A DNA stretch of 64,000 nucleotides, from assembly GCF_035825295.1 (NCBI RefSeq), contig NZ_JAYMGI010000002.1, forward strand, positions 1,488,001 to 1,552,000. Direction: 5' to 3'. Made by a program: the position numbers and the translations under genes. Of the stretch, positions 1 to 64,000 are shown in pieces (position 1 is the stretch's first letter; the number at the start of each line of letters is the position of its first letter). The notes beneath the pieces were generated by a model that saw only the letters and a program-made list of their open reading frames with translations, had not been told where the DNA came from and did not search any database. The DNA is from Actinacidiphila sp. DG2A-62. GTDB taxonomy: Bacteria > Actinomycetota > Actinomycetes > Streptomycetales > Streptomycetaceae.

Positions 1-412
1 CGGTGAGTTCGCGGCACTGCTCGGGTGTGGCGGCGTGTGCGGCGAGCCCCGCGGCGACCGGCTCGACCGCGGTGCGCAGCATGGTCAGCGAGCGCAGTTG
101 GCGCGGCCGGTCGGCGCCGGCCAGCCGCCAGCGGATCACGGCGGGGTCGAAGACGTTCCACTCCTCGGTGCGGCGGACCGTGATGCCGACCCGGCGGCGG
201 GACTCCACCAGGTGCATCGCCTCCAGCACCCGCACCGCCTCGCGGACCACCGTACGGGAGACGCCGTAGCGGTCCTCCAGCTCGTCGATGCGCAGGACGG
301 TGCCCGGCGGGTGCTCGCCCGAGGCGATCGCCGGGCCCAACTCGTCCAGCACGCGCGAGTGCAGGCCGTTGCCGCCCGCCTCCCGCCCACCCGCCGTGTC
401 CTCCTGACGCAT
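1..412 (-). CDS. gntR: GntR/FadR-family transcriptional regulator, partial (probable gluconate repressor)
   Basis: About 137 N-terminal codons are visible; the gene runs off the left edge. It starts at the ATG at 412 (MRQEDT). A winged-helix GntR domain is readable (LRIDELEDRYGVSRTVVREAVRVLEAMHLVESR), followed by the start of an FCD-type effector domain (LRSLTMLRTAVEPVAAGLAA). It diverges from gluconokinase and gluconate permease genes, and an inverted repeat lies between them at 468-481. By family and context it should repress the gluconate operon and be released by gluconate or its phosphate. Seen: fold motifs and divergence. Inferred: ligand and target. The C-terminal effector domain cannot be checked here. 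Confidence 0.85.
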   Translation of the reverse strand, partial: MRQEDTAGGREAGGNGLHSRVLDELGPAIASGEHPPGTVLRIDELEDRYGVSRTVVREAVRVLEAMHLVESRRRVGITVRRTEEWNVFDPAVIRWRLAGADRPRQLRSLTMLRTAVEPVAAGLAAHAATPEQCRELT

Positions 413-467
413 ACCCCCAGCCTAGGCGGACAGGGAGGCTCATAGCTCCACGACACGCACACTCATA

Positions 468-481
468 TGACGTTTACGTCA
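468..481. promoter_or_regulatory. Probable GntR operator
   Basis: TGACGT-TT-ACGTCA is a perfect inverted repeat with 6-bp arms in the 240-bp gap between divergent gntR (start 412) and gntK (start 654). It lies in the least GC-rich part of the gap and is followed by the AT-rich stretch TTGAATAAGTA, where a promoter could sit. Position and symmetry fit an operator shared by both directions; binding is inferred. Confidence 0.55.
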
Positions 482-653
482 CGACCTCTTGAATAAGTAG
501 CACCTATGGGTGTTCAGTGGTCGCCAGCCGACCCGCCAGAACCACCACCCGCACCCGCCTCGCGCCGCGGCCGCCAAAACCCGGCACCCCGCGCCCGGCA
601 CCCCGCACGGGCGCGGACCTGTCCGAAGGAGTTGTCGTGAGAAAGCAGGACCG

Positions 654-1175
654 ATGACGGCCGCGCCCGGCGCCCTCCCGGTGATCGTCGTCATGGGGGT
701 CTCGGGTTCGGGCAAGTCGACCGTCGGCGGGCTGCTGGCCGAGCGGCTCGGTGCGCCCTACGCCGAGGCGGACGACTTCCACCCGCCGGCGAACATCGCC
801 AAGATGTCGGCCGGGCACCCGCTGGACGACGCCGACCGCGCGCCCTGGCTGGACGCGATCGCCGGCTGGATCGCCGAGCGCGGCGAGCGCGGCGGCGTGG
901 TCAGCTGCTCGGCGCTGCGCCGCCGCTACCGCGACCGGCTGCGGCGCGCCGACCCCGGCCTGTTCTTCCTCCACCTGGACGGGCCGCCGGAGCTGATCGC
1001 CTCGCGGCTGGCGGCGCGCATGGAGCACTTCATGCCGTCCGGGCTGCTCGCCTCGCAGTTCGAGGCGCTGGAAGCACTCGGGGCCGACGAGGCCGGCGCG
1101 GTCGTCGGCATCGAGGGCACCCCGCAGGAGATCGCCGCCCGGGCGCTGGCCGCGCTGCCCGGCGCGACGCCGTAA
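654..1175 (+). CDS. gntK: Gluconokinase
   Basis: A 173-aa cytosolic kinase that phosphorylates gluconate to 6-phosphogluconate for the pentose phosphate pathway. The P-loop GVSGSGKST is at residues 15-23. It is followed by family-typical EADDFHPPANIAKM and GHPLDDADRAPWL (substrate-binding segment), VVSCSALRRRYRDRLR and MPSGLLASQFEALE. The length is normal for the small gluconokinase family. The ATG at 654 is the last start before the P-loop; an upstream in-frame extension from 510 is low-complexity and unlikely. The permease gene follows on the same strand, so the two probably form an operon controlled by the GntR protein to the left. Confidence 0.93.
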   Translation: MTAAPGALPVIVVMGVSGSGKSTVGGLLAERLGAPYAEADDFHPPANIAKMSAGHPLDDADRAPWLDAIAGWIAERGERGGVVSCSALRRRYRDRLRRADPGLFFLHLDGPPELIASRLAARMEHFMPSGLLASQFEALEALGADEAGAVVGIEGTPQEIAARALAALPGATP

Positions 1176-1220
1176 CCCCGAGGCGACGCCGAAACCCCGA
1201 GGCGACGCCGAAACCCCTGA
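1164..1220. repeat. Three 19-bp tandem repeats across the gntK stop codon
   Basis: Units at 1164-1182, 1183-1201 and 1202-1220 share GCGACGCCGAAACCCC, with T for A in the first copy. Copy one carries the gntK stop codon (TAA, 1173-1175), so the coding end itself has been duplicated into the spacer. The rest of the spacer to 1349 is a pyrimidine-rich C tract with no gene. Confidence 0.7.
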
Positions 1221-1349
1221 CGTTCCTCCCGAACATCCCCCCGGCCCCGACCACCCTCCCGGACGTCCCCGGCCCCGACACCCCCCTGCCCCACCCTCGC
1301 CCAGCCCCCTCCCCGATCCACCCTCCCCCAGCACCCTCTGGAGTCCTCC

Positions 1350-2747
1350 GTGTCCGCACTCAGCGTCGAGCTGCTGGCCGCCGCCACCCCGCCGCCGATC
1401 ACCGACGCCGGGAACACCCGGCTCGCCCTGTCCGCCCTCGCCGGGATCGCCGTCATCGTCGTGCTGATCACCCGGTTCAAGCTGCACGCCTTCCTGGCGC
1501 TGACCATCGGCTCGGGGGTGCTCGGCTCGGTCGCGGGCGCTCCGCTGGCCAAGACCGTCACCAGCTTCACCACCGGTCTCGGCACGACGGTGGCGAGCGT
1601 CGGCACCCTGATCGCGCTCGGCTCGATCCTCGGCAAGCTGCTCGCCGACTCCGGCGGCGCGGACCAGATCGTCGACACGATCCTGGCGCGGACCAGCGAG
1701 AAGCGGCTGCCGTGGGCGATGGCGCTGATCGCGGGCCTGGTCGGGCTGCCGATGTTCTTCGAGATCGGCCTGGTGATCCTGATCCCGGTGGTGCTGCTGG
1801 TGGCCCGGCGCAGCGGTCAGTCACTGATCAGGATCGGCATACCCGCGCTCGCCGGCCTGTCGATCATGCACGGCCTGGTGCCGCCGCACCCCGGCCCGCT
1901 GGCGGCGATCGACGCGATCCACGCGGACATGGGGACCACGCTGGCGCTCGGCGTGCTGGTCGCGCTGCCCACGCTGGCGATCGCCGGCCCGCTGTTCGGG
2001 CGGGTGGCGTCCAGTTGGGTCCACGTGTCGCCGCCGGAGCGGATGACGCCCGCCCGCGCCTCGGACGAGCTGGACACGCGGCCCAGCTTCGTGGCCACCG
2101 CGGGCACCATGCTGCTGCCGGTCGTGATGATGCTGGCGAAGGCGCTCGCCGACGTGTTCGTGGACGACCAGGGCAGCCTGACGTACCGGATCTTCGACGT
2201 CATCGGCACGCCGCTGATCGCGCTGCTGGCCGCGGTGATCGTCGCGATGTTCACGCTCGGCCGGGCGGCGGGCTTCGACAAGGAGCGGATGTCGGCGACG
2301 GTCGACGCCTCGCTCGCGCCGATCGCCGGCGTCATGCTCATCGTCGGCGCGGGCGGCGGCTTCAAGCAGACGCTGGTCGACTGCGGCGTGGGGCAGACCA
2401 TTCTGGACTGGTCGAAGGACTGGAACATCTCGGCGCTGCTGCTCGGCTGGCTGATCGCGGTGCTGATCCGGATCGCGACCGGCTCGGCGACGGTGGCGAT
2501 CATCTCCGCGGCCGGCCTCGTCGGGCCGCTGGCCGAGGGCATGTCGACGTCGCACACCTCGCTGCTGGTGCTGGCCGTGGGCGCCGGCTCGCTGTTCTTC
2601 TCGCACGTCAACGACGCCGGCTTCTGGCTGGTCAAGGAGTACTTCGGGATGGACATCCCGCAGACCCTGAAGACCTGGTCGGCGATGGAGACGGTGATCT
2701 CGGTGGTGGCGCTCGGCTTCGTGATGCTGCTGTCGGTGATCATCTAG
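1350..2747 (+). CDS. gntP: Gluconate:H+ symporter, GntP family
   Basis: A 465-aa polytopic membrane protein with about 12-14 hydrophobic segments. GntP-type motifs include SIMHGLVPPHPGPLAAID (central conserved HPGP), ITRFKLHAFLAL, and near the end LFFSHVNDAGFWLVKEYFGM. It imports gluconate for the upstream kinase. The start is the GTG at 1350 with a CTGGAG Shine-Dalgarno-like stretch just before it. It ends at a TAG followed by a strong hairpin. Paralogues for other hexonates exist, but the kinase partner makes gluconate the best guess. Confidence 0.92.
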   Translation: MSALSVELLAAATPPPITDAGNTRLALSALAGIAVIVVLITRFKLHAFLALTIGSGVLGSVAGAPLAKTVTSFTTGLGTTVASVGTLIALGSILGKLLADSGGADQIVDTILARTSEKRLPWAMALIAGLVGLPMFFEIGLVILIPVVLLVARRSGQSLIRIGIPALAGLSIMHGLVPPHPGPLAAIDAIHADMGTTLALGVLVALPTLAIAGPLFGRVASSWVHVSPPERMTPARASDELDTRPSFVATAGTMLLPVVMMLAKALADVFVDDQGSLTYRIFDVIGTPLIALLAAVIVAMFTLGRAAGFDKERMSATVDASLAPIAGVMLIVGAGGGFKQTLVDCGVGQTILDWSKDWNISALLLGWLIAVLIRIATGSATVAIISAAGLVGPLAEGMSTSHTSLLVLAVGAGSLFFSHVNDAGFWLVKEYFGMDIPQTLKTWSAMETVISVVALGFVMLLSVII

Positions 2748-2771
2748 CCGGTGACCGCCGGGCGACGTGAA

Positions 2772-2810
2772 CCGCTCCGGCCGTCCCCACCGCGGGGACG
2801 GCCGGGGCGG
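2772..2810. terminator. Bidirectional rho-independent-type terminator
   Basis: A 17-bp stem (2772-2788 with 2794-2810, one G-T wobble) and a 5-nt loop (ACCGC) lie between convergent gntP (+) and glucarate dehydratase (-). No T tract follows, as is common in actinobacteria. GTGAA and TTCAC flank the stem. The downstream stretch to 2907 has short repeats of GGCTCACCCG and no gene. Confidence 0.75.
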
Positions 2811-2907
2811 TCGCCGTTCACCGGTGCGGGCTCCCGGCACGGCTCACCCGGGGCTCACCCGTGCGGCGTCGCCGGCGCGGCTCATCCGTGCGGGGCGGCG
2901 CAGCGGC

Positions 2908-4239
2908 TCACCAGCGCGGGACCGCCGGCGTGGTCCACCGCGGGTCCGCCTTGCGCATGGCCGCCGCGTCGTCGCGGTCGCGCATCGTGCCGTCGTCGTC
3001 GAGCCAGCGCCGGTGCAGCCGGTCGAGCGCGTCGCGGTCGAGGTCGACGCCGAGACCGGGGCGGTCGCTCACGGTCAGCGCGCCGCCGGGGAAGACATGG
3101 CGCTCGGTGATGACGTCCTCGGTCTGCCAGGGGTAGTGCGAGTCGCAGGCGTAGTCGAGGTTGGGCACGGTCGCGGCGACGTGGGTCATCGCGGCGAGGC
3201 TGATGCCCAGGTGGGTGTTGGAGTGCATGGACAGGCCCACGCCGAAGGTGCGGCAGACCGCGGCGAGCTGCTGGGTGTTGCGCAGGCCGCCCCAGTAGTG
3301 GTGGTCGGAGAGCACGACCTGGACCGCGCCGCGGGTGAACGCCTCGGGGATCTCCGGGAACGTCGTCACGCACATGTTGGTGGCGAGCGCCAGGTCGGTG
3401 CCGGCCGCGACCCGGGCCATCCGGTCGGTGCCGCTGGCCGGGTCCTCCAGGTACTCCAGCACGTCGGCGAGTTCGCGGGCGACCTCCAGGGAGGTCTCCA
3501 CCGACCAGGCGCCGTTGGGGTCAAGCCGCAGCGGCCGGCCGGGGAACGCCTCGGCGAGCGCGCGGACCGCGGCGATCTCCTGGTCGGGCGGGAAGACGCC
3601 GCCCTTGAGCTTGAACGAGCCGAAGCCGTACCGGTCGGCGAAGCGCCGCGCCTGGGCGACGACGCCGGCCGGGTCGAGCGCCTCGCCCCAGTCGTCGGCT
3701 TCGCCCTGGCCCTGGGGGTGGGCGGCGAAGCGGTAGAAGAGGTAGGCGCTGTAGTCGACGCGGTCGCGGACCTTGCCGCCGAGCAGCGCGTGCACGGGCA
3801 GGCCGAGGGTCTTGCCGAGCGCGTCCAGACAGGCCACCTCGAAGCCGGAGACGACCGACAGCCGCAGCTTGTCGGCGGTCTGGACGCCGCGCAGACCGCC
3901 GACGTCGACGGAGTCGGAGACCTCCGCGGGGTCGCCGCAGACCTGGTCGGCGAGGGTGAACAGGCCGTTCAGGTCGCTGATCGAGCGGCCGGGCAGCGCC
4001 TTGGCCAGCGGCGCGGCGAGGTCGAGGTAGCGGGTGTCGCCGTACGTCTCGCCGATTCCGGTGGTCCCGTCGGCGGTGACGACCTCGATGATGAGGCGGG
4101 GGGTGTACGGCTGGTGAACGCCCTGGGTGTTGAGCAGCGGCGGATCGGCGATCAGGATGGGGGTCAGCCGCACCTCGGCGACGACGGTGCCGGTGCCGAC
4201 GGCGCCGGCAGGAGTGGCCCTCGGAACCGCTGTCTGCAT
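2908..4239 (-). CDS. gudD: Glucarate dehydratase (enolase superfamily)
   Basis: A 443-aa enzyme that dehydrates D-glucarate to 5-keto-4-deoxyglucarate. The active-site set of the glucarate dehydratase subgroup is complete: K210-x-K212 (FKLKGG), metal ligands D240-P-N242 and E265 (LEYLEDP), N288 (ATNMC), and the general acid/base pair D312 (LSDHHYWGG) and H339 (SMHSNTH). Length matches the E. coli enzyme. The start is uncertain. ATG 4239 gives a 24-nt leader from the promoter at 4269-4298. An in-frame ATG at 4260 lies about where transcription should begin and could be used leaderless. Convergent with gntP, so the end of the window is devoted to sugar acids. Confidence 0.92.
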   Translation of the reverse strand: MQTAVPRATPAGAVGTGTVVAEVRLTPILIADPPLLNTQGVHQPYTPRLIIEVVTADGTTGIGETYGDTRYLDLAAPLAKALPGRSISDLNGLFTLADQVCGDPAEVSDSVDVGGLRGVQTADKLRLSVVSGFEVACLDALGKTLGLPVHALLGGKVRDRVDYSAYLFYRFAAHPQGQGEADDWGEALDPAGVVAQARRFADRYGFGSFKLKGGVFPPDQEIAAVRALAEAFPGRPLRLDPNGAWSVETSLEVARELADVLEYLEDPASGTDRMARVAAGTDLALATNMCVTTFPEIPEAFTRGAVQVVLSDHHYWGGLRNTQQLAAVCRTFGVGLSMHSNTHLGISLAAMTHVAATVPNLDYACDSHYPWQTEDVITERHVFPGGALTVSDRPGLGVDLDRDALDRLHRRWLDDDGTMRDRDDAAAMRKADPRWTTPAVPRW

Positions 4240-4241
4240 AT

Positions 4242-4298
4242 GTGAATTAGGTTCACCCATAAGTCCAGAGCCTAGGCGGGCGCGGCACCGGGCGTCAA
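4242..4298 (-). promoter_or_regulatory. Promoter and possible operator of the glucarate dehydratase gene
   Basis: On the minus strand, TTGACG (4293-4298) is followed after 18 bp by TAGGCT (4269-4274), a good match to the main vegetative promoter. Just downstream, GTGAA-N5-TTCAC (4242-4256) is an inverted repeat around the expected transcript start. That places it well for a repressor. The regulator is unknown. Confidence 0.6.
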
Positions 4299-4394
4299 CG
4301 CGGCCTCCCGTGCGCCGGCCGACGCGGGCGCGAGCCGCCCGCCACGGGTGTGACGTACGCGCCACGCGGGGCGCCGTAGGGGACCTGGACTGCA

Positions 4395-4410
4395 TACCGA
4401 CCAGTCGGTA
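4395..4410. promoter_or_regulatory. Probable TetR-type operator for the kinase/acyl-CoA dehydrogenase operon
   Basis: TACCGAC-CA-GTCGGTA is a perfect inverted repeat with 7-bp arms, 12 bp before the start of the APH-like gene. It overlaps a possible -10 (TACGAT, 4408-4413) with a weak -35 (CTGGAC, 4385-4390) 17 bp upstream. This type of site is common before acyl-CoA operons controlled by TetR proteins; the cognate regulator is not identified. Confidence 0.6.
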
Positions 4411-4421
4411 CGATTTCGGCC

Positions 4422-5453
4422 ATGACGGATACGGACACTCCCCCCGGGCTCGACCTCGACCGGCTGCGCGCCTACCTGGACCGGGAGCGCCCCGGCATGG
4501 TGGCCGGCCCGCTCGACGCCCGGCTCATCGAGGGCGGCCGCTCCAACCTCACCTACCGGGTCGGCGACGGCGCGGGCGCCTGGGTGGTGCGCCGCCCGCC
4601 GCTGGGCCACGTGCTCGCCACCGCGCACGACATGGCCCGTGAGCACCGGGTGATGTCCGCCCTGGCCCCGACGCCGGTCCCGGTGCCGGGCACGGTGCTG
4701 CTGTGCGAGGACCCCGAGGTGCTGGGCGCGCCGTTCTACGTGATGGAGTTCGTGCCGGGCACGCCGTACCGCACCGAGGCGCAGCTGCGCGAGCTGGGCG
4801 CGGAGCGGACCCGCGGGATCGCGCTGGCCCTGGTCGACACCCTCGTGGACCTGCACGCGGTGGACCCCGCGGCGGTGGGCCTGGCCGACTTCGGCCGCCC
4901 CGAGGGCTTCCTCGACCGCCAGCTGCGCCGCTGGGGCAAGCAGCTCGACGCCTCCCGCAGCCGTGAGCTGCCCGGCATCGACGAGCTGCACGCCGCGCTG
5001 GGCCGCCGGATGCCGGTCTCGCCGCCGCCCGCAGTCGTGCACGGCGACTACCGCCTGGACAACGTCCTCGTCGGCGCCGACGACCGGCTGACCGCCGTGC
5101 TGGACTGGGAGATGTCCACCCTCGGCGACCCGCTCACCGACCTCGGGCTGCTGGTGATGTACGGCGAGCAGCAGGACATCCCCGGCTTCCCGGTCCCCAC
5201 CGCGGCCGGCGCCCCCGGCCACCCGACCTCCGCCGAGACGGTGGAGCGCTACGCCGCCCGCTCCGGCCGCGACGTGTCGGAGATCGGCTGGTACACCGCC
5301 TTCGCCTACTTCAAGCTCGCCGTGATCCTGGAGGGCATCCACTACCGCTGGACGCTCGGCCGGACCCTCGGCCGCGGCTTCGACCGGATCGGCTCCGTGG
5401 TGCCGCTGTTCATCGACCGCGGACTGCACACACTCCAGCACCAGAAGGGCTGA
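4422..5453 (+). CDS. APH-family kinase (ACAD10/11 N-domain type)
   Basis: A 343-aa cytosolic kinase-fold protein. The catalytic loop is VVHGDYRLDN (H207-G-D209) and the metal-binding Asp is D228 (LDWEMSTLGDPLTDLG). The lysine-bearing N-lobe and EGGRSNLTYRV glycine-rich segment are also visible. The sequence is of the branch fused to acyl-CoA dehydrogenase in ACAD10/11, not of the antibiotic-resistance branch. The acyl-CoA dehydrogenase gene starts 3 bp after its stop, so the two act together. Inferred role: phosphorylation of a hydroxyacyl-CoA, as proposed for the Pseudomonas levulinate kinase LvaA. An operator overlaps its promoter. Confidence 0.85.
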   Translation: MTDTDTPPGLDLDRLRAYLDRERPGMVAGPLDARLIEGGRSNLTYRVGDGAGAWVVRRPPLGHVLATAHDMAREHRVMSALAPTPVPVPGTVLLCEDPEVLGAPFYVMEFVPGTPYRTEAQLRELGAERTRGIALALVDTLVDLHAVDPAAVGLADFGRPEGFLDRQLRRWGKQLDASRSRELPGIDELHAALGRRMPVSPPPAVVHGDYRLDNVLVGADDRLTAVLDWEMSTLGDPLTDLGLLVMYGEQQDIPGFPVPTAAGAPGHPTSAETVERYAARSGRDVSEIGWYTAFAYFKLAVILEGIHYRWTLGRTLGRGFDRIGSVVPLFIDRGLHTLQHQKG

Positions 5454-5456
5454 CCC

Positions 5457-6671
<1,215 letters not shown>

Positions 6672-6684
6672 GGGTTCCGGCCGG

Positions 6685-6742
6685 CGCGAGGCATCAAGCG
6701 CTGAGGGCTCCGACGCGAGGCCTCAAGCGCTGAGGCCTCGCG
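6685..6742. terminator. Bidirectional terminator built from a 29-bp-period repeat
   Basis: CGCGAGGCCTCA (6714-6725), loop AGCGC, TGAGGCCTCGCG (6731-6742) forms a perfect 12-bp stem between convergent acyl-CoA dehydrogenase (+) and quinone oxidoreductase (-) genes. A degenerate direct copy of its left half lies 29 bp upstream (6685-6706, CGCGAGGCATCAAGCGCTGAGG), so the hairpin may have arisen by local duplication. Confidence 0.75.
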
Positions 6743-6787
6743 CGGAACCGCTGGGGTCCTTCGCGGTACTTCTGGGGCCGCGGCTCC

Positions 6788-7771
6788 TCAAAGGAGGACG
6801 ACCAGCCGGCCCACGGTCGCGCCGTCCGCCACCCGCTGGACGGCGTCGGCCGCGCCGTCCAGCGGGACGCGCTCGCTGACCAGCGGGCGCACCTCGCCGT
6901 CCGCGGCCAGCCGGGTCAGCTCGTCGTGGGCGTGCCGCACGGCGACCGGGTCGTGGGTGTTGTACAGGCCCCAGTGCAGGCCGTGGATCGAGTAGTTCTT
7001 CACCAGCGCGTGGTTGAGCCCGGGCGTCGGGACGGTGCCCGAGGTGAAGCCGACCACCACGATGCGGCCCTCGAAGGCGATGCACTTGGTGGACCGGGCG
7101 TAGGCGTCGCCGCCGACCGGGTCGTAGACGACGTTGGCGCCGCGGCCCCCGGTCGCCTCCTTGACCACCGCCACGAAGTCCTTCGTGCGGCGGTCGACCA
7201 CGATGTCCGCGCCCAGCTCGCGGGCGGTCTTCGCCTTGTCGGCCCCGCCGACCACGCCGATGACGGTGGCGCCGGCCGCCTTGCCCAGCTGTACGGCGGC
7301 GCTGCCGACGCCGCCGGAGGCCGCGTGCACCAGGAGCGTCTCGCCCGGCCGCAGCGCGGCGCGCCGGTGCAGGCCGAACCAGCCGGTCTGGTAGCCGATG
7401 TGCAGCGCCGCGGCCTGCGCGTCGTCCAGCGCGTCGGGAGCCGGCAGCACGCCCTCCGCCGGCACCACCGCGTACTGGGCGAAGGCGCCGCCGGGCAGCG
7501 CGGCCGGGCTGATCACGCGCGCGCCGGCCTCGATCCCGGTCACGCCCTCGCCGAGGGCGTCGACCTCGCCGCACATCTCGACGCCCGGCGTGAACGGCAG
7601 CGGCGGCCGGATCTGGTACTGCCCGCGGCAGAGCATGGCGTCGGGGAAGTTCACGTTCGCCGCCCGCACCCGCAGGCGCACCTGGCCGGGGCCGGGCTCG
7701 GGGACCGGCGCCTCGTCGAGGCGCATCACCGTACGCGGCTCGCCGGTCTCGTGCACGCGCCATGCCTTCAC
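6788..7771 (-). CDS. NADPH:quinone oxidoreductase family protein (MDR superfamily)
   Basis: A 327-aa medium-chain reductase without zinc-binding cysteines. The N-terminal GroES-like domain has NFPDAMLCRGQYQIRPPLPFTPGVEMCG, and the Rossmann segment is VHAASGGVGSAAVQLGKAAGATVIG. VYDPVGGDAY and the C-terminal LVVLL are typical of the QOR group. The start is the GTG at 7771, preceded by GGGGAG. The gene lies 18 bp after a TetR gene on the same strand, so it is probably in that regulator's operon. Likely reduces enones or quinones during acyl catabolism; the substrate is not visible from sequence. Confidence 0.87.
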   Translation of the reverse strand: MKAWRVHETGEPRTVMRLDEAPVPEPGPGQVRLRVRAANVNFPDAMLCRGQYQIRPPLPFTPGVEMCGEVDALGEGVTGIEAGARVISPAALPGGAFAQYAVVPAEGVLPAPDALDDAQAAALHIGYQTGWFGLHRRAALRPGETLLVHAASGGVGSAAVQLGKAAGATVIGVVGGADKAKTARELGADIVVDRRTKDFVAVVKEATGGRGANVVYDPVGGDAYARSTKCIAFEGRIVVVGFTSGTVPTPGLNHALVKNYSIHGLHWGLYNTHDPVAVRHAHDELTRLAADGEVRPLVSERVPLDGAADAVQRVADGATVGRLVVLL

Positions 7772-7789
7772 GTGGGACTCCCCAAGGGG

Positions 7790-8524
7790 TCAGGGCCGCC
7801 GCAGCGAGTGCAGCAGCAGGTCGGAGAACTCGGTGGCCACCTGCCGCGCGGTCAGCGGTCCGTCCGCGTGGTACCAGGTGCCCAGGTGGTGCACCGAGCC
7901 GAAGAAGTAGTCGACGACCAGGTCCGGCCGCGGCTCGGGGCGGAAGTGCCCGTCGCGCTGGCCCTCCTCGACCAGCGAGCGGAACGTCTCGTGGTAGCGG
8001 CGGCGCTCGGCGCGCACGGCCTTCTGCTTCTCCGGGCTCAGCTGGTGGATCGAGCGGAAGAAGATCTTGGTGTCGTCCAGGTTCTGGATGCTGGTCACGA
8101 CCACGTCGGCGGCAGCCTCCGCCAGCCGGGCGCGGACGTCGCCGGGGCCGGCCGCGATGGCGTTCAGCCGCTCGGTCTGCAGCCGCAGGACGCGGGCGTA
8201 GATCTCGTGCAGCAGGTCGTCCTTGGAGCCGAAGTAGTGGTAGAGCGCGCCCTTGGTGACGCCGGCCGCCTCCACGATCTCCTGCACCGAGGTGCGGTCG
8301 TAGCCGCGTTCGGCGAAGAGCCGGGTGGCCTCGGCGAGCAGCCGCTCGGGAACCGCCGGACCGGAACCGGAGGCGGAGCCCGTGCCGGAGCCCGCCGCCG
8401 TGCGCGTCCCGGACGCCGCGCGCGTCCCGGACGCCGCGCGCGCTCCGGCGGCCGTACCCGCCCCCGCGCCCGCCGCCGTATGCCTACCGGTGCCCTCGCC
8501 CTCGCCCTTCGGCCTGCGTGCCAT
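7790..8524 (-). CDS. TetR-family regulator with low-complexity N-terminal extension
   Basis: A 244-aa regulator. The TetR_N helix-turn-helix (LLAEATRLFAERGYDRTSVQEIVEAAGVTKGALYHYFGSKDDLL) begins only near residue 58. The first ~55 residues are an Ala/Gly/Thr/Ser/Arg-rich tract encoded by short repeats (two copies of CCCGGACGCCGCGCGCGT near 8407-8440). The C-terminal ligand domain is of the fatty-acid/acyl-CoA type (IFFRSIHQLSPEKQKAVRAERRRYHETFRSLVEEG). The ATG at 8524 is used because of an upstream GAGAGGA; a shorter start inside the repeat region is possible. It is followed after 18 bp by the quinone oxidoreductase. The gap 8525-8648 must carry its promoter, but no clear operator is seen there. 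Confidence 0.88.
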   Translation of the reverse strand: MARRPKGEGEGTGRHTAAGAGAGTAAGARAASGTRAASGTRTAAGSGTGSASGSGPAVPERLLAEATRLFAERGYDRTSVQEIVEAAGVTKGALYHYFGSKDDLLHEIYARVLRLQTERLNAIAAGPGDVRARLAEAAADVVVTSIQNLDDTKIFFRSIHQLSPEKQKAVRAERRRYHETFRSLVEEGQRDGHFRPEPRPDLVVDYFFGSVHHLGTWYHADGPLTARQVATEFSDLLLHSLRRP

Positions 8525-8648
8525 GCCCTGTCGTCCTCTCTCAGCCCTGCCGGGCGCCCGTTCCCGGCCGGTACGGTCGCGGTGCGGCCGCGCTGCGGAC
8601 CGTACCCCGGGTAAGGACCCTATCCGGCCGGTCCGCCGCGCCCGGCCG

Positions 8649-10303
8649 TCACCGGCCCAGCGCCTTCAGCTCGCGCCGCAGGATCTTGCCGGTGGCGGTC
8701 TTCGGCAGCTCGCCGAGCACCTCGACCTCGCGCGGGTACTTGAACGCCGCCAGCCGCTCCCTGCAGTACGCGACCAGCTCCGCCGCGTCGGCCCGCGCGT
8801 CCGGGCGCAGGCTGACGTACGCCTTCACGCTCTCGCCGCGGTAGGCGTCCGGCACGCCCACGACCGCGGCCTCGCGCACCGCCGGGTGGGTGTACAGGAC
8901 GTCCTCGACCTCGCGGGGCCACACCTTGAATCCGGACGCGTTGATCATGTCCTTCTTGCGGTCGACCACGTAGAGCCAGCCGTCCTCGTCCATGAAGCCG
9001 ATGTCGCCGGTGAGCAGTTCGCCGCCGGGGAGGGCGGCCTCGGACTCCCGCGGCCGGTTCCAGTAGCCGGGGACGACCATCGGTCCGCTCACCGCGATCT
9101 CGCCGGTCTCGCCGAACGGCACCTCGGCGCCCGCGTCGTCCAGGATCCTGACCATCGTGCCGGGGCCGGGCACGCCGACCGCGAGCGTCCCCGAGGCGGG
9201 GTCGACCGGCGCCTCCCGGCCGGGCGGGACGCTCGCGCAGGGCGCGGTGCACTCGGTGAGACCGTAGCCGTTGGCCAGGTACAGCCCGCCGCTGCGCTCG
9301 CGGAACGCCTCGACCACCGCCGGCGGCAGCGGCGCGCCGCCGGAGGAGATCAGCCGGAACGACGCGAAGTCCGCGGCGGTCGCGTCCGGCCGGGCCAGCA
9401 GCGCCATGAACGCGGTGGACGGGCCGACGGTGTACACCGGCCGGTGCTCGCGGAAGGCGTCCAGGACCACGCCCGGCTCGAAGCGGTACGCCAGCGCCAC
9501 CGTGTGGCCGCCGGCCAGCGCCGCGGCGAGCTGGCAGACCATGCCGGTGATGTGGAACAGCGGCGCGAGCGCGAAGTACACCGCGTCGTCGTCGAAGCCC
9601 TGGACGCGCACCTGGCGGTGGGCGTTGAAGGAGATGTTGCCGTGGGTGTTGAGCGCGCCCTTGGGGTGGCCGCTGGTGCCGGAGGTGTAGCTGACCAGCG
9701 CGGTGTCGGCGGCGGCCGGCAGCGGCACGTCGGGGCGGGGCCGGCGGCGGCGCGGGCGGCGGCGAGCAGGTCCTCGGCGTCGTCCGCGGGCAGCCGCCCG
9801 CCGCTCAGCACACGGGCGTCGTCGCGGGTCTGCAGGTCGTACTCGCTGGCGGTCAGCGCGATCGCGACGCCGGCGCCGGCCGCCGCGCGGCGCACGTAGG
9901 CGTCCCAGGCGCGCTCGGAGCAGACGACGCCCGCGGCGCCGGAGTCGGCGAGGACGTACGCCAGCTCCTGTTCCTTGTACATCGGGTTGACCGGGACCAC
10001 CGCGCCGCCCGCCTTCCACGCGGCGAGGACGGCGACGGCGAACTGCGGCGTGTTCTGCAGCATGACCGCGAGCCGGTCGCCGGGTGAAAAGCCGCCCGCG
10101 CGCAGGTGCCGGGCCAGGCCGTCGGACAGCGCGTCCAGGTCGCCGTAGCCGAGGACGCCGTCGAAGTAGCGCAGCGCGGGGTGGCCGGGGGCGCGCTCGG
10201 CATGCGCGAGGAAGGCGTGCAGCACGGACGGCGGGTAGGCGGTGTCCTGCCGCTGCTCGGGGGTGAAGTGCTTGAGCCAGGGGCGGTCGGCGTAGGCGGT
10301 CAT
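8649..10303 (-). CDS. Long/medium-chain acyl-CoA synthetase (AMP-forming), apparent frameshift
   Basis: A ligase of the ANL superfamily of about 551 codons that activates a carboxylic acid to its CoA thioester. The N-terminal half (from MTAYADRPWL, ATG 10303) reads in one frame up to about 9742. The C-terminal half continues in another frame from RPDVPLPAAADTALVSYTSG. The latter holds the AMP-binding P-loop SYTSGTSGHPKG, NGYGLTECT, GELLTGDIGFMDEDGWLYVVDRKKDMI and PKTATGKILRREL. Adding one C in the run at 9731-9742 restores G-P-R-P-D and a full protein. The start overlaps the SDR stop (ATGA at 10300-10303), so the two genes are translationally coupled. Read as given it is broken; I favour a sequence error. 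Confidence 0.85.
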
Positions 10304-11142
10304 GCGGGCCCTTCCGTGGAGCGGTCCTGGGCGGGAGCGGAAGCGGCGGGGGCGGCTTGAGCGTGGGCGGTCTGCGCCTGGAGCGCCTCGTAGCCGCGCT
10401 GCAGCTTGTTCATGCCGCCGAGCCAGCGTTCGGGCTCGGCGGCGCGCGCCGCGTAGTAACCGGCCACCTCCGGGTGCGGCAGGATCAGGAAGCGCTCGGC
10501 GGCGATGCCGTCGAGGACCGCGCGGGCGACGTCCTCCGGCTCGATCGCGGTGGGCCTGAGCACCAGGTCGCCGGCCGGTCCTGTGGAGTCGAGCATCGCG
10601 GTGCGCACGCCCTGCGGGCAGACCGCGTGGACGCGCACGCCGCGGTGCCGGTAGGTCAGCGACAGCCACTCGGCGAAGGCCAGCGCGCCGTGCTTGGTCA
10701 CCGAGTACGGCGCCGCGCCGATCATGGTCAGCAGCCCGGCGGCCGAGACGGTGGACACGAAGCGGCCCTCGCCGCGCTCCAGCCACTCGGGCAGCAGCGC
10801 GCGGGCGGCCCGGACGTGGGCCATGACGTTGACGTCCCAGGCCAGTTCCCAGGCCGCGTCGTCGGCCTCGGGGCCGCCCCCGGTGCCGACTCCGGCGTTG
10901 GCGCAGAAGACGTCGATCCGGCCGCCGAGCGCGGTGCGGGCGGCGGGTACGACGGTCGAGGCGTCGCCGGGCACGACGGTGGCGCCGATCCCGTCGGCGG
11001 TCCTGCGGGCGGCGTCCGCGTCGAGGTCGTTGACCGCGACCCGGGCGCCCTCGGCGGCGAACGCGCGGGCGAGCGCCGCCCCGATGCCCCCGCCGGCTCC
11101 CGTGACGACCACCCGGGCGTCGCGCAGCGCTTCCACGGCCAC
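10300..11142 (-). CDS. SDR-family NAD(P)-dependent oxidoreductase
   Basis: A 280-aa classical short-chain dehydrogenase. The cofactor motif TGAGGGIG is at residues 14-21 and the acidic NDLDADAA loop suggests NAD preference. The NAG block appears as CANAGVG. The catalytic Ser is in STVSAAG and Tyr-x3-Lys is in PYSVTKHG. The start is the GTG at 11142, with AAGGAG 9 bp upstream. It is first in an operon with the acyl-CoA synthetase (4-bp overlap), behind a TetR-type site at 11212-11227. Inferred role: oxidation of a hydroxyacyl intermediate. The C-terminal 30 residues are Ala/Gln-rich and poorly conserved in appearance. Confidence 0.88.
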   Translation of the reverse strand: MAVEALRDARVVVTGAGGGIGAALARAFAAEGARVAVNDLDADAARRTADGIGATVVPGDASTVVPAARTALGGRIDVFCANAGVGTGGGPEADDAAWELAWDVNVMAHVRAARALLPEWLERGEGRFVSTVSAAGLLTMIGAAPYSVTKHGALAFAEWLSLTYRHRGVRVHAVCPQGVRTAMLDSTGPAGDLVLRPTAIEPEDVARAVLDGIAAERFLILPHPEVAGYYAARAAEPERWLGGMNKLQRGYEALQAQTAHAQAAPAASAPAQDRSTEGPA

Positions 11143-11211
11143 GGCGTGTCTCCTTCGACTCGGCGATCCTCCCGGCCGCGGCGCCCGAGGGACGGCGCGA
11201 CCTCCGCTCGC

Positions 11212-11227
11212 ATACTAAGCGGTCGGT
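11212..11227 (-). promoter_or_regulatory. TetR-type operator/promoter of the SDR-acyl-CoA synthetase operon
   Basis: On the minus strand this reads ACCGACCGCTTAGTAT. It combines an ACCGACCGCTTAGT half-symmetric site, typical before actinobacterial acyl-CoA genes, with a TAGTAT -10-like hexamer, about 70 bp before the SDR start. The regulator is unproven; the TetR gene at 7790-8524 is the nearest candidate. Confidence 0.45.
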
Positions 11228-11323
11228 CACGCGACGGGAAGAGCGTTCGCCGGGCGCGGTCGCCCGCGTCCCCCGGACGGCCGCGGGGGCCGGGCGCGCG
11301 TGCGCCCGGCCCCCGCGTCGCCC

Positions 11324-14148
11324 TCAGCGGTGCGAGGGGAACTCCACGACCTGCTGGAAGGTCGGACGGTTCTGCCAGCTGATCCGGTCGTCGGTGACAC
11401 CGCCCAGCGGGCGCTGGACGATCGAGTCGGCGCACCACTGGTCGCCGGCCGAGCAGCCGCCGTCGTCACCGGGGTAGACGGTGCTCGCCGGGACCGCGGC
11501 GGCCTGCTTCAGCGTGGACAGCAGCACGTCGCGGCAGGCCGCCAGCTGGCCGCCGCCGCAGTACGTCTGCGCGAGCGCGCCCTGCACCGGCTGCCCCAGC
11601 ACCTTGCGCAGGTCCTTGTCCGCGTAGGACCACCAGCCGTACTGGAAGGAGCTGCCGGCGTGCGAGCCGGTCGGGCCGTGGCCGGCCGAGGGCGACTCGT
11701 CGACGGTCAGGTTCGCTTCCAGCGCGGTGTAGAGGTCGCTGCCGAGGCCGGGCTCGAACTCGCCCTGGATCAGCAGCGGCCACCACGCGTCCATCACCCG
11801 GATCGCGTCCGCGTTCGCGTACGCGTGGGAGCCGGGCGACGTCTCGTGCCGCTTGGCCCCCGCCTGGCTCCAGGCCGTCAACTGCTGGACGGCGGTGGCC
11901 TCCTGGGAGTCGGTGACCGGTGCGGTGCCGATGATCTGCAGCAGTTCGGGCAGCAGGTCCTCGCCGCGCAGGTCGGTCAGCGCCGCGTCCTCCATCGCCT
12001 TGGCCAGCGCGGAACGGGTCACGCCGCCCTGCTGGACCAGCGCCTTCACCCGGTCGTTCAGCAGGTCGGCGCGGTGCACCGAGCCGTCGCCGAAGCCGGC
12101 CGCGGTGTAGCCGGGGGCCTGCTTGTTGTTCCAACTGACGTAGTAGTCCTGGTCGATGGACTGCGGGTGCTGCGACGGCGGGGTGTAGTCCGCGGTGTTG
12201 TACGTCGGGTCCCAGCCGCGCCAGTCGTAGGCGGCCTGCGCCCACACCGGGAAGGAGGCGTCGACGCCGGTGGCGCGCACCGGGTTGGTGCCGCTGTTGT
12301 AGTAGGCGGTCTGCCGGGAGTCGGCGTAGAACCAGTTGAACGTGTAGTTGATGTTCTGCGCGGCCTGCTGGAAGGACGCCGCGTCGTGCACGAACGCCGG
12401 GTCGTTCAGCTCCTGGAAGCCCAGGATCGAGTCGGCCTCGTGCCGGTAGGAGCTGCGCAGCTGCGTGTACGCGACCGCCTTCCCGCCGATCGTGGCGCGG
12501 TACTCGACCGGGCCGTAGGCGGTGCGCCACACCTGCATCCGGTACGAGCGGCCGGCGTGGAGTCGGCGGTGGTGGGCTGCCAGGAGTTGGTCCGCTCCAG
12601 CTTCTCCATCGGCACGCAACTGCCGTGGAAAACGTAGTGCGTGGCGTCCTGGCACAGCTCGACCGCGTAGGTGTCGGTGACGTCCTGGGAGGCCGAGGTG
12701 GCGCTCCACGCGTAGTCCTGGCCGCGGCCCAGCTCGACGTACATGCCCAGGCCCGCGAAGGAGGCGCCGCGCGCGCTGATGCCGGGGCCCTGCAGTTCCT
12801 GGAGCATCAGCAGCTGCGGGGCGAAGTAGCCGGTCTGCGGGCCGAAGACGGCGACCGGGTGGCCGCTGGCGGTGTGCGCGCCGCTGACCACCAGCGCGTT
12901 GGACATGCCCTTGCGCGGCGAGGAGAACAGGTTGGACGGCAGCACGCCGGGGCTCTTGGTGGTGGACTGGGTGGCGCCGCCGGTCGCGTCGTAGACCAGC
13001 GGCTCGGGCACCACCGAGCCCGGGTCGGGCAGCGCCTCGCCCTGAGCACTGGCGGGCTTGCCCGCGTACGGGAAGCTGTGGCCGTCGTGCACGGTGGACA
13101 CGGCCTCGGGGTCGTCGCGTTCGCGGAAGGACTCCCAGACCTGGGTGCCCTTGTCGACGCCGTACTTCTGCTGCGCCGCCGCCAGCGACAGCGCGGACTG
13201 CACCTCTCCCCCGCCGCCGGTGCCGAACAGCGCGCCGATCACCGAGGCGAGCGCGATCAGGTCGGTGAGCTTGAAGGGCTCGATGGTGCCCGCGTTGGTG
13301 ATCGCGTCGACGTGCCCGGTCAGCACGTACTCGCCGGGGAAGTAACGGCCGTTCTTGGCCGCGGTGATGTACGCGTTGATGCCGTCGATGTAGGACTGCG
13401 CGTCGGCGAGCGCCTGCTGTCCGCGGGCGCCGCCCTGCTGGGAGAGCCAGTCGATCTGCGACTGGAGGTCGTCCTCGGTGTACGGGGCCTGCCGCCAGAA
13501 CTCCTGCTCCAGACCGCGGTTGGCCGCCGCACCGCCGGCGAACGACGACAACTCGCCGCGTCCGACGTGGCGGAAGAGGTCCATCAGCCACAACCGGTCC
13601 TGCGCCGCTGCGTATCCGGCCCCGAACTCGGTGCCCGAGCGGGTGGTGCCCTTGATGTGGGGGATGCCGGTCTTCTTGTCCCGGGTGATCGTGACGTCGG
13701 AGCGCGGGCTCGTCGTCGAGGCCACCTGGTCGGAAGGGACGCCGAAAAAGGAGGAGTTGAAGAAGTTCATGATGCTCGCGTCGGTCAGGCCGGGGTAGCC
13801 GTCGGCCAGCGAGGAGTAGGGGCCGAGCTGGTCCATGGTGTGCGCGGGGCGGGTGCCGAACACCTTGTTCGCCAGGATGTCGGCGAGGGTGGCGTTGCCG
13901 TTCTCGCCGGGCGGGAGGATGTCCGCGCACTGCCCGCCGCAGTAGTCGACCGTGGGGTCGGCGGCGTGCGCGGCCATCGGCAGGGGTGCGATCAGCGTCG
14001 CGCCGAGCGCGAGCAGCGCGGCGGCGGTGGCCGTGCGCAGGCGGCCGAGCCGGTGGAACCTCTGGAACGCACCTCTGAACGGTCTGCTGCGCCTGCTGAG
14101 AGGTCTGGTGCGCGTGCCGGTCGGTCGTGGGGGAGTCCGCAGCGGCAT
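11324..14148 (-). CDS. Secreted penicillin acylase-family (Ntn) amidohydrolase, apparent frameshift
   Basis: A precursor of about 942 codons with an RR-rich N-terminus and signal peptide (ATAAALLALGATLIAPLPMAAHAADP). It has an alpha-chain region (HIKGTTRSGTEFGAGYAAAQDRLWLMDLFRHVGRGELSSF), a spacer, and the likely autoprocessing site and nucleophile serine in KGMSNALVVSG near residue 415. The frame is lost near 12550-12570. Before it the protein reads TNSWQPTTADSTP; after it reads AGRSYRMQVWRTAYGPVEYR in a second frame to 11324. One added base restores a full-length protein. The start is ATG 14148 behind GAAGGAG. Family members hydrolyse penicillins, acyl-homoserine lactones or related amides; the substrate is unknown. 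Confidence 0.85.
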
Positions 14149-14280
14149 GTCTGCTCCTTCCGGGTGCCGGTGCGCGGAGGTTACCGCCGGTACGGCAGAG
14201 CCGGAAGATGAACATACGTCAACTTTTGGTGAGGGCCGGGCGGGGGCCGCGCGCGGGCGCGACGACGGCCCGTCGGCGGC

Positions 14281-15021
14281 TCAGGCGGCCCGCAGCACGA
14301 ACACGCCCCAGCCGAGATAGCGCCGGGTGTACGTCAGGTGGGTGCGGCGGGCGTGGTCGGCGAACTCGCGCATGTCCGCCGCGTCCGGGTGCCCGGGGTG
14401 GTCGCGCAGCCAGTCGGAGACGGTGAGCCACTGCGCGGCGGCGTAGCGGTCCCAGCTGTCGCCGTCGGCGAGCACCATCTCCACGAGTTCCATGCCGGCC
14501 GCCTCGAACCGGTCCAGCGTGCCGGCCAGCGAGGTGTGGTCGTCGGGCTCCATGCCCAGCGCCTCCAATGCCTCCTCGGGCGCGGGCTCGTTCCAGTAGG
14601 GCTCGCCGATCAGCATCAGCCCGCCCGGGCGCAGCGCGGGGCGCAGCAGGTCGATGGTGCCGGCCAGGCCCTGCCCGATCCAGGTCGCGCCGAGGCACGA
14701 CACGATGTCGTACGCCCGCGGTTCGGCCTCGTACGCACCGGCGTCGCCGCGCACGAAGGCGACCCGGTCGGCCACGCCCAGCTCGGCGGCGCGCGCCCTG
14801 GCCGCGGTCAGGAACACCTCGCTGACGTCCACCCCGAGGCCGCCGCTGCCGTAGCGCGCGGCCCAGCTCGCGAGCATCTCCCCTTTACCGCAGGCCAGGT
14901 CCAGATGGCGGTCGCCCGCGCGGGGGCGGCAGATCTCGCCGAGCAGCCGCAGCTTCTCCTCGGTGATCGGGTTCATGACGCGGTGCCGGGCTTCGGCGAT
15001 CTCGTGGTGGCGCAGGCTCAT
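14281..15021 (-). CDS. SAM-dependent class I methyltransferase
   Basis: A 246-aa Rossmann-fold methyltransferase. Motif I is HLDLACGKGEMLASWA (residues ~37-52), motif II region GLGVDVSEVFL, and DIVSCLGATWIGQGLAGTIDLLRPALRPGGLMLIGEPYW covers the post-I and motif III segments. The start is the ATG at 15021 (MSLRHHEIAEARHRVMNP); longer in-frame reading to 15231 is low-complexity. The small-molecule substrate cannot be told. It stands alone, ending between the penicillin acylase start region and the MaoC promoter region. Confidence 0.85.
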   Translation of the reverse strand: MSLRHHEIAEARHRVMNPITEEKLRLLGEICRPRAGDRHLDLACGKGEMLASWAARYGSGGLGVDVSEVFLTAARARAAELGVADRVAFVRGDAGAYEAEPRAYDIVSCLGATWIGQGLAGTIDLLRPALRPGGLMLIGEPYWNEPAPEEALEALGMEPDDHTSLAGTLDRFEAAGMELVEMVLADGDSWDRYAAAQWLTVSDWLRDHPGHPDAADMREFADHARRTHLTYTRRYLGWGVFVLRAA

Positions 15022-15113
15022 GGGCGCGCATGCTGCCGGATCGCGGGGCGCGGCGCAATCGACGCGGGAGAGGGCGGGGGCCGGGCCGGCCGGGAGCGGG
15101 GGCGCCCACCGGG

Positions 15114-15173
15114 GGTGAGCGCCGGTCCCGGGCGGTGAGCGCCGGTCCGGGGCGGTGAGCGCGGGTGCAGGGC
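15114..15173. repeat. Three 20-bp tandem repeats upstream of the MaoC promoter
   Basis: Units at 15114-15133, 15134-15153 and 15154-15173 follow GGTGAGCGCCGGTCCGGGGC; the third is degenerate. They lie between the divergent methyltransferase and MaoC genes, directly before the TTGACA element at 15182. Confidence 0.7.
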
Positions 15174-15181
15174 GGGGGACG

Positions 15182-15227
15182 TTGACACGCGGGGCCCGGC
15201 TGACCATGCTGCTGAGCAAGCGCTTGG
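15182..15227 (+). promoter_or_regulatory. Promoter with TetR operator for the MaoC gene
   Basis: TTGACA (15182-15187), 17-bp spacer and CATGCT (15205-15210) form a strong promoter. TGAGCAAGCGCTTGG (15213-15227, core CAAGCGCTTG palindrome) covers the expected start of transcription. The same TGAGCAAGCGCTT word lies upstream of the neighbouring TetR gene at 16499-16511, so that TetR very likely represses both. Confidence 0.72.
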
Positions 15228-15251
15228 TCAAATCAACCGGAGGCCCATCCC

Positions 15252-15716
15252 ATGCCGCAGCAGCCCCGCGTCTTCGCCTCGCTCGACGAACTGCGCTCCG
15301 CCGTGGGCGAGCAGCTCGGCTGGACCGACTGGGTTGAGATCGACCAGAAGCGCGTCGACCTGTTCGCCGAGGCCACCGGCGACCACCAGTGGATCCACGT
15401 CGACCCGGAGCGCGCGGCGAAGGGACCGTTCGGCACGACGATCGCGCACGGCTACCTCACCCTGTCGCTCATCCCGTCGCTGACGCCGCAGCTCTTCCAC
15501 GTCGAGGGCGTCACGATGGGCGTCAACTACGGCGTCAACAAGGTGCGCTTCCCCTCCACGGTCCCGGTGGGCTCGCGGCTGCGCGCGACCGCGGTGATCG
15601 CGGAGGTGAGCGAGGCGGGCGGCGGCGTGCAGCTGGTCACCCGGGTGACGATCGAACGCGAAGGCGGCGAGAAGCCGGTGTGCGTGGCGGAGACGGTGGC
15701 CCGCTTCTACCTCTGA
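15252..15716 (+). CDS. MaoC-family (R)-specific enoyl-CoA hydratase
   Basis: A 154-aa hot-dog fold hydratase. The hydratase-2 active-site block is intact: ATGDHQWIHVDPERAAKGPFGTTIAHGYLTLSL, with D44 and H49 as the catalytic pair. It hydrates trans-2-enoyl-CoA to (R)-3-hydroxyacyl-CoA. The start is ATG 15252 behind CCGGAGG. It is a single gene facing the TetR gene, which probably regulates it through the shared TGAGCAAGCGCTT operator. Confidence 0.9.
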   Translation: MPQQPRVFASLDELRSAVGEQLGWTDWVEIDQKRVDLFAEATGDHQWIHVDPERAAKGPFGTTIAHGYLTLSLIPSLTPQLFHVEGVTMGVNYGVNKVRFPSTVPVGSRLRATAVIAEVSEAGGGVQLVTRVTIEREGGEKPVCVAETVARFYL

Positions 15717-15793
15717 GCCGACGGTGTCACGGGCGGGCCCCGGCAGGCGGTGGTCCTGGGGCGGCGGCAGTTGCGAGCCGGCGGCGGTCCCAG

Positions 15794-15827
15794 GCCGACG
15801 CTAGCCCTGGGCCGACGCTAGCCCTGG
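15794..15827. repeat. 17-bp tandem duplication at the TetR stop codon
   Basis: GCCGACGCTAGCCCTGG occurs twice (15794-15810, 15811-15827). The second copy contains the TetR stop (TAG, 15818-15820), so the gene end has been duplicated into the spacer, as at gntK. Confidence 0.7.
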
Positions 15828-16447
15828 GCGGGCTCCTGCTGGGTGCGGACCATGCGCAGCACGAGGTCGGCGTAGAGCGCGCCGACCTCGTCGGGCGTCC
15901 TGCGACCCTCGGGGTTGAACCAGCGCGCCACGTCGATGCAGAGCGAGAGCACGGCCAGCGTCGTACCGGAGACGTCGGGCACGTCGAACTCGCCCGCGGT
16001 GACGCCTTCCTTGATGATCGCGCGGATCGCGTCCTCGGACTGGCGGCGCAGCGCGACGATCTCGGCATAGTGCTCGGGTGCGAGCGCGCCGAGTTCGTAC
16101 TGCACGACCCGGCCGGTGGTGTGGTGCTCGGCGTGCCAGCGGACGAAGGCGCGCACCGCGACGGCCAGCCGCTCGGTGGGCCCGCCCTCGGCGTCGCGCG
16201 CACCCGCCAGCATGTCCAGGGAGAGCCGGTGCCCGACCTTGCTGATCTGGTAGAGCAGCTCTTCCTTGGTCTTGTAGTGGATGTAGAGCGCGGCCGGGCT
16301 CATCCCGGCCCGGCCGGCGATGTCGCGGGTGGTGGTGGCGTGGTAGCCGCGCTCGGCGAACGCCTGGACCGCGGCGACCACCAGCCGCCTGGCGGCGTCG
16401 GGGGTGATGTCGCCCCACGCCTCGCCGGTTGCCGCCTCCGCAGTCAT
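15818..16447 (-). CDS. TetR/AcrR-family transcriptional regulator
   Basis: A 209-aa repressor with N-terminal HTH (VVAAVQAFAERGYHATTTRDIAGRAGMSPAALYIHYKTKEELLYQIS) and a C-terminal all-helical ligand domain. The start is ATG 16447 with GGAAGGAG 7 bp upstream. The sequence TGAGCAAGCGCTTAG lies 52 bp upstream of its start and recurs before the MaoC gene. This points to autoregulation and control of the MaoC gene, with an acyl-CoA as likely effector. Confidence 0.9.
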   Translation of the reverse strand: MTAEAATGEAWGDITPDAARRLVVAAVQAFAERGYHATTTRDIAGRAGMSPAALYIHYKTKEELLYQISKVGHRLSLDMLAGARDAEGGPTERLAVAVRAFVRWHAEHHTTGRVVQYELGALAPEHYAEIVALRRQSEDAIRAIIKEGVTAGEFDVPDVSGTTLAVLSLCIDVARWFNPEGRRTPDEVGALYADLVLRMVRTQQEPAQG

Positions 16448-16498
16448 CGCTCGCTCCTTCCAGGGGTCCGTCGACAGGATCACACCCTACCTGGAAGG

Positions 16499-16526
16499 TG
16501 AGCAAGCGCTTAGATACCGAGCGGTA
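16499..16526. promoter_or_regulatory. TetR operator plus adjacent TACCG-AG-CGGTA palindrome
   Basis: TGAGCAAGCGCTTAG (16499-16513) matches the MaoC operator. Next to it TACCGAGCGGTA (16515-16526) is a perfect inverted repeat with a 2-bp centre. Both lie upstream of the TetR gene that starts at 16447, so this short region may bind two regulators. Confidence 0.6.
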
Positions 16527-16546
16527 GCTTATGTCACGTCGCGGGG

Positions 16547-16640
16547 ACGGGTGCCTGGGCGGCGGGTGCGCGGGGCGGGGCGGGGCGGGCCGCGACGGGG
16601 CCGGGACGGGACGGGACGGGTTTGGGTCGCGACGGGGCGG
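16547..16640 (+). repeat. G-run-rich spacer (G-quadruplex-capable)
   Basis: The + strand carries many closely spaced GGG/GGGG runs, for example CGGGGCGGGGCGGGGCGGG and repeated GGGAC units around 16601-16620. It separates the end of an acyl-CoA dehydrogenase gene (-) from the TetR promoter region. It contains no gene. It could fold as a G-quadruplex or act as a transcription barrier; this is not tested. Confidence 0.5.
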
Positions 16641-17789
16641 TCAGAACGCCGACACGCCCGTCAGCGCCCGACCGATGAGCAGCTTGTGTATCTGGCTGGT
16701 GCCTTCGTACAACGTCATCACCCGGGCGTCGCGCAGCAGCTTGCCGACCGGGAACTCGTCGATGTACCCGTAGCCGCCGAAGACCTGGAGCGCGTTGTTG
16801 GCGCAGCGCACCGCCGCCTCGCTGGCGTAGAGCTTGGCGACGGAGGACTCGGTGGCGAAGGGCAGCCCGCGGTCGACGAGGTCCGCGACCCGCCAGGTGA
16901 GCATGCGCGCGGCGTCGACGTCGACCGCGATGTCGGCGAGCAGCTCCTGCACCAGCTGGCGGCCGGCGATCGGCGCGCCGAACTGCTCGCGCTCCCCCGC
17001 GTACGACACGGCCGCGTCCAGACACGCCTGGGCGATGCCGACGCAGCCGGCCGCGACCGACATCCGTCCCTTGGCCAGCGCCGACATCGCCACCGAGAAG
17101 CCCTTGCCCTCGGGGCCGAGCATCGCGGCGGCCGGCACCCTCACGCCGCCGAGCACAATCTCGGCGGTGGCCTGGCCGCGCAGCCCCAGCTTGCCGTGGA
17201 CCTCGCGGCGGATCACGCCGGGCGCGTCGGTCGGCACGAGGAACGCGCTGACGCCGCGGTGCCCCTCGCCGCCGGTGCGGGCGAAGACCAGCATGACGTC
17301 GGCCCAGGTGCCGTTGGTGATGAACATCTTGCTGCCGGAGATCACATAGCCGTCGCCCTCGCGGACGGCGCGGGTGGTGAGGTTCGCGGCATCGGAGCCG
17401 GTGCCGGGCTCGGTCAGGCCGAAACAGCCGAGCGCCTCGCCCGCGGTCAGCCGGGGCAGCCACTGCCGCTTCTGCGCCTCGTCGCCCCATTGCGCGATCG
17501 ACTTGGCGACGAGTCCGAGCGAGACCGAGACGATGCCGCGGACCGAGGAGTCGCCGCGCCCCAGTTCCTCGGTGACCAGGCAGTACGCGAGATGGTCGCC
17601 GCCCGAGCCGCCGTACTCCTCGGGGATGGTCAGCCCGAGGAAGCCGATGTCGCCGAGCTTCTTGACGATGCCGCGGTCGACGCTCTCCGCGCGGTCCCAG
17701 GCCACCGCGTGCGGCGCCACGTCGCGTGCGACGAAGTCCCTGGCCAGCGCCTTGACCGCGGCCTGCTCCTCGGACAGTTCGAGGTTCAC
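16641..17789 (-). CDS. Acyl-CoA dehydrogenase (short/medium-chain type)
   Basis: A 382-aa flavoenzyme introducing the alpha-beta double bond into acyl-CoA. Blocks: CFGLTEPGTGSDAANLTTRA (FAD/substrate loop), GSKMFITNGTWADVMLVFA, GREQ-type YAGEREQFGAPIAGRQLVQELLADIAV, ALQVFGGYGYIDEFPVGKLLRDARV, and the catalytic glutamate E362 in LYEGTSQIHKLL. The start is the GTG at 17789 (VNLELSEEQ); the upstream extension to 17870 is Arg-rich and not family-like. A divergent TetR gene and the AACTA-N7-TAGTT site (17869-17885) lie upstream, so this is the regulator's likely main target. Confidence 0.92.
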   Translation of the reverse strand: MNLELSEEQAAVKALARDFVARDVAPHAVAWDRAESVDRGIVKKLGDIGFLGLTIPEEYGGSGGDHLAYCLVTEELGRGDSSVRGIVSVSLGLVAKSIAQWGDEAQKRQWLPRLTAGEALGCFGLTEPGTGSDAANLTTRAVREGDGYVISGSKMFITNGTWADVMLVFARTGGEGHRGVSAFLVPTDAPGVIRREVHGKLGLRGQATAEIVLGGVRVPAAAMLGPEGKGFSVAMSALAKGRMSVAAGCVGIAQACLDAAVSYAGEREQFGAPIAGRQLVQELLADIAVDVDAARMLTWRVADLVDRGLPFATESSVAKLYASEAAVRCANNALQVFGGYGYIDEFPVGKLLRDARVMTLYEGTSQIHKLLIGRALTGVSAF

Positions 17790-17868
17790 TGAGCCACCCG
17801 GACCCTTCCTCTTGCGCTCCCTGCGGTCGACGCCCGCCGTCCCGGCCGACACAGGCCGTCGCCATCTC

Positions 17869-17885
17869 AACTACCAGCGCTAGTT
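17869..17885. promoter_or_regulatory. AACTA-N7-TAGTT operator in a divergent promoter region
   Basis: AACTACCAGCGCTAGTT has 5-bp inverted arms around a GC core. It lies between the acyl-CoA dehydrogenase (start 17789, -) and the TetR gene (start 17914, +). A near-identical 17-mer (AACTAACGGCGCTAGTT on the minus strand) precedes the aldehyde dehydrogenase at 22560-22576. It is the likely site of the TetR encoded at 17914. Confidence 0.68.
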
Positions 17886-17913
17886 TTTGCGCGCAGCCCC
17901 TACTATGTGCCGC

Positions 17914-18582
17914 ATGGCCCGTCCCCGCAAGCCCCTGCTCAGCCGCGACCGCATCGTGTCCGCGGCGCTCGGCCTGATCGACGAGGACGGGCTCGCGGCC
18001 CTGTCCACCCGGCGGCTCGCCGCGGTCCTCGGGGTCAGCGGGCCCTCGCTGTACAACCACTTCGCCACCAAGGAGGCGATCCTCGACGCCGCGGCCGACA
18101 CGGTGATCGAGAAAGTCGACCTGTCGATGTTCGGCGACGGCACCGACTGGCGGGCCGCGCTGCTGCGCTGGGGCCGGTCCTATCGCGCCGCCCTCGCCGA
18201 CCATCCGCACTTCGTGCCGTTCCTGGCCACCGGGCCGGGACTGCGCCCGGCCGGGCTGCGGATGGCCGACGCGGTCTTCGGCGGCATGGTCGACGCGGGC
18301 TGGCCGCCGGCCCAGGCGACCAGGATCGGCGCGCTGATGCGGTACTTCGTCGCCGGCTCGGCGCTCGGCTCCTTCGCGCGCGGCTTCGTCGACGACGCGC
18401 AGGCGTACGACCCGGCGGACTACCCGCACCTCGGCCAGGCGCATCTGCTGGTGCGCCACCAGGAGCGGGTGGACAGCACGGCCTTCGAGACCGGGCTGCG
18501 CGCACTGGTGGACGGCCTCGACCTGCAGTTCCGCGCGCTCGCGGAAACGGGAGGCGGCGCGGGGCGGCGCGGCGAGGCGTGA
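17914..18582 (+). CDS. TetR-family regulator (TetR class C-terminal domain)
   Basis: A 222-aa repressor. The HTH is IVSAALGLIDEDGLAALSTRRLAAVLGVSGPSLYNHFATKEAIL, and the C-terminal part (DWRAALLRWGRSYRAALADHPHFVPFLA) resembles the tetracycline-repressor type of domain. The ATG at 17914 (MARPRK) is preferred over 17905. Divergent from the acyl-CoA dehydrogenase; the shared operator predicts autoregulation. The same operator before the aldehyde dehydrogenase suggests a second target 4.7 kb away. The last residues are Gly/Arg-rich. Confidence 0.9.
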   Translation: MARPRKPLLSRDRIVSAALGLIDEDGLAALSTRRLAAVLGVSGPSLYNHFATKEAILDAAADTVIEKVDLSMFGDGTDWRAALLRWGRSYRAALADHPHFVPFLATGPGLRPAGLRMADAVFGGMVDAGWPPAQATRIGALMRYFVAGSALGSFARGFVDDAQAYDPADYPHLGQAHLLVRHQERVDSTAFETGLRALVDGLDLQFRALAETGGGAGRRGEA

Positions 18583-18737
18583 GGGGCGCGCGGCGCGGGC
18601 GAGCGCGGCTCGCGGGGGGCAGCATGCGGTGCCCGAGTGTGGCGCGCGGCGCGGAGACGTGGCGCGCGGCGCGGGCGGTGAACGGAGGCGGGGAATCCGG
18701 GAGCGCGTGTGTGCCGGACGCTGCCAGGATGACGTCC

Positions 18738-19289
18738 ATGGCGACGACGGCGAACACATCATCGGACCGGCGGGGTGGTGTCGACGGCTTCGTCCAGGTC
18801 GACTACCTCAAGTACGACGGCTCGCTGCACTGGAACCTGCGGATGCGCCGACTCGGCGAGGACGAGCACGGCGTGTGGCTCGGACTTCCCGCCGACAGCA
18901 TGATGTTCAAGGGCCTCTACGCTGCGCACCCTGTCCCCGACGCGCACGTCATCCTCTTCCCACGCGGCGACACCTGGTGGACGGCCACCTTCAACGCGCC
19001 CCCGCGACGCACCGAGATCTACTGCGACATCACCACCCCGCCCCGCTGGCCCACGGCCGACACCGTCACCATGGTCGACCTCGACCTCGACGTGCTGCGT
19101 CGGCGCGGCACCGGGCACACGGTGCTCGTCGACGAGGACGAGTTCGCCGAGCACCAGGTCCGCTACGGCTACCCGCCGGAGGTGATCGCGTCGGCGGAGC
19201 AGTCCGCGCGAGGGCTGTTGGAAGCCGTCGCCGCGGGCTCCGGCCCCTTCGGCGGAGCACACCGGAAGTGGCTGGCGATGGTGGAGTAG
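18738..19289 (+). CDS. DUF402-domain protein (FomD/Ntdp-like phosphohydrolase fold)
   Basis: A 183-aa protein. DUF402 features are YDGSLHWNLRM, LFPRGDTWWTATFN, RTEIYCDITTPP and a run of acidic residues (MVDLDLDVL, VDEDEFAEHQVRYGYPPE) expected to bind metal. Known members hydrolyse nucleotide phosphate or phosphonate bonds. The start is ATG 18738 with AGGA 8 nt upstream; ATG 18729 in frame is the alternative. It stands between a TetR gene and an NTF2-like gene on the same strand, with no clear functional link. The gap 18583-18737 is purine-rich with no gene. Confidence 0.8.
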   Translation: MATTANTSSDRRGGVDGFVQVDYLKYDGSLHWNLRMRRLGEDEHGVWLGLPADSMMFKGLYAAHPVPDAHVILFPRGDTWWTATFNAPPRRTEIYCDITTPPRWPTADTVTMVDLDLDVLRRRGTGHTVLVDEDEFAEHQVRYGYPPEVIASAEQSARGLLEAVAAGSGPFGGAHRKWLAMVE

Positions 19290-19368
19290 TACCGCGACGG
19301 ACGGTCCGCGGTGATCGGAAGCCGGCTCGCGGGGCGGGTGCGCGGGCAGCGGCTGGTATGACTGAGGC

Positions 19369-19773
19369 ATGCAGGAAGAGACGGCACGCTCCGCGATCGA
19401 CACGTTCATCTCCGCATTCAATGCCTCGCACGACAGCTATGTGACTGCCCTGCTCTCCCAGGCTTTGACCTCGGACGTGGTCTTCTGGGGACCGCTGGGC
19501 CGCAGCGAAGGGATCGCGGCGGTCGAGCGGTTCGTGCTGGACATCCGGCGCCACCCGGCGGGGACCGGCACGATGGTGCGCTGCTCGGCGGTGGACATGC
19601 CCGACGAGTGGGCCCGGTACCAGTGGGTCTTCACCACGCCGGACGGAGGCCCCCGCCTTGCGGGAACGGACGTCGTCCATCTGCGGCGGAGCCTCATCGA
19701 CCAGGTGATCGTCTTCGCGGGGGAGATCGAGCCGTCGGACGACCGAGAATCCCCGGGCAGCCGACCTCGGTGA
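19369..19773 (+). CDS. SnoaL/NTF2-like domain protein
   Basis: A 134-aa protein with an NTF2-like cone fold pattern: an N-terminal helix (ARSAIDTFISAFNASHDSYVTALLSQALTSDVVFWGPLGRSEG), then GIAAVERFVLDIRR and beta strands MVRCSAVDMPDEWARYQWVFTT. Members are isomerases, cyclases, or non-catalytic ligand binders. No catalytic signature is sure here. The start is ATG 19369. It converges on the alcohol dehydrogenase gene with 62 bp between. Confidence 0.75.
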   Translation: MQEETARSAIDTFISAFNASHDSYVTALLSQALTSDVVFWGPLGRSEGIAAVERFVLDIRRHPAGTGTMVRCSAVDMPDEWARYQWVFTTPDGGPRLAGTDVVHLRRSLIDQVIVFAGEIEPSDDRESPGSRPR

Positions 19774-19835
19774 ACCCGTCGGCCCTCCGCAGCCCAGGCG
19801 ACGCGGCCCCGAGCACGGCTGTCGGCAAGCGGGGT

Positions 19836-20927
19836 TCAGAAGACGACCAGCGCGCGGCCGCCCCGCCCCGCCGTCATGGCCTGGAACGCGGCCGGGATGG
19901 CGTCGAGGCCGATCCGGTCGGTGACCATGGCGGACAGGTCGAGGCGGCCCGCCTGCACGTGGCCGGCGAGGACGGGGAGGTCCTTGGAAGGGTCGCAGTT
20001 GCCGTACACGCACCCCGACAACGTGCGGCCGAAGTAGAAGAGTTCCAGCGCGGAGAAGGTGACGTCCTGGTCCTGGCCGCCGATGCCCACCACGGTCGTT
20101 CGGCCGCCGCGCCGGGTGGCCGACCACGCGGTCCTGATGGTGTCGGCGCGGCCCACGCACTCGATGGCCACGTCCGTGCCGTGTCCCCCGGTCAGCGCGC
20201 GGATCTGGCGGGCGGTGTCCTTGCCGTCCGACTGCGCGGTCACGAAGTCGGTGGCGCCCGCCGCCCGCGCCAACTCCTCCTTGCCCGGCGCGACGTCCAC
20301 CGCGACGATCCGGTCGGCGCCGGCGATCCGGGCGGACTGCAGCACCGCCAGGCCCACTCCCCCGACGCCGAACACCGCCACGGACTCCCCCGCGCGCACC
20401 GCCGCCGAGTGGTGCACCGCGCCGTACCCGGTGAGCACCGCGCAGCCCAGCAGCGCGGCGTCGGTGAGCGGGATGCCGTCGGGCAGCGGGAGCACCGCGC
20501 CGGCCGCGACGACCGTCTCCTCGGCGAACACCGCCGTGCCCAGCCCCGGATACAACTCGGCGCCGTCCGCGGCCAACGTGGCGTAGGGCGCGGCCGCCGC
20601 CTTCCCGGCGTCGGCGCACAGCCACGGCTCGCCGAGGCCGCAGTAGTGGCACGCGCCGCACGCGGGGGCCCAGTTGAGGACCACCCGGTCGCCGGGCGCC
20701 ACATGCCCGACCCCCTGGCCCACCGACACGACCGTGCCGGCCCCCTCATGGCCGAGCACCGCCGGGACGGGCTGGCGCAGTGTGCCGTTGGACAGCGACA
20801 GGTCCGAGTGGCACACCCCCGCGGCGGCGAGCCGGACCCGCACCTGCCCCGGGCCGGGCTCGGGAAGGTCGATCTCGGCGACGGTCAACGGTGCGTCGAC
20901 GGCGGGCAGTACGGCTGCGCGGACCAC
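19836..20927 (-). CDS. Zinc-dependent alcohol dehydrogenase (MDR family)
   Basis: A 363-aa oxidoreductase. Catalytic zinc ligands are in AGVCHSDLSLSNG and VLGHEGAG. The structural zinc site is CGACHYCGLGEPWLC. The nucleotide-binding motif is VFGVGGVGLAVLQSA, and an Asp at the end of strand two (VAVDVAPGK) indicates NAD. The start is GTG 20927 with AGGAG close upstream (GCCAGGAGAGACC). It lies 140 bp downstream of the aldehyde dehydrogenase on the same strand. The pair would take an alcohol to acid, and the AACTA-type operator before the aldehyde dehydrogenase probably controls both. Confidence 0.9.
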   Translation of the reverse strand: MVRAAVLPAVDAPLTVAEIDLPEPGPGQVRVRLAAAGVCHSDLSLSNGTLRQPVPAVLGHEGAGTVVSVGQGVGHVAPGDRVVLNWAPACGACHYCGLGEPWLCADAGKAAAAPYATLAADGAELYPGLGTAVFAEETVVAAGAVLPLPDGIPLTDAALLGCAVLTGYGAVHHSAAVRAGESVAVFGVGGVGLAVLQSARIAGADRIVAVDVAPGKEELARAAGATDFVTAQSDGKDTARQIRALTGGHGTDVAIECVGRADTIRTAWSATRRGGRTTVVGIGGQDQDVTFSALELFYFGRTLSGCVYGNCDPSKDLPVLAGHVQAGRLDLSAMVTDRIGLDAIPAAFQAMTAGRGGRALVVF

Positions 20928-21067
20928 GGTCTCTCCTGGCGGCGTCGGGTGGTGCGGGGCGGGCTGAGCGGGGCAACGGGACGAACGGGCGAGCGGGCCG
21001 GGCTGAGGCAGGCGCGGGCCCGGAAGCGGGAGCGGGAGCGGGCTGGAGGAGTGGCGCGAGCGGGGCG

Positions 21068-22516
21068 TCAGAACTGGAGCGACTTGGTCTGGAGGTACTC
21101 CGCGAGCCCGTGCGCCCCCAGCTCCCGGCCGACCCCGGACTGCTTGTAGCCCCCGAACGGCGCGCGCACGTTGAACCTCCCCCCGTTGATGTCCACCTGG
21201 CCGGTGTCCATGCGCCGCGCGAAGGCGACCGCCGTCTCGTCGTCCGGTCCCCACACCGCGCCGGCCAGCCCGTAGACCGTGCCGTTGGCGATGCGCAGCG
21301 CGTCCTCCTCGTCCTGGTAGCGGATCAGCGCCAGCACCGGGCCGAAGATCTCCTCCTGCGCGACCGTCGACTCCGGCGCCACGTCGGCGAGCACGGTGCC
21401 CTGGACGTAGTACCCGGTGGGCAGCGCCTCCGGGGCCTCGGGGCCTCCGGCGACGATCCGGGCGCCCTCCTCCACCCCCTTGCGGATATAGCCGCGCACC
21501 CGCTCACGCTGCTTGGCGTTGACCACCGGGCCCAGCCGCTCGCCCGGCCGGTACTTGGCCGCGGCTGCCGCGGCCAGCTCCACCGCCTCCTCGTAGCGCT
21601 CGGCGTCCACCAGCATCCGCGTCCAGGCGCTGCAGGTCTGGCCCGAGTTGGCGAACACGTTGGCCACCCCGACGTTGACCGCACGGGCCAGGTCCGCACC
21701 GGGAAGGATCACGTTCGCCGACTTGCCGCCCAGCTCCAGCGCGACCCGCTTGACCGCGCCGCCCGCCGCCGCGCCGATCGCGCGCCCGACCGCGGTCGAC
21801 CCGGTGAACGACACCATGTCCACCCCCGGGTGCTCGACGAGCGCCTGCCCCGCGACCGGCCCGAACCCGGTGACCAGGTTGAACACCCCCGCGGGCAGCC
21901 CCGCCTCGGCGAGAATCCCGGCGAACAGCTGGGCCACCAGCGGCGTGTCCTCGGCCGGTTTGAGCACCACGGTGCAGCCCGCGGCGAGGGCCGGCGCGAC
22001 CTTGGCGACGATCTGGTGCAGCGGGTAGTTCCACGGGGTGATCGCGCCCACCACGCCGACCGGCTCCTGGAACACCCGCGAGGTGCCCACCGTCTCCTCG
22101 AACGGGTGCTCCGCGGCCAGATCGGCGAAGGTGCCCATCACCGCGGTCGGCATGTCGGTGTGCACGGCGGTCGCGAACGGCAGCGGCGCGCCCAGCTCCC
22201 CCGCGACCGTCGCCGCTATGTCCGCGCGCCGCGCCGCCATCAGGTCGCGCGCCGCGGCGAGCACCGCCGCCCGCCGGCCGGGAGCCGTGGCGGACCAGGC
22301 GGGCAGCGCCTCGCGTGCGGCCCGGACCGCCGCGTCCACGTCCTGCGCGCCGGCGGCCGGGACGTGCCCGATGACCTGTTCGGTCGCCGGATCGAGCACG
22401 TCGACGCGCTCCGCGCCGACGGCGGGCCGCCACTCGCCGCCGATGAACACCGCGTCGCGCCCCTGGTGCACCCGCCCGCTCTGCTCGGGCTCCTGCTGCT
22501 TGCCGCCGTCCGCCAT
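21068..22516 (-). CDS. Aldehyde dehydrogenase family protein
   Basis: A 482-aa NAD(P)-dependent dehydrogenase oxidising an aldehyde to the acid. It has ITPWNYPLHQIVAKVAPALAAG (cofactor region, Asn), VSFTGSTAVGRAI (turn), general base E261 in LELGGKS and nucleophile C295 in FANSGQTCSAW. EEIFGPVLALI and the C-terminal PFGGYKQSGVGRELG complete the family blocks. The start is ATG 22516. Its upstream gap holds the AACTA-N7-TAGTT operator that also lies before the TetR/acyl-CoA dehydrogenase divergon. Confidence 0.92.
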   Translation of the reverse strand: MADGGKQQEPEQSGRVHQGRDAVFIGGEWRPAVGAERVDVLDPATEQVIGHVPAAGAQDVDAAVRAAREALPAWSATAPGRRAAVLAAARDLMAARRADIAATVAGELGAPLPFATAVHTDMPTAVMGTFADLAAEHPFEETVGTSRVFQEPVGVVGAITPWNYPLHQIVAKVAPALAAGCTVVLKPAEDTPLVAQLFAGILAEAGLPAGVFNLVTGFGPVAGQALVEHPGVDMVSFTGSTAVGRAIGAAAGGAVKRVALELGGKSANVILPGADLARAVNVGVANVFANSGQTCSAWTRMLVDAERYEEAVELAAAAAAKYRPGERLGPVVNAKQRERVRGYIRKGVEEGARIVAGGPEAPEALPTGYYVQGTVLADVAPESTVAQEEIFGPVLALIRYQDEEDALRIANGTVYGLAGAVWGPDDETAVAFARRMDTGQVDINGGRFNVRAPFGGYKQSGVGRELGAHGLAEYLQTKSLQF

Positions 22517-22558
22517 CGCTGCCGCCTCCCAGGCCGTCCACGCGTGTCCGCCGAACCT

Positions 22559-22577
22559 AAACTAGCGCCGTTAGTTT
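22559..22577. promoter_or_regulatory. AAACTA-N7-TAGTTT operator before the aldehyde dehydrogenase
   Basis: Perfect 6-bp inverted arms around GCGCCGT. The inner 17-mer matches the site at 17869-17885 at 15 of 17 positions when read on the minus strand. It lies 43 bp upstream of the aldehyde dehydrogenase start and 23 bp before the molybdopterin gene's stop. Confidence 0.68.
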
Positions 22578-22599
22578 TCTGCCGCCAGGCCCTCCCTGC

Positions 22600-24930
22600 T
22601 CATCCTTCGGCGCTGCTCCCCGCGCCTCCTGTGCCCCCGGCTCCTGCCGCACCGTCCGCCGGCACGGGTATCCGAGCCGTCGTCCGTGGCGGTTTCGGCG
22701 CGGGCTCCAGCCGGACGGGGAACCCGTTGAGCACCGCCGTGCCCGACAGCGGGTCCATGCGGGTCCCGTCGAGCAGGTCGTTCACGTTCACCCCCGGTTC
22801 CAGGGCCGCGGTGGCGAGGCGGGTGCCGTCCCGGTCGTGGCCCCAGCCGTGCGGGACCGACACCACCCCGGCCCGCAGCGCGTCGGTCACCTCGACCGGC
22901 ACGGTGATCTCACCGCCGTCGCCCTTGATCCGCGCGAGGGAGCCGTCGGCGAGACCGAGCCGCGCGGCGTCGTCGGGATGGATCTGCACGGTGCAGCGGT
23001 TGCTGCCGCCGACCAGCGCGGGGACGTTGTGCATCCAACTGTTGTTGGACCGCAGGTGCCGCCGACCGATCAGCACCAGCCCGGGCTGCCGCTCGCCGGC
23101 GTCGACGGCGGCCCGGAGCCGGGGCACGTCCGCGACGACCGGCTCGGGCGCCAGCTCCACGGCGCCCGACGCCGTCCGCAGCACCTCCGGTATCCGCGGG
23201 CGCAGGGGTCCCAGGTCGATGCCGTGCGGGTGCTGCGCCAGCCGTGCCAGGGTGAGCCCTTCGGGGTCGGCGCCGAATCCGTCTCCGTAGGGGCCGAGCC
23301 GCAACATCAGGTCCAGCCGTCGCTCGTAACCGGTGCGGCCGGTGAGCGCGTCGGCCAGCTCCCCCGGGTCCCGGCCGTGCACCGGCGAGTCCGGGTCCGC
23401 GGTCTCCCGGTCGAGCCTGCGCCGTACGGCCTGGGCGTCCACCACGGCGGGGTCGGCCTGCGGGCCGCCCTGTCCCAGCACGGCGAGGATCAGCCGGGCC
23501 ATGATCTCCGGCTCGTCCGGGGTGCCGTCCTCCAGCGGCACCGCGGGCGGGCTGTAGCGGACGGTGTTGCGGACCGCGAGGGTGCTGAACGCGAAGTCGA
23601 AGTGCGCGCTGCGCGACGGCGGGGGCGGTGGCAGCACGACGTGGGCGTGCCGTGCCGTCTCGTTGAGGTACGGGTCGACGCTGACCATGAAGTCGAGTCC
23701 GGACAGCGCCCGGTCGAGACGCCGGCCGTCCGGCGCGGACAGCACGGGGTTGCCGGCGACCACCACCAAGGCCCGCAGCCTGCCGTCGCCGGGGGTGTCG
23801 ATCTCCTCGGCCAGGACGCCCGCCGGCAGTTCGCCCTTGACCTCGGGACGCCCGGAGACCCGGCTGTGCCAGCGCCCGGTGGCGAACCCCTTGCCGGGCC
23901 GGGGCGGCCGGGGCCTGCGGGCCGTGGCCGCGAGCGGGAACATGGCGCCGCCCGGCCGGTCGAGGTTGCCCGTCAGCGCGTTGAGCACGTCGACCAGCCA
24001 GCTCGCCAGCGTGCCGAACTCCACCGCGGTGCTGCCCAGCCGCCCGTACACGACGGCGCGCGGGGCCGCCGCCAACTCCCGGGCCAGGGTGCGGATCTCC
24101 GCGGCCGGCACGTCGCAGTACCCGGCGACCCGGTCGGGCGTGAAGTCCGCGGCCAGTCCCCGTACCCGGTCGACGCCGCTGAGATGCGGGGCCAGGGCGC
24201 CGGGGTCGGCGAGCCCTTCGGCGAAGAGCACGTTGACCATCGCGAGCAGCAGCGCGGCGTCGGTGCCCGGGCGCGGCGCGATGTGGCGGTCGGCGACGCG
24301 CGCGGTCCTGGTGCGGTGGGGGTCGATGACGACGAGCCTGCCGCCACGCCTGCGCAGCGCCTTGAGCTTGCCGGGGAAGTCGGCGGCGGTGGCCAGGCTG
24401 CCGTTGGACACCAGCGGGTTGGCGCCGATCAGCACGAGGTGGTCGGTGCGGTCGAGGTCGGGCACAGGGATGGCGTTGGGGTCGCCGAACAGCAGGCCGG
24501 ACGACACGTGCTTGGGCATCTGGTCCAGCGTGCTGGCGGTGAACACGGCGCGGGTGCGAAGGGCGGCGATCAACTGCCCCGGGTAGAGGCCGCCGGCCAC
24601 GGTGTGCACGTTGGGGTTGCCGAGGAAGACGCCGACCGCCTCGCCGCCGTGCGCGCCGACGACGGCGCCCATTCCTTCGGCGACCGCGGCGAACGCCTCC
24701 GCCCACCCTGTCTCGACCAGTTGTCCGTCCTTGCGCACCAACGGCCCGCGCAGCCGGTCGGGATCGTTGTCGAGTGCGCCGAAGGAGGCGCCCTTGGGGC
24801 AGATGAACCCCGCGCTGAAGACGTCCGCCCCATCGCCGCGGGCGTGGGTCACCCGCCCGTCGCCGATGGTCAGCTCGAGGCCGCAGGTCGCTTCGCAGAG
24901 CGGGCAGATGCGCAGTGCTGTACGGGTCAT
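22600..24930 (-). CDS. Molybdopterin-dependent oxidoreductase (formate dehydrogenase/nitrate reductase-like)
   Basis: A 776-aa Mo/W-bis-MGD enzyme of the DMSO reductase superfamily. An N-terminal [4Fe-4S] site has C9-x2-C12-x3-C16-x27-C44 (CPLCEATCG, FICPKGA). Then come molybdopterin domains (GVFLGNPNVHTVAGG, LVLIGANPLVSNGSLATAADFPGKL) and a C-terminal dinucleotide-binding domain (NSWMHNVPALVGG, VSVPHGWGHDRDGT, LLDGTRMDPLSGTAVLNGFPVRL). No Cys or Sec is obvious at the metal-ligand position, and the substrate is unknown. No twin-arginine signal, so it is probably cytoplasmic. The start is ATG 24930 behind GGGGAG. A TetR gene lies 166 bp upstream in the same orientation. Confidence 0.86.
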   Translation of the reverse strand: MTRTALRICPLCEATCGLELTIGDGRVTHARGDGADVFSAGFICPKGASFGALDNDPDRLRGPLVRKDGQLVETGWAEAFAAVAEGMGAVVGAHGGEAVGVFLGNPNVHTVAGGLYPGQLIAALRTRAVFTASTLDQMPKHVSSGLLFGDPNAIPVPDLDRTDHLVLIGANPLVSNGSLATAADFPGKLKALRRRGGRLVVIDPHRTRTARVADRHIAPRPGTDAALLLAMVNVLFAEGLADPGALAPHLSGVDRVRGLAADFTPDRVAGYCDVPAAEIRTLARELAAAPRAVVYGRLGSTAVEFGTLASWLVDVLNALTGNLDRPGGAMFPLAATARRPRPPRPGKGFATGRWHSRVSGRPEVKGELPAGVLAEEIDTPGDGRLRALVVVAGNPVLSAPDGRRLDRALSGLDFMVSVDPYLNETARHAHVVLPPPPPSRSAHFDFAFSTLAVRNTVRYSPPAVPLEDGTPDEPEIMARLILAVLGQGGPQADPAVVDAQAVRRRLDRETADPDSPVHGRDPGELADALTGRTGYERRLDLMLRLGPYGDGFGADPEGLTLARLAQHPHGIDLGPLRPRIPEVLRTASGAVELAPEPVVADVPRLRAAVDAGERQPGLVLIGRRHLRSNNSWMHNVPALVGGSNRCTVQIHPDDAARLGLADGSLARIKGDGGEITVPVEVTDALRAGVVSVPHGWGHDRDGTRLATAALEPGVNVNDLLDGTRMDPLSGTAVLNGFPVRLEPAPKPPRTTARIPVPADGAAGAGGTGGAGSSAEG

Positions 24931-25096
24931 CGTGGACTCCCCACGGACGTCGCGCCGGTGGGCGCGGGGCACGTTCCCCGGCTCGTTCGGGCCGGTGACG
25001 AACACGACATTACCCCGTCGTCACCGACCGTGATCGGAGTTATCCACAGGCCTTTCCGCGCCCGGCCCCGCGGGCCCGGGGCAGCGGTCCCGCGCG

Positions 25097-25708
25097 TCAG
25101 CCGAGGACCGTTTCGAGGTAGGCCCGCAACAGGATCTTGGTCTCCTCGATGACCCGCGGATCACCGGACGGCCCGGTTCTGAAGGCCAGTTGCAGCGCGG
25201 CGTCGGCTGTCTCGACGGCGACGACCAGCGCGAGGCGCAGCCGCGGATCGGCCGGGTCGGTGGCGAGCCGGTCGCCGAGCAGCGCGGGGAGGCGGTCGGC
25301 GAGGTCCTCGTTGGTCTCGCCGGGGACGCCGAAGTCCACCAGCGCGAAGCCCGGCGCGGTGCGCTTCATCGCGGTGTACTCGTCGACCAGCACGTCGACC
25401 GCGCCCCGCCAGTCCGTGCCGGTGCCGGGTTCGGTCAGCCGCGCCGCGGCGCGTGCGAGGAAGTCGTCGAGATTGCGGTGCGCGAGCGCGTCGGTCATGG
25501 CCCGCTTGTCGGAGAAGAAGCGGTAGACCGAGCCGATGGGGACGCCGGCCCGGGCCGCGACCGCGCGGGTGCTCAGCCGCTCGTAGCCCACCTCGTCCAG
25601 TTCCCGGGCGCAGGCGTCCAGGATGCGGGTCAGCCGTTCGGTGCTCCGCCGCTGCACCGGGGCACGGCGCAGGGTGCCGCCGCTCTCGGCGCCACGCGGT
25701 TCCGCCAT
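25097..25708 (-). CDS. TetR-family transcriptional regulator
   Basis: A 203-aa regulator. The HTH is RILDACARELDEVGYERLSTRAVAARAGVPIGSVYRFFSDKRAM; the C-terminal domain (AVDVLVDEYTAMKRTAPGFALVDFGVPGE) is of the common TetR_C type. The start is ATG 25708. It is upstream of the molybdopterin enzyme on the same strand and divergent from hmgA. The 42-bp palindrome at 25761-25802 lies in the divergent gap and may be its operator; this is positional inference. Confidence 0.88.
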   Translation of the reverse strand: MAEPRGAESGGTLRRAPVQRRSTERLTRILDACARELDEVGYERLSTRAVAARAGVPIGSVYRFFSDKRAMTDALAHRNLDDFLARAAARLTEPGTGTDWRGAVDVLVDEYTAMKRTAPGFALVDFGVPGETNEDLADRLPALLGDRLATDPADPRLRLALVVAVETADAALQLAFRTGPSGDPRVIEETKILLRAYLETVLG

Positions 25709-25760
25709 GCGTCCTCCCTAGCCAAGGGGGAGTTTTCCACAGGCCGGAGGCGAGGGGGTT

Positions 25761-25802
25761 GCCGTCCTTATTCCTGTGCTTCAGCATAGGAATAAGGACG
25801 GC
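25761..25802. promoter_or_regulatory. 42-bp near-perfect palindrome between divergent tetR and hmgA
   Basis: Arms GCCGTCCTTATTCCT (25761-25775) and AGGAATAAGGACGGC (25788-25802) are perfectly complementary. Inside, after one mismatch (G/T), TGCT and AGCA pair again around TC. The AT-rich arms stand out from the surrounding GC. It lies 20 bp before the hmgA start and 52 bp before the TetR start, so it is most likely an operator covering both promoters. It could also form a hairpin in an mRNA leader. Confidence 0.75.
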
Positions 25803-25822
25803 GGCAGGACGGGGAACGGATC

Positions 25823-27205
25823 ATGGACGGCTCGGACAGCACCACCGACACGGCGCGCGGCGCGGGGACGGCCCGGGCCGCCGGCGCCGAGGCCACGGCG
25901 GACCGGATCGGAGACGGCAAGCAGCTCGCGTACTCCTCGGGCTTCGGCAACCAGCACAGCAGCGAGGCCGTCCCCGGCGCGCTGCCCCTGGGGCGGAACG
26001 CACCGCAGCGCGCCCCGCTGGGGCTCTACGCCGAGCAGTTGAGCGGGACGGCGTTCACCGAGCCGCGCGCCCGCAACCGCCGCAGCTGGCTCTACCGGAT
26101 CAGGCCCTCGGCCGCCCACCCGCCCTTCCACCGCGTCGACAACGGCTCACTGCGCAGTGCCCCGTTCCTCGACGTGCAGCCGGACCCCAACCGGCTGCGC
26201 TGGGGCCCGCTGCCGGTCCCCGAGGCTCCCACCGACTTCGTGCAGGGCCTGGTCACCGTGGGCGGGAACGGCGACGTGCTGCGCCGCGAGGGCATCGGCA
26301 TCCACTGGTACGCCGCCAACCGCTCGATGAACCGCCGGGTCTTCTCCTCCTCGGACGGCGAGTTTCTGATCGTCCCCCAGCAGGGAGCCTTGCTGGTCAG
26401 GACCGAGCTGGGCGTCCTGCGCGCCGATCCCGGCCATGTGGCGCTGATCCCCCGCGGCGTGCGCTTCCGGGTGGAGCTGCTGGAGGAGGCCGCCCGCGGA
26501 TATGTCTGCGAGAACTACGGTCAGCCCTTCCAGCTCCCCGAGTTGGGCCCCATCGGCGCCAACGGCCTGGCCAACGCGCGGGACTTCCTGGCACCGGTCG
26601 CCGCCTACGAGGACCGCGAGGAGCCGACGGAGGTGGTCAACAAGTTCGGCGGCAATCTGTGGGCGGCCGAGTACGACCACTCGCCGCTCGACGTGGTCGC
26701 CTGGCACGGCAACCACGTCCCGTACGTCTACGACCTGCACCGCTTCAATGTGATCGGGTCGATCAGCTACGACCACCCGGACCCGTCGATCTTCACCGTG
26801 CTCACCTCGCCCTCGGACACCCCCGGTCTCGCGGGCGCCGACTTCGTGGTGTTCGCACCGCGCTGGCTGGTCGGCGAGGACACCTTCCGCCCGCCGTACT
26901 TCCACCGCAATGTGATGTCGGAGTTCATGGGCCTGGTCGAGGGCGCCTACGACGCCAAGGCCGAGGGCTTCGTCCCCGGCGGCGCCTCGCTGCACAACAT
27001 GATGTCGGCGCACGGCCCGGACCGCGCCACCTACGACAGGGCGAGCAGCGCCGAACTGGTCCCGCAGAAGATCGACGACGGGCTGGCGTTCATGTTCGAG
27101 ACGCGCTGGCCGGTGGTGCCGACGGAACTGGCGCTGTCCGCCGGCCACCGGCAGCAGGGGTACGACGCGGTGTGGGAAGGTCTCGCGAGAAACTTCCGGC
27201 CGTGA
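25823..27205 (+). CDS. hmgA: Homogentisate 1,2-dioxygenase
   Basis: A 460-aa non-haem Fe(II) enzyme opening the homogentisate ring to maleylacetoacetate in tyrosine/phenylalanine catabolism. Iron ligands have the family spacing: H361 (PPYFHRNVM), E367 (SEFMG) and H397 (MMSAHGPD). [17 protein letters not shown] at the N-terminus is a strong family signature. The start is ATG 25823; the first ~30 residues are variable. A GntR regulator gene overlaps its stop by 4 bp (GTGA). The maleylacetoacetate isomerase and fumarylacetoacetase genes are not in the window. A large palindrome precedes the gene. Confidence 0.96.
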
Positions 27206-27948
27206 ACGCCTTCGCCCCCGACTCACTGGTCCTGAACCGCAGGCTGCCGCTGTGGTACCAGGTGTCCCAGTCGCTGCGCGCCTCGATACTGGGCCGCCGT
27301 CCCGACGCTCCCCTGCGGCTGCCCACCGAGGAGGATCTCGCCGACCACTACGGCGTCAGCGTGCTCACCATGCGCCAGGCGTTGAAGGAACTGGAGGACG
27401 AAGGGCTGATATCCCGCCACCGCCGGCGCGGCACCTTCATAGAGGCGGCGGCCCGCCGCGGGGCGCCGGTCAAGCTGCTGGGCTCGGTGGACGCGATCGT
27501 CGCGCAGCAGTCCGGCGGCAGGACGACCGTGCTGCGGCACGGCCCCGCCCCGCTGCCGCCCGAGGTCGCCGAACACCTGACGGACCTGACCGAGGCGACG
27601 GCCTTCCGCCGGCTGCGGTGCGACGACTCGGGTGAGCCCACCGACTGGGCGGAGAACTTCGTCCGCCCCGAACTGGCCGACCGGATCGACCTGGCGGACC
27701 TGGAACGCTGGCCGATGACGAAAGTGCTGCGGGACGCCTTGGGAGTGCGGATCAGCAGGATCACCGACACCGTGGAGGCGCGGCTCGCCTCCCCGGAGAC
27801 CGCGGCCCTTCTCCAGGTCCCGCTGCTCAGCCCGATCCTGCACTACACCGGTGTGACGTACGACGACACCGGACGCGCGGTCGACGTGGTGCGCATCCAC
27901 TACCGCGGCGACCGGTTTTCCTTCACGGTGACCATGGAGGCGCCCTGA
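27202..27948 (+). CDS. GntR-family regulator with UTRA domain (HutC subfamily)
   Basis: A 248-aa regulator. The winged helix is [71 protein letters not shown] effector-binding domain follows ([66 protein letters not shown]). The start GTG 27202 overlaps the hmgA stop (GTGA), so translation is coupled and its level should follow hmgA. The obvious inference is feedback control of homogentisate catabolism. Confidence 0.9.
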
Positions 27949-27962
27949 GGGTGCTCAGTAGC

Positions 27963-29216
27963 ATGCGTGCGGTGAGCGACGACGCGCCCCTGCTGCAGGA
28001 TCTGATGCCCTGGTCCGTGCGTCCGCTGCGGCTCGGCCGCCGGTGGCCGATGGCCCCGGAGCCCGCCTGTCTGAAGGCGCGTTGGGCCCGCCTCACCGCA
28101 GCGGACGACGACGCCGAGCGTGCCGCGCTGCTGCACCCCACACGCGCCCGCGGCCCGTACACCGCCGTCGCCCAGCTTCCCGGACACCGGACCCCCACCA
28201 CCGCGCTGGCCCGCGAGCAGGGTCCCTGTCCCGAGCCGGTGCGGGTCCGGCACGGCGCGTACGACCAGCAGTGGCTGATCCCCGACCACCGCCTGATCGA
28301 CGCCGCCCGGCCCGAGCTGTGGCGGGTCGCCGACGACACGCAGGTGTTCGCGATCGAGCGGGCGCCGCAGGCCGAACCGGACGAGCCGGCCCTCGCCTTC
28401 AGCGCGCTGCTGCCCGACGGACACTCGCAAGGGGGGAAGCCGTCCCTGATACGCCCGCTGTTCCGGCAGCCCGGCGGCCGGGAGCCCAATCTCGCGCCCG
28501 GCCTGACCGACTGGCTCGCCGCCCGGCTGGGCCTTACGGTCACGGCGTACGAGGTGCTGGCATGGATCGCGGCGGCGGCCCGGCCCGACCCCGCGGGCAC
28601 GACCGTGCCTCTGCCGAAGGACGTCGACATCTGGCGTGCGGGCGTCGACTTGGGCGCACGGTCGGTGTGGCTGCACACGCGCGGCGCGCGCTTCGCCGAC
28701 CCCGCGGCCGGCCGGGACTCCGCCCGGCTGCGCCTGCCCGGCGGCAGCCGCCCCTATGTGCGAGCGCCGCTTCCGGCCGTGCCTCCACCGGAGGGGCCGG
28801 AGTTCGACCCGGACGAGCAGTGCCTGCGGATCGGGACCGGCCAGGTGTCACCGGTCTCCTCCGCCGCCTGGGACGTCACGGCGGGCGGGGTGCGAGTGCT
28901 GGAGGACTGGTACGGGCAACGGGTCCCGGCGCCCGCGGACGGATCTCTGGAGGCGCTGTGCCCGCCGACTTGGACGCGCGCCGTGACATCGGAACTGCTG
29001 GAGCTGATCAGCCTGCTGACGCTGCTGGCCGCGCTTCGCCCCGACCTGGACGCGTTCGGCGAGCGGCTCTCCGCCGCCGCGGCGTCCGGGGCGACACCGG
29101 GCGCGACCGACCTGTGCGCCGCTGGAATCCTGCCGGTGCCCGTCGCGAGGCGACGGCCCGCCTCGGTGCTCGAACACCACGAGGAAGGCCCCGACGGGCA
29201 GTTCGCCCTGCTGTGA
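27963..29216 (+). CDS. Protein resembling type ISP restriction-modification C-terminal domain
   Basis: A 417-aa protein (421 aa if GTG 27951 is used). The sequence (LMPWSVRPLRLGRRWPMAP, VRHGAYDQQWLIPDHRLIDAARPELWRVAD, FSALLPDGHSQGGKPSLIRPLFRQPGGREPNLAPGL, PASVLEHHEEGPDGQFALL) is of the kind annotated in Streptomyces as type ISP restriction/modification enzyme. I recognise this from memory and see no methyltransferase DPPY/NPPY motif, helicase or nuclease motif. It therefore looks like a stand-alone target-recognition-like or unrelated protein. It follows the GntR gene by a few bases and is probably cotranscribed with hmgA. Confidence 0.5.
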   Translation: MRAVSDDAPLLQDLMPWSVRPLRLGRRWPMAPEPACLKARWARLTAADDDAERAALLHPTRARGPYTAVAQLPGHRTPTTALAREQGPCPEPVRVRHGAYDQQWLIPDHRLIDAARPELWRVADDTQVFAIERAPQAEPDEPALAFSALLPDGHSQGGKPSLIRPLFRQPGGREPNLAPGLTDWLAARLGLTVTAYEVLAWIAAAARPDPAGTTVPLPKDVDIWRAGVDLGARSVWLHTRGARFADPAAGRDSARLRLPGGSRPYVRAPLPAVPPPEGPEFDPDEQCLRIGTGQVSPVSSAAWDVTAGGVRVLEDWYGQRVPAPADGSLEALCPPTWTRAVTSELLELISLLTLLAALRPDLDAFGERLSAAAASGATPGATDLCAAGILPVPVARRRPASVLEHHEEGPDGQFALL

Positions 29217-29397
29217 CGTGCGCGCGGAGGCGCGTCCTGCGTGCCGTCCGCTTCGGCTCGGGCCGCTGGGGAGTGACGGCCGCGTCGAGTGCGGGCGGGC
29301 GGGGGCGCGGGACGTCGCGGGGCTGGGGGCCCCAGCCGGCCGGGCGTGCGGACCTGGGTGTGACTGCCGGCGAGGGCGAGCGGCGCCCTGCCGGAGG

Positions 29398-29661
29398 TCA
29401 GCCGTGGTTGCCGAACAGGGACCGACGCAGCCTCCGCAATGGGGCGAAGAGCGAGACGCGAGCGCCCCGGTTGGTCCTGGTGTGCACGGTGTCACGCGAG
29501 GTCAGCTCCCGCATGAGCACGGTCGCCTCCTCGGCCTCGCGGTGCGGCACAGCGGGACCCGCCAGCACCGACAGGTGCCGGTCGAGGCGCGCGCTGGTCG
29601 CACTCGAACCGCAGTTGATGGCAGGCACTCTCGGCCTGCTCGGCATCGCTATCTGTTCCAT
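29398..29661 (-). CDS. Small basic protein of unknown function
   Basis: An 87-aa protein starting at ATG 29661 behind GTGGGGAG. It is basic and ends LFAPLRRLRRSLFGNHG, an amphipathic Arg-rich tail. The centre is RLDHLSVL-like (SSATSARLDRHLSVLAGPAVPHREAEEATVLMRELTSRD). There is no signal peptide, membrane segment or known motif. The good ribosome site and codon bias support expression. Function unknown. The flanking spacers 29217-29397 and 29662-29831 hold no other gene. Confidence 0.62.
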   Translation of the reverse strand: MEQIAMPSRPRVPAINCGSSATSARLDRHLSVLAGPAVPHREAEEATVLMRELTSRDTVHTRTNRGARVSLFAPLRRLRRSLFGNHG

Positions 29662-29831
29662 GACACTCCCCACCCTTACGAGGGCACCCGCCTCGGGCAG
29701 GTTAACCCTATCGCCCCGCCGCGTCACGTGCGCATCCCAGGTTGCTCTGCGAGCCCGATTCCCCTTTTCCTCAAGGCCGTTGGCGACAAAGCGGCTTGTC
29801 GTCGGCGCCCTGACGCCTCTTCCCGGTCCGG

Positions 29832-30665
29832 TCAGGCGGCTGCCCCGAACACCGGCAGATAGCCCTTCGACTGCCCCTCGGCAGTGGGGTGGTAGGAGTC
29901 CTCCGGCGGCAGGGTGACCGCGTGCAGCCACGGCGCGGCGGAGCACAGTTCGTGCCCGGAGAACGCCTTCCGGACGTCGGCGAAGGTGAATCCGTGGTCG
30001 GCGGCGCGCTTGGCGACGACCGTGTCCAGGTCGTCCGCCGTGGTGTCGATCGCCTGGCGCGAGGTCTCGCTCAGGCCCAGCAGGCAGTTCCCCGGGATCT
30101 CGTACAGGCGCGGGTAGCCGAGGACCACCACGTGTGCGTGCGGAGCCTTGGTCCGGATCGCGTCGTAGGTGCGGTCGAGGAGCTCGGGCAACGTGTCCTC
30201 GACGTAGTCGCGCGCCTGCGCCACCCGCTTCAGGCACGTCGACTGGAAGGAGAGGACACATGTCGTCATGACGTCGGAGAATCCGGCGTCGTTGCCACCG
30301 ATGGAGATGCTGACCAGCGCGGTGGAGGCGTTCAGCGGGCCGAGTTGCTTCGCCACCACGTCCTCCGTCCGCGCCCCGGAGCACGCGGTGAAGGCGAAGG
30401 CGGCCGGCGCGTGGGCGGCGGCCCACAGTGCGGGGTAGGCGTGGGCGCTGCGCCGGCAGGACCCGCTGGCCGGGTCGTACTCCCCGGCCCCGACGCCGGC
30501 CGAGTAGGAGTCTCCGAGCGCGACGTAGCGAGGGCCGGCGGCGCGCGCTCCACCGGCCTGCGGCGAGGCGGACCGGGCCGGCGCGGCGGCGAGGAGGCTG
30601 AGCACGGCGAGCAGCGATCCGAGGATCAGCGCGGCCGCGGATCTCGGGGTTCGTGGTGTTCTCAT
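29832..30665 (-). CDS. Secreted SGNH/GDSL esterase-lipase
   Basis: A 277-aa exported hydrolase. The signal peptide is residues ~1-33 (ALILGSLLAVLSLLAAAPARSA). Block I is VALGDSYSAG with nucleophile S53; block III is SISIGGNDAGF; block V is EDSYHPTAEGQ with the catalytic Asp/His. It resembles secreted Streptomyces GDSL lipases, including cysteines positioned for three disulfides. The start is ATG 30665 behind AAGGAA; an upstream in-frame ATG at 30680 is less likely. A promoter lies at 30755-30783. Divergent from the AAA ATPase gene. Confidence 0.92.
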   Translation of the reverse strand: MRTPRTPRSAAALILGSLLAVLSLLAAAPARSASPQAGGARAAGPRYVALGDSYSAGVGAGEYDPASGSCRRSAHAYPALWAAAHAPAAFAFTACSGARTEDVVAKQLGPLNASTALVSISIGGNDAGFSDVMTTCVLSFQSTCLKRVAQARDYVEDTLPELLDRTYDAIRTKAPHAHVVVLGYPRLYEIPGNCLLGLSETSRQAIDTTADDLDTVVAKRAADHGFTFADVRKAFSGHELCSAAPWLHAVTLPPEDSYHPTAEGQSKGYLPVFGAAA

Positions 30666-30754
30666 GGGGGTTCCTTGCATGAGCGGCCGTCAGAAGGTGC
30701 TTTCTGGCGACTGGTTGGGCGATCCACCGCAATGTCCGGTGATTACACAGAGTA

Positions 30755-30783
30755 GTTATCCATCGCTCGACCGCTTGAATCAA
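30755..30783 (-). promoter_or_regulatory. Promoter of the GDSL esterase gene
   Basis: On the minus strand TTGATT (30778-30783), 17-bp spacer, GATAAC (30755-30760), about 90 bp upstream of the start. The whole gap 30666-30907 is less GC-rich than its surroundings and should also hold the promoter of the divergent AAA gene. Confidence 0.5.
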
Positions 30784-30907
30784 CCCGTTCGGCCGGATTT
30801 CACCCGACCTGACCTGGGTAACGCCCGCACGAAAAACAGTGGGCGAATGCCCCTCGGTGCCGGATCATGGCCGTATGCCCGCCGCATCCGAAGGCCCGAG
30901 GAGGCCC

Positions 30908-31993
30908 ATGACGGAACCTCACATGGTCCTTCCGGTCCATGTCCGCCTCGACGACAGCGACTCGCCGTCCGACGTCATCGACGCGCTCTTCCTCGGCCGG
31001 TTCACCTCCGGGGAGCATCCGTTCGCGCGGGGCGCGTCACTGGACAGCGTCAAGGCGGGGCTGACGCTGCTGCCGCCGGGCGCGAGCGTGCTGCGCCAGG
31101 CGCGGGACAAGGACCGCAGCGCGATCCTCGCCGAGGGCGACGGCTGGAGCATGCTGGTCTCCCGGTGGAACCGGGGCGCGGACGTCACGGTGGCCGCGGT
31201 ATCCGACGAACTCGCCGAGCGGGTGCTGAAGTCCGCGGTGGACGATGCCGAGGACGAGCCGGAGCCGCAGCCAGAGAGCGTGAGCATGGGCTTCTGGTAC
31301 GTCTCGCCGCGCCGCGGCCCGCACCGCACCACGCGGCAGATCTCCGCGGCCGCGTGGGAGGAGCTGCGGGGCAACTACACCGCGCCGGTCGCCGCGGCGC
31401 TGGACGACGTGATGAAGCTGACCGCCGACGACGTCACGGGCAGGCTGCTGCTTCTGCACGGACCGCCCGGTACCGGCAAGACCTCGGCGCTGCGCACGCT
31501 GGCCCGTTCCTGGCGCGACTGGTGCCAGGTGGACTGCGTGCTGGACCCCGAGCGGCTGTTCAACGACGTCGGCTACCTGATGGACATCGCCATCGGGGAG
31601 GACGACGAGGCCGGCGGGCGCTGGCGGCTGCTCCTCCTGGAGGACTGCGACGAGCTGATCCGCGGTCAGGCCAAGCACGAGACCGGGCAGGCGCTGTCGC
31701 GGCTGCTCAACCTCACCGACGGTCTGCTCGGCCAGGGGCGCAACGTCCTGGTCGGCATCACCACCAACGAGGACTTGGAGCGGCTGCACCCCGCCGTGGT
31801 CCGTCCCGGCCGCTGCCTGGCCAGGATCGAGGTGGGCCCGCTCACTCGTGAGGAGTCCGTCGCCTGGCTCGGCACGTCGGAGGGCATCGGCCGCGACGGC
31901 GCGACCCTCGCCGAACTGTACGCGCTGCGGCGCGGCGCGTCCGCCGCCGGAACCGCCTCGTCCACCCGCGCGCAGGACGGCCTCTACCTCTAG
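30908..31993 (+). CDS. DUF5925 / AAA-family ATPase
   Basis: A 361-aa protein. The N-terminal ~140 residues match the DUF5925 kind of domain (PSDVIDALFLGRFTSGEHPFARG...WSMLVSRWNRGADVTVAAVSDELAERV). An AAA domain follows with Walker A GPPGTGKT (185-192), Walker B LLLLEDCDEL (241-250), sensor-1 region LVGITTNEDL and an Arg-finger-like RPGRCLARIEVG. The start is ATG 30908 with GAGGAGG just upstream; the 30839 start is rejected. The target is unknown; such AAA proteins usually remodel a partner complex. There is no partner gene next to it. Confidence 0.85.
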   Translation: MTEPHMVLPVHVRLDDSDSPSDVIDALFLGRFTSGEHPFARGASLDSVKAGLTLLPPGASVLRQARDKDRSAILAEGDGWSMLVSRWNRGADVTVAAVSDELAERVLKSAVDDAEDEPEPQPESVSMGFWYVSPRRGPHRTTRQISAAAWEELRGNYTAPVAAALDDVMKLTADDVTGRLLLLHGPPGTGKTSALRTLARSWRDWCQVDCVLDPERLFNDVGYLMDIAIGEDDEAGGRWRLLLLEDCDELIRGQAKHETGQALSRLLNLTDGLLGQGRNVLVGITTNEDLERLHPAVVRPGRCLARIEVGPLTREESVAWLGTSEGIGRDGATLAELYALRRGASAAGTASSTRAQDGLYL

Positions 31994-32041
31994 TACCCCT
32001 GCGCCTCCGTACCTCTGGCGGCTCCCGCGGCTCCCGTGCTG

Positions 32042-32416
32042 CTAGGCGTCGCCGTAGGCCGCCCGCAGTGCCTCGTCCACGGCGGCGCGGGCGGCGTCGC
32101 GGTCCAGTCCCAGGCGGCGGGTCCGCTCCACGTAGGCGGTCGCGGCGGCGGCCACCTCGCGGGCGCTCGCGTCGCCCGCGGCGATGTACGTGCCGTGCCG
32201 GCCACGGGTCTCGATCACCCCGTCCTCCTCCAGCGCCCGGTACGCCTTGGCCACCGTGTTGGCCGCCAGGCCCAGTTCCTCGGCGAGGCCGCGCACGGTG
32301 GGCAGCTTGTAGTTGACCGGCAGCCGGCCCGCGCGCGCCTCCTGCGCGATCTGGCCGCGGAGCTGCTCGTAGGGGGCGGTGGCGGCGGCCGGATCGATGG
32401 TGACCTTCAGGCTCAT
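32042..32416 (-). CDS. GntR-family regulator, YtrA type
   Basis: A 124-aa short GntR protein: winged helix (PYEQLRGQIAQEARAGRLPVNYKLPTVRGLAEELGLAANTVAKAYRALEEDGVIETRGRHGTYI) plus a ~50-residue helical tail, without an effector domain, as in the YtrA subfamily. YtrA proteins usually control ABC transporters, but none is near. Its start overlaps the stop of the methyltransferase-Nudix gene by 4 bp (ATGA, 32413-32416), so it is its cotranscribed partner. Confidence 0.9.
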   Translation of the reverse strand: MSLKVTIDPAAATAPYEQLRGQIAQEARAGRLPVNYKLPTVRGLAEELGLAANTVAKAYRALEEDGVIETRGRHGTYIAAGDASAREVAAAATAYVERTRRLGLDRDAARAAVDEALRAAYGDA

Positions 32417-33540
32417 GCCCCGGATCTTGGCACAGCGGGAGGCGCCAGCGGCACCGCCCGACCGGGTCCTTGCGGATCGTGGGCGATGGAGTCGCCCCGC
32501 TCGTGCAGGTGCAGCAGGAAGCGGTGTCCCGCGCGGTAGGCGTCGAGGCCGGCCCTGCAGTACGCGACCATGTCGTCCGGCAGTGCGTCCAGTGGGTACC
32601 AGCCGATCTCCGAGCACTTGTGCGGCTCGGCGTTGACGGGCTCGGGGGCGTCCCGGCTCTGCCGGGCCAGGAAGAACCAGCCGGTCCTGGCGCTCGCGTC
32701 GGGCGCGCGGTGCTGCATGACCAGGACCGCCTCCAGGTCGTCGGGGGCGAGGTCGAGGCCGATCTCCTCGCGGGTCTCGCGGATCACGGCGGACCGCACG
32801 TCCTCGCCGTCCTCCACGTGGCCGGACGGCGCGTGCAGCAGGCCGTCCGCGTAGCCGGTGCCGGCGCGCCGGGCCAGCAGCACCCGTCCCTCGCGCACCA
32901 GGATCAGGTGGACGTCGACGATCTCGGCGTGCCTGCGCCGCTCGGCCGGGAGGACCACCGCCGCGTAGCGCTCGTCGTCGACCTCGCGGCCCCACAGTTC
33001 GGCCGCGTGGCCGAGCTGTTCGATCCGGACCTGCCCGCCCAGCGGCCCGGCCAGTGCGGCCAGTTCCGCCGCGGCCAGGCCCGTGGCAGGCTCGGCCCCC
33101 CAGCGCCCCTCGACCAGGACCAGCCGGCCGCCCGGCCTCAGCAGGCCGGCCCAGCGGCGCAGCACCGCGGCGGGGTCGGGGAGCGCCCACAGGACGTGGC
33201 GGACGAGCACCGCGTCGTACCCGCCCGGCGCGACGGGCGGGTACGCAGCGTCGCCGACCAGCACCCGGGCGGCGGTGCCCGCCAGCTTCGCGCGGGCCCG
33301 CGCGACCATCTCGCCCGACCGGTCCAGCGCGGTGACCCGGTGGCCGTCCTCGGCCGCGAGCAGCGCGAGACTGCCGGTGCCGCAGCCGAGGTCGAGCACG
33401 TCCGCAGGCGCGGCGGGCAGCCAGGACCGCAGCCGCGCGGCCCACGCGGCCCGTACGTCCGGGTCGCGCAGGCCGTGGTCGGGCTCGTCGTCGAAGTGCT
33501 CGGCGGCGGCGTCCCAGAACAGGTGGTCCTCGGTGGTCAT
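32413..33540 (-). CDS. Methyltransferase-Nudix hydrolase fusion protein
   Basis: A 375-aa two-domain protein. Residues ~8-205 are a class I SAM methyltransferase (motif I VLDLGCGTGS 48-57, VTALDRSGEMVARA, LLRPGGRLVLVEGRWG). Residues ~207-355 are a Nudix hydrolase with a complete box G241-x5-E247-x7-REtrEEiGL (255-263). The domains are in one frame with a normal linker, so this is a real fusion. The start is ATG 33540 (MTTEDH). It is coupled by a 4-bp overlap to a YtrA-type GntR gene. Substrate unknown; a nucleotide or nucleotide-linked metabolite is suggested by Nudix. Confidence 0.88.
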   Translation of the reverse strand: MTTEDHLFWDAAAEHFDDEPDHGLRDPDVRAAWAARLRSWLPAAPADVLDLGCGTGSLALLAAEDGHRVTALDRSGEMVARARAKLAGTAARVLVGDAAYPPVAPGGYDAVLVRHVLWALPDPAAVLRRWAGLLRPGGRLVLVEGRWGAEPATGLAAAELAALAGPLGGQVRIEQLGHAAELWGREVDDERYAAVVLPAERRRHAEIVDVHLILVREGRVLLARRAGTGYADGLLHAPSGHVEDGEDVRSAVIRETREEIGLDLAPDDLEAVLVMQHRAPDASARTGWFFLARQSRDAPEPVNAEPHKCSEIGWYPLDALPDDMVAYCRAGLDAYRAGHRFLLHLHERGDSIAHDPQGPGRAVPLAPPAVPRSGA

Positions 33541-33748
33541 GGGACGAGCCTGCCACCCGCCACTGACAGTCGCCGCGCGGCGGGCGCGGGCCGCCGGCGC
33601 CGGCTCGTCCCGCAACGGAACCGCGAACCGGAACCGTGCCCCGCAGCCGCAGCCGCAGCCGGTCGGCGTACCGATCTGCTGGTTGGTCGGCTTGCCGACT
33701 TCCCGGTTCTTCCGGATTCCGGATTCTCCGATTGCCTGCTCTTCCGGC

Positions 33749-34615
33749 CTAACTGAACGCCGACAGGCAGGTGGTGGGGGTCGCGTGCGCCGGGTCGAGC
33801 GCGTTCGCGGCCTCGTGGAAGGCGATCCGGTCGGTCAGCCCGATCGTGACGTGCTCGGAGACGTCGAGCGGGCAGAGGTCCTGCAGCACCACGTTGTGCA
33901 CGTCCGGGCCGGACAGCGCCTGGGTCGTGTACGGGGTGACGACCTCGTCGTAGACGGTCGAGATCACCGTGTAGTGGACCCCGGGCACGGTGTCGCCGCC
34001 CGCGTTGAGGGTCTTCTGGAAGGCCGATCCGGCCACCTGGTCGGCGAGTCCCGGGAGGCTGGAGTCGAGGAAGTCGGACGCGCCGGGGAAGTACGGGAGC
34101 AGGGCGGTCAGTCCGTCCAGCGTCGTGCCGTGGTTGTCCGGTGCGAGGCCGACCAGCGCGTTCACCTTGGCCGCGCCGCCGAGGTACTTCAGGTAGTAGC
34201 GCGGCATCATGCCGCCCTGCGAGTGGCCGACGATGTCCACCTTGGCGGCGTGCGTGGCGGCGAGCACACGGTCGGTGAAGTCCGAGAGCTGCTGCGCGGA
34301 GCCGGCGATCGGGCCCAGCCCGCCGATCAGGTTCTCGCCGGGCAGCATCCCGTAGTCGAAGGAGAAGACGCAGTATCCGCGCGCCTCCAGGTAGGGCGCG
34401 AAGACCAGCCAGTTGTCGGTCCCGTTGGCGAAGGTGCCGTGCACCAGGACGACGGGGCGGGGGTGCTGGGCGGAGGGACGGCAGGTGAAGTCGTTCCACC
34501 CGCTGGTCGGCGCCGAGGACGCCGGCGAGGACGCCGACGCGGCCGCGGTGGGGACGATCGCCATGGCGGTCGCCAGGGAGAACGCGGCCAGGAGTCGTCT
34601 CCAGGGCAGCTTCAT
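33749..34615 (-). CDS. Secreted alpha/beta-hydrolase lipase (LipA type)
   Basis: A 288-aa extracellular lipase. The signal peptide ends around residue 29 (LLAAFSLATAMAIVPTAAASA). The oxyanion segment is VVLVHGTFANG, the nucleophile elbow GHSQGG with S132. Asp and His candidates are in VHYTVISTVYDEVVTPY and VSEHVTIGL. It resembles the Streptomyces exfoliatus/coelicolor-type extracellular lipases. The start is ATG 34615 behind GAGGAG. The gap to the left (33541-33748) contains short CAGCCG repeats and no gene. Upstream sequences carry three symmetric motifs listed separately. Confidence 0.92.
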   Translation of the reverse strand: MKLPWRRLLAAFSLATAMAIVPTAAASASSPASSAPTSGWNDFTCRPSAQHPRPVVLVHGTFANGTDNWLVFAPYLEARGYCVFSFDYGMLPGENLIGGLGPIAGSAQQLSDFTDRVLAATHAAKVDIVGHSQGGMMPRYYLKYLGGAAKVNALVGLAPDNHGTTLDGLTALLPYFPGASDFLDSSLPGLADQVAGSAFQKTLNAGGDTVPGVHYTVISTVYDEVVTPYTTQALSGPDVHNVVLQDLCPLDVSEHVTIGLTDRIAFHEAANALDPAHATPTTCLSAFS

Positions 34616-34694
34616 GTGATCTCCTCGCAGGTCATGAGAGTCAGTGGGGCCGGGGCAGCCCGAAGGCGGCCGGAAGCCGTACGTCCACACGCCC

Positions 34695-34773
34695 TGTGAT
34701 CCGGATCACTCATGCCGGGCTCATGACAAGTTACGCACGAGTAAGAAGCGGGTGGCTAGTTACGGGCGGGTAA
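34695..34773. promoter_or_regulatory. Crp-like palindrome and paired TTACGNNCGNGTAA sites upstream of the lipase
   Basis: TGTGATCCGGATCACT (34695-34710) contains a perfect 14-bp palindrome and fits the TGTGA-N6-TCAC pattern of Crp/Fnr proteins. Two copies of TTACGNNCGNGTAA follow: TTACGCACGAGTAA (34731-34744) and TTACGGGCGGGTAA (34760-34773), 29 bp apart. All lie 80-160 bp upstream of the lipase start. They are probably regulatory; no regulator is assigned. Confidence 0.5.
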
Positions 34774-34857
34774 AAAAATCGCTCCCCAGGTGGCACCGGC
34801 GGGAAGCGGGAAGGTGTCACGGCGGGAGCAGACCCGGGAGACGGCCGGCGAGGTGGC

Positions 34858-35865
34858 CTAAGAGTCCTGCGGCCGTACGAACGGCGCCAGGGTGGCCGGG
34901 TACACGGCATCGGAGCCGAACCGTCCGCGGGCCCGGTCGGCGGCGGCCTCGGCCGCGCGGGCACGGTCCTCGCCCGGGTCCATGCTGAGCTGGCGGTGGG
35001 CGTCCTCGGCCGGCAGGAGACCCTCCGCTCGCAGCGTGAGGACGCGTACGCGCGCGCGTTGCAGCCCCAGCCGCGCCAGCAGCCCCAGGGCGGCGGCGGC
35101 CAGCGCGGGCGAGTGGCCGGTGGCCTCGGGGAGGGCGCAGGCGCGGGCGACCGAACTGCGGTCGGCGCAGCGCACGGTGAGGGTGAGTCGCCCGGCCGCC
35201 TGGACCTCGGTGCGCAGCCGCGCCCCCAGGCGCTCGGCGAGTGCCAGGACCGCCCGGTGCTGCTCCGCCGGGTCCAGGCAGTCCCGTTCGAAGAAGTGGT
35301 CCGCGGACAGATGTGCCGGGGGTGTCTGCGGGACGACCGGCCGCGGGTCGCGGCCGCGGGCCCGCTCCGCCAGCAGCCGGGCGGGCCCGGCGCCGAGGAT
35401 GCGCTGGAGGGTCGCCGGCGGGAGGTCGGCGACCTGGCCGACGGTGTGCAGGCCGTATTCGCCGAGGGTCTCGGCGGTCCTGCGGCCGACGCCCGGCAGC
35501 GCGATCAGCGGTCGCGGCCGCAGCCAGGCGTCGACACCCTCCTGGTCGCGGCCGACCTGTGTGGTGGCGCCCGGCTCCGAGACGGCCGCGGCCATGGCGG
35601 CCAGCATGCGGTTGCCCGCCAGGCCGGCGCTGACCTTGATGCCGTACAGGCCCATGAGCCGGAACGCCGCCATGTGCACCATGTCCTGCGGGTCGCGGTC
35701 GAAGTACCGCAGGCAGGACGTCAGGTCGAGCTGGACGGCGTCGGGCGGGAAGGCCTGGACGTGCGGGGTGAGGCCGGCCATCAGGTCCAGCACCTCCGCG
35801 TACTGCGCCTCGTCCCGCACGCCGTGCAGGTGCAGATGGGCGATGTGCCGCGGCTGCCCGCTCAT
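34858..35865 (-). CDS. imuB: ImuB-like Y-family polymerase homologue, catalytically degenerate
   Basis: A 335-aa protein with Y-family features: HhH region PRPLIALPGVGRRTAETLGEYGLHTVGQVADLP and a little-finger domain ending LAPFVRPQDS. The N-terminus (RHIAHLHLHG) lacks the metal-binding D-x-D of active enzymes, and the SIDE-type palm motif is AVQLDLTSC, without the D-E pair. This is the pattern of ImuB, which serves DnaE2 as a clamp-binding accessory and not as a polymerase. It starts at ATG 35865, overlapping the dnaE2 stop by 4 bp. It is shorter than typical ImuB (~500 aa), lacking most of the C-terminal tail. Confidence 0.82.
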   Translation of the reverse strand: MSGQPRHIAHLHLHGVRDEAQYAEVLDLMAGLTPHVQAFPPDAVQLDLTSCLRYFDRDPQDMVHMAAFRLMGLYGIKVSAGLAGNRMLAAMAAAVSEPGATTQVGRDQEGVDAWLRPRPLIALPGVGRRTAETLGEYGLHTVGQVADLPPATLQRILGAGPARLLAERARGRDPRPVVPQTPPAHLSADHFFERDCLDPAEQHRAVLALAERLGARLRTEVQAAGRLTLTVRCADRSSVARACALPEATGHSPALAAAALGLLARLGLQRARVRVLTLRAEGLLPAEDAHRQLSMDPGEDRARAAEAAADRARGRFGSDAVYPATLAPFVRPQDS

Positions 35866-38800
35866 CCCGCGCTCCCCGGGCTGCGGTGGCCCAGCTTCTT
35901 CAGGTCGGCGGCACGGGTGCCGGCGGGCTGGAGATCGGCGTAGGGGTGCAGGCGAGCGCCGGTGGTGCCGTTGGGCAGCGTGCGCCGGGGCTGGGCGGGG
36001 GTGGGCTGCGGGCCGGGCGCGCCGAGCAGTTCGAGGGCCGCCTGGGGGCCGTTGTCGCGGCGGGTCGCGGCGATCTGCTCCAGGTCCCAGGCCATGGTAC
36101 CGACGACGGTGCGCCGGGTGCCGCGGACCTGCACCGTTCCGCGCACCAGCAGCAGGCCGGAGTGGAAGACGGTGTAGGCGCAGGACTCGTGGGAGTCCTC
36201 GAAGAAGGCGAGGTCCACCAGCCCGGAGCCGTCCTCCAGGGTGACGAAGATGATCCGCTTGCCGCTGGCGATCGGCGGGGTCTGGGTGGAGGCGCGCGCC
36301 CCGGCGACCAGGACCTGCCGTCCGGCCGGCAGGTCGGCCAGGTGGGCGGCGTCGGTCGCGCCGACCTCCCGCAGCAGCCGGTGGTGGTAGTCCATCAGGT
36401 GCCGGGAGACGTCGATGCCGAGCGTGGCGAGTTCGGCGCCCAGGGCCTCCCGGCCGGTCGTCTCCGGCAGTCCGCTGGGCTCGGAGCCGCCGATCGCACC
36501 GGCGTCGAGGGGCAACTGGCCGGCGCCCGCGGTACGCACCCGGGACTGCCGGTGCAGCTCGGCGATCTGGAGCAGCAGGTCGCGCCGGGTCAGGCGGCCG
36601 TCGTGCAGGCATCCCAGGGCGCCGATCCCGGCGAGGCGCTCGGCGACCGGCCGGCTCGGCCGCGCGCGCTGCCAGAAGTCCGACAGCGACCCATAGGGAC
36701 GGCCCGCGGCGATCCGCGCGCACTCGTCCTCGCTGATCCCGTGCACCCCGGACAACGCGAGCCGGACGCCCCACCGGTCGTCCCCGACCCGTTCCACCAC
36801 GTGTTCCGCGTGGGAGCGGTTGACGTCGACCGGCAGCACCGGGACGCCGCGCCGGCGGGCGTCGGAGACGATGACGCGCTTGGGCCACATGCCGGGGTCG
36901 TGCTCCAGCAGCCCCGCCACCAGGAAGGCGGGGTGGTGCGCCTTGAGCCAGGCCGACTGCAGCGCGGGCACCGCGAAGGCGACCGCGTGCGCCCGGCAGA
37001 ACCCGTACGCGCCGAACGCCTCGACGGTGGCCCACACCTGGTCGCGCACCTCGGGGGTGTAGCCGCGGGCGGCCGTCTCGTGGTGGAACCACTTCTTGAT
37101 CCGGGGCAGCTCCTCCCGGTTCCCCAGCGCCCGCCGGACGATCTCGGCGTACGCCGGATCGCAGCCGGTCATGACCTCCAGCGTCTCGATGATCTGCTCG
37201 TGCCAGATGGTCACCCCGTAGGTGTCGCGCAGCACCGGCTCCAGGTCCGGGTGGGCGTAGTGGGGGTCGCCGCCGTGCCGGGCGGCGATGTACCGCTCGG
37301 GCATGCCGCCCTGGACCGGGCCGGGGCGGAAGAGGCTGATGTCGGCGATGACGTCCTGCACGTCCCGCGGCTGCAGCCGGGAGAGCAGGTCCTGCTGGCC
37401 GGGCGACTCGAGCTGGAACATCCCGATCGTCTGACTCTCCTGGATGAGCTTGAAGGCGAACACGTCGTCCAGGGGCACCTGCCGGGCGTCGTCCAGGTCG
37501 ACGCGGTTCCCGGTGACCCGCTCGATCTCGGCGACGGCGTGGGCCATCGCCGACTGCATCCGCACGGCCAGGACGTCCAGCTTGATGTTGCCGAGCGCCT
37601 CGACCTCCTCCTTGGCCGCCATCGCCATCGGGTAGTCGCCCTGGGGGGTGGGCTGCACCGGCAGCCGGTCCAGCAGCGTCGCGTCGCTGATGATCACACC
37701 GCAGGGGTGCATGGCCATGCCGTGCACCAGGGAGTCGAGTCCTTCGGCCAGCTCCCACAGCGGCCCGTACCGGTCGGCCTGCGCGGCCAGCTTCCGCAGC
37801 TCGGGCAGTTCGGCGAGCGCGCCGGTGATGTCGCAGGCCCGCAGATGCGGGAAGCTCTTCGCGATCCGGTCCACCTCGGCCGGGGGGATCCCCAGGGCGA
37901 GGCCGGTGTCCCGCAGCGCCCTGCGGGCCCGGTACGTCTCGGGCATCGCGGTGACCGCGACCCGCTCGCGGCCGAAGCGGCGGAAGATCGCGTCGTACGC
38001 CTCCAGGCGCCGCGCCGACTCCACGTCGATGTCGATGTCGGGCAGGTTCTCGCGGCGGCTGCTCAGGAAGCGCTCGAACAGCAGGCGATGCTCCAGCGGG
38101 TTGGCGGTGGCGATGCCCAGTGCGTGGCAGACCATCGAGCCCGCGCTGGAGCCGCGGGCCGCGACCCGGATCCCCAGCTCACGGATGTCGGCCACGGCCT
38201 GGCCGACGGCGAGGAAGTACGAGTCGTAGCCGAGTCCGGCGATGACGGACAGCTCCTGGTCCAGGCGTTCGCGTGCCCGCACGTCGCGGTCCAGGCCGCG
38301 CCGGGCCAGGCCGGCCAGCGACCGCTCCCGCAGCAGCTGCCGTGCGCCGCCGGGCCCGGGAGGCGCACCGACGGCCTCGGGCTCGGGGAAGTGCCGGGAC
38401 CCCAGGCCCAGGCCGGTTCCCGGGTCGAGACGGCAGCCGTCCGCGGTGGCGGCGGTGTCCGCGAGCAGCCGGCCGGCCCGGCGCGGACCGGTCCCGGCGT
38501 GCTCGGTGACCGCCTGGGCGATCCGGGCCATCTCCCGCTCCCCCTTCAGCCAGCGCTGCCCGCCGTCCAGCCGTCGCCGGTCGATCGGTCGCAGCAGCCG
38601 CGCGGCGTCCAGCACATCGGCCAGGCGGTGCTGGTCGGGGTCGGCGTAGCGGACGGCGTTGGTCAGCACCGCGGTGGTACGGGTGCGGTCGGCGAGCGCC
38701 AGGGTGCGGGCGGCGAGCCGCAGCGATCCCGGCGCGGCGCCGGGCCTGCCGTGGACCACCGCCTCCAGCCGCAGTCCCTCGCCGAAGACCTCCCACCATG

Positions 38801-39317
38801 GGCGCAGCAGCCGCACCGCGACGTCCTCCCGGCCCGCGGCCAGCGCCCGCACCGGCTCCGACAGCGGTCCGAGCAGCACGGTCAGCCCGGAGCCGCCGTG
38901 CTCGCGCAGTGTCTGCCAGGACGCGACCACGGGCGCGGCGCCGCCCGCGGTCCCCTCGTGGGCGGCGGAGGTGATCCGGCACAGCCGGGCCCAGCCCTCC
39001 GGGTCCCGGGCGAGCAGCGTGCAGCGCAGCGGCGGTTCGACCACGTGGGCGCCGCCGCGCGCGGGGGTGCGCCTGCGCCTGTCCGCCGGGGGCGGGACGA
39101 GCGCCTCCACCGCGAGGTCGATCCCGAACACCGGCCGCACCCCGCTGCGCTCGCACTCCCGCGCGAAGCGCACCGTTCCGGTCACGGTGTCCCGGTCGGT
39201 CAGCGCGAGGGTCGTCATGCCGCGCTCGGCCGCCCGCTGGACGAGCTGCTCGGGGTGTGCGGCGCCGTATCGCTCGGAGTAACCGGACGCGACATGCAGA
39301 TGGGCGAAGCCCGCCAT
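35862..39317 (-). CDS. dnaE2: Error-prone DNA polymerase III alpha subunit DnaE2
   Basis: A 1151-aa C-family polymerase used in mutagenic repair. The N-terminal PHP domain starts FAHLHVASGYSERYGAAHPEQLV. Catalytic aspartates are in NLPDIDIDVESARR and in LGNIKLDVLAVRMQ. Tandem HhH and C-terminal OB-fold (VLVAGARASTQTPPIASGKRIIFVTLEDGSGLVDLAFFEDSH) follow; the tau-binding C-terminal domain of the replicative enzyme is absent. The start is ATG 39317 behind GGAGG. It is cotranscribed with the imuB-like gene. A LexA box overlaps its promoter, so it should be induced by DNA damage. No imuA' gene is seen. Confidence 0.94.
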   Translation of the reverse strand: MAGFAHLHVASGYSERYGAAHPEQLVQRAAERGMTTLALTDRDTVTGTVRFARECERSGVRPVFGIDLAVEALVPPPADRRRRTPARGGAHVVEPPLRCTLLARDPEGWARLCRITSAAHEGTAGGAAPVVASWQTLREHGGSGLTVLLGPLSEPVRALAAGREDVAVRLLRPWWEVFGEGLRLEAVVHGRPGAAPGSLRLAARTLALADRTRTTAVLTNAVRYADPDQHRLADVLDAARLLRPIDRRRLDGGQRWLKGEREMARIAQAVTEHAGTGPRRAGRLLADTAATADGCRLDPGTGLGLGSRHFPEPEAVGAPPGPGGARQLLRERSLAGLARRGLDRDVRARERLDQELSVIAGLGYDSYFLAVGQAVADIRELGIRVAARGSSAGSMVCHALGIATANPLEHRLLFERFLSSRRENLPDIDIDVESARRLEAYDAIFRRFGRERVAVTAMPETYRARRALRDTGLALGIPPAEVDRIAKSFPHLRACDITGALAELPELRKLAAQADRYGPLWELAEGLDSLVHGMAMHPCGVIISDATLLDRLPVQPTPQGDYPMAMAAKEEVEALGNIKLDVLAVRMQSAMAHAVAEIERVTGNRVDLDDARQVPLDDVFAFKLIQESQTIGMFQLESPGQQDLLSRLQPRDVQDVIADISLFRPGPVQGGMPERYIAARHGGDPHYAHPDLEPVLRDTYGVTIWHEQIIETLEVMTGCDPAYAEIVRRALGNREELPRIKKWFHHETAARGYTPEVRDQVWATVEAFGAYGFCRAHAVAFAVPALQSAWLKAHHPAFLVAGLLEHDPGMWPKRVIVSDARRRGVPVLPVDVNRSHAEHVVERVGDDRWGVRLALSGVHGISEDECARIAAGRPYGSLSDFWQRARPSRPVAERLAGIGALGCLHDGRLTRRDLLLQIAELHRQSRVRTAGAGQLPLDAGAIGGSEPSGLPETTGREALGAELATLGIDVSRHLMDYHHRLLREVGATDAAHLADLPAGRQVLVAGARASTQTPPIASGKRIIFVTLEDGSGLVDLAFFEDSHESCAYTVFHSGLLLVRGTVQVRGTRRTVVGTMAWDLEQIAATRRDNGPQAALELLGAPGPQPTPAQPRRTLPNGTTGARLHPYADLQPAGTRAADLKKLGHRSPGSAG

Positions 39318-39368
39318 GCCGCACCTCCACTCCTCCATCCCTTTTCGGCCATCCGTCCGATACGCCTT

Positions 39369-39412
39369 TCGTACCTTCGTTCGATTAGCTTAGCCCAGTC
39401 GCCCCAGGTCAG
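39369..39412 (-). promoter_or_regulatory. LexA (SOS) box overlapping the dnaE2 promoter
   Basis: On the minus strand TCGAACGAAGGTACGA (39369-39384) matches the actinobacterial LexA consensus TCGAAC-N4-GTTCGA at 11 of 12 positions. Directly upstream CTGACC (39407-39412), 17 bp and GCTAAT (39384-39389) form a plausible promoter whose -10 touches the box. Confidence 0.75.
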
Positions 39413-39554
39413 CGAGTCGGACAAGCATGTGTTCGGTTCATCACGCCGGCCGGACGCCGACCGGGAAGCGGCCGGATCACGCCGCTCCCGGCCATCTTCC
39501 GGGCGGGGAAACCGACTTGACGGTCGGACTCGGCGGACTGGCACGATGCAGGAC

Positions 39555-40184
39555 ATGAGCGATGGGGCGAAGGAGCGGGACGCGGCCGGGGACCGGGCCG
39601 GACCGGCGGCGGGACCGGCGGCGGGACCGGCGGCCGGGCAGGGCGCGGAGCAGCCCGGGCTCCGGGGCACCACCGCGCTGCTGGTCACCGTCCCCGAGGC
39701 GGACCCGCTGGTGGGCGGCGCCCGGCGGAGATACGACCCCTCGGCCGGCGCCGGGGTGCCCGCGCACGTCACGGTGCTCTACCCGTTCCTCCCCGCGGAC
39801 CGGATCGACGACGCGGTGACGGCCGAACTGCGGACGCTGTTCGCCGCGCGGGAGCCGTTCACACTGGCCTTCACCGGCTTCGGCCGCTTCCCCGACCTGC
39901 TCTGGCTGATCCCCGAACCGGACGCGCCGCTGCGCGCGCTCACCGCCGCGGTCGAGGCGCGCTGGCCGGAGGCGCCGCCGTACGGGGGCGAGTACGAGGA
40001 CCCGGTCCCCCATCTGACGGTCGCGGGCGGGCAGCCGCCGGAGGTCTACGAGGCGCTGGAGCGCGAGTTCCGCGGCGGGCTGCCGCTGCGTACCAGCGTC
40101 ACCGGGGTCCATCTGGTGGTCAACGACGGGGTCCGCTGGCGGCTGCGGGAGACTTTTCCGCTCGCCGGCCACCCGGACGAGTGA
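39555..40184 (+). CDS. 2'-5' RNA ligase / 2H phosphoesterase family protein
   Basis: A 209-aa protein with the two HxTV-type motifs of the 2H superfamily: HVTVLYPF and HLTVAGG. Between them is FTGFGRFPDLLWLIPEPDAPLRALTAAVEARWPEAPPYGG. Residues ~15-28 are a GPAAGPAAGPAAG run encoded by 12-bp GGACCGGCGGCG repeats (39599-39634). Members cleave or form 2'-5' phosphodiester links in RNA or cyclic nucleotides; the substrate is unknown. The start is ATG 39555 or 39546. Divergent from the SOS-type dnaE2 operon. Confidence 0.82.
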   Translation: MSDGAKERDAAGDRAGPAAGPAAGPAAGQGAEQPGLRGTTALLVTVPEADPLVGGARRRYDPSAGAGVPAHVTVLYPFLPADRIDDAVTAELRTLFAAREPFTLAFTGFGRFPDLLWLIPEPDAPLRALTAAVEARWPEAPPYGGEYEDPVPHLTVAGGQPPEVYEALEREFRGGLPLRTSVTGVHLVVNDGVRWRLRETFPLAGHPDE

Positions 40185-40328
40185 ATCCGACGGATTCGGA
40201 CCGGAGTTCGGAACACGATGCGGACGCGGCGCGTTGGGCCGTACACAAGCAGTCACCAAATCCGCATGGATCGGCCGAAATCGATGACGTCGGACGTTCC
40301 GCGCGTATCAGACGAACCGGGAGCGATC

Positions 40329-40790
40329 ATGAGCCGGAACCCCGCCACCGAGGCACTGCTCGACCTGTTGCGGCAGGGCGGTCTCGGCGTGCTCGTCACG
40401 CAGAAGAAAGACGGCAGGCCGCAGTTGTCCAACGTCTCGTTCACGTACGACGAGGAGTCGCGGACCATCCGCGTGTCGGCGACGGACGACCGCGCGAAGA
40501 CGCGGAACCTGCGCCGCGATCCGCGCGCGAGCTTCTACGTCGGGTCGTCCGACGGCCGCTCCTACCTGGTGGCGGAGGGAGACGCCGAGCTGTCGGCGGT
40601 GGCCGCCGATCCCCATGACGCGGCCGTCGAGGAACTCATAGACGTCTACCGGAAGATCGCCGGCGAGCACCCGGACTGGGACGAGTACCGCGCGGCGATG
40701 GTCGCCGACCGCCGACTGGTGATCAGGCTGCGCGCGGACCGGGCCTACGGGAGCGGCCCCCAGGGGGCGACGAGCGGCCCGCTCGACTGA
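40329..40790 (+). CDS. PPOX-class F420-dependent flavin/deazaflavin oxidoreductase
   Basis: A 153-aa split-barrel protein. Its N-terminus LLRQGGLGVLVTQKKDGRPQLSNVSFTYDEESRTIRVSATDDRAKTRNLRRDPRASFYV is the usual pattern of the actinobacterial F420-binding PPOX-class enzymes; LVAEGDAELSAV and VADRRLVIRLRADRAYG follow. It probably reduces a small molecule with F420H2. The start is ATG 40329 (MSRNPATEALL). It ends before a strong terminator shared with the convergent protease gene. Confidence 0.88.
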   Translation: MSRNPATEALLDLLRQGGLGVLVTQKKDGRPQLSNVSFTYDEESRTIRVSATDDRAKTRNLRRDPRASFYVGSSDGRSYLVAEGDAELSAVAADPHDAAVEELIDVYRKIAGEHPDWDEYRAAMVADRRLVIRLRADRAYGSGPQGATSGPLD

Positions 40791-40826
40791 GCCGCCCGGT
40801 CGACGCGCCGGCGCCGGTCCCGACGC

Positions 40827-40867
40827 GACGCCCCGGTCGCCGCGTGGGGGACGGCGACCGGGACGTC
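40827..40867. terminator. Bidirectional terminator hairpin
   Basis: GACG-C-CCCGGTCGCCG (40827-40842), 9-nt loop, CGGCGACCGGG-A-CGTC (40852-40867): an 11-bp perfect stem plus 4 bp beyond one mismatch. It sits between the convergent PPOX (+) and serine protease (-) genes. Confidence 0.75.
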
Positions 40868-40919
40868 GAGACGAACAGCATGAGCGGGGCGGACCCGGCG
40901 CCGGGGCGCCGGGGACGCG

Positions 40920-41942
40920 TCAGTAGACGCTGACCCCGTACGCGCTGAGCGCCTCGGTCACGGGCTGGAAGTAGGTCGTGCCGCCGGAGGAGCAGTTGCC
41001 GCTGCCTCCGGAGGTCAGGCCGATGGCCTTGGTGCCGTCGTACAGGGAGCCGCCGCTGTCGCCGGGCTCGGCGCAGACGTTGGTCTTGATCAGGCCGTTG
41101 ACGATCTCGCCGTTGCCGTAGTTGACGCTGGCGTTGAGGGCCTGGACGGTCCCGCTGTGGATGCCGGTGGTCGAGCCGCGGCGCTTGACCGACTCGCCGA
41201 CGTAGGCGTTGGCGGCGCTGGTGATGTCCTGGCTGCCGACGGTCCCGTCATGGGCGACGGAGGAGTCGTAGCGGACGATGCCGTAGTCGTTGGTGGGGAA
41301 GCTCGTGCCGACCGTGGGGCCGATGTAGGCGTTGGAGCTGGTGTAGTAGTCCGGGTAGCCCTCGGTGCAGTGGCCTGCGGTGAGGAAGTAGTAGGTGCTG
41401 CCGCTGCGGACGTTGAAGCCCACGGAGCAGCGCCAGCTGTCGGTGTAGATCGCGTCGCCGCCGGAGAGCAGCTTGCTGAAGGTTCCGGAGACGCGGGTGA
41501 TGTGGACCGCGTCGCCGTAGCCGGCGGTCGCCTGGCGGAGCTTGGCGAGCTGGGCGGCGGTGACCCTGCTGTCGATGTTCACTTCGAGGGCGTTGGTCCT
41601 GGTGTCGACCGACCAGGCGGTGCCCGCGATGTCGGCGCTCTTGGTGGCGTCGCCCGCCTTCAGCAACTGGGCGGTGCTGTGGTCGACCAGGCGCGGGGTG
41701 GCGCCGGCGGCGCGGACGGCGTCGGCCGCGGCCTGGGTGGTGACGTTGACGACGGACGTCTTGGCGGCCGCGTCGTAGTAGGTGCCGGCCGTGGCGTTCG
41801 CGCCCAGACGGGCGGCGAGGGAGGCGGCGGCGTCGGGACTGACCTTGGCCGTGGGAGCGGCCGAGGCTGCGGGCAGGGCGAACGCGGTGGCGGCGAGCAG
41901 GCCGGACGCGACCGCGATCATCGTGATGCGACGGGACTTCAC
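40920..41942 (-). CDS. Secreted S1-family serine protease (streptogrisin/alpha-lytic type)
   Basis: A 340-aa pre-pro-protease. The signal peptide is residues 1-28 ([21 protein letters not shown]). A propeptide of about 130 residues contains [32 protein letters not shown], and the mature chain begins near residue 161. The catalytic triad is complete: H191 (FLTAGHC), D219 (NDYGIVRY) and S296 (EPGDSGGS). Disulfide cysteines are at the expected places. The start is GTG 41942 with AGGAGGAACGT upstream. The leader 41943-42162 has an inverted repeat TTGACC...GGTCAA (41972-42006) that may contain the promoter. It digests extracellular protein for nutrition or mycelial turnover. Confidence 0.95.
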
Positions 41943-42113
41943 ACGTTCCTCCTGTGGGGGTGGAGGCGGACTTGACCCTGATCTTGTCGATGTACTGTCA
42001 GGTCAACACCGATTAAAGAACACCTCATGCGTCTGACAAGTACGCAGGAGAGTATTCAGACCCCACAGGCAACACACAAGAGGGCCGCCGACACCGATAT
42101 CCGGCGCACGGCA

Positions 42114-42145
42114 GCGCCCCGGCGGCCGGGGAGCCGCCGGGGCGC
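42114..42145. terminator. Terminator downstream of the DUF1684 ORF
   Basis: A perfect 13-bp stem, GCGCCCCGGCGGC (42114-42126) with GCCGCCGGGGCGC (42133-42145), and a 6-nt loop, 18 bp after the stop of the minus-strand gene ending at 42163. Confidence 0.75.
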
Positions 42146-42162
42146 GCGGAGATGAGGGTGTC

Positions 42163-44256
42163 TCAGCTGGTGAGAACGGCGCGCTCCCCCGCTTCGAGGG
42201 CGTAGGGCAGGGTGTTCCCGGGAGGAGGGAAAGGGCAGATGAACGCGTCGGCGAAGGCGCACGGCGGCAGTTGGGCGCGGTTGAGGTCCACGGTCGCCGA
42301 GCCGTCCGCGGCAGGGGCGGACACGTACAGGAAGCGGAACCGGAAGGTGGACGTGCCGCTGGTTGCGTCGGCGATGACGGCCCACAGCCGGCCGTCGTCC
42401 TCGACGGCGACGGACAGGGTGTGCTCGACGCCGGCGGCGGTGAAGGTGAGTTCGCCGCCCAGGGCGAGATCGCGCTCGCGGCCGTCGGCGTTGGGCAGTC
42501 GCACCGGGCGCGGAGCGTCGTACGCGCGGAAGGCGCCGGGCACCACCCAGCGCGCGTCGAAGGCGAAGGCGTCGATGCCGGCGAACGCCTTCCTCGCCGG
42601 GGACTGCGCGTCCCAGACACGCACCCCGAGCACGCCCTCGCGGACGATCGCGGCGACCTTGCGGCCGTCCGCGAGCAGCAGCGGGCCGCCTTCGGGAAGG
42701 AGCACGGCACGGTTGCCGTCCGAGGTCTCGTGCACGACGTTCCCGTTCTCCTCCCGCCAGCGGCCGGGGAGGTCCGGCGCCTCGCCGTCCTCAAGGTCCT
42801 CCAGCCAGTGGGTGGCGGTGAGGGCGAGCGGGCCGTCCGGAGCGGCGACGGACGCGGCGCGCCGCTCACGCCACTGCTCCCAGTCGGAAAACGCCAGGTC
42901 AGGTGCTTGTGTGGTCATGTGCTCAAGCCTTCCATACCGGTCGGGGGAGCCTGATGTGCTCCCGAAGGGTGGTGATGTCGCGGGGCCCGAGCGGGACGCC
43001 GGTCGCCCGAGGGGCGCTGACGGTGCGGAGGGGGCCGGCGGCGTCGGCGGGGGTGTTCGGGGCGGCGCCGGACGGTGGAGGCCGAGGTGTTCGCGCAGGG
43101 TGCCGCCCGGGTGGAAGGTGCGGAAGGCGCCGCGGTGCTGGAGCAGGGCCACCGTGCCGTTGACGAAGCGCTCCAGGTCGCGGCCGGGCTCGACCGGGCG
43201 GACCAGGAAACCGTCGACGGCGCCGGCCTCACGCCAGCGCACGACGAGTTCGGCGAGGTCGACGGGGCCGCCCCGGAAGAGCAGCCCACCGGCGCCGTCG
43301 TCGACCGGGCCGACCTCGACGCCGGGCTCGTGGCCGAGTTCGCCGTGGCCGAAGTCGATGGCGAGGTCGGCGAAGACCAGCAGCCGGTCGGGGTCGCGGC
43401 CGGCCTGGGCGGCCAGTGCGCGCAGACTCGCGCCGGTCTCGGCGGCCTGTTCCGGGCGGGCGGCGCGGACGAAGGCGATGTCGGCGTGGCGAGCCGCGAG
43501 AGCGGGGCCCGGTCCCGGCTGCCCGGCGTCCACGGCGATCACCGGCCGCGGCCGCGCGGCACGCGCGTCCCCCGACGGCGCGCAGGTGTCCCAGGCGTCC
43601 ACCACGGCGTCGACCACCGCGGCCACCGCGTCGTCCGCCGCGCCGGCCGACCCGGCGTCGGTACCGGTGCCGATGGTGGCGGACGGGGCCTGCGCCCGTG
43701 CCGCGGAGGGTCGGGGGACGGGCGGGAGTGCGACGGCCCAGCCCGCACGGCCCTCGGAGAGCCGGTCGAGGGTGGCCAGGGCGTCGGCGAGGGCGACGCC
43801 GGCCGGGTCCGGGGCGAGCAGCGGGAGGACGCCTATGCGGTCGGTGGCCGGAGCGATACGCGTGGGCAGCGCGAGCGCGTCGGGGGCGGACTCGGCGGCG
43901 CACCGCAGGACGACGAAGTCGAGGCCGCCGCTCTCGGCCAGGCGGACCAGATCGGCACAGCGCTCGACGGCGAGCGGGCCGCGTGCGTCGATGAGTGCTG
44001 CGAGGTGCAGCGCGCCGGTCGGCCGGTGGGCGCGCGGGGCGGCCTGCGGCCTTGCGGACGGCGTCCGCCCGGCCACCGGCCCGCGCGGTCCGGGCACCCG
44101 TACCCCCGCGACGACCCCGGCGCCCGCCCCGGCCGCGGGCACCGGCGCGGCACCCGAGCCAGGGCCCGCCCCGGGCAGCGCGGACGACCCGACGGGGACG
44201 GGTGGGGAGTCGGAGACGAGGTGCGGCGCGGGGGAAGGTGACGGGTCGGCAGGCAT
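42163..44256 (-). CDS. Luciferase-like monooxygenase / DUF1684 continuous ORF (fusion or two genes)
   Basis: One uninterrupted 697-codon frame with two unrelated modules. Residues ~78-390 are a luciferase-like flavin-dependent monooxygenase domain (LHLAALIDARGPLAVERCADLVRLAESGGLDFVVL, AALATLDRLSEGRAGWAV, ELVVRWREAGAVDGFLVRPVEPGRDLERFVNGTVALLQHRGAF). After a Pro/Ser/Ala linker, residue 447 onward (MTTQAPDLAFSDW...) is DUF1684. An ATG at 42918 with GGAAGG upstream could start DUF1684 alone as a 251-aa protein. Normally these are separate proteins. Either a true fusion, or loss of the first gene's stop (real or by sequence error). The first ~75 residues are low-complexity, so the LLM start is uncertain. 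Confidence 0.8.
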   Translation of the reverse strand: MPADPSPSPAPHLVSDSPPVPVGSSALPGAGPGSGAAPVPAAGAGAGVVAGVRVPGPRGPVAGRTPSARPQAAPRAHRPTGALHLAALIDARGPLAVERCADLVRLAESGGLDFVVLRCAAESAPDALALPTRIAPATDRIGVLPLLAPDPAGVALADALATLDRLSEGRAGWAVALPPVPRPSAARAQAPSATIGTGTDAGSAGAADDAVAAVVDAVVDAWDTCAPSGDARAARPRPVIAVDAGQPGPGPALAARHADIAFVRAARPEQAAETGASLRALAAQAGRDPDRLLVFADLAIDFGHGELGHEPGVEVGPVDDGAGGLLFRGGPVDLAELVVRWREAGAVDGFLVRPVEPGRDLERFVNGTVALLQHRGAFRTFHPGGTLREHLGLHRPAPPRTPPPTPPAPSAPSAPLGRPASRSGPATSPPFGSTSGSPDRYGRLEHMTTQAPDLAFSDWEQWRERRAASVAAPDGPLALTATHWLEDLEDGEAPDLPGRWREENGNVVHETSDGNRAVLLPEGGPLLLADGRKVAAIVREGVLGVRVWDAQSPARKAFAGIDAFAFDARWVVPGAFRAYDAPRPVRLPNADGRERDLALGGELTFTAAGVEHTLSVAVEDDGRLWAVIADATSGTSTFRFRFLYVSAPAADGSATVDLNRAQLPPCAFADAFICPFPPPGNTLPYALEAGERAVLTS

Positions 44257-44363
44257 GCGGGGCTCCAGACGCGTGTGCTGGACACGCGGAGACGGAAGGC
44301 AGGACGGATGCCGCCTTCACCGCACAGCCGCCGCGTCCCTCAACGCGGCTCGCCCCGCAAGGG

Positions 44364-44406
44364 GCTTGACATGAGGCTAAGCCGAGCGTGTCGCCGGATG
44401 TCAAGC
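44364..44406 (-). promoter_or_regulatory. Promoter with 9-bp inverted repeat upstream of the LLM/DUF1684 ORF
   Basis: GCTTGACAT (44364-44372) and ATGTCAAGC (44398-44406) are perfect inverted copies 25 bp apart. On the minus strand the distal arm supplies TTGACA as a -35, and TAGCCT, about 18-19 bp on, could be the -10. The proximal arm falls at the transcript start. A dimeric repressor looping or covering this promoter is plausible. Confidence 0.55.
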
Positions 44407-44861
44407 GTGTCCGACAGGTGGACGGCGAGGCCGGGCGCGGTTGACGGGGTGGCGGCGCTGCTGCTGGACTGAGGTCATGCGCAGTTGTCGGCTGGTCATC
44501 CGCGGCCACATCGACTTCGGTCGGGTGTGGTCGGCATCGTGTTGTCACCGCTGACCAGGCGCTGACTCCGCCCCGGGCCCGCATCGCGGCGCACCGCCGG
44601 CGCCATCGCCACCGACCGGCCTCCAGGGCCCCGGCGCACGCGCCCCGCAGACGCCGCGTCCGCCCGCCCCGCCGGTCGGCCTCCCCCGCACGACCGCCTC
44701 AACGCGCTCGCCACACCGGCCCCGGCCGGACCTCCCTCAGCTCATGCGTCCCGTTCACACGTCCGCGCACCGCCCACCACCGGCGCATCCCCGCACCCCT
44801 GTACAGCTCACCGGCCCACCGGCCCACCGGCTCACCCACAGACCACCGCATCAGCGCATGC
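44407..44861. other. Gene-free 455-bp stretch
   Basis: No reading frame here has family-like sequence or a ribosome site. The right part (44700-44860) is C-rich with repeated CACCGGCCCACCGG units on the + strand. It lies downstream of the DUF5685 gene and upstream of the LLM/DUF1684 promoter. No clear terminator hairpin was found. Confidence 0.6.
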
Positions 44862-46166
44862 TCAGCAGTCACACCCACAGTCGCAGCAATCACATCCGTC
44901 GCAGCAGTCGCAGTCACAGCACTGGCAGCAGTCGCAGCAGTCCCCGCAGTCATCGCACTTGTTGCACCATGCCTCGCGGCGCCGGCCGCTCCAGGCGTCG
45001 TCGTGCTCGGTGCAGCACACCCGGCAGGTGCAGCACAGGCCTGTGTAGACGAGGCAGCCGGCGATCAGGCCGCGCCGGCGCGGCGGCTCGGGCGGCGGCG
45101 GGAAGCCGCCGGGACCTGCGGGGTCGCCCGGCGCGTACGGGTTCTGCCCCGGCCCCGGCGCGTAGGGACTCCCGCCGGGCCCGGGCCCGTACGGGCTGCC
45201 GCCGTAGGGGCCTGCCGCGAGCACACCCGCGTCAGCCGCGTCAGCCGCCGCCTGCGCACGGTCGCCGCCCCCGGCCCCGCTCTCGTGTTCCGTGTGGCCG
45301 CAGCTCGTCGTGCCGAAGGCCCGGTCGACCGACCGGGCGAGCTCGTGGACCAGCAGTTCGTGGCTGAGCCGGCCCGCGGCGGAGTCGGCGAACTCCACGT
45401 CGCGCAGCGCCAGCCGGATGCCGTGCCGCGCGTCGTCGCACAGCCGCCGCGCCTCGGCCAGGTCGGTGCCGGTCGCGGTGAGCGGGTTCCAGGCGCCGGT
45501 CCTGGCGTCCTCGTCGAGGTCCTCGACCGCGTCGAGCAGGTGGGCGAGCCGGCCGAAGAGCCTGGCCTCTTCCAGCGCGGCCCGGTTGCCGGGGCGCCCC
45601 GCGAGCACGGCGGTGTGCGCGAAGGCCGCGGCGGTCGCGGTCTCGGTGGGTTCGGTGACCGCGAGCACCGGGGTCCCGGGCCCGGCGGCGGCCTCGACCG
45701 CGCCCTGCCGGCCGACCGCGTCGACCAGCACCGCCGTGTCGAAGCCGAGGTCGCCGCCGGTGCGGGCGCCGGCCCGGTCCCAGCGGCGGGCGACCGTGCG
45801 CGCGGCGGCGGCGACCGGGCGGCGCGCGAAGGCGCCGTCGGCGTCCTCCACGTGGTCGCGGACCTTGGCCGAGGCGAGCACCAGGGAGACGGCCGCGGCC
45901 AGTCGCGCCCCCTCGCCCTTGGCGACCGGAGCGGTCCGCATGCCCCGCAGCGGGCAGGGTCCCGCGGTGCGCCGTAGGTCCGCCGTGGCCGTGGACTGCG
46001 CCTCGACCAGCACGGAGATGATCAGACCGTCGTAGTTGGTCGCGACCCGCGCGAACTGCCCGTGCCCGTCGCGCAGCGCGAGGCACAGCCCGCACAGATG
46101 GGCGACCCAGGAGGCCGCCATGCCCTCCGACATCCGGTGCCGGCACGGTCTGATGATCCCGAACAT
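44862..46166 (-). CDS. DUF5685 family protein with Cys/Asp-rich C-terminal tail
   Basis: A 434-aa protein. Residues 1-~300 match the DUF5685 pattern seen also in Firmicutes: MFGIIRPCRHRMSEG, WVAHLCGLCLALRDGHG, VATNYDGLIISVLVEAQ, GPCPLRGM, AKVRDHVEDADG, LLDAVEDLDEDARTGAWNPL. Conserved cysteines suggest metal binding. Then a Gly/Pro/Tyr linker (repeats of GGSPYGPGP type) leads to a tail with 24 Cys in the last 64 residues. The final 34 residues contain 18 Cys and 10 Asp. It resembles a metallothionein-like metal sponge or a heavily cross-linked knot. Function unknown. The start is ATG 46166 behind GGGGGAG. Divergent from sflA with an operator-like palindrome between. Confidence 0.85.
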   Translation of the reverse strand: MFGIIRPCRHRMSEGMAASWVAHLCGLCLALRDGHGQFARVATNYDGLIISVLVEAQSTATADLRRTAGPCPLRGMRTAPVAKGEGARLAAAVSLVLASAKVRDHVEDADGAFARRPVAAAARTVARRWDRAGARTGGDLGFDTAVLVDAVGRQGAVEAAAGPGTPVLAVTEPTETATAAAFAHTAVLAGRPGNRAALEEARLFGRLAHLLDAVEDLDEDARTGAWNPLTATGTDLAEARRLCDDARHGIRLALRDVEFADSAAGRLSHELLVHELARSVDRAFGTTSCGHTEHESGAGGGDRAQAAADAADAGVLAAGPYGGSPYGPGPGGSPYAPGPGQNPYAPGDPAGPGGFPPPPEPPRRRGLIAGCLVYTGLCCTCRVCCTEHDDAWSGRRREAWCNKCDDCGDCCDCCQCCDCDCCDGCDCCDCGCDC

Positions 46167-46195
46167 GAGCCGCTCCCCCGTTGAACTCGGCTTTT

Positions 46196-46213
46196 TGACC
46201 GGCGGTCATGTTA
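46196..46213 (-). promoter_or_regulatory. Promoter/operator of the DUF5685 gene
   Basis: TGACCG-G-CGGTCA (46196-46208) is a perfect inverted repeat with a 1-bp centre. It touches a minus-strand -10-like TAACAT (46208-46213); TTGCCC (46230-46235) is a possible -35. It lies 30 bp before the DUF5685 start. Confidence 0.5.
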
Positions 46214-46458
46214 TCGGGCCGGGTACACGGGGCAAGGTACGGCCGTACGGCCCTGTGAATCACCCGGAAGTGGAGAGCGTTCCCATCCGACCGTCACCGT
46301 GCTTACCCCTGCCGCGGCTTGACGGTGCGCCACTATCGTGTGTGCCAGTACCGTCACAAGTCGCCTGCTTGGCGGCAATCCGCTTGGCACATCATCCACA
46401 TCATGGACGACCATAGGTATTGCGGACGGTACGACCGCGTGTGAGAGAGGAGGCGTCC

Positions 46459-46905
46459 ATGGGTTCGGTTCGACGGGCGAGTGCCTGGCTGGGCCTCGTC
46501 GACGACAACGGCGGCGAGGGTTACTACGACGAGGAGTACGCCGACTACGGCGAGGGTGGCCCGGAGCGTGCCGACACGTGGGTGACCGACCCTCGGGTCC
46601 GGATCGCCACGGAGTCGGCGCACGAGCAGGGGCGCCGGATCGCCACGGTGACGCCCGACGGCTTCCGGGACGCACGCGGCATCGGTGAGCTGTTCCGCGA
46701 CGGTGTGCCGGTGATCGTCAACCTCACCGCCATGGAGCCGGCCGACGCCAAGCGCGTGGTCGACTTCGCGGCCGGTCTCACCTTCGGCCTACGCGGCTCG
46801 ATCGAGCGCGTGGCCAACCGGGTGTTCCTGCTCACGCCGGCGGACTACTCGGTGATGAGCGGCGAGGCCCGCCGCGGCGGCGACCGCTTCTTCAACCAGA
46901 GCTGA
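46459..46905 (+). CDS. sflA: SepF-like cell division protein
   Basis: A 149-aa SepF-family protein. The short N-terminal helix ([16 protein letters not shown]) is the membrane-binding type. An acidic linker [15 protein letters not shown] follows, then the SepF core ([72 protein letters not shown]). It is not next to ftsZ or ylmD/E, so it is a paralogue and not the main SepF. Streptomyces have such paralogues, SflA and SflB. The naming as sflA rests on memory of gene order. The start is ATG 46459 behind GGAGGCG. Its end is 10 bp from the convergent acyl-CoA dehydrogenase stop. Confidence 0.88.
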
Positions 46906-46914
46906 CCGAGGCGC

Positions 46915-48090
46915 TCACCGGAACGCGTCGATTCCGGTGAGTGCCTTGCCCAGTACCAGTTGGTGCATCTCCACCGTGCCCTCGTAGGTGAGCACGGACT
47001 CCAGGTTGGTCGCGTGCCGCATCACGGGGTATTCCAGCGAGATCCCGTTGGCGCCCAGGATCGTGCGGGCCGTGCGGCAGATCTCGATCGCCTCGCGCAC
47101 ATTGTTGAGCTTGCCGAAGCTGACCTGCTCCGGCCGCAGGCTCCCGGCGTCCATCCGCCGCCCCAGATGGTGGGCGAGCAGGATCCCCTTGTGCAGTTCG
47201 AGCGCCATGTCGGCGAGTTTGGCCTGGGTGAGCTGGAAGCCGCCGATGGGCCGGCCGAACTGCTCGCGCCCCTTCGCGTACTCCAGCGCCGCCTCGAAGC
47301 AGGCGCGCGCGGCACCCATCGCGCCCCACACGATGCCGTAGCGGGCGTGGTTGAGGCAGCTCAGCGGGCCGCGCAGGCCGCTGACCCCGGGCAGCACCGC
47401 GTCGGCGGGCAGCCGTACCCCGTCCAGCACCAGCTCGCTGGTGACCGAGGCGCGCAGGCTCCACTTGTGGTGGATCTCCGGCGCGGAGAAACCGGGGGTG
47501 TCGGTCGGCACGACGAAGCCGCGCACACCGTCGTCGGTCCGCGCCCAGACCACCGCCACGCCCGCGACCGACCCGTTGGTGATCCACATCTTGCGGCCGT
47601 CGAGCACCCAGTCGGAACCGTCGCGCCGGGCCCGGGTGCGCATGCCGGCCGGGTCGGAGCCGTGGTCGGGCTCGGTGAGGCCGAAGCAGCCGATCACCTC
47701 GCCCTTGGCCATCTCCGGCAGCCACCGCTCGCGCTGCTCCGGGGAGCCGTAGCGGTGGATGGCGTACATCGCCAGCGAGCCCTGCACCGAGACCAGGGAG
47801 CGGATGCCGGAGTCCGCGGCCTCCAGCTCCAGACAGGCCAGCCCGTACTGCACCGCGCTCGCGCCCGCGCAGCCGTAGCCGGTCAGCGGCATGCCGAGGG
47901 CGCCGATCGCGCCCAGCTCGCGGGCGAGTTCGCGGATCACCGGCAGCCGCCCGGACTCGTACCATCCGGCGACCTCCGGCAGCACCCGGTCGCGGGCCCA
48001 GCGCCGCACGGTGTCGCGGATCGCGAGGTCCTCGGGGCCGAGCAGGTCGTCCAGGCCCAGCGGGTCGTACGGGTCGAAGACAGCAGTCAT
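46915..48090 (-). CDS. Acyl-CoA dehydrogenase, glutaryl-CoA dehydrogenase-like
   Basis: A 391-aa flavoenzyme. Blocks: RSLVSVQGSLAMYAIHRYGSPEQRERWLPEMAKGEVIGCFGLTEPDHGSDPAGM, WVLDGRKMWITNGSVAGVAVVWART, YAKGREQFGRPIGGFQLTQAKLADM, LGANGISLEYPVMRHATNLESVLTYEGTVEMHQLVLG with catalytic E370. The combined pattern resembles glutaryl-CoA dehydrogenase (lysine/tryptophan catabolism), which also decarboxylates. The start is ATG 48090. Upstream at 48115-48131 is AACTA-N7-TAATC, a weak version of the AACTA-N7-TAGTT operator seen elsewhere in the window. Confidence 0.88.
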   Translation of the reverse strand: MTAVFDPYDPLGLDDLLGPEDLAIRDTVRRWARDRVLPEVAGWYESGRLPVIRELARELGAIGALGMPLTGYGCAGASAVQYGLACLELEAADSGIRSLVSVQGSLAMYAIHRYGSPEQRERWLPEMAKGEVIGCFGLTEPDHGSDPAGMRTRARRDGSDWVLDGRKMWITNGSVAGVAVVWARTDDGVRGFVVPTDTPGFSAPEIHHKWSLRASVTSELVLDGVRLPADAVLPGVSGLRGPLSCLNHARYGIVWGAMGAARACFEAALEYAKGREQFGRPIGGFQLTQAKLADMALELHKGILLAHHLGRRMDAGSLRPEQVSFGKLNNVREAIEICRTARTILGANGISLEYPVMRHATNLESVLTYEGTVEMHQLVLGKALTGIDAFR

Positions 48091-48155
48091 GGCAGGGCGG
48101 ACCTCCGGCCCGAAAACTAGCGGTGATAATCGGCGGTTCGCGCCGACGTTACGGC

Positions 48156-49757
48156 TCAGTCTCCCGCGCGTCCAGAGCGTACGGCGACCGTGGCCGTCCG
48201 GTGGCGCGCCGGGTCCGAGGCGGGGCGGACGGTCTGCGCCGCGGCCTTGGCCACGGCTCCCGCGCCGGCCGCCTCGCACTCCATCACCCGCGGCAGCCGC
48301 AGCGCCGCGCACGCGCCGCCGACCAGTAGGGCCGCGCTGACCAGCAGCGTCACATGCATGCCTTGCACGAACGAGTGACGTGCGGCGTGCCGCAGCGCGC
48401 TGCCGGGGGCGCCGCCGAGCCGCTCGGCGATGTCGTACGCCTCGCCGAGCGAGCGCCCGGCCGCGGCGGAGTCGCGGGGGCTGATCCCGGTGGCGTGCGG
48501 CGCATAGGCGGCGTTCATCACACTGCCGAGCAGCGCTATGCCCATCCCCGCGCCGAGTTGGTACGAGGTCTCGCCGATCGCCGCCGCGCCGCCCGCCCGG
48601 TGCGCGGGCGTCTCGTTGAGCATCGTCTCGTACGCGCCGAACAGCGTGGTCTCCAGGCCGAAGCCGAGCAGCACGAAGGCGGTGGTGAGCAGCCAGGGCC
48701 GGTCGTGCTGGCCCATCGCGGTCAGGCCGAGCACGGCGAGCGCGGTGAGCGTGAAGCCGGCCGCGACCATCCGGCGCGGGCCCAGCCGCAGCAGCATCCG
48801 GGAGCCGGCCAGGCCCGCCGCCATCGCCGCGAAGGTCAGCGGCAGCAGCCGCAGCCCGGTCCGCAAGGGGCTCAGGCCGAGCACCAGTTGCAGGTACTGC
48901 ACGGCGATCAGCTCCAGGCCGACCAGCGCCAGCATGGCCAGCACGATGCACCCGACGGCGGCGGAGAAGGCCGCGTTGCCGAACATCCGCACATCGATCA
49001 GCGGGTGCGCGCGGCGGCGCTGGCGGCGCACGAAGAACACCAGCAGGGCCGCGCCGGCCAGCAGCGGCAGCCAGACCGAGCCGGCCGCGGGCGGTGTGCC
49101 GCCGCCCAGCCGCTTGATCCCGAAGACGCAGCCGAGCACGCCGAGGGCCGCGGCGGCGGCGCCCGGCAGGTCCCAGGGGCCTTCGGCGTCGCTGCGGGAT
49201 TCCGGCAGCAGCGGCCAGGCCGGCAGCAGCACGGCCATCAGCGGCAGGTTGACCAGGAAGACCGAGCCCCACCAGAAGTGTTCGACGAGGAAGCCGCCGA
49301 GCACCGGGCCGACCGCGGCGCCGACCGCGGCCACCGCGCTCCACAGGCCGATCGCCATCGCCCGCTCCCGCCGGTCGGGGAAGTCCTGGCGCAGGATGGA
49401 GAGCGTGGCCGGCATGATCATCGCACCGCCGGCGCCGAGCAGCGCGCGGGCGCCGATCAGCACGTGCGCGTCGGGCGCGAAGGCGGCGAGCGCGGAGGCC
49501 GCGCCGAACAGCGCGTAGCCCGTCAGCAGGACGCGGCGGCGGCCGATCCGGTCGCCGAGGGTGCCGAACAGGATCAGCAGCGAGGCGGCGACCAGCGGAT
49601 ACGCGTCGACGATCCACAGCAGTTGCTGGTCCCCGGGGCGGAGGTCCTCGGTGAGCGCGGGGACCGCCACGTGCAGCACCGTCGCGTCCAGCGCGACGAT
49701 CAGCAAGCTCAGGCAGAGCACCGTGAGCACGGTCCATCGGCTGACCGGCCGCCTCAT
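48156..49757 (-). CDS. MFS transporter, DHA2 (EmrB/QacA) drug-efflux family
   Basis: A 533-aa protein with 14 predicted membrane segments. Motif A is LFGTLGDRIGRRRVLLTGYALFGAASALAAFAP; motif C region GARALLGAGGAMIMPATLSILRQDF; D1 motif LDATVLHVAVPAL in TM1. Proton-driven export of a drug-like or toxic compound is likely. Start choice: ATG 49757, because GGAGG lies 7-8 nt upstream; the ATG at 49763 would be only 1 nt from it. There is no regulator gene next to it. It is followed by the acyl-CoA dehydrogenase gene on the same strand after 65 bp. Confidence 0.92.
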   Translation of the reverse strand: MRRPVSRWTVLTVLCLSLLIVALDATVLHVAVPALTEDLRPGDQQLLWIVDAYPLVAASLLILFGTLGDRIGRRRVLLTGYALFGAASALAAFAPDAHVLIGARALLGAGGAMIMPATLSILRQDFPDRRERAMAIGLWSAVAAVGAAVGPVLGGFLVEHFWWGSVFLVNLPLMAVLLPAWPLLPESRSDAEGPWDLPGAAAAALGVLGCVFGIKRLGGGTPPAAGSVWLPLLAGAALLVFFVRRQRRRAHPLIDVRMFGNAAFSAAVGCIVLAMLALVGLELIAVQYLQLVLGLSPLRTGLRLLPLTFAAMAAGLAGSRMLLRLGPRRMVAAGFTLTALAVLGLTAMGQHDRPWLLTTAFVLLGFGLETTLFGAYETMLNETPAHRAGGAAAIGETSYQLGAGMGIALLGSVMNAAYAPHATGISPRDSAAAGRSLGEAYDIAERLGGAPGSALRHAARHSFVQGMHVTLLVSAALLVGGACAALRLPRVMECEAAGAGAVAKAAAQTVRPASDPARHRTATVAVRSGRAGD

Positions 49758-50093
49758 AGGCATACCTCCACGAACGACTGCGCGACAGCGTACGGCAGTA
49801 CGGCGGCGCGACCGCCGGATCGTGGCCCCTCTCACTGCGGCCGGGCGCGCCGTCCCGTCGCGGCCGGCTCCCCGCGGGCCAGGGAAACCGCGAAGAAAGT
49901 CGAGGGAAATAAGCGATAAATAAGAAGACGACGATGTGAGTATCAACACCCGAACATAAACTCCATGGAGCCTTCGTATTCACGCCAAACCGCAGGTGCC
50001 AATGGGTTGGTGAGACGCACTCCACATCACATCGTCATTACAAAGCGGCCCGTTCAGGCGATCTGCGCCGTCACACGCTGTAACGTCGACTGA
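49758..50093. other. 336-bp gap with an AT-rich promoter zone
   Basis: No gene. The part 49890-49985 is strikingly AT-rich for this genome (GAAATAAGCGATAAATAAGAAG and onward). It lies between divergent MFS (-) and PAP2 (+) genes, so it most likely carries their promoters. No convincing -35/-10 pair or operator could be fixed by eye. Confidence 0.55.
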
Positions 50094-51119
50094 GTGCGTA
50101 CCGATGAGAGGCTCCACCGCACGGCGGAGCGCCCGACCACGCGCGCCCTGCCGCGCATGAGTCGAACACGCGTATGGCTGTTCGTGCTGACCCTCGCGGT
50201 CTACGTGGCCATCGTCGTGGGCGTTCTGACCACCTCCAAACTGGTGACGCTTGACTGGCAGGTCATGCTCTGGCGTCCGTACAAGCAATGGCCGCAGATC
50301 CACGCATTTCTGGATTATTTCGTGGTTCTCGGTCAGCGCGGGCCCACCGCCGTGATGGTCCTCGCCTGGCTCGGCTGGCGTTCCTGGCGGCACCGGACGC
50401 TGCACCCTCTGCTGGTGCTCGGCACCTCCCTCCTCCTGCTGAACATCACCGTGGGGGCCGTGAAGTACGGCCTGGGACGGCTCGGACCGCATTACGCGAC
50501 GACCGTCGGATCGGCGGAGATGTTCGCCGGCGGCGATATATTTCCGTCCGGGCACACCGCGAACGCCGTGGTCACCTGGGGTGTGCTCGCGTATCTGGCC
50601 ACCACGCAGCGGGCCCGCAGGCTGGGCTCGGTGATCAGCGCGCTGCTGGCGCTGGGCGTCGGCGCGACCACCGTCTACCTGGGTACGCACTGGGTGAGCG
50701 ACGTCCTGCTCGGCTGGGCCGCGGGGCTGCTGATCCTGCTCGCGCTGCCCTGGTTCGAGCCGTGGATGGCCCGCGCGGAGACATGGATCGTCTCCGCCTG
50801 GGCGAGGGTGCGGGCGCGCTCGTCGCGCCGGGCCGCGGCCGTGGCGCCGGTTCCGGCGCCCGCGCTGGTCACCCCGAGGGTCGTCGAGGAGGGCGACCAG
50901 GGCCGCGAGACGGTGGGAGCCGCCCAGGCCGGCGCGAGCCCCGCTCCCCCGCACCCCTCCCCGCACGTGGCCGGCCGCCCGGTCGCCGGCGCCGTGCGCG
51001 GCGAACGCACCGCCCCGTTCGCGCCCGCCGGCAGCCGCAGGCCGCCCGCGGAGCGCTCGGCGCGGTCCGCGCCACCGCTGATGCACCAGCAGGTCCGCGG
51101 CCGGGGCCTGACCGGCTGA
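50094..51119 (+). CDS. PAP2-superfamily membrane phosphatase
   Basis: A 341-aa integral membrane protein with about 6 hydrophobic segments and a C-terminal Ala/Pro/Arg-rich cytoplasmic tail from residue ~225. Phosphatase motifs: C1 VKYGLGRLGP, C2 FPSGHTANAV, C3 LGTHWVSDVLLGWAAG. It should dephosphorylate a lipid phosphate such as phosphatidic acid or undecaprenyl pyrophosphate. The GTG start at 50094 is used; ATG 50157 (MSRTRVW) would shorten it by 21 residues and still precede the first membrane segment. The long tail (~115 residues) is unusual for the family. Confidence 0.87.
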   Translation: MRTDERLHRTAERPTTRALPRMSRTRVWLFVLTLAVYVAIVVGVLTTSKLVTLDWQVMLWRPYKQWPQIHAFLDYFVVLGQRGPTAVMVLAWLGWRSWRHRTLHPLLVLGTSLLLLNITVGAVKYGLGRLGPHYATTVGSAEMFAGGDIFPSGHTANAVVTWGVLAYLATTQRARRLGSVISALLALGVGATTVYLGTHWVSDVLLGWAAGLLILLALPWFEPWMARAETWIVSAWARVRARSSRRAAAVAPVPAPALVTPRVVEEGDQGRETVGAAQAGASPAPPHPSPHVAGRPVAGAVRGERTAPFAPAGSRRPPAERSARSAPPLMHQQVRGRGLTG

Positions 51120-51176
51120 TCCCGCCCGGGCGGGGCCCGGGCCTCATGCGCGGGGTGCGCCGCTGCCCAAGGGCTC

Positions 51177-51395
51177 CTAGCCCAGCCAGCAGCGGCGCAC
51201 CTTTCCGCCGTCCACGCCCAGGTTGAGCCGTCCGACGACGTACTCCAGTGTCACCACCGCGTCCTGCGGGAGGCTGCGGACCGTCGTCCAGCCGTGCTCG
51301 CGGGCGCGCCGCTCCGCCTCCTCCTGGGTGAGGCCGAGATACGCGTCCAGGTCGTCACGGGGGTTGTCGCCGGGGAAGTTCGCTCGCGCAGCCAT
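51177..51395 (-). CDS. I78-family (potato-inhibitor-like fold) peptidase inhibitor
   Basis: A 72-aa small protein. The pattern YLGLTQEEAERRAREHGWTTVRSLPQDAVVTLEYVVGRLNLGVDGGKVRRCWLG is the typical inhibitor I78 domain, with the reactive-loop region in TTVRSLPQDAVVTLEY and the C-terminal RCW-G. The start is ATG 51395 (MAARANF). There is no signal peptide, so it probably acts inside the cell. It stands alone. Confidence 0.85.
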   Translation of the reverse strand: MAARANFPGDNPRDDLDAYLGLTQEEAERRAREHGWTTVRSLPQDAVVTLEYVVGRLNLGVDGGKVRRCWLG

Positions 51396-51488
51396 ACGGC
51401 CACGGTAGGCGACATCGCGCCGGGGGACCGCCGCCGGCGGCCACGGGACCGCGGCCCGACCGCGAGGGACCGTCACGGACCACCGGGG

Positions 51489-51557
51489 ACCGCCAGGGCC
51501 GGGGGCCGCCGGAAACCGCCAGGGCCGGGGACCGCCAGGGACCGCCAGGGAACCGCC
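51489..51557. repeat. ACCGCCAGGG short repeats
   Basis: Four exact copies of ACCGCCAGGG (51489-51498, 51515-51524, 51531-51540, 51541-51550) and a partial fifth lie in the 288-bp gap between the I78 gene (start 51395) and the glycosyltransferase end (51684). Wider GGGACC repeats extend to about 51420. No gene is seen in the gap. Confidence 0.65.
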
Positions 51558-51683
51558 GAGGGCCCGCTCCTCCCCCGCGCCGCCCGCCGTGGTCACTCTG
51601 CGCACATGCGAATTCGTCCTGCATCCACTTCCGGGACGTCCTCTTCACAACTTCCGCACAGTCTCCGTACGGAATCGCTCGGC

Positions 51684-52969
51684 TTACCCGCGGGAGCCCC
51701 GGGTCGCGCTCCGCATCCGCGCGGCCTTTCGCAGCGCCGCGCCCGCGGTGTCCGCGGCCGACAGGAATGCGCCGAGCGCCCGGCCCCGGCCGGCCCGCAG
51801 CGCCGCGCGGACGCGGTGGCCGGGCCGTGCGCGGTCGTCCAGCAGGGACTGGAAGAGCCGGACGTGCCGCTCGGCGATCCGCCGCGGGTCGTAGGCGGCC
51901 GAGGAGCGCAGGGCGGCGCGGCCCATGGCCGTGCGGCGCTCGTCATCCTCGATCAGCTCCAGCAGCGCGGCGGCGATGGCCGCGGTGTCGCGCGGCGGCA
52001 CCAGCAGGCCGTTCACCCCGTGCTCGACGATCTCGCCGGGCCCGTGCGGGCAGTCGGTGGAGACCACGGGGAGCCCGACGCGCATCGCCTCGGCCAGCGT
52101 CATCCCGAAGGACTCCAGGGTGGAGGTGACCGCGAGCACCGACGCCTTGGCGAACTCCGGCTCCAGCGGCGTGACCGCGCCCATCAACCGCACCTGCTTG
52201 TCCAGGCCGAGTTCGGTCACCAGCGACGCCAGCTCGGCCTTCTTCGGGCCGCTGCCGTACAGCCGCAGCGTCCAGTCGGGGCGGGCCGCGGCGACGGTGC
52301 GGAACGCGCGGATCAGATCGTCGTACCGCTTGGCCTCGGTGAGCCTGCGGCGGCGACGACGACCGGCGCGGTGCAGTCCGACGGCGGGACCTCGGCGGCC
52401 GGCACGCCGTTGGGGACCGCGGTGACGCGCACGCCGGGGAGCCTGCGGCGGTAGGACGCCGCGTCCGCCTCGGTGGTCGTGGTCACCGCGTCGAGTCCGG
52501 GATAGGCGCGGCGCAGCGCCAGCACCAGTCGGGTGGAGTGGGTGTCGAGCGTCAGGTGCTCCTGGGCGACCCTGACCAGACGCTGCGGCGCCTGCCGGGC
52601 CAGGTGCACATTGAGGCCGGGGCGGGTGCCGACCAGCACGTCGGCGCCGGGGTCGGCGAGCCAGCGGCCGATCAGCTCGTCGGTGAGCGCGCTGTACTCG
52701 GCGTGCCGGCGGTCGGAGGACGGGAAGACCCGCGAGGGCGTGCGCCGCCGCGGGTCGTCCCTGACGTTGTCGGGGCTGTCCGCCCGCAGGTCCGCCAGAT
52801 GGTGCAGGCGGACCCGCGGATCGTACGCGAAGTAAGGCTCGTCGCGGTCGCGGAAGACCGAGACGACCTGGACGTCGTGCTCGGCCGCGAGCTGCCCGGC
52901 CAGGGTGCAGGTGGTGCGGATGGTGCCGCCGAGACCGTAGGCGTTGTTGATGAGAAAGGCGATGCGCAT
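51684..52969 (-). CDS. Glycosyltransferase family 4-type protein, apparent frameshift
   Basis: A GT-B glycosyltransferase of about 429 codons. The N-terminal half from ATG 52969 (MRIAFLINNAYGLGGTIRTTCTLAGQLA) reads to PVVVAAAG near 52350. The C-terminal half continues in another frame as RLTEAKRYDDLIRAFRTVAAARPDWTLRLYGSGPKKAELASL. It includes LESFGMTLAEAMRVGLPVVSTDCPHGPGEIVEHGVNGLLVPP, the E-x7-E nucleotide-sugar site. One base missing in the GCCGCCGCAGG run (about 52344-52355) restores VVVAAGRLTEAKRY, the usual motif. Such enzymes add sugars to poly-anionic cell-wall polymers or glycolipids. Likely an intact gene with a sequence error. Confidence 0.85.
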
Positions 52970-53071
52970 GCGTGTCCCGGTCCCCCCGCCGCGTCCCCGC
53001 CCGGCCGTTGGTCGCCACGGGCCGGCGGGCTTGCCGCCGACCCTAGCAACAACCGCTCGGTAACCTGGAGT

Positions 53072-53956
53072 TCACCCCCGGGGAAGCGTGAGCACGGTCC
53101 CGGCCGCCACCCGGTTCGGGTCCGGGCCGATCACCGACTTGTTCATCTCGTACAGCCGCTTCCAGCCGCCGGGCACGTGGTAGGCCACGGCGATGCCGGA
53201 CAGCGTCTCGCCGCGGGCCACGGTGTGGTGGGCGCCCCCGCCGGAGCCGTTGGCCGCCTGACCCTTCCCGGCGGACGAGGCGGCGGAGCCCCCGGGCCCG
53301 GCGGCGGACGAGCCGGACGAGCCGGACGAGGCGGTGCGGGCCGGCAGGTCGAGCTTGCGGGAGCACACCGGCCACGCCTGCCAGCCCTGGGCGCGCAGCA
53401 CCTTGCGGGCGATGCTGATCTGGTGGTCGCGGCTGGCGAGGTCGGCGCGCCGGGCGTACGCCCGTCCGCCGAACCGCTCCCAGGTGGGCTGCCAGAACTG
53501 CAGTCCGCCGTAGAAGCCGTTGCCCGAGTTGATGTGCCAGTCGCCGCTGCTCTCGCACATCGCCAGGTCGCTCCAGACCGGCGAACTGACGGCCGGCGCG
53601 GTGGCGGGCGGGGTGTCGGCGGAGGCGGGCGCCGCCGCGGAGGCCGGCCGGTGGGCGGTGTGGGCGGTGTGGGCGGCGGAGGGAGCCGACGCTGCCGCTG
53701 AGGGGGCGGAGGCGGCCGCGTCCTGCGGGGTTCCGGCGAACGCGGTTCCCCCGGGCGCGGCCTGTCCGGCTCGTGCGGGAGGGGCGGCGGTTTGGCGCAC
53801 AGAGGCCGCGGCGGTGGCCGGCTGCGCCATGAGCGGGAGCAGGGACGCCGCGCCGAGGACGGCAGCGGCGGTGGCGGCGCGCAGGCCGGCGGTGGACCCG
53901 GCGCGCGACGAGCGACGCGCCGAAGTGATTTGACGACAATTCGACAGTTCGATCAT
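53072..53956 (-). CDS. Secreted Rpf-like transglycosylase with C-terminal LysM domain
   Basis: A 294-aa exported wall protein. Basic N-terminus and signal (AATAAAVLGAASLLPLMAQPATAAA); an Ala/Ser/Pro/Thr/His-rich linker; Rpf domain WSDLAMCESSGDWHINSGNGFYGGLQFWQPTWERFGG with catalytic Glu in CESSGDW; second linker of Ser/Gly; LysM ARGETLSGIAVAYHVPGGWKRLYEMNKSVIGPDPNRVAAGTVLTLP. It cleaves peptidoglycan during growth or spore germination. The start is ATG 53956; no clear ribosome site, so it may be leaderless or start elsewhere. It is cotranscribed with or upstream of the glycosyltransferase gene (gap 102 bp). Confidence 0.9.
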   Translation of the reverse strand: MIELSNCRQITSARRSSRAGSTAGLRAATAAAVLGAASLLPLMAQPATAAASVRQTAAPPARAGQAAPGGTAFAGTPQDAAASAPSAAASAPSAAHTAHTAHRPASAAAPASADTPPATAPAVSSPVWSDLAMCESSGDWHINSGNGFYGGLQFWQPTWERFGGRAYARRADLASRDHQISIARKVLRAQGWQAWPVCSRKLDLPARTASSGSSGSSAAGPGGSAASSAGKGQAANGSGGGAHHTVARGETLSGIAVAYHVPGGWKRLYEMNKSVIGPDPNRVAAGTVLTLPRG

Positions 53957-54184
53957 CGGGCCACGCTAAGCACAGGGTGCTCGCGTTCCCGGGGCACCAC
54001 GTCCCCACGCGGCGCGCATCCCACCCGACTGGCCCATGGCGGCCGTGTCCGCCGCGCAGCGGAACGGTCGCAAACCGTGACCCGCACGCCGGGCCGTCCG
54101 TTGTCACAGTGCGCCGGAGCACACCCGGCCCGCCCAAGACCCGCAGCGCCGCACAGCACGGCGCGGCACTCCAAGGAGACTCCC

Positions 54185-55024
54185 GTGGCGCCCCTGCTCG
54201 ACGTGAGCGACGAAGTACGAGCCGAGATCGGAGACGAGGAGGCCGAACGGCTCCTGGCCGGCGACAACGCGCCGGGCACGTACGACTGCACGTCCTGCCG
54301 TACGCCCGGCGACACCGCGCAGGAACGGACCAGCACCGTGCTGTTCGTCGGCGAGGAGACCGCGGTGCTGGCGTTCGCGCACGCCGCGTGCATCCCGTCC
54401 CAGGTGGTGCCGGTGCCCGAGGCGCAGTTGCAGGGCGCGGTCCGCAGCATCTCGCCGCAGACCGCCGGGGCGGGGCCGGACGGACCGGGCGGGGGCGGGG
54501 GCGGGGGCGCGCAGGACGCCGGCGGGCAGGAGTCGCCGGACCTCGCGCCCCGGCAGGCGGTGCTGGGCATCACCTGCGGTCTGATCGTCGTCGAGGAGCA
54601 GCTGTGCCCGGCGCTCGTCGTGGAGCCGACCGGGCCGGTCGCCCGGGTCGGCGCGACCGGCGGCGGCGACGACTTCCTGCCGCTGCTGATCGAGCAGGGC
54701 TTCGTGCCGCAACTGGACCTGGAGGCGCGGCCGTCGCCGCTGGCCGGCTGGTCGGTGCTGCTGGCGATGGGACAGCTGCACGCGGTGCTGCAGCCGGGCA
54801 CCGCCGGCGCCCCCGCGACCGCCTGGTGGCAGGCGCACCAGCCGCTCCAGGTCAGCGACGGGTGGCGGGCCGCGGTCGGCCGGAGCAACGAGGTGTACGT
54901 GTACGCCGGTCCGCACGGCTCGATCGGCCGGCAGCCGCGCGAGGACCTGATGCGGGACGCGCTGGCGAAGGCGTGCGCGCGCGGGCAGCTGGTCGCGGCG
55001 ACGATGCCGCTCGCGGGGACCTGA
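54185..55024 (+). CDS. Conserved-looking hypothetical protein with Cys pair region
   Basis: A 279-aa soluble protein starting at GTG 54185 with AAGGAGA 6 nt upstream. Near the N-terminus are YDCTSCRTPGD and FAHAACIPSQVVPVPE, which look like a small zinc-binding unit. A poly-Gly run (GPGGGGGGGAQD, encoded by GGGGGC repeats) follows. The rest has LGITCGLIVVEEQLCPALVVEPTGPVAR and LPLLIEQGFVPQLDLEARPSPLAGWSVLLAMGQLHAVL. I recognise no family. It sits upstream of another unknown protein and der. Confidence 0.65.
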   Translation: MAPLLDVSDEVRAEIGDEEAERLLAGDNAPGTYDCTSCRTPGDTAQERTSTVLFVGEETAVLAFAHAACIPSQVVPVPEAQLQGAVRSISPQTAGAGPDGPGGGGGGGAQDAGGQESPDLAPRQAVLGITCGLIVVEEQLCPALVVEPTGPVARVGATGGGDDFLPLLIEQGFVPQLDLEARPSPLAGWSVLLAMGQLHAVLQPGTAGAPATAWWQAHQPLQVSDGWRAAVGRSNEVYVYAGPHGSIGRQPREDLMRDALAKACARGQLVAATMPLAGT

Positions 55025-55125
55025 GCAGGTCGGGCGGGCGCGCCATGGGACCGGAAGCACGTCAAAGATCTGCAATTCAACCGAGTGGCCCGCATCCAGG
55101 GGCATTCCGGGTCGTTGGCACTTAC

Positions 55126-55422
55126 GTGCACACCTTTGACGCCTCCACCCCCAGGTCCCCGTATCAGCGCGCCATTCCCGGGATGCGCAGCGCGCAGGAG
55201 CACGCGTCAGGCAGCGGCACGCCGATCTACGACGCGCTGTACTCGGAGTACCGCAGGCTCTTCAGGACGCTGCCGGGGGACCGCAGCGGCGAGGAACAGC
55301 TGGAGTTCAAGGGCTTCGCCGCGTGGCACGCGCAGTACCCGCCGTTCACGCCGGGCGGCAGGCACCGCGGCGGCGGTCCGGCGGCGCTGCCGCCGGGCCG
55401 CTCCGACAACCGGCCGGGCTGA
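55126..55422 (+). CDS. Small hypothetical protein (YSEYRRLFRTLPGDRSGEE type)
   Basis: A 98-aa protein. The core STPRSPYQRAIPGMRSAQEHASGSGTPIYDALYSEYRRLFRTLPGDRSGEEQLEFKGF reads like a conserved actinobacterial family that I cannot name. The C-terminus is Gly/Pro/Arg-rich. Starts: GTG 55126 (VHTFDAST) is chosen; ATG 55045 would add 27 residues of less family-like sequence. No strong ribosome site. CGTCAAAG (55060-55067) and CTTTGACG (55134-55141) are inverted copies flanking the start region, so an mRNA hairpin could mask it. Convergent with der, 9 bp apart. Confidence 0.6.
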   Translation: MHTFDASTPRSPYQRAIPGMRSAQEHASGSGTPIYDALYSEYRRLFRTLPGDRSGEEQLEFKGFAAWHAQYPPFTPGGRHRGGGPAALPPGRSDNRPG

Positions 55423-55431
55423 GCGCGGGGG

Positions 55432-56889
55432 CTACTTCTTGCGGCCCCGCTTCTCCCTGACCCGCACGGACACCTGGATCGGCGTGCCCTCGAAGCCGAA
55501 CTCCTCGCGCAGCCGCCGCTCGATGAAGCGGCGGTAGCCGGCCTCCAGGAAGCCCGAGGCGAAGAGCACGAAGCGCGGCGGCTTGCTGCCGGCCTGGGTG
55601 CCGAAGAGGATGCGCGGCTGCTTGCCGCCCCGGATGGGGTGCGGGTGGGCGGCGACCAGCTCGCCGAGGAAGGCGTTGAGCCGGCCGGTGGGGACTCGGG
55701 TCTCCCAGCCGGCCAGCGCGGTCTCGATCGCCGGGACGAGCTTCTCCATGTGCCGGCCGGTGCGCGCCGAGACGTTGACCCGCGGCGCCCACTGCACCTG
55801 GACCAGGTCGCGCTCGATCTCGCGCTCCAGGTAGTAGCGGCGCTCCTCGTCCAGCAGGTCCCACTTGTTGTAGGCGATGACCACCGCGCGGCCCGCCTCG
55901 ACGGCCATCGAGATGATCCGGGTGTCCTGCTCGGCGAGCATCTCGCTGGCGTCGATGAGGATGACCGCGACCTCGGCCTTCTCCAGGGCGGCGGCGGTGC
56001 GCAGCGAGGCGTAGTAGTCGGCGCCCTCGGTGAGGTGGACGCGCCGGCGGATGCCCGCGGTGTCGATGAACTTCCAGGTCACGCCGCCGAGTTCGATCAG
56101 CTCGTCGACGGGGTCGCGGGTGGTGCCGGCCATCTCGTTGACCACCACGCGGTCGCTGCCCGCCACCTTGTTCAGCAGGGACGACTTGCCGACATTGGGC
56201 CGGCCGATCAGTGCGATGCGGCGGGGGCCGCCGACGGTCTCGCCGAAGGTCAGCGCGGGCGCCTCGGGCAGCGCCTCCATGATGGCGTCCAGCAGGTCGC
56301 CGGTGCCGCGGCCGTGCAGCGAGGAGACCGGGTGGGGCTCGCCCAGGCCGAGGTTCCACAGCGCGGCGGCGTCCGCCTCGCCGGACGGCCCGTCCACCTT
56401 GTTCGCCGCCAGCACCACCGGCTTGCCGGCCCGGCGCAGCAGCTTCACCACCGCCTCGTCGGTGTCCGTGGCGCCGACCGTGGAGTCCACCACGAAGACC
56501 ACCGCGTCGGCGGCCTCGATCGCGAACTCGGCCTGCGCGGCGACCGACGCGTCGATCCCGAGCACGTCCTGCTCCCAGCCGCCGGTGTCGACGATCTTGA
56601 AGCGGCGGCCGTTCCAGTCGGCTTCGTACGTGACCCGGTCGCGGGTGACGCCCGGCCGGTCCTCCACGACGGCCTCGCGGCGGCCGATGATGCGGTTCAC
56701 CAGGGTCGACTTGCCGACATTGGGCCGACCGACGACGGCGAGCACCGGCAGCGGGCCGTGGCCGGCCTGTGCGAGGTCGCCGGCCACCTCCTCCGGGTCG
56801 AAGCCCTCCTCGGCGGCGAGCTCCATGAACTCGGCGTACTCGGCGTCGCCGAGCGCGCCGGTGTCGCCGTGGTCGAATTGCTGGTCCAT
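55432..56889 (-). CDS. der: Ribosome biogenesis GTPase Der (EngA)
   Basis: A 485-aa double-GTPase needed for 50S subunit assembly. The first G domain has GRPNVGKS at 54-61, VDTGGW and NKVDG; the second has [22 protein letters not shown] and NKWDLL; a C-terminal KH-like domain follows ([42 protein letters not shown]). An acidic ~45-residue N-terminal extension is usual in actinobacteria. The start is ATG 56889. It is followed upstream by plsC and cmk in the same orientation, a conserved actinobacterial order. Confidence 0.97.
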
Positions 56890-56987
56890 GAGGTCTCTCC
56901 GTCGATCTGTCGATCTGTCGTGGCGCCCGCGGTCGGGCGGTCCTTCGCGGTGTCCGCGGACGGGCGCCGCGGCGGACCGGGCGCCGG

Positions 56988-57038
56988 GCGGTGCGGGTCA
57001 GCGGGCAGTGCCGGTCAGCGGGCGGTGCCGGTCAGCGG
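56988..57038. repeat. Three 17-bp tandem repeats between der and plsC
   Basis: Units at 56988-57004, 57005-57021 and 57022-57038 follow GCGGTGCCGGTCAGCGG, ending in a partial fourth. They occupy the spacer just after the acyltransferase stop (57046) and before the der promoter region. A TCGATCTG duplication lies nearby (56903-56920). Confidence 0.7.
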
Positions 57039-57045
57039 GCGGTGG

Positions 57046-57726
57046 TCATCGGCCGGTGGTCCGCCTGGCCTCGGCCAGGTGCGCGGTCAGCCGCTCCTGG
57101 ATGCGCAAGGTGGCGGCGTCCAGGGCGCTGCGGGTGCGCCGCCCGCTGCCGTCGCCGGCGTCGAAGGGCTCGCCGAAGACGACGTCGATCCGGGCCCGCA
57201 GCGGCGGCAGGTCGCGCACCACGCGGCCCGGCCGGGCGCTGCCCAGCACGGCCACCGGCAGCACGGGGGCGCCCGAGCGCAGCGCGAAGTAGGCCAGGCC
57301 GCCGCGCAGCTCGGCGAAGTCGCCGGCGCCGCGGGTGCCCTCGGGGAAGATGCCGAGGACGCCGCCGCGCTCCAGCACCCCCAGCGCCGCGCCTATCGCG
57401 GTGCGGTCGGCGCTCTCCCGGTCGATCTCGATCTGGCCGATCGAGCGCAGGAAGGGGTCGAGCGGGCCGACGAAGGCCTGCTTCTTCACCAGGAAGTGGA
57501 TCGGGCGCGGCGAGGTGCCGATGAGCATCGGGCCGTCGATGTTGTGGCTGTGGTTGCCGGCGAGAATGACCGCGCCCCGGGAGGGGAACCGCCAGGCGCC
57601 GAGCACCCGGGGCCGCCACATGCCGTGCATCAGGCCGATGCCGATCCCACGGGCCACGGCGGCGCCGCGCGGGCCGGGCGCCGGCCGGGGCGCGGGCCGC
57701 GGCTCGGGCCGGGTCGATGCGGTCAC
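57046..57726 (-). CDS. plsC: 1-acyl-sn-glycerol-3-phosphate acyltransferase
   Basis: A 226-aa membrane-associated acyltransferase making phosphatidic acid. Motif I is NHSHNIDGP (H-x4-D), motif III FPEGTRGAGDF, and VLPVAVLGS is motif IV. LVKKQAFVGPLDPFLRSIGQIEIDRES is the usual segment between. The start is GTG 57726, overlapping the cmk stop by 4 bp (GTGA), so the two are coupled. Order cmk-plsC-der on the same strand is a common actinobacterial housekeeping arrangement. Confidence 0.93.
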   Translation of the reverse strand: MTASTRPEPRPAPRPAPGPRGAAVARGIGIGLMHGMWRPRVLGAWRFPSRGAVILAGNHSHNIDGPMLIGTSPRPIHFLVKKQAFVGPLDPFLRSIGQIEIDRESADRTAIGAALGVLERGGVLGIFPEGTRGAGDFAELRGGLAYFALRSGAPVLPVAVLGSARPGRVVRDLPPLRARIDVVFGEPFDAGDGSGRRTRSALDAATLRIQERLTAHLAEARRTTGR

Positions 57727-58454
57727 CGGGGTGTCGTCTCCTCGACCGCGGCGGCCGCCGGCGCGGCCGCGGGCTGCTTCTCGCGGACCAGGGCCACCAC
57801 GTGCTCGACGACCTGTTCCAGATTCAGCTCGGTGGTGTCGACCTCGATCGCGTCGGCGGCCTTGGCCAGCGGGGAGGTCTTGCGGCCGGAGTCCGCGGCG
57901 TCGCGCCGGATCAGCGCGGCCTGGGTGTCGGCGACGGTGACCGCGCCCTTCAGTTCGACGCTGCGGCGGGCCGCGCGGGCCTCGGCGGAGGCGGTGAGGA
58001 AGACCTTGACGGTGGCGTCGGGCAGCACGGTGGTGCCGATGTCGCGGCCCTCGACCACTATGCCGGCCGCGGCGGACGGCGCCGCCGCGGCGGCGCGCTG
58101 CATCTCCACCAGCCTGGCCCGCACCTCGGGCACCGCGCTGACGGCGCTGACCGCCGCGGTGACCTCCTGGGAGCGGATCGGCACCGAGACGTCCACGCCG
58201 TCGACCGTGATGGTGGGCGCGCCGGGGTCGGTGCCGGAGACGATGACCGGCTTGCCCGCCTGGTCGGCGACGGCCACCGGGTCGTCGACGGCCACGCCGT
58301 TGCCGAGCATCCACCAGGTGATCGCGCGGTACATCGCGCCCGTGTCGAGGTAGCTCAGGCCCAGCCGGGCGGCGACCGCCCGGGAGGTGCTGGACTTGCC
58401 CGTGCCGGAGGGGCCGTCGATCGCGACGATCACCGGTTCGACCGGATTTTCCAC
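57723..58454 (-). CDS. cmk: Cytidylate kinase
   Basis: A 243-aa NMP kinase phosphorylating CMP/dCMP. The P-loop is IDGPSGTGKSSTSRAVAARLGLSYLDTGAMYRA; further blocks are VEGRDIGTTVLPDATVKVFLTASAEARAARR and a LID region with RRDAADSGRKTSPLAKAADAIEVDTT. The C-terminus has an extra Ala/Pro tail. The start is GTG 58454 (VENPVEPVIVAIDG), placed downstream of a GGAAGGCCTTCC palindrome that includes the GGAAGG ribosome-site-like stretch. Translationally coupled to plsC. Confidence 0.95.
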   Translation of the reverse strand: MENPVEPVIVAIDGPSGTGKSSTSRAVAARLGLSYLDTGAMYRAITWWMLGNGVAVDDPVAVADQAGKPVIVSGTDPGAPTITVDGVDVSVPIRSQEVTAAVSAVSAVPEVRARLVEMQRAAAAAPSAAAGIVVEGRDIGTTVLPDATVKVFLTASAEARAARRSVELKGAVTVADTQAALIRRDAADSGRKTSPLAKAADAIEVDTTELNLEQVVEHVVALVREKQPAAAPAAAAVEETTPR

Positions 58455-58675
58455 AGCGGAAGGCCTTCCTCGTGCACGGGAGCGTTTGTCGATGCGCCGG
58501 CGAGCGGCGGGGGCGTGGGCGTCCCCCGTGGTCACCCGGACGCCACCCACAAGGTTACCGGCCCGCCGGACCCCGTACGCCCGCCCTGTGGACAACCCCG
58601 CGCCCCGGTGCCGACCCGCCCCCCGCGGTACGGCCCCGCGCCGCGGCACGCGGGCGCGCCGCCGGCCCCGGCCCG

Positions 58676-59761
58676 CTACTGCCGCAGCGCCCAGCCCCGC
58701 TCGCGCAGGGCCGCCGAGAGCGTGGGGGCCGAGCCCGGCTCGACGAAGAGGTTGACCCGGCCGGCCTGCTGCCCGGTGGAGTGCTCGATCCGCACGTCCT
58801 CGATGTTGACGCCCGCGGCGCCGGCGTCGCCGAAGAGCCGGGCCAGCTCGCCCGGCTGGTCGCCGAGCAGCACGGCGACGATCTCGTACGACTTGGGGGC
58901 GGTGCCGTGCTTGCCGGGGACCTTGGAGCGCCCGGCGTTGCCGCGGCGCAGGATGTCCTCGATGCCGGCGGCGCCGTCGCGGCGCTTGGCGTCGTCGGCG
59001 GACTGCAGGGCGCGCAGCGAGGCGACGGTCCCGGCCAGGTCGGCGGCGAGGTCGGCCAGCACGTCGGCGACCGGTCCGGGATTGGCGGCGAGGATGTCCA
59101 TCCACATGCCCGGCTCGGACCCGGCGATCCTGGTGACGTCGAGGATGCCCTGCCCGCACAGCCGGACCGCGCTGTCGTCGGCGTGTTCCAGGCGCGCGGC
59201 CACCATGCTGGAGACCAGTTGCGGGGTGTGCGAGACCAGGGCGACCGCGCGGTCGTGCGCGTCGGCGTCCATCACCACCGGCACCGCGTGGCACAGCGCG
59301 ACCAGTTCGAGCGCGAGGTTGAGCACCTCGGTGTCGGTGGCGGGCGTCGGTGTGAGCACCCAGGGTCGGCCCTCGAACAGCTCGGCCGAGGCGGCCAGCG
59401 GCCCGGAGCGCTCCCGGCCGGCCATCGGGTGGGTGCCGATGTAGCGGCTGAGGTCGCAGCCGAGCGCCTCCAGTTCGCGGCGCGGTCCGCCCTTGACGCT
59501 GGCGACGTCCAGGTAGCCGCGGCCGAGGCCCCGGGAGACGGCGTCGGCGAGGCTGGCCGCGACGTGGGCGGGCGGCACCGCCACGATGACCAGGTCGACC
59601 TGCTCCTCCGGCTCCCCCGCGATGCCCGCGCCGAGCGCCGCGGCGGTACGGGCGGCGGTGGCGTCGTGGTCGGTGAGCCGGACGTCGACGCCGCGGGCGG
59701 TGAGCGCGAGCGCGGCGGACGTGCCCATCAGGCCGGTTCCGATGACGAGGGCGGTCCTCAT
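58676..59761 (-). CDS. tyrA: Prephenate dehydrogenase with C-terminal ACT domain
   Basis: A 361-aa enzyme of tyrosine biosynthesis oxidising prephenate to 4-hydroxyphenylpyruvate. The NAD motif is VIGTGLMGTSAALALTARG, with VASVKGGPRRELEAL and YIGTHPMAGRERSGP as catalytic/substrate blocks and VVMDADAHDRAVALVSHTPQLVSSMVA following. The ACT domain (EIVAVLLGDQPGELARLFGDAGAAGVNIEDVRIEH) implies feedback by an amino acid, probably tyrosine. The start is ATG 59761. It lies 221 bp upstream of cmk in the same orientation; the gap holds no gene. Divergent from the nucleotidyltransferase. Confidence 0.95.
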   Translation of the reverse strand: MRTALVIGTGLMGTSAALALTARGVDVRLTDHDATAARTAAALGAGIAGEPEEQVDLVIVAVPPAHVAASLADAVSRGLGRGYLDVASVKGGPRRELEALGCDLSRYIGTHPMAGRERSGPLAASAELFEGRPWVLTPTPATDTEVLNLALELVALCHAVPVVMDADAHDRAVALVSHTPQLVSSMVAARLEHADDSAVRLCGQGILDVTRIAGSEPGMWMDILAANPGPVADVLADLAADLAGTVASLRALQSADDAKRRDGAAGIEDILRRGNAGRSKVPGKHGTAPKSYEIVAVLLGDQPGELARLFGDAGAAGVNIEDVRIEHSTGQQAGRVNLFVEPGSAPTLSAALRERGWALRQ

Positions 59762-60054
59762 GGCGACCAGCGTAGTCAGCGCGGCGCGGGCGGCGCGCGG
59801 GCCGCCCGCAGGGCGAGACGGACGGCCCCGGCGGCCGGAGCGGGCCGGAGCGGCGGGCCGGGAGCAGCGGTCCGGAGCGGTGGTCCACAGTGGCAATCCG
59901 GACGGACACGCCGCGGGCCGGACGCGCGCGGCCCCGGCGGCGGGAACGTGCGGTCCGCCGCACGTGACCTTCGTCACGCGCGGAGACCCCCCGCTCACCG
60001 TCCGAAGCGCGAAATGTTCCGCGCGGGGCGTACGCGCTCGCGATAATCGCCCCC

Positions 60055-60774
60055 ATGCGCGAATCTCCTGGGACCGAGGAACGCGGGCACGCACTGGTCA
60101 GGGACCACACCGTGTACACCTGCGTGACGGGCTCGCGCGCCTTCGGGCTGGCGACGGAGGGCAGCGACACCGACCGCCGCGGGGTGTTCGTCGCGCCCAC
60201 CCCGCTGTACTGGCGGTTCGACAAGCCGCCCACCCATGTCACCGGCCCGCTCGACGAGCAGTTCTCCTGGGAGGTCGAGCGGTTCTGCACGCTGGCGCTG
60301 CGCGCCAACCCCACTGTGCTGGAGTGCCTGCACTCGCCGCTGGTGGAATACGCCGACGCGGTCGGCCGCGAGCTGCTGGCGCTGCGCGGGGCGTTCCTGT
60401 CCCGCCGGGCCGAGGCGAGCTTCCGCGGCTACGCGGCGCAGCAGCTCAGCCGGCTGGAGGCGACCGTCAGGGCGCAGGGCGAGCCGCGCTGGAAGCACGC
60501 GATGCACCTGGTGCGGCTGCTGATCAGCTGCCGCGACCTGCTGCGCACCGGGCGGCTGGAGATCGGCGTGGGCGAGCACCGGGAGGCGCTGCTGGCGGTC
60601 CGGCGCGGCGAGCGCGGCTGGGACGCGGTGCGCGCGTGGATGCGGACGCTGCACGAGGAGATCGACGCGGCCCTCCCCCGCAGCCCGCTGCCCGAGGAGC
60701 CGGACCGGGCCCGGGTCGAGGACTTCCTGATCCGGGTCCGCGGCCTGACCGCGGCGGCCCCTCGCCCGGCCTGA
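60055..60774 (+). CDS. RlaP-like / pol-beta family nucleotidyltransferase
   Basis: A 239-aa nucleotidyltransferase. GSRAFGLATEGSDTDRRGVFV is the Gly-Ser and D-x-D type catalytic motif of the DNA polymerase beta superfamily. The helical rest (ERFCTLALRANPTVLECLHSPLV, RWKHAMHLVRLLISCRDLLRTGRLEIGVGEHREALLAVRRGE) fits the RlaP family linked to RNA repair, but no ligase or Rtc partner gene is near. The start is ATG 60055. The upstream gap (59762-60054) holds CGTGAC-N4-GTCACG (59963-59978), a possible operator for the divergent pair. Confidence 0.8.
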   Translation: MRESPGTEERGHALVRDHTVYTCVTGSRAFGLATEGSDTDRRGVFVAPTPLYWRFDKPPTHVTGPLDEQFSWEVERFCTLALRANPTVLECLHSPLVEYADAVGRELLALRGAFLSRRAEASFRGYAAQQLSRLEATVRAQGEPRWKHAMHLVRLLISCRDLLRTGRLEIGVGEHREALLAVRRGERGWDAVRAWMRTLHEEIDAALPRSPLPEEPDRARVEDFLIRVRGLTAAAPRPA

Positions 60775-60881
60775 CGAAGCCGGGCCGACCCGAGCAGCGT
60801 GGGGCCGACCGGGACGCGCCGAAAGCACCGACCGCCCGGTCGCGCCGCCCGCGCCCCCGCCCGCGCCCACGCCCGCACCCG

Positions 60882-62096
60882 CTACAGCTCGACCTCGCGC
60901 ATCAGCATGCCCACCTCGGTGTTGGTCAGCCGGCGCAGCCAGCCGGACTTCTGGTCGCCCAGCGGGATCGGGCCGAAGCTGGTGCGGACCAGCCGGTCGA
61001 CCGGGAAGCCCGCCTCGGCGAGCATCCGCCGCACGATGTGCTTGCGCCCCTCGTGCAGGGTCACCTCGACCAGGTAGTTCTTGCCGGTGTTCTGCACGAT
61101 CCGGAAGTGGTCGGCGCGGGCCCAGCCGTCCTCCAGCTCGATGCCGCTCTTCAGCTGCTTGCCGAGGTCGCGCGGCAGCGGGCCCTGGATGGCGGCGAGG
61201 TAGGTCTTCTGCACGCCGTAGCGCGGGTGGGTGAGGCGGTGGGCCAGCTCGCCGTGGTTGGTGAGCAGGATCAGGCCCTCGGTCTCGGTGTCCAGCCGCC
61301 CGACGTGGAAGAGCCGGGTCTCGCGGTTGGTGACGTAGTCGCCGAGGCACTGCCGCCCGTCCGGGTCCTCCATCGTGGAGACCACGCCGGCCTTGTCGAG
61401 CGCGAAGAACAGGTACGACTGCGTGGCCACGGTCAGCCCGTCGACCTTGACCTCGTCGTGGTCGGGGTCGACCCGCAGGCCCTGCTCGGTGACGATCCGG
61501 CCGTTGACCTCGACGCGCCGCTGCTCGATCAGCTCCTCGCAGGCGCGGCGCGAGCCCATGCCGGCCCTGGCCAGCACCTTCTGCAGCCGCTCGCCGTCCT
61601 GGTCGGCGCCGGCGCCGGCCTTGCGGGCGTGCCGCTCGCGGTTGCGCTCCTCGATCTTGGCGTCCAGCTCGCGCGGCCTGGCCGGGGTCGAGGGACGACC
61701 GCGGCCGCCCCTGCCGGTGCCGGTGGGCCGGCTGCCGGGCTTGGGGCCGCCGGCGGACTTGGTGCGAGGCATGCCGCCGGGCTTGTTGGCGCCGGACTGG
61801 CCGGTGCCGCCGACATCGTAGCGGCGCTCCTCGGGGCGCGGCTTGGCGGGCCGCCTCGGGGCCTCGCCCGCGCGTCCGGCGTCGCCGCGGCGCTCGGTCC
61901 CGCGGCCGGCGTCGCCGCGGCCCGCCTCACCGCGGCGCTCGCCGCCGCGGCGGTCGCCCGCCCCGCCGCCGCGCCGCTCCGGGCCGCCGGCCGGCCGCGC
62001 GGGGCCCGCGCCCCGCCGCTCGGAGCCGCGGCGGTCGCCGCCGCCGCCGCTCCGGGCGTTCCGGTCGCCGCCGCTGTTCCTGTCGCTGCTTCGCAT
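60882..62096 (-). CDS. rluB: rRNA pseudouridine synthase, RluB/RsuA family, with Arg/Gly-rich N-terminus
   Basis: A 404-aa enzyme. The first ~165 residues are a disordered Arg/Gly/Pro-rich stretch (repeats of RRGE/GDRRG). The S4 RNA-binding domain is GERLQKVLARAGMGSRRACEELIEQRRVEVNG, and the catalytic domain has FHVGRLDTETEGLILLTNHGELAHRLTHPRY with the catalytic Asp in GRLDTET; VTLHEGRKHIVRRMLAEAG completes it. It modifies 23S (or 16S) rRNA. The start is ATG 62096; a longer reading to 62183 crosses GTGTACGTG repeats and is unlikely. It is downstream of scpB, as in many actinobacteria. Confidence 0.9.
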   Translation of the reverse strand: MRSSDRNSGGDRNARSGGGGDRRGSERRGAGPARPAGGPERRGGGAGDRRGGERRGEAGRGDAGRGTERRGDAGRAGEAPRRPAKPRPEERRYDVGGTGQSGANKPGGMPRTKSAGGPKPGSRPTGTGRGGRGRPSTPARPRELDAKIEERNRERHARKAGAGADQDGERLQKVLARAGMGSRRACEELIEQRRVEVNGRIVTEQGLRVDPDHDEVKVDGLTVATQSYLFFALDKAGVVSTMEDPDGRQCLGDYVTNRETRLFHVGRLDTETEGLILLTNHGELAHRLTHPRYGVQKTYLAAIQGPLPRDLGKQLKSGIELEDGWARADHFRIVQNTGKNYLVEVTLHEGRKHIVRRMLAEAGFPVDRLVRTSFGPIPLGDQKSGWLRRLTNTEVGMLMREVEL

Positions 62097-62130
62097 CAAG
62101 GTTCCGTAATCGAGGGGTCGAAAGTACGAG

Positions 62131-62157
62131 GTGTACGTGGTGTACGTGGTGTACGTG
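62131..62157. repeat. Three 9-bp tandem repeats between scpB and the pseudouridine synthase gene
   Basis: GTGTACGTG repeats exactly at 62131-62139, 62140-62148 and 62149-62157, followed by a partial copy. They lie in the 83-bp gap between the scpB stop (62180) and the rluB start (62096), where they would sit in the mRNA leader. Confidence 0.75.
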
Positions 62158-62179
62158 GTGCGTGATTCGGTCGGCACGG

Positions 62180-62863
62180 TCACGGCGTGGTCGCCGGACC
62201 GGTCGGCGGTTCGTCGTCCGGGGCGTCCGGGTCGAAGGACGGCAGGCCCTCCTGGGACTCCGCCTCGACCGCGTCCGCCTCCGGCAGGAACGGGGCGAGC
62301 TCCGGCAGCTCGTCGAGGCTGCGCAGGCCCATGCGTTCCAGGAAGTAGTTCGTCGTCCTGTACAGGATCGCACCTGTCTCGGGTTCCGTCCCACCCTCCT
62401 CGACCAGTCCCCGCTGGAGCAGCGTCCGCATCACGCCGTCGCAGTTGACGCCGCGCACCGCGGAGACCCGCGAGCGGCTGACCGGCTGGCGGTAGGCGAC
62501 CACCGCGAGGGTCTCCAGGGCGGCCTGGGTGAGCCGGGCGTGCTGCCCGTCCAGCACGAACCGCTCGACCGCGGGGGCGTAGGCGGGCCGGGTGTAGAAC
62601 CGCCAGCCGCCGGCCACCAGCCGCAGGTCGAAGCCGCGGCCCTCGCGGGTGTAGTCGTCGGACAGCTCGCGCAGCGCCTTGCCGACCGCCCGGCGCGGCC
62701 GGTCCAGCATCTTCGCCAACTGCTCCTCGGTGACCGGCTCGTCGACGACCATCAGCACCGCTTCGAGGGCGGGCTTCAGGTCGAGTTCGGCGACGGCGCC
62801 GGCGGCGGCGCCGTCGACGGAGTCCCCGTCCGGCAGCACCGGCGCCTCGGCGCGGTCCGTCAT
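62180..62863 (-). CDS. scpB: Segregation and condensation protein B
   Basis: A 227-aa kite subunit of the SMC-ScpAB condensin. Two winged helices are visible: LKPALEAVLMVVDEPVTEEQLAKMLDRPRRAVGKALRELSDDY and LTQAALETLAVVAYRQPVSRSRVSAVRGVNCDGVMRTLLQRGLVEEGGTEPETGAILYRTTNYFLERMGLRSLDELPELAPFLPEA. The acidic C-terminal tail is usual. The start is ATG 62863, overlapping the scpA stop by 4 bp (ATGA, 62860-62863). Confidence 0.96.
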   Translation of the reverse strand: MTDRAEAPVLPDGDSVDGAAAGAVAELDLKPALEAVLMVVDEPVTEEQLAKMLDRPRRAVGKALRELSDDYTREGRGFDLRLVAGGWRFYTRPAYAPAVERFVLDGQHARLTQAALETLAVVAYRQPVSRSRVSAVRGVNCDGVMRTLLQRGLVEEGGTEPETGAILYRTTNYFLERMGLRSLDELPELAPFLPEADAVEAESQEGLPSFDPDAPDDEPPTGPATTP

Positions 62864-63954
62864 GGCTGCTCTCCTTTCGTCGCGGCCTCCTGGTCGAACT
62901 CGTCGGTCACCAGCGGCAGGCCGGCGTCCTGCTCGTCGCCGGTCCAGCGGACCTGGAGCGCGCCCAGCGCCTCCTCCTGCTCCAGGGCGACCGCGCGTTC
63001 GCGGTAGAGCTCCAGCAGCGCCAGGAAGCGGGCCACGACGGTCAGGGTGTCCGAGGCGTCCGCGGTCAGGTCGCGGAAGCTGGCCGCGCCCACCGCGCGC
63101 AGTATGGCGATCACGCGCTCGGCCTGCTCCCGGACGCTGACCAGCGGGGCGTGGATGTGGTCGACGTAGACCTGCGGCTTGGGCTTGGGCTGCATGGCCT
63201 TGACGGCGAGCTGGGCGAAGCGCTCCGGACCGACGCTCAGCACGACCTCGGGCAGCAGTTCGGCGTGCTGGGGCTCCAGGCCGACGGTCCGCGGGTGGCG
63301 CAGCGCCTCGTGCTCCAGCCGCTCGGCGAAGATCGCGGCGATCTGCTTGTACGCGCGGTACTGCAGCAGCCGGGCGAAGAGCAGGTCGCGGGCTTCCAGC
63401 AAAGCGAGGTCGGCCTCGTCCTCGACCTCCGCGGCGGGCAGCAGCCGGGCCGCCTTCAGGTCCAGCAGGGTGGCGGCGACCACCAGGAACTCGGTCGTCT
63501 GGTCCAGGTCCCAGTCCGGGCCCATGGCGTGGATGTACGCCATGAACTCGTTGGTGACCTTGGACAGCGCGACCTCGGTGACGTCCAGTTTGTGCTTGGA
63601 GATCAGCTGGAGCAGCAGGTCGAACGGCCCCTCGAAGTTCGCCAGCCGCACGGTGAACTTCCCGCTGTCGGCCTCCGGCTCCCCGTCCGCACCCTCCACC
63701 GCCGGCACCGCCACGGGCGCGGGCTCGCTCTCCCGTGCGGGCTCCGGCTCACGTACGGACTCGCCCTCCCGTACGGACTCCGGCTCACGTACGGACTCGG
63801 GCTCCGGCTCGGACAGCAGCACGGCCACCGGCTCCGGGCGCTCGCGCGGCGCGGCCTCCGGCTCGGGCCAGGACACGCCGGGGCCGCCGCCGAGGCGGCG
63901 GCGTGGGCGTTCCGACTCCGGGTCGGAGGGGTCGGCCGAGGGGGTGGCAGGCAT
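62860..63954 (-). CDS. scpA: Segregation and condensation protein A
   Basis: A 364-aa kleisin subunit of SMC-ScpAB. The N-terminal ~100 residues are acidic and repetitive (VREPESVREGESVREPEP, encoded by CTCACGTACGGACTC-type repeats around 63745-63800). Then the kleisin N-domain FTVRLANFEGPFDLLLQLISKHKLDVTEVALSKVTNEFMAYI, middle region (LLDLKAARLLPAAEVEDEADL) and C-terminal winged helix (FRDLTADASDTLTVVARFLALLELYRERAVALEQEEALGALQVRW). The start is ATG 63954. It is translationally coupled to scpB. The last 46 bases of the window hold its upstream region. Confidence 0.95.
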   Translation of the reverse strand: MPATPSADPSDPESERPRRRLGGGPGVSWPEPEAAPRERPEPVAVLLSEPEPESVREPESVREGESVREPEPARESEPAPVAVPAVEGADGEPEADSGKFTVRLANFEGPFDLLLQLISKHKLDVTEVALSKVTNEFMAYIHAMGPDWDLDQTTEFLVVAATLLDLKAARLLPAAEVEDEADLALLEARDLLFARLLQYRAYKQIAAIFAERLEHEALRHPRTVGLEPQHAELLPEVVLSVGPERFAQLAVKAMQPKPKPQVYVDHIHAPLVSVREQAERVIAILRAVGAASFRDLTADASDTLTVVARFLALLELYRERAVALEQEEALGALQVRWTGDEQDAGLPLVTDEFDQEAATKGEQP

Positions 63955-64000
63955 CGCGGTCCAAGGTGCGGGGTCAAAGGTGCAGGCTACCTCCCCGCCG

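Follow-up and report, generated by a model that had tools for sequence, protein, structure and literature searches.

The DUF5685 protein encoded in the window, a stretch of 64,000 nucleotides from the 8.6 Mb genome of Actinacidiphila sp. DG2A-62, joins a core predicted to adopt the isoprenoid-synthase fold to a C-terminal tail of cysteines. The DUF5685 family, to which no function has been assigned, is tied to cysteine-string tails either in cis or by gene order, which makes the gene more interesting than first stated. Observed directly were the cysteine tail and its conservation, Asp and Cys residues that hardly vary, and a gene order in which DUF5685 is followed by a cysteine-string J-protein and often by Hsp70. 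From these features we tentatively propose, well short of conviction, that DUF5685 is a protein prenyltransferase of the trans-isoprenyl-diphosphate-synthase fold that acts on cysteines, in actinomycetes likely on those of its own tail. A wider version is possible and is put forward with more reserve: DUF5685 may be a bacterial cysteine prenyltransferase, built on the isoprenoid-synthase and not on the eukaryotic transferase fold, which modifies its own tail in actinomycetes and, in Clostridia and Coriobacteriia, the string of a J-protein that works with Hsp70 at the membrane.

Were this so, cysteine prenylation would exist in bacteria in a form of their own, by way of a family without assigned function that occurs in 88 of 394 sampled actinomycete genomes, and bacteria would possess an equivalent of the eukaryotic cysteine-string protein. 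The consulted sections of a 2017 review state that no cysteine prenylation had been found in prokaryotes (PMC5331326), and those of this and a 2026 review report no bacterial enzymes that attach isoprenoids to cysteines (PMC5331326, PMC13290415). Our literature search, mostly of papers outside subscription, met DUF5685 in one paper, as a name in a list, and SCO1748 nowhere; under bacterial cysteine prenylation and cysteine-string J-proteins it found no description of a DUF5685 system.

The cysteine-rich tail of actinomycete DUF5685

In a Pfam scan, the 434-aa protein matched PF18937 (DUF5685) with 70.5 bits against a curated cut-off of 26.7 (E-value 2e-19), and its tail had no match; among the NCBIfam models none matched this protein or two short DUF5685 members. 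The layout of gene and protein is as follows:

44862..46166 (-): DUF5685 gene, ATG start, 434 aa plus stop, from the ORF translation
45315..46166 (-): core domain, residues 1-284, with a predicted class I trans-isoprenyl diphosphate synthase fold (structure model)
46143..46145 (-): C8, candidate fourth metal ligand in tailed members (17/17 tailed, 1/72 short)
46083..46094 (-): C25-x-x-C28, two predicted metal ligands of the core, invariant in 89/89
45954..45956 (-): C71, third predicted metal ligand, invariant in 89/89
45837..45857 (-): first Asp-rich motif DHVEDAD, residues 104-110, in register with HDDVVDE of 4lob
45480..45533 (-): second Asp-rich motif DAVEDLDEDARTGAWNPL, residues 212-229, in register with DDILDYTSD of 4lob
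45072..45314 (-): Gly/Pro-rich linker, residues 285-365, modelled mostly at low confidence
45012..45071 (-): hydrophobic cysteine string GLIAGCLVYTGLCCTCRVCC, residues 366-385, mean Kyte-Doolittle value 1.64
44865..44966 (-): terminal acidic Cys segment, residues 401-434, ending in CDC, by composition count

As the earlier note had described, the last 64 residues hold 24 cysteines, and the final 34 (residues 401-434, counted on the translation) consist of 18 Cys, 10 Asp, 3 Gly, Asn, Lys and Gln. The tail is real and not a product of chance: among the best 120 of 3812 matches, all 120 homologues carry 18-24 Cys in their last 64 residues, and the named ones in the list are mostly from Streptomyces and Actinacidiphila. 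The same stretch holds 9-24 Cys in all 49 distinct closed actinomycete DUF5685 ORFs, which come from several families; the ORF of a further locus (L039) is cut by the contig end and was left out of this set. All tail counts are drawn from related sequences. The tail was thus found in every close orthologue examined, so that its absence there, which the earlier note had named as a ground for refutation, was not observed.

The family itself was found in 24/396 genomes sampled across the phylum and in 88/394 actinomycete genomes sampled across the class, and it also occurs in many Clostridia and Coriobacteriia. One distant member from the phylum outside the class (L024, ORF of 283 aa, E-value 5.2e-6) has a C-terminal end without Cys.

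Two kinds of sequence make up the tails. A hydrophobic string, taken as a best 20-mer with three or more Cys and a mean hydropathy of 1 or higher, is present in 35 of the 49 actinomycete ORFs; the remaining 14 have no 20-mer that combines these two properties and carry mainly the acidic CC-D part instead. Over all 49, the terminal 34 residues contain on average 13.1 Cys and 6.7 acidic residues. The extreme ends are biased as well. A CXC end was present in 104 of the 120 DUF5685 homologues listed (best 120 of 3812). When CXC and XCC were counted together, the last 3 residues fitted in 104/120 listed homologues (expected 35.3) and in 28/49 actinomycete ORFs (expected 12.0), where the expected values were computed from internal triplets of the same tails and the excess is not to be read as a probability, because the sets consist of related sequences. 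A search of the genome for a second copy of the tail as a separate substrate gave weak matches only (E-value 0.002 or worse).

Some actinomycetes hold two DUF5685 genes. Locus L056 has a tandem pair (7652-8914 and 9005-10219, both on the + strand) with unlike Cys tails, and genomes G541 and G743 contain an additional, diverged copy whose Gly-rich tail ends in CCGGGGCCNPCKCCCDCCD.

Short DUF5685 genes and their J-domain neighbours

A scan of named genomes with an alignment of the short form yielded 259 loci, of which the best 80, titled as Coriobacteriia, Clostridia and relatives, were analysed. Here the DUF5685 proteins are mostly about 275-290 aa long and have no Cys tail: their last 45 residues contain no Cys in 68 and a single Cys in 12 of these 80 loci. 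Instead, an ORF with a J-domain starts no more than 300 bp past the end of DUF5685 in 76 of the 78 loci with at least 1 kb of downstream sequence; two loci (L115, L123) with less than 1 kb after the gene were omitted from this count. All 76 complete J-proteins from the best 80 loci have both the HPD motif and a C-terminal Cys string, and PF00226 was found in the three that were scanned with Pfam (3/3). The cysteines are concentrated at the end, with 431 Cys at 1900 last-25 positions versus 87 among the 16998 residues before the last 45. Since the 80 loci include near-identical ones, the J-proteins were also thinned below 70% identity, and the string was kept in 43/43. Examples of such ends are ...LCLGLCLSQLFCRFCLCC (L132) and ...CMRICLINLACNMCCRCL (L146). 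Among listed J homologues (best 120 of 3428), four or more Cys occur in the last 25 residues of 120/120; one further homology listing comprised the best 120 of 2006 matches. The last 3 residues are CXC or XCC in 23/76 J-proteins (expected 6.4) and in 67/120 listed J homologues (expected 8.2).

Downstream of DUF5685, an Hsp70 gene lies within 1.5 kb in 33 of the 67 loci of the best 80 that leave room for it. Six of seven coriobacterial-type loci have both J and Hsp70 genes, and the seventh (L079) has neither. No J-protein adjoins the short DUF5685 gene in L079 or in L124 and L140, which both have room downstream; the partner of these three may be encoded elsewhere or have been lost.

In actinomycetes, we found no J-domain gene adjoining DUF5685 in 34 wide loci (L053-L072, L080-L092 and the window). 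Taken together, the 76 of 78 loci with a J-protein string and the fused tails of actinomycetes indicate that the DUF5685 domain is accompanied by a Cys tail, which is either fused to it or carried by a neighbour. The tail of the J-protein adjoining tail-less DUF5685 in Clostridia and Coriobacteriia is likely the counterpart of the actinomycete tail, and the string of residues 366-385 is similar in kind to the C-terminal strings of these partners. The J-protein tails are hydrophobic, with a mean hydropathy of 1.19, and contain on average 0.17 acidic residues each. They lack the acidic CC-D part, so the actinomycete and J-protein tails may not be equivalent.

Two further neighbours were recorded. 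A small gene whose product has a C-terminal zinc ribbon, for example L098:5079-5540 (+), is located directly upstream of short DUF5685 in 47/80 loci and downstream in 5 (best 80 of 259); the ribbon is assigned by Pfam on one member, and the hydrophobic middle of the protein resembles a two-helix membrane hairpin. In two actinomycete loci, an Hsp70-family gene (L066:6319-8193(+), L091:5923-7791(+); Pfam for L066) is found about 100 bp upstream of tailed DUF5685, and the last ~130 residues of its product look hydrophobic and membrane-like.

Core domain and possible function

For a survey of conserved residues, 362 DUF5685 sequences were collected, those shorter than 240 aa dropped and the rest thinned below 70% identity, which left 89 members (17 tailed and 72 short). 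The earlier note had pointed to conserved core cysteines in PCRHR, HLCGLC and GPCPL. This holds for the latter two, as C25, C28 (HLCGLC) and C71 (GPCPL) are present in 89/89, whereas C8 (PCRHR) is found in 17/17 tailed but only 1/72 short members. At position 74, Arg is present in 17/17 tailed and His in 69/72 short members, and this swap between C8 and position 74 is the pattern expected of a fourth metal ligand. Judged by these residues, C25, C28 and C71 together with C8, or in short forms with the His at position 74, would bind one structural metal ion at a putative core site.

Both Asp-rich motifs are present in a reduced form, with DxxxD near-invariant in each. D104 occurs in 89/89 and D108 in 87/89 members (Glu in the other 2), and D212, D216, D220 and N227 are found in 88/88 members that have a residue at these positions. 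The second Asp of the first motif is usually His in tailed members (13/17), and that of the second motif is replaced by Ala.

The predicted model gives the core an all-helical isoprenoid-synthase fold and the tail only low confidence. Sequence comparison showed no significant kinship with prenyl synthases. An hmmsearch with profile A1 against the PDB picked out 4lob at an E-value of 0.027, which is not significant; phmmer of the 434-aa protein against the PDB and a search with profile A2 returned nothing relevant. PF00348 was not among the Pfam matches of the 434-aa protein (E-value up to 1) or of five other members (E-value up to 10). With hhalign, the probability was at most 2.1% against 30 PF00348 and 24 PF00494 sequences. 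The best true-pair score was 25.6 versus 12.2-19.3 for shuffled, reversed and J-protein controls, and the short-form profile reached 19.8 versus 12.9-16.5, but a thinner actinomycete profile reached 18.5 against PF00348, where the controls lay at 13.8-22.1 and several of them beat the true pair. Because the similarity is not significant, we do not file DUF5685 as a proven sequence member of the class I isoprenoid synthase superfamily. An identity as squalene/phytoene synthase, guessed from the motifs, was dropped for want of profile support.

Among known proteins, MoeN5 and the trans-isoprenyl diphosphate synthases (PF00348) resemble DUF5685 in the predicted fold over the whole core and in having two Asp-rich motifs. 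DUF5685 differs from them by the missing PF00348 match, a predicted strand pair carrying C71, the tail, and the replacement of two 4lob residues: in the weak alignment, the His before the first motif becomes Leu97 and the Lys of the KT pair a non-basic residue. We take these to be the IPP-site His and the diphosphate-site Lys of 4lob. Such replaced substrate sites fit another acceptor but also a dead enzyme.

The predicted isoprenoid fold and the tail counterpart on an adjacent chaperone helper together point to a likely enzyme that would attach isoprenoid lipids to cysteines. In such a mechanism, a prenyl diphosphate would bind via Mg2+ at the two Asp motifs, and a cysteine thiol of the C-terminal string would accept the prenyl group. 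In actinomycetes this thiol would be reached in cis or inside a complex, whereas elsewhere it would belong to the J-protein. Once lipidated, the string would hold the protein, or the J-protein together with Hsp70, at the membrane, by analogy to the eukaryotic cysteine-string protein. Prenyl transfer, lipid, metal and membrane role are all inferred. The enzyme acting on the tail would probably be the protein's own DUF5685 domain, going by the model; the earlier note had given this domain no function. The earlier suggestion of a cross-linking substrate came close in spirit, as the tail is again seen as a substrate for modification, but the enzyme is probably not a separate one.

The eukaryotic CSP is known for its cysteine string. 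Like DNAJC5/CSP, the clostridial partner combines a J domain with a hydrophobic Cys string, and its gene often has Hsp70 as a neighbour; unlike CSP, it carries its putatively lipidated string at the very C-terminus, behind a TPR-like region. The ends of the tails recall a second system. Rab geranylgeranyl transferase is a eukaryotic enzyme with an unrelated fold. According to the consulted part of the source, GGTase2 recognises C-terminal ends such as CC and CXC (PMC10853753), and similar ends occur at the DUF5685 and J-protein tails.

The closest bacterial parallel is ComQ, an enzyme related to FPP/GGPP synthases that prenylates a Trp of ComX, encoded beside comQ, and needs its first Asp motif, according to the sections consulted (PMC5331326). 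With ComQ, PalQ and ChrPC, DUF5685 would share the isoprenoid-synthase superfamily fold, in its case by prediction, and the retained first Asp-rich motif, as far as these systems are covered in the parts consulted (PMC5331326, PMC13290415). Another likeness to ComQ and PalQ is a candidate peptide beside the enzyme: ComX there, and here the J-protein string (76/78) or the protein's own tail as presumed substrate. The consulted parts of the 2026 review describe all characterised trans-IDS-like prenyltransferases as targeting Trp and connect the recognition of Trp with a Gln that precedes the second motif (PMC13290415, section 2.4). In contrast to ComQ and PalQ, this Gln is His in 16/16 tailed and Tyr in 71/72 short DUF5685 members. 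DUF5685 further departs from ComQ, PalQ and ChrPC in its Cys-string candidate acceptor, the Hsp70/J partners and the Cys-rich putative metal site of the core. We regard it as ComQ-like but acting on cysteine, because Cys is the feature common to all candidate acceptor tails examined. Counting against the prenyltransferase proposal are the non-significant sequence similarity to prenyl synthases, the replaced 4lob residues and second Asp of the motifs, the string, which is not universal, the acidic part that J-protein tails lack, the 34 actinomycete loci in which no J-domain gene was found, the presence of Hsp70 in 33/67 loci only, and the 3 loci without a J-protein.

Metallothioneins are extremely rich in Cys, arranged in CC and CXC patterns, and the composition of the DUF5685 tail fits this description. 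We consider it rather doubtful that the tail is a metal or thiol store, with CC-D-CC repeats that would take up several Zn, Cu or Fe ions (or persulfide) and might pass metal to the C25/C28/C71 site of a metal-regulated domain. The average of 13.1 Cys and 6.7 acidic residues in the terminal 34 of the 49 actinomycete ORFs would suit such a store, as would the C-C-C-(C/H)-like set of the core with its lineage swap at the fourth position, the zinc-ribbon-ended gene directly upstream of the short form (47/80 loci, best 80 of 259) and an ABC ATPase near 7/80 loci (cluster 10), by eye possibly of the iron/cobalamin type. However, the partner J-protein tails are hydrophobic and non-acidic, unlike metal stores, no other shared neighbour resembles a metal system when judged by eye, and the pairing with an isoprenoid-synthase fold is left unexplained. 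The DUF5685 tail also differs from a metallothionein in belonging to a 434-aa protein and in being Asp-rich and free of Pfam matches. The acidic terminal 34 residues might conceivably bind metal as a metallothionein does, and could do so whatever the first, hydrophobic segment does.

Next in probability, and unlikely in our view, is a core that works as an isoprenoid enzyme on a small molecule, with the Cys tail or J-protein merely a membrane tether or chaperone handle near a lipid substrate or product. Both the predicted fold with its conserved Asp motifs and a hydrophobic string preceding the acidic end could be read this way, and J/Hsp70 partners could aid folding or localisation; yet cysteine and not hydrophobicity is common to all tails examined, the ends favour CXC/CC, and the His preceding the first motif has given way to another residue. 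Least probable is that DUF5685 is related to isoprenoid synthases but has lost catalysis, and senses a lipid or presents it to Hsp70/J, with a string lipidated by something else or left bare: the substituted second Asp of the motifs, the substitutions at residues aligned with 4lob substrate sites and the tight J, often Hsp70, linkage in Clostridia and Coriobacteriia would agree with it, but the first and fifth Asp of both motifs are near-invariant over 89 diverse members, which is unexpected of a dead enzyme.

The sflA neighbourhood

Upstream of DUF5685 lie two features that the earlier note had pointed out, one of them a sporulation/division gene:

46237-46252: overlapping 12-bp palindromes GTACGGCCGTAC and GGCCGTACGGCC, between DUF5685 and sflA
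46459-46905 (+): sflA, a SepF-family neighbour (PF04472), divergent from DUF5685

The divergent SepF-family gene is indeed present, but the link to sporulation through it is weak. SepF matches within 3 kb, counted by hand, were found in 23 of the 48 genomes of the family that hold DUF5685, a count from which broken contigs may hide some; by genus, the pair was seen in 9/9 genomes of the own genus, in 7/8 of a second genus (g2) and in 7/31 of the others. The palindromes, thought to be operator-like, were not listed by the repeat search, and in six sflA-linked orthologous loci neither their sequence nor a palindrome at the same place was found upstream of the gene. Because they are missing from these six upstream regions, the operator reading is without comparative support. 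Neither the sflA linkage nor the palindromes support a role of DUF5685 in sporulation. On the whole, what the earlier note had observed holds, and its reading finds partial support.

On the other side of DUF5685, 42163-44256 (-) holds an ORF of 697 aa with a C-terminal DUF1684 domain at residues 556-692 (E-value 5.4e-37), preceded by about 550 residues without Pfam match; it possibly represents two genes or a fusion.
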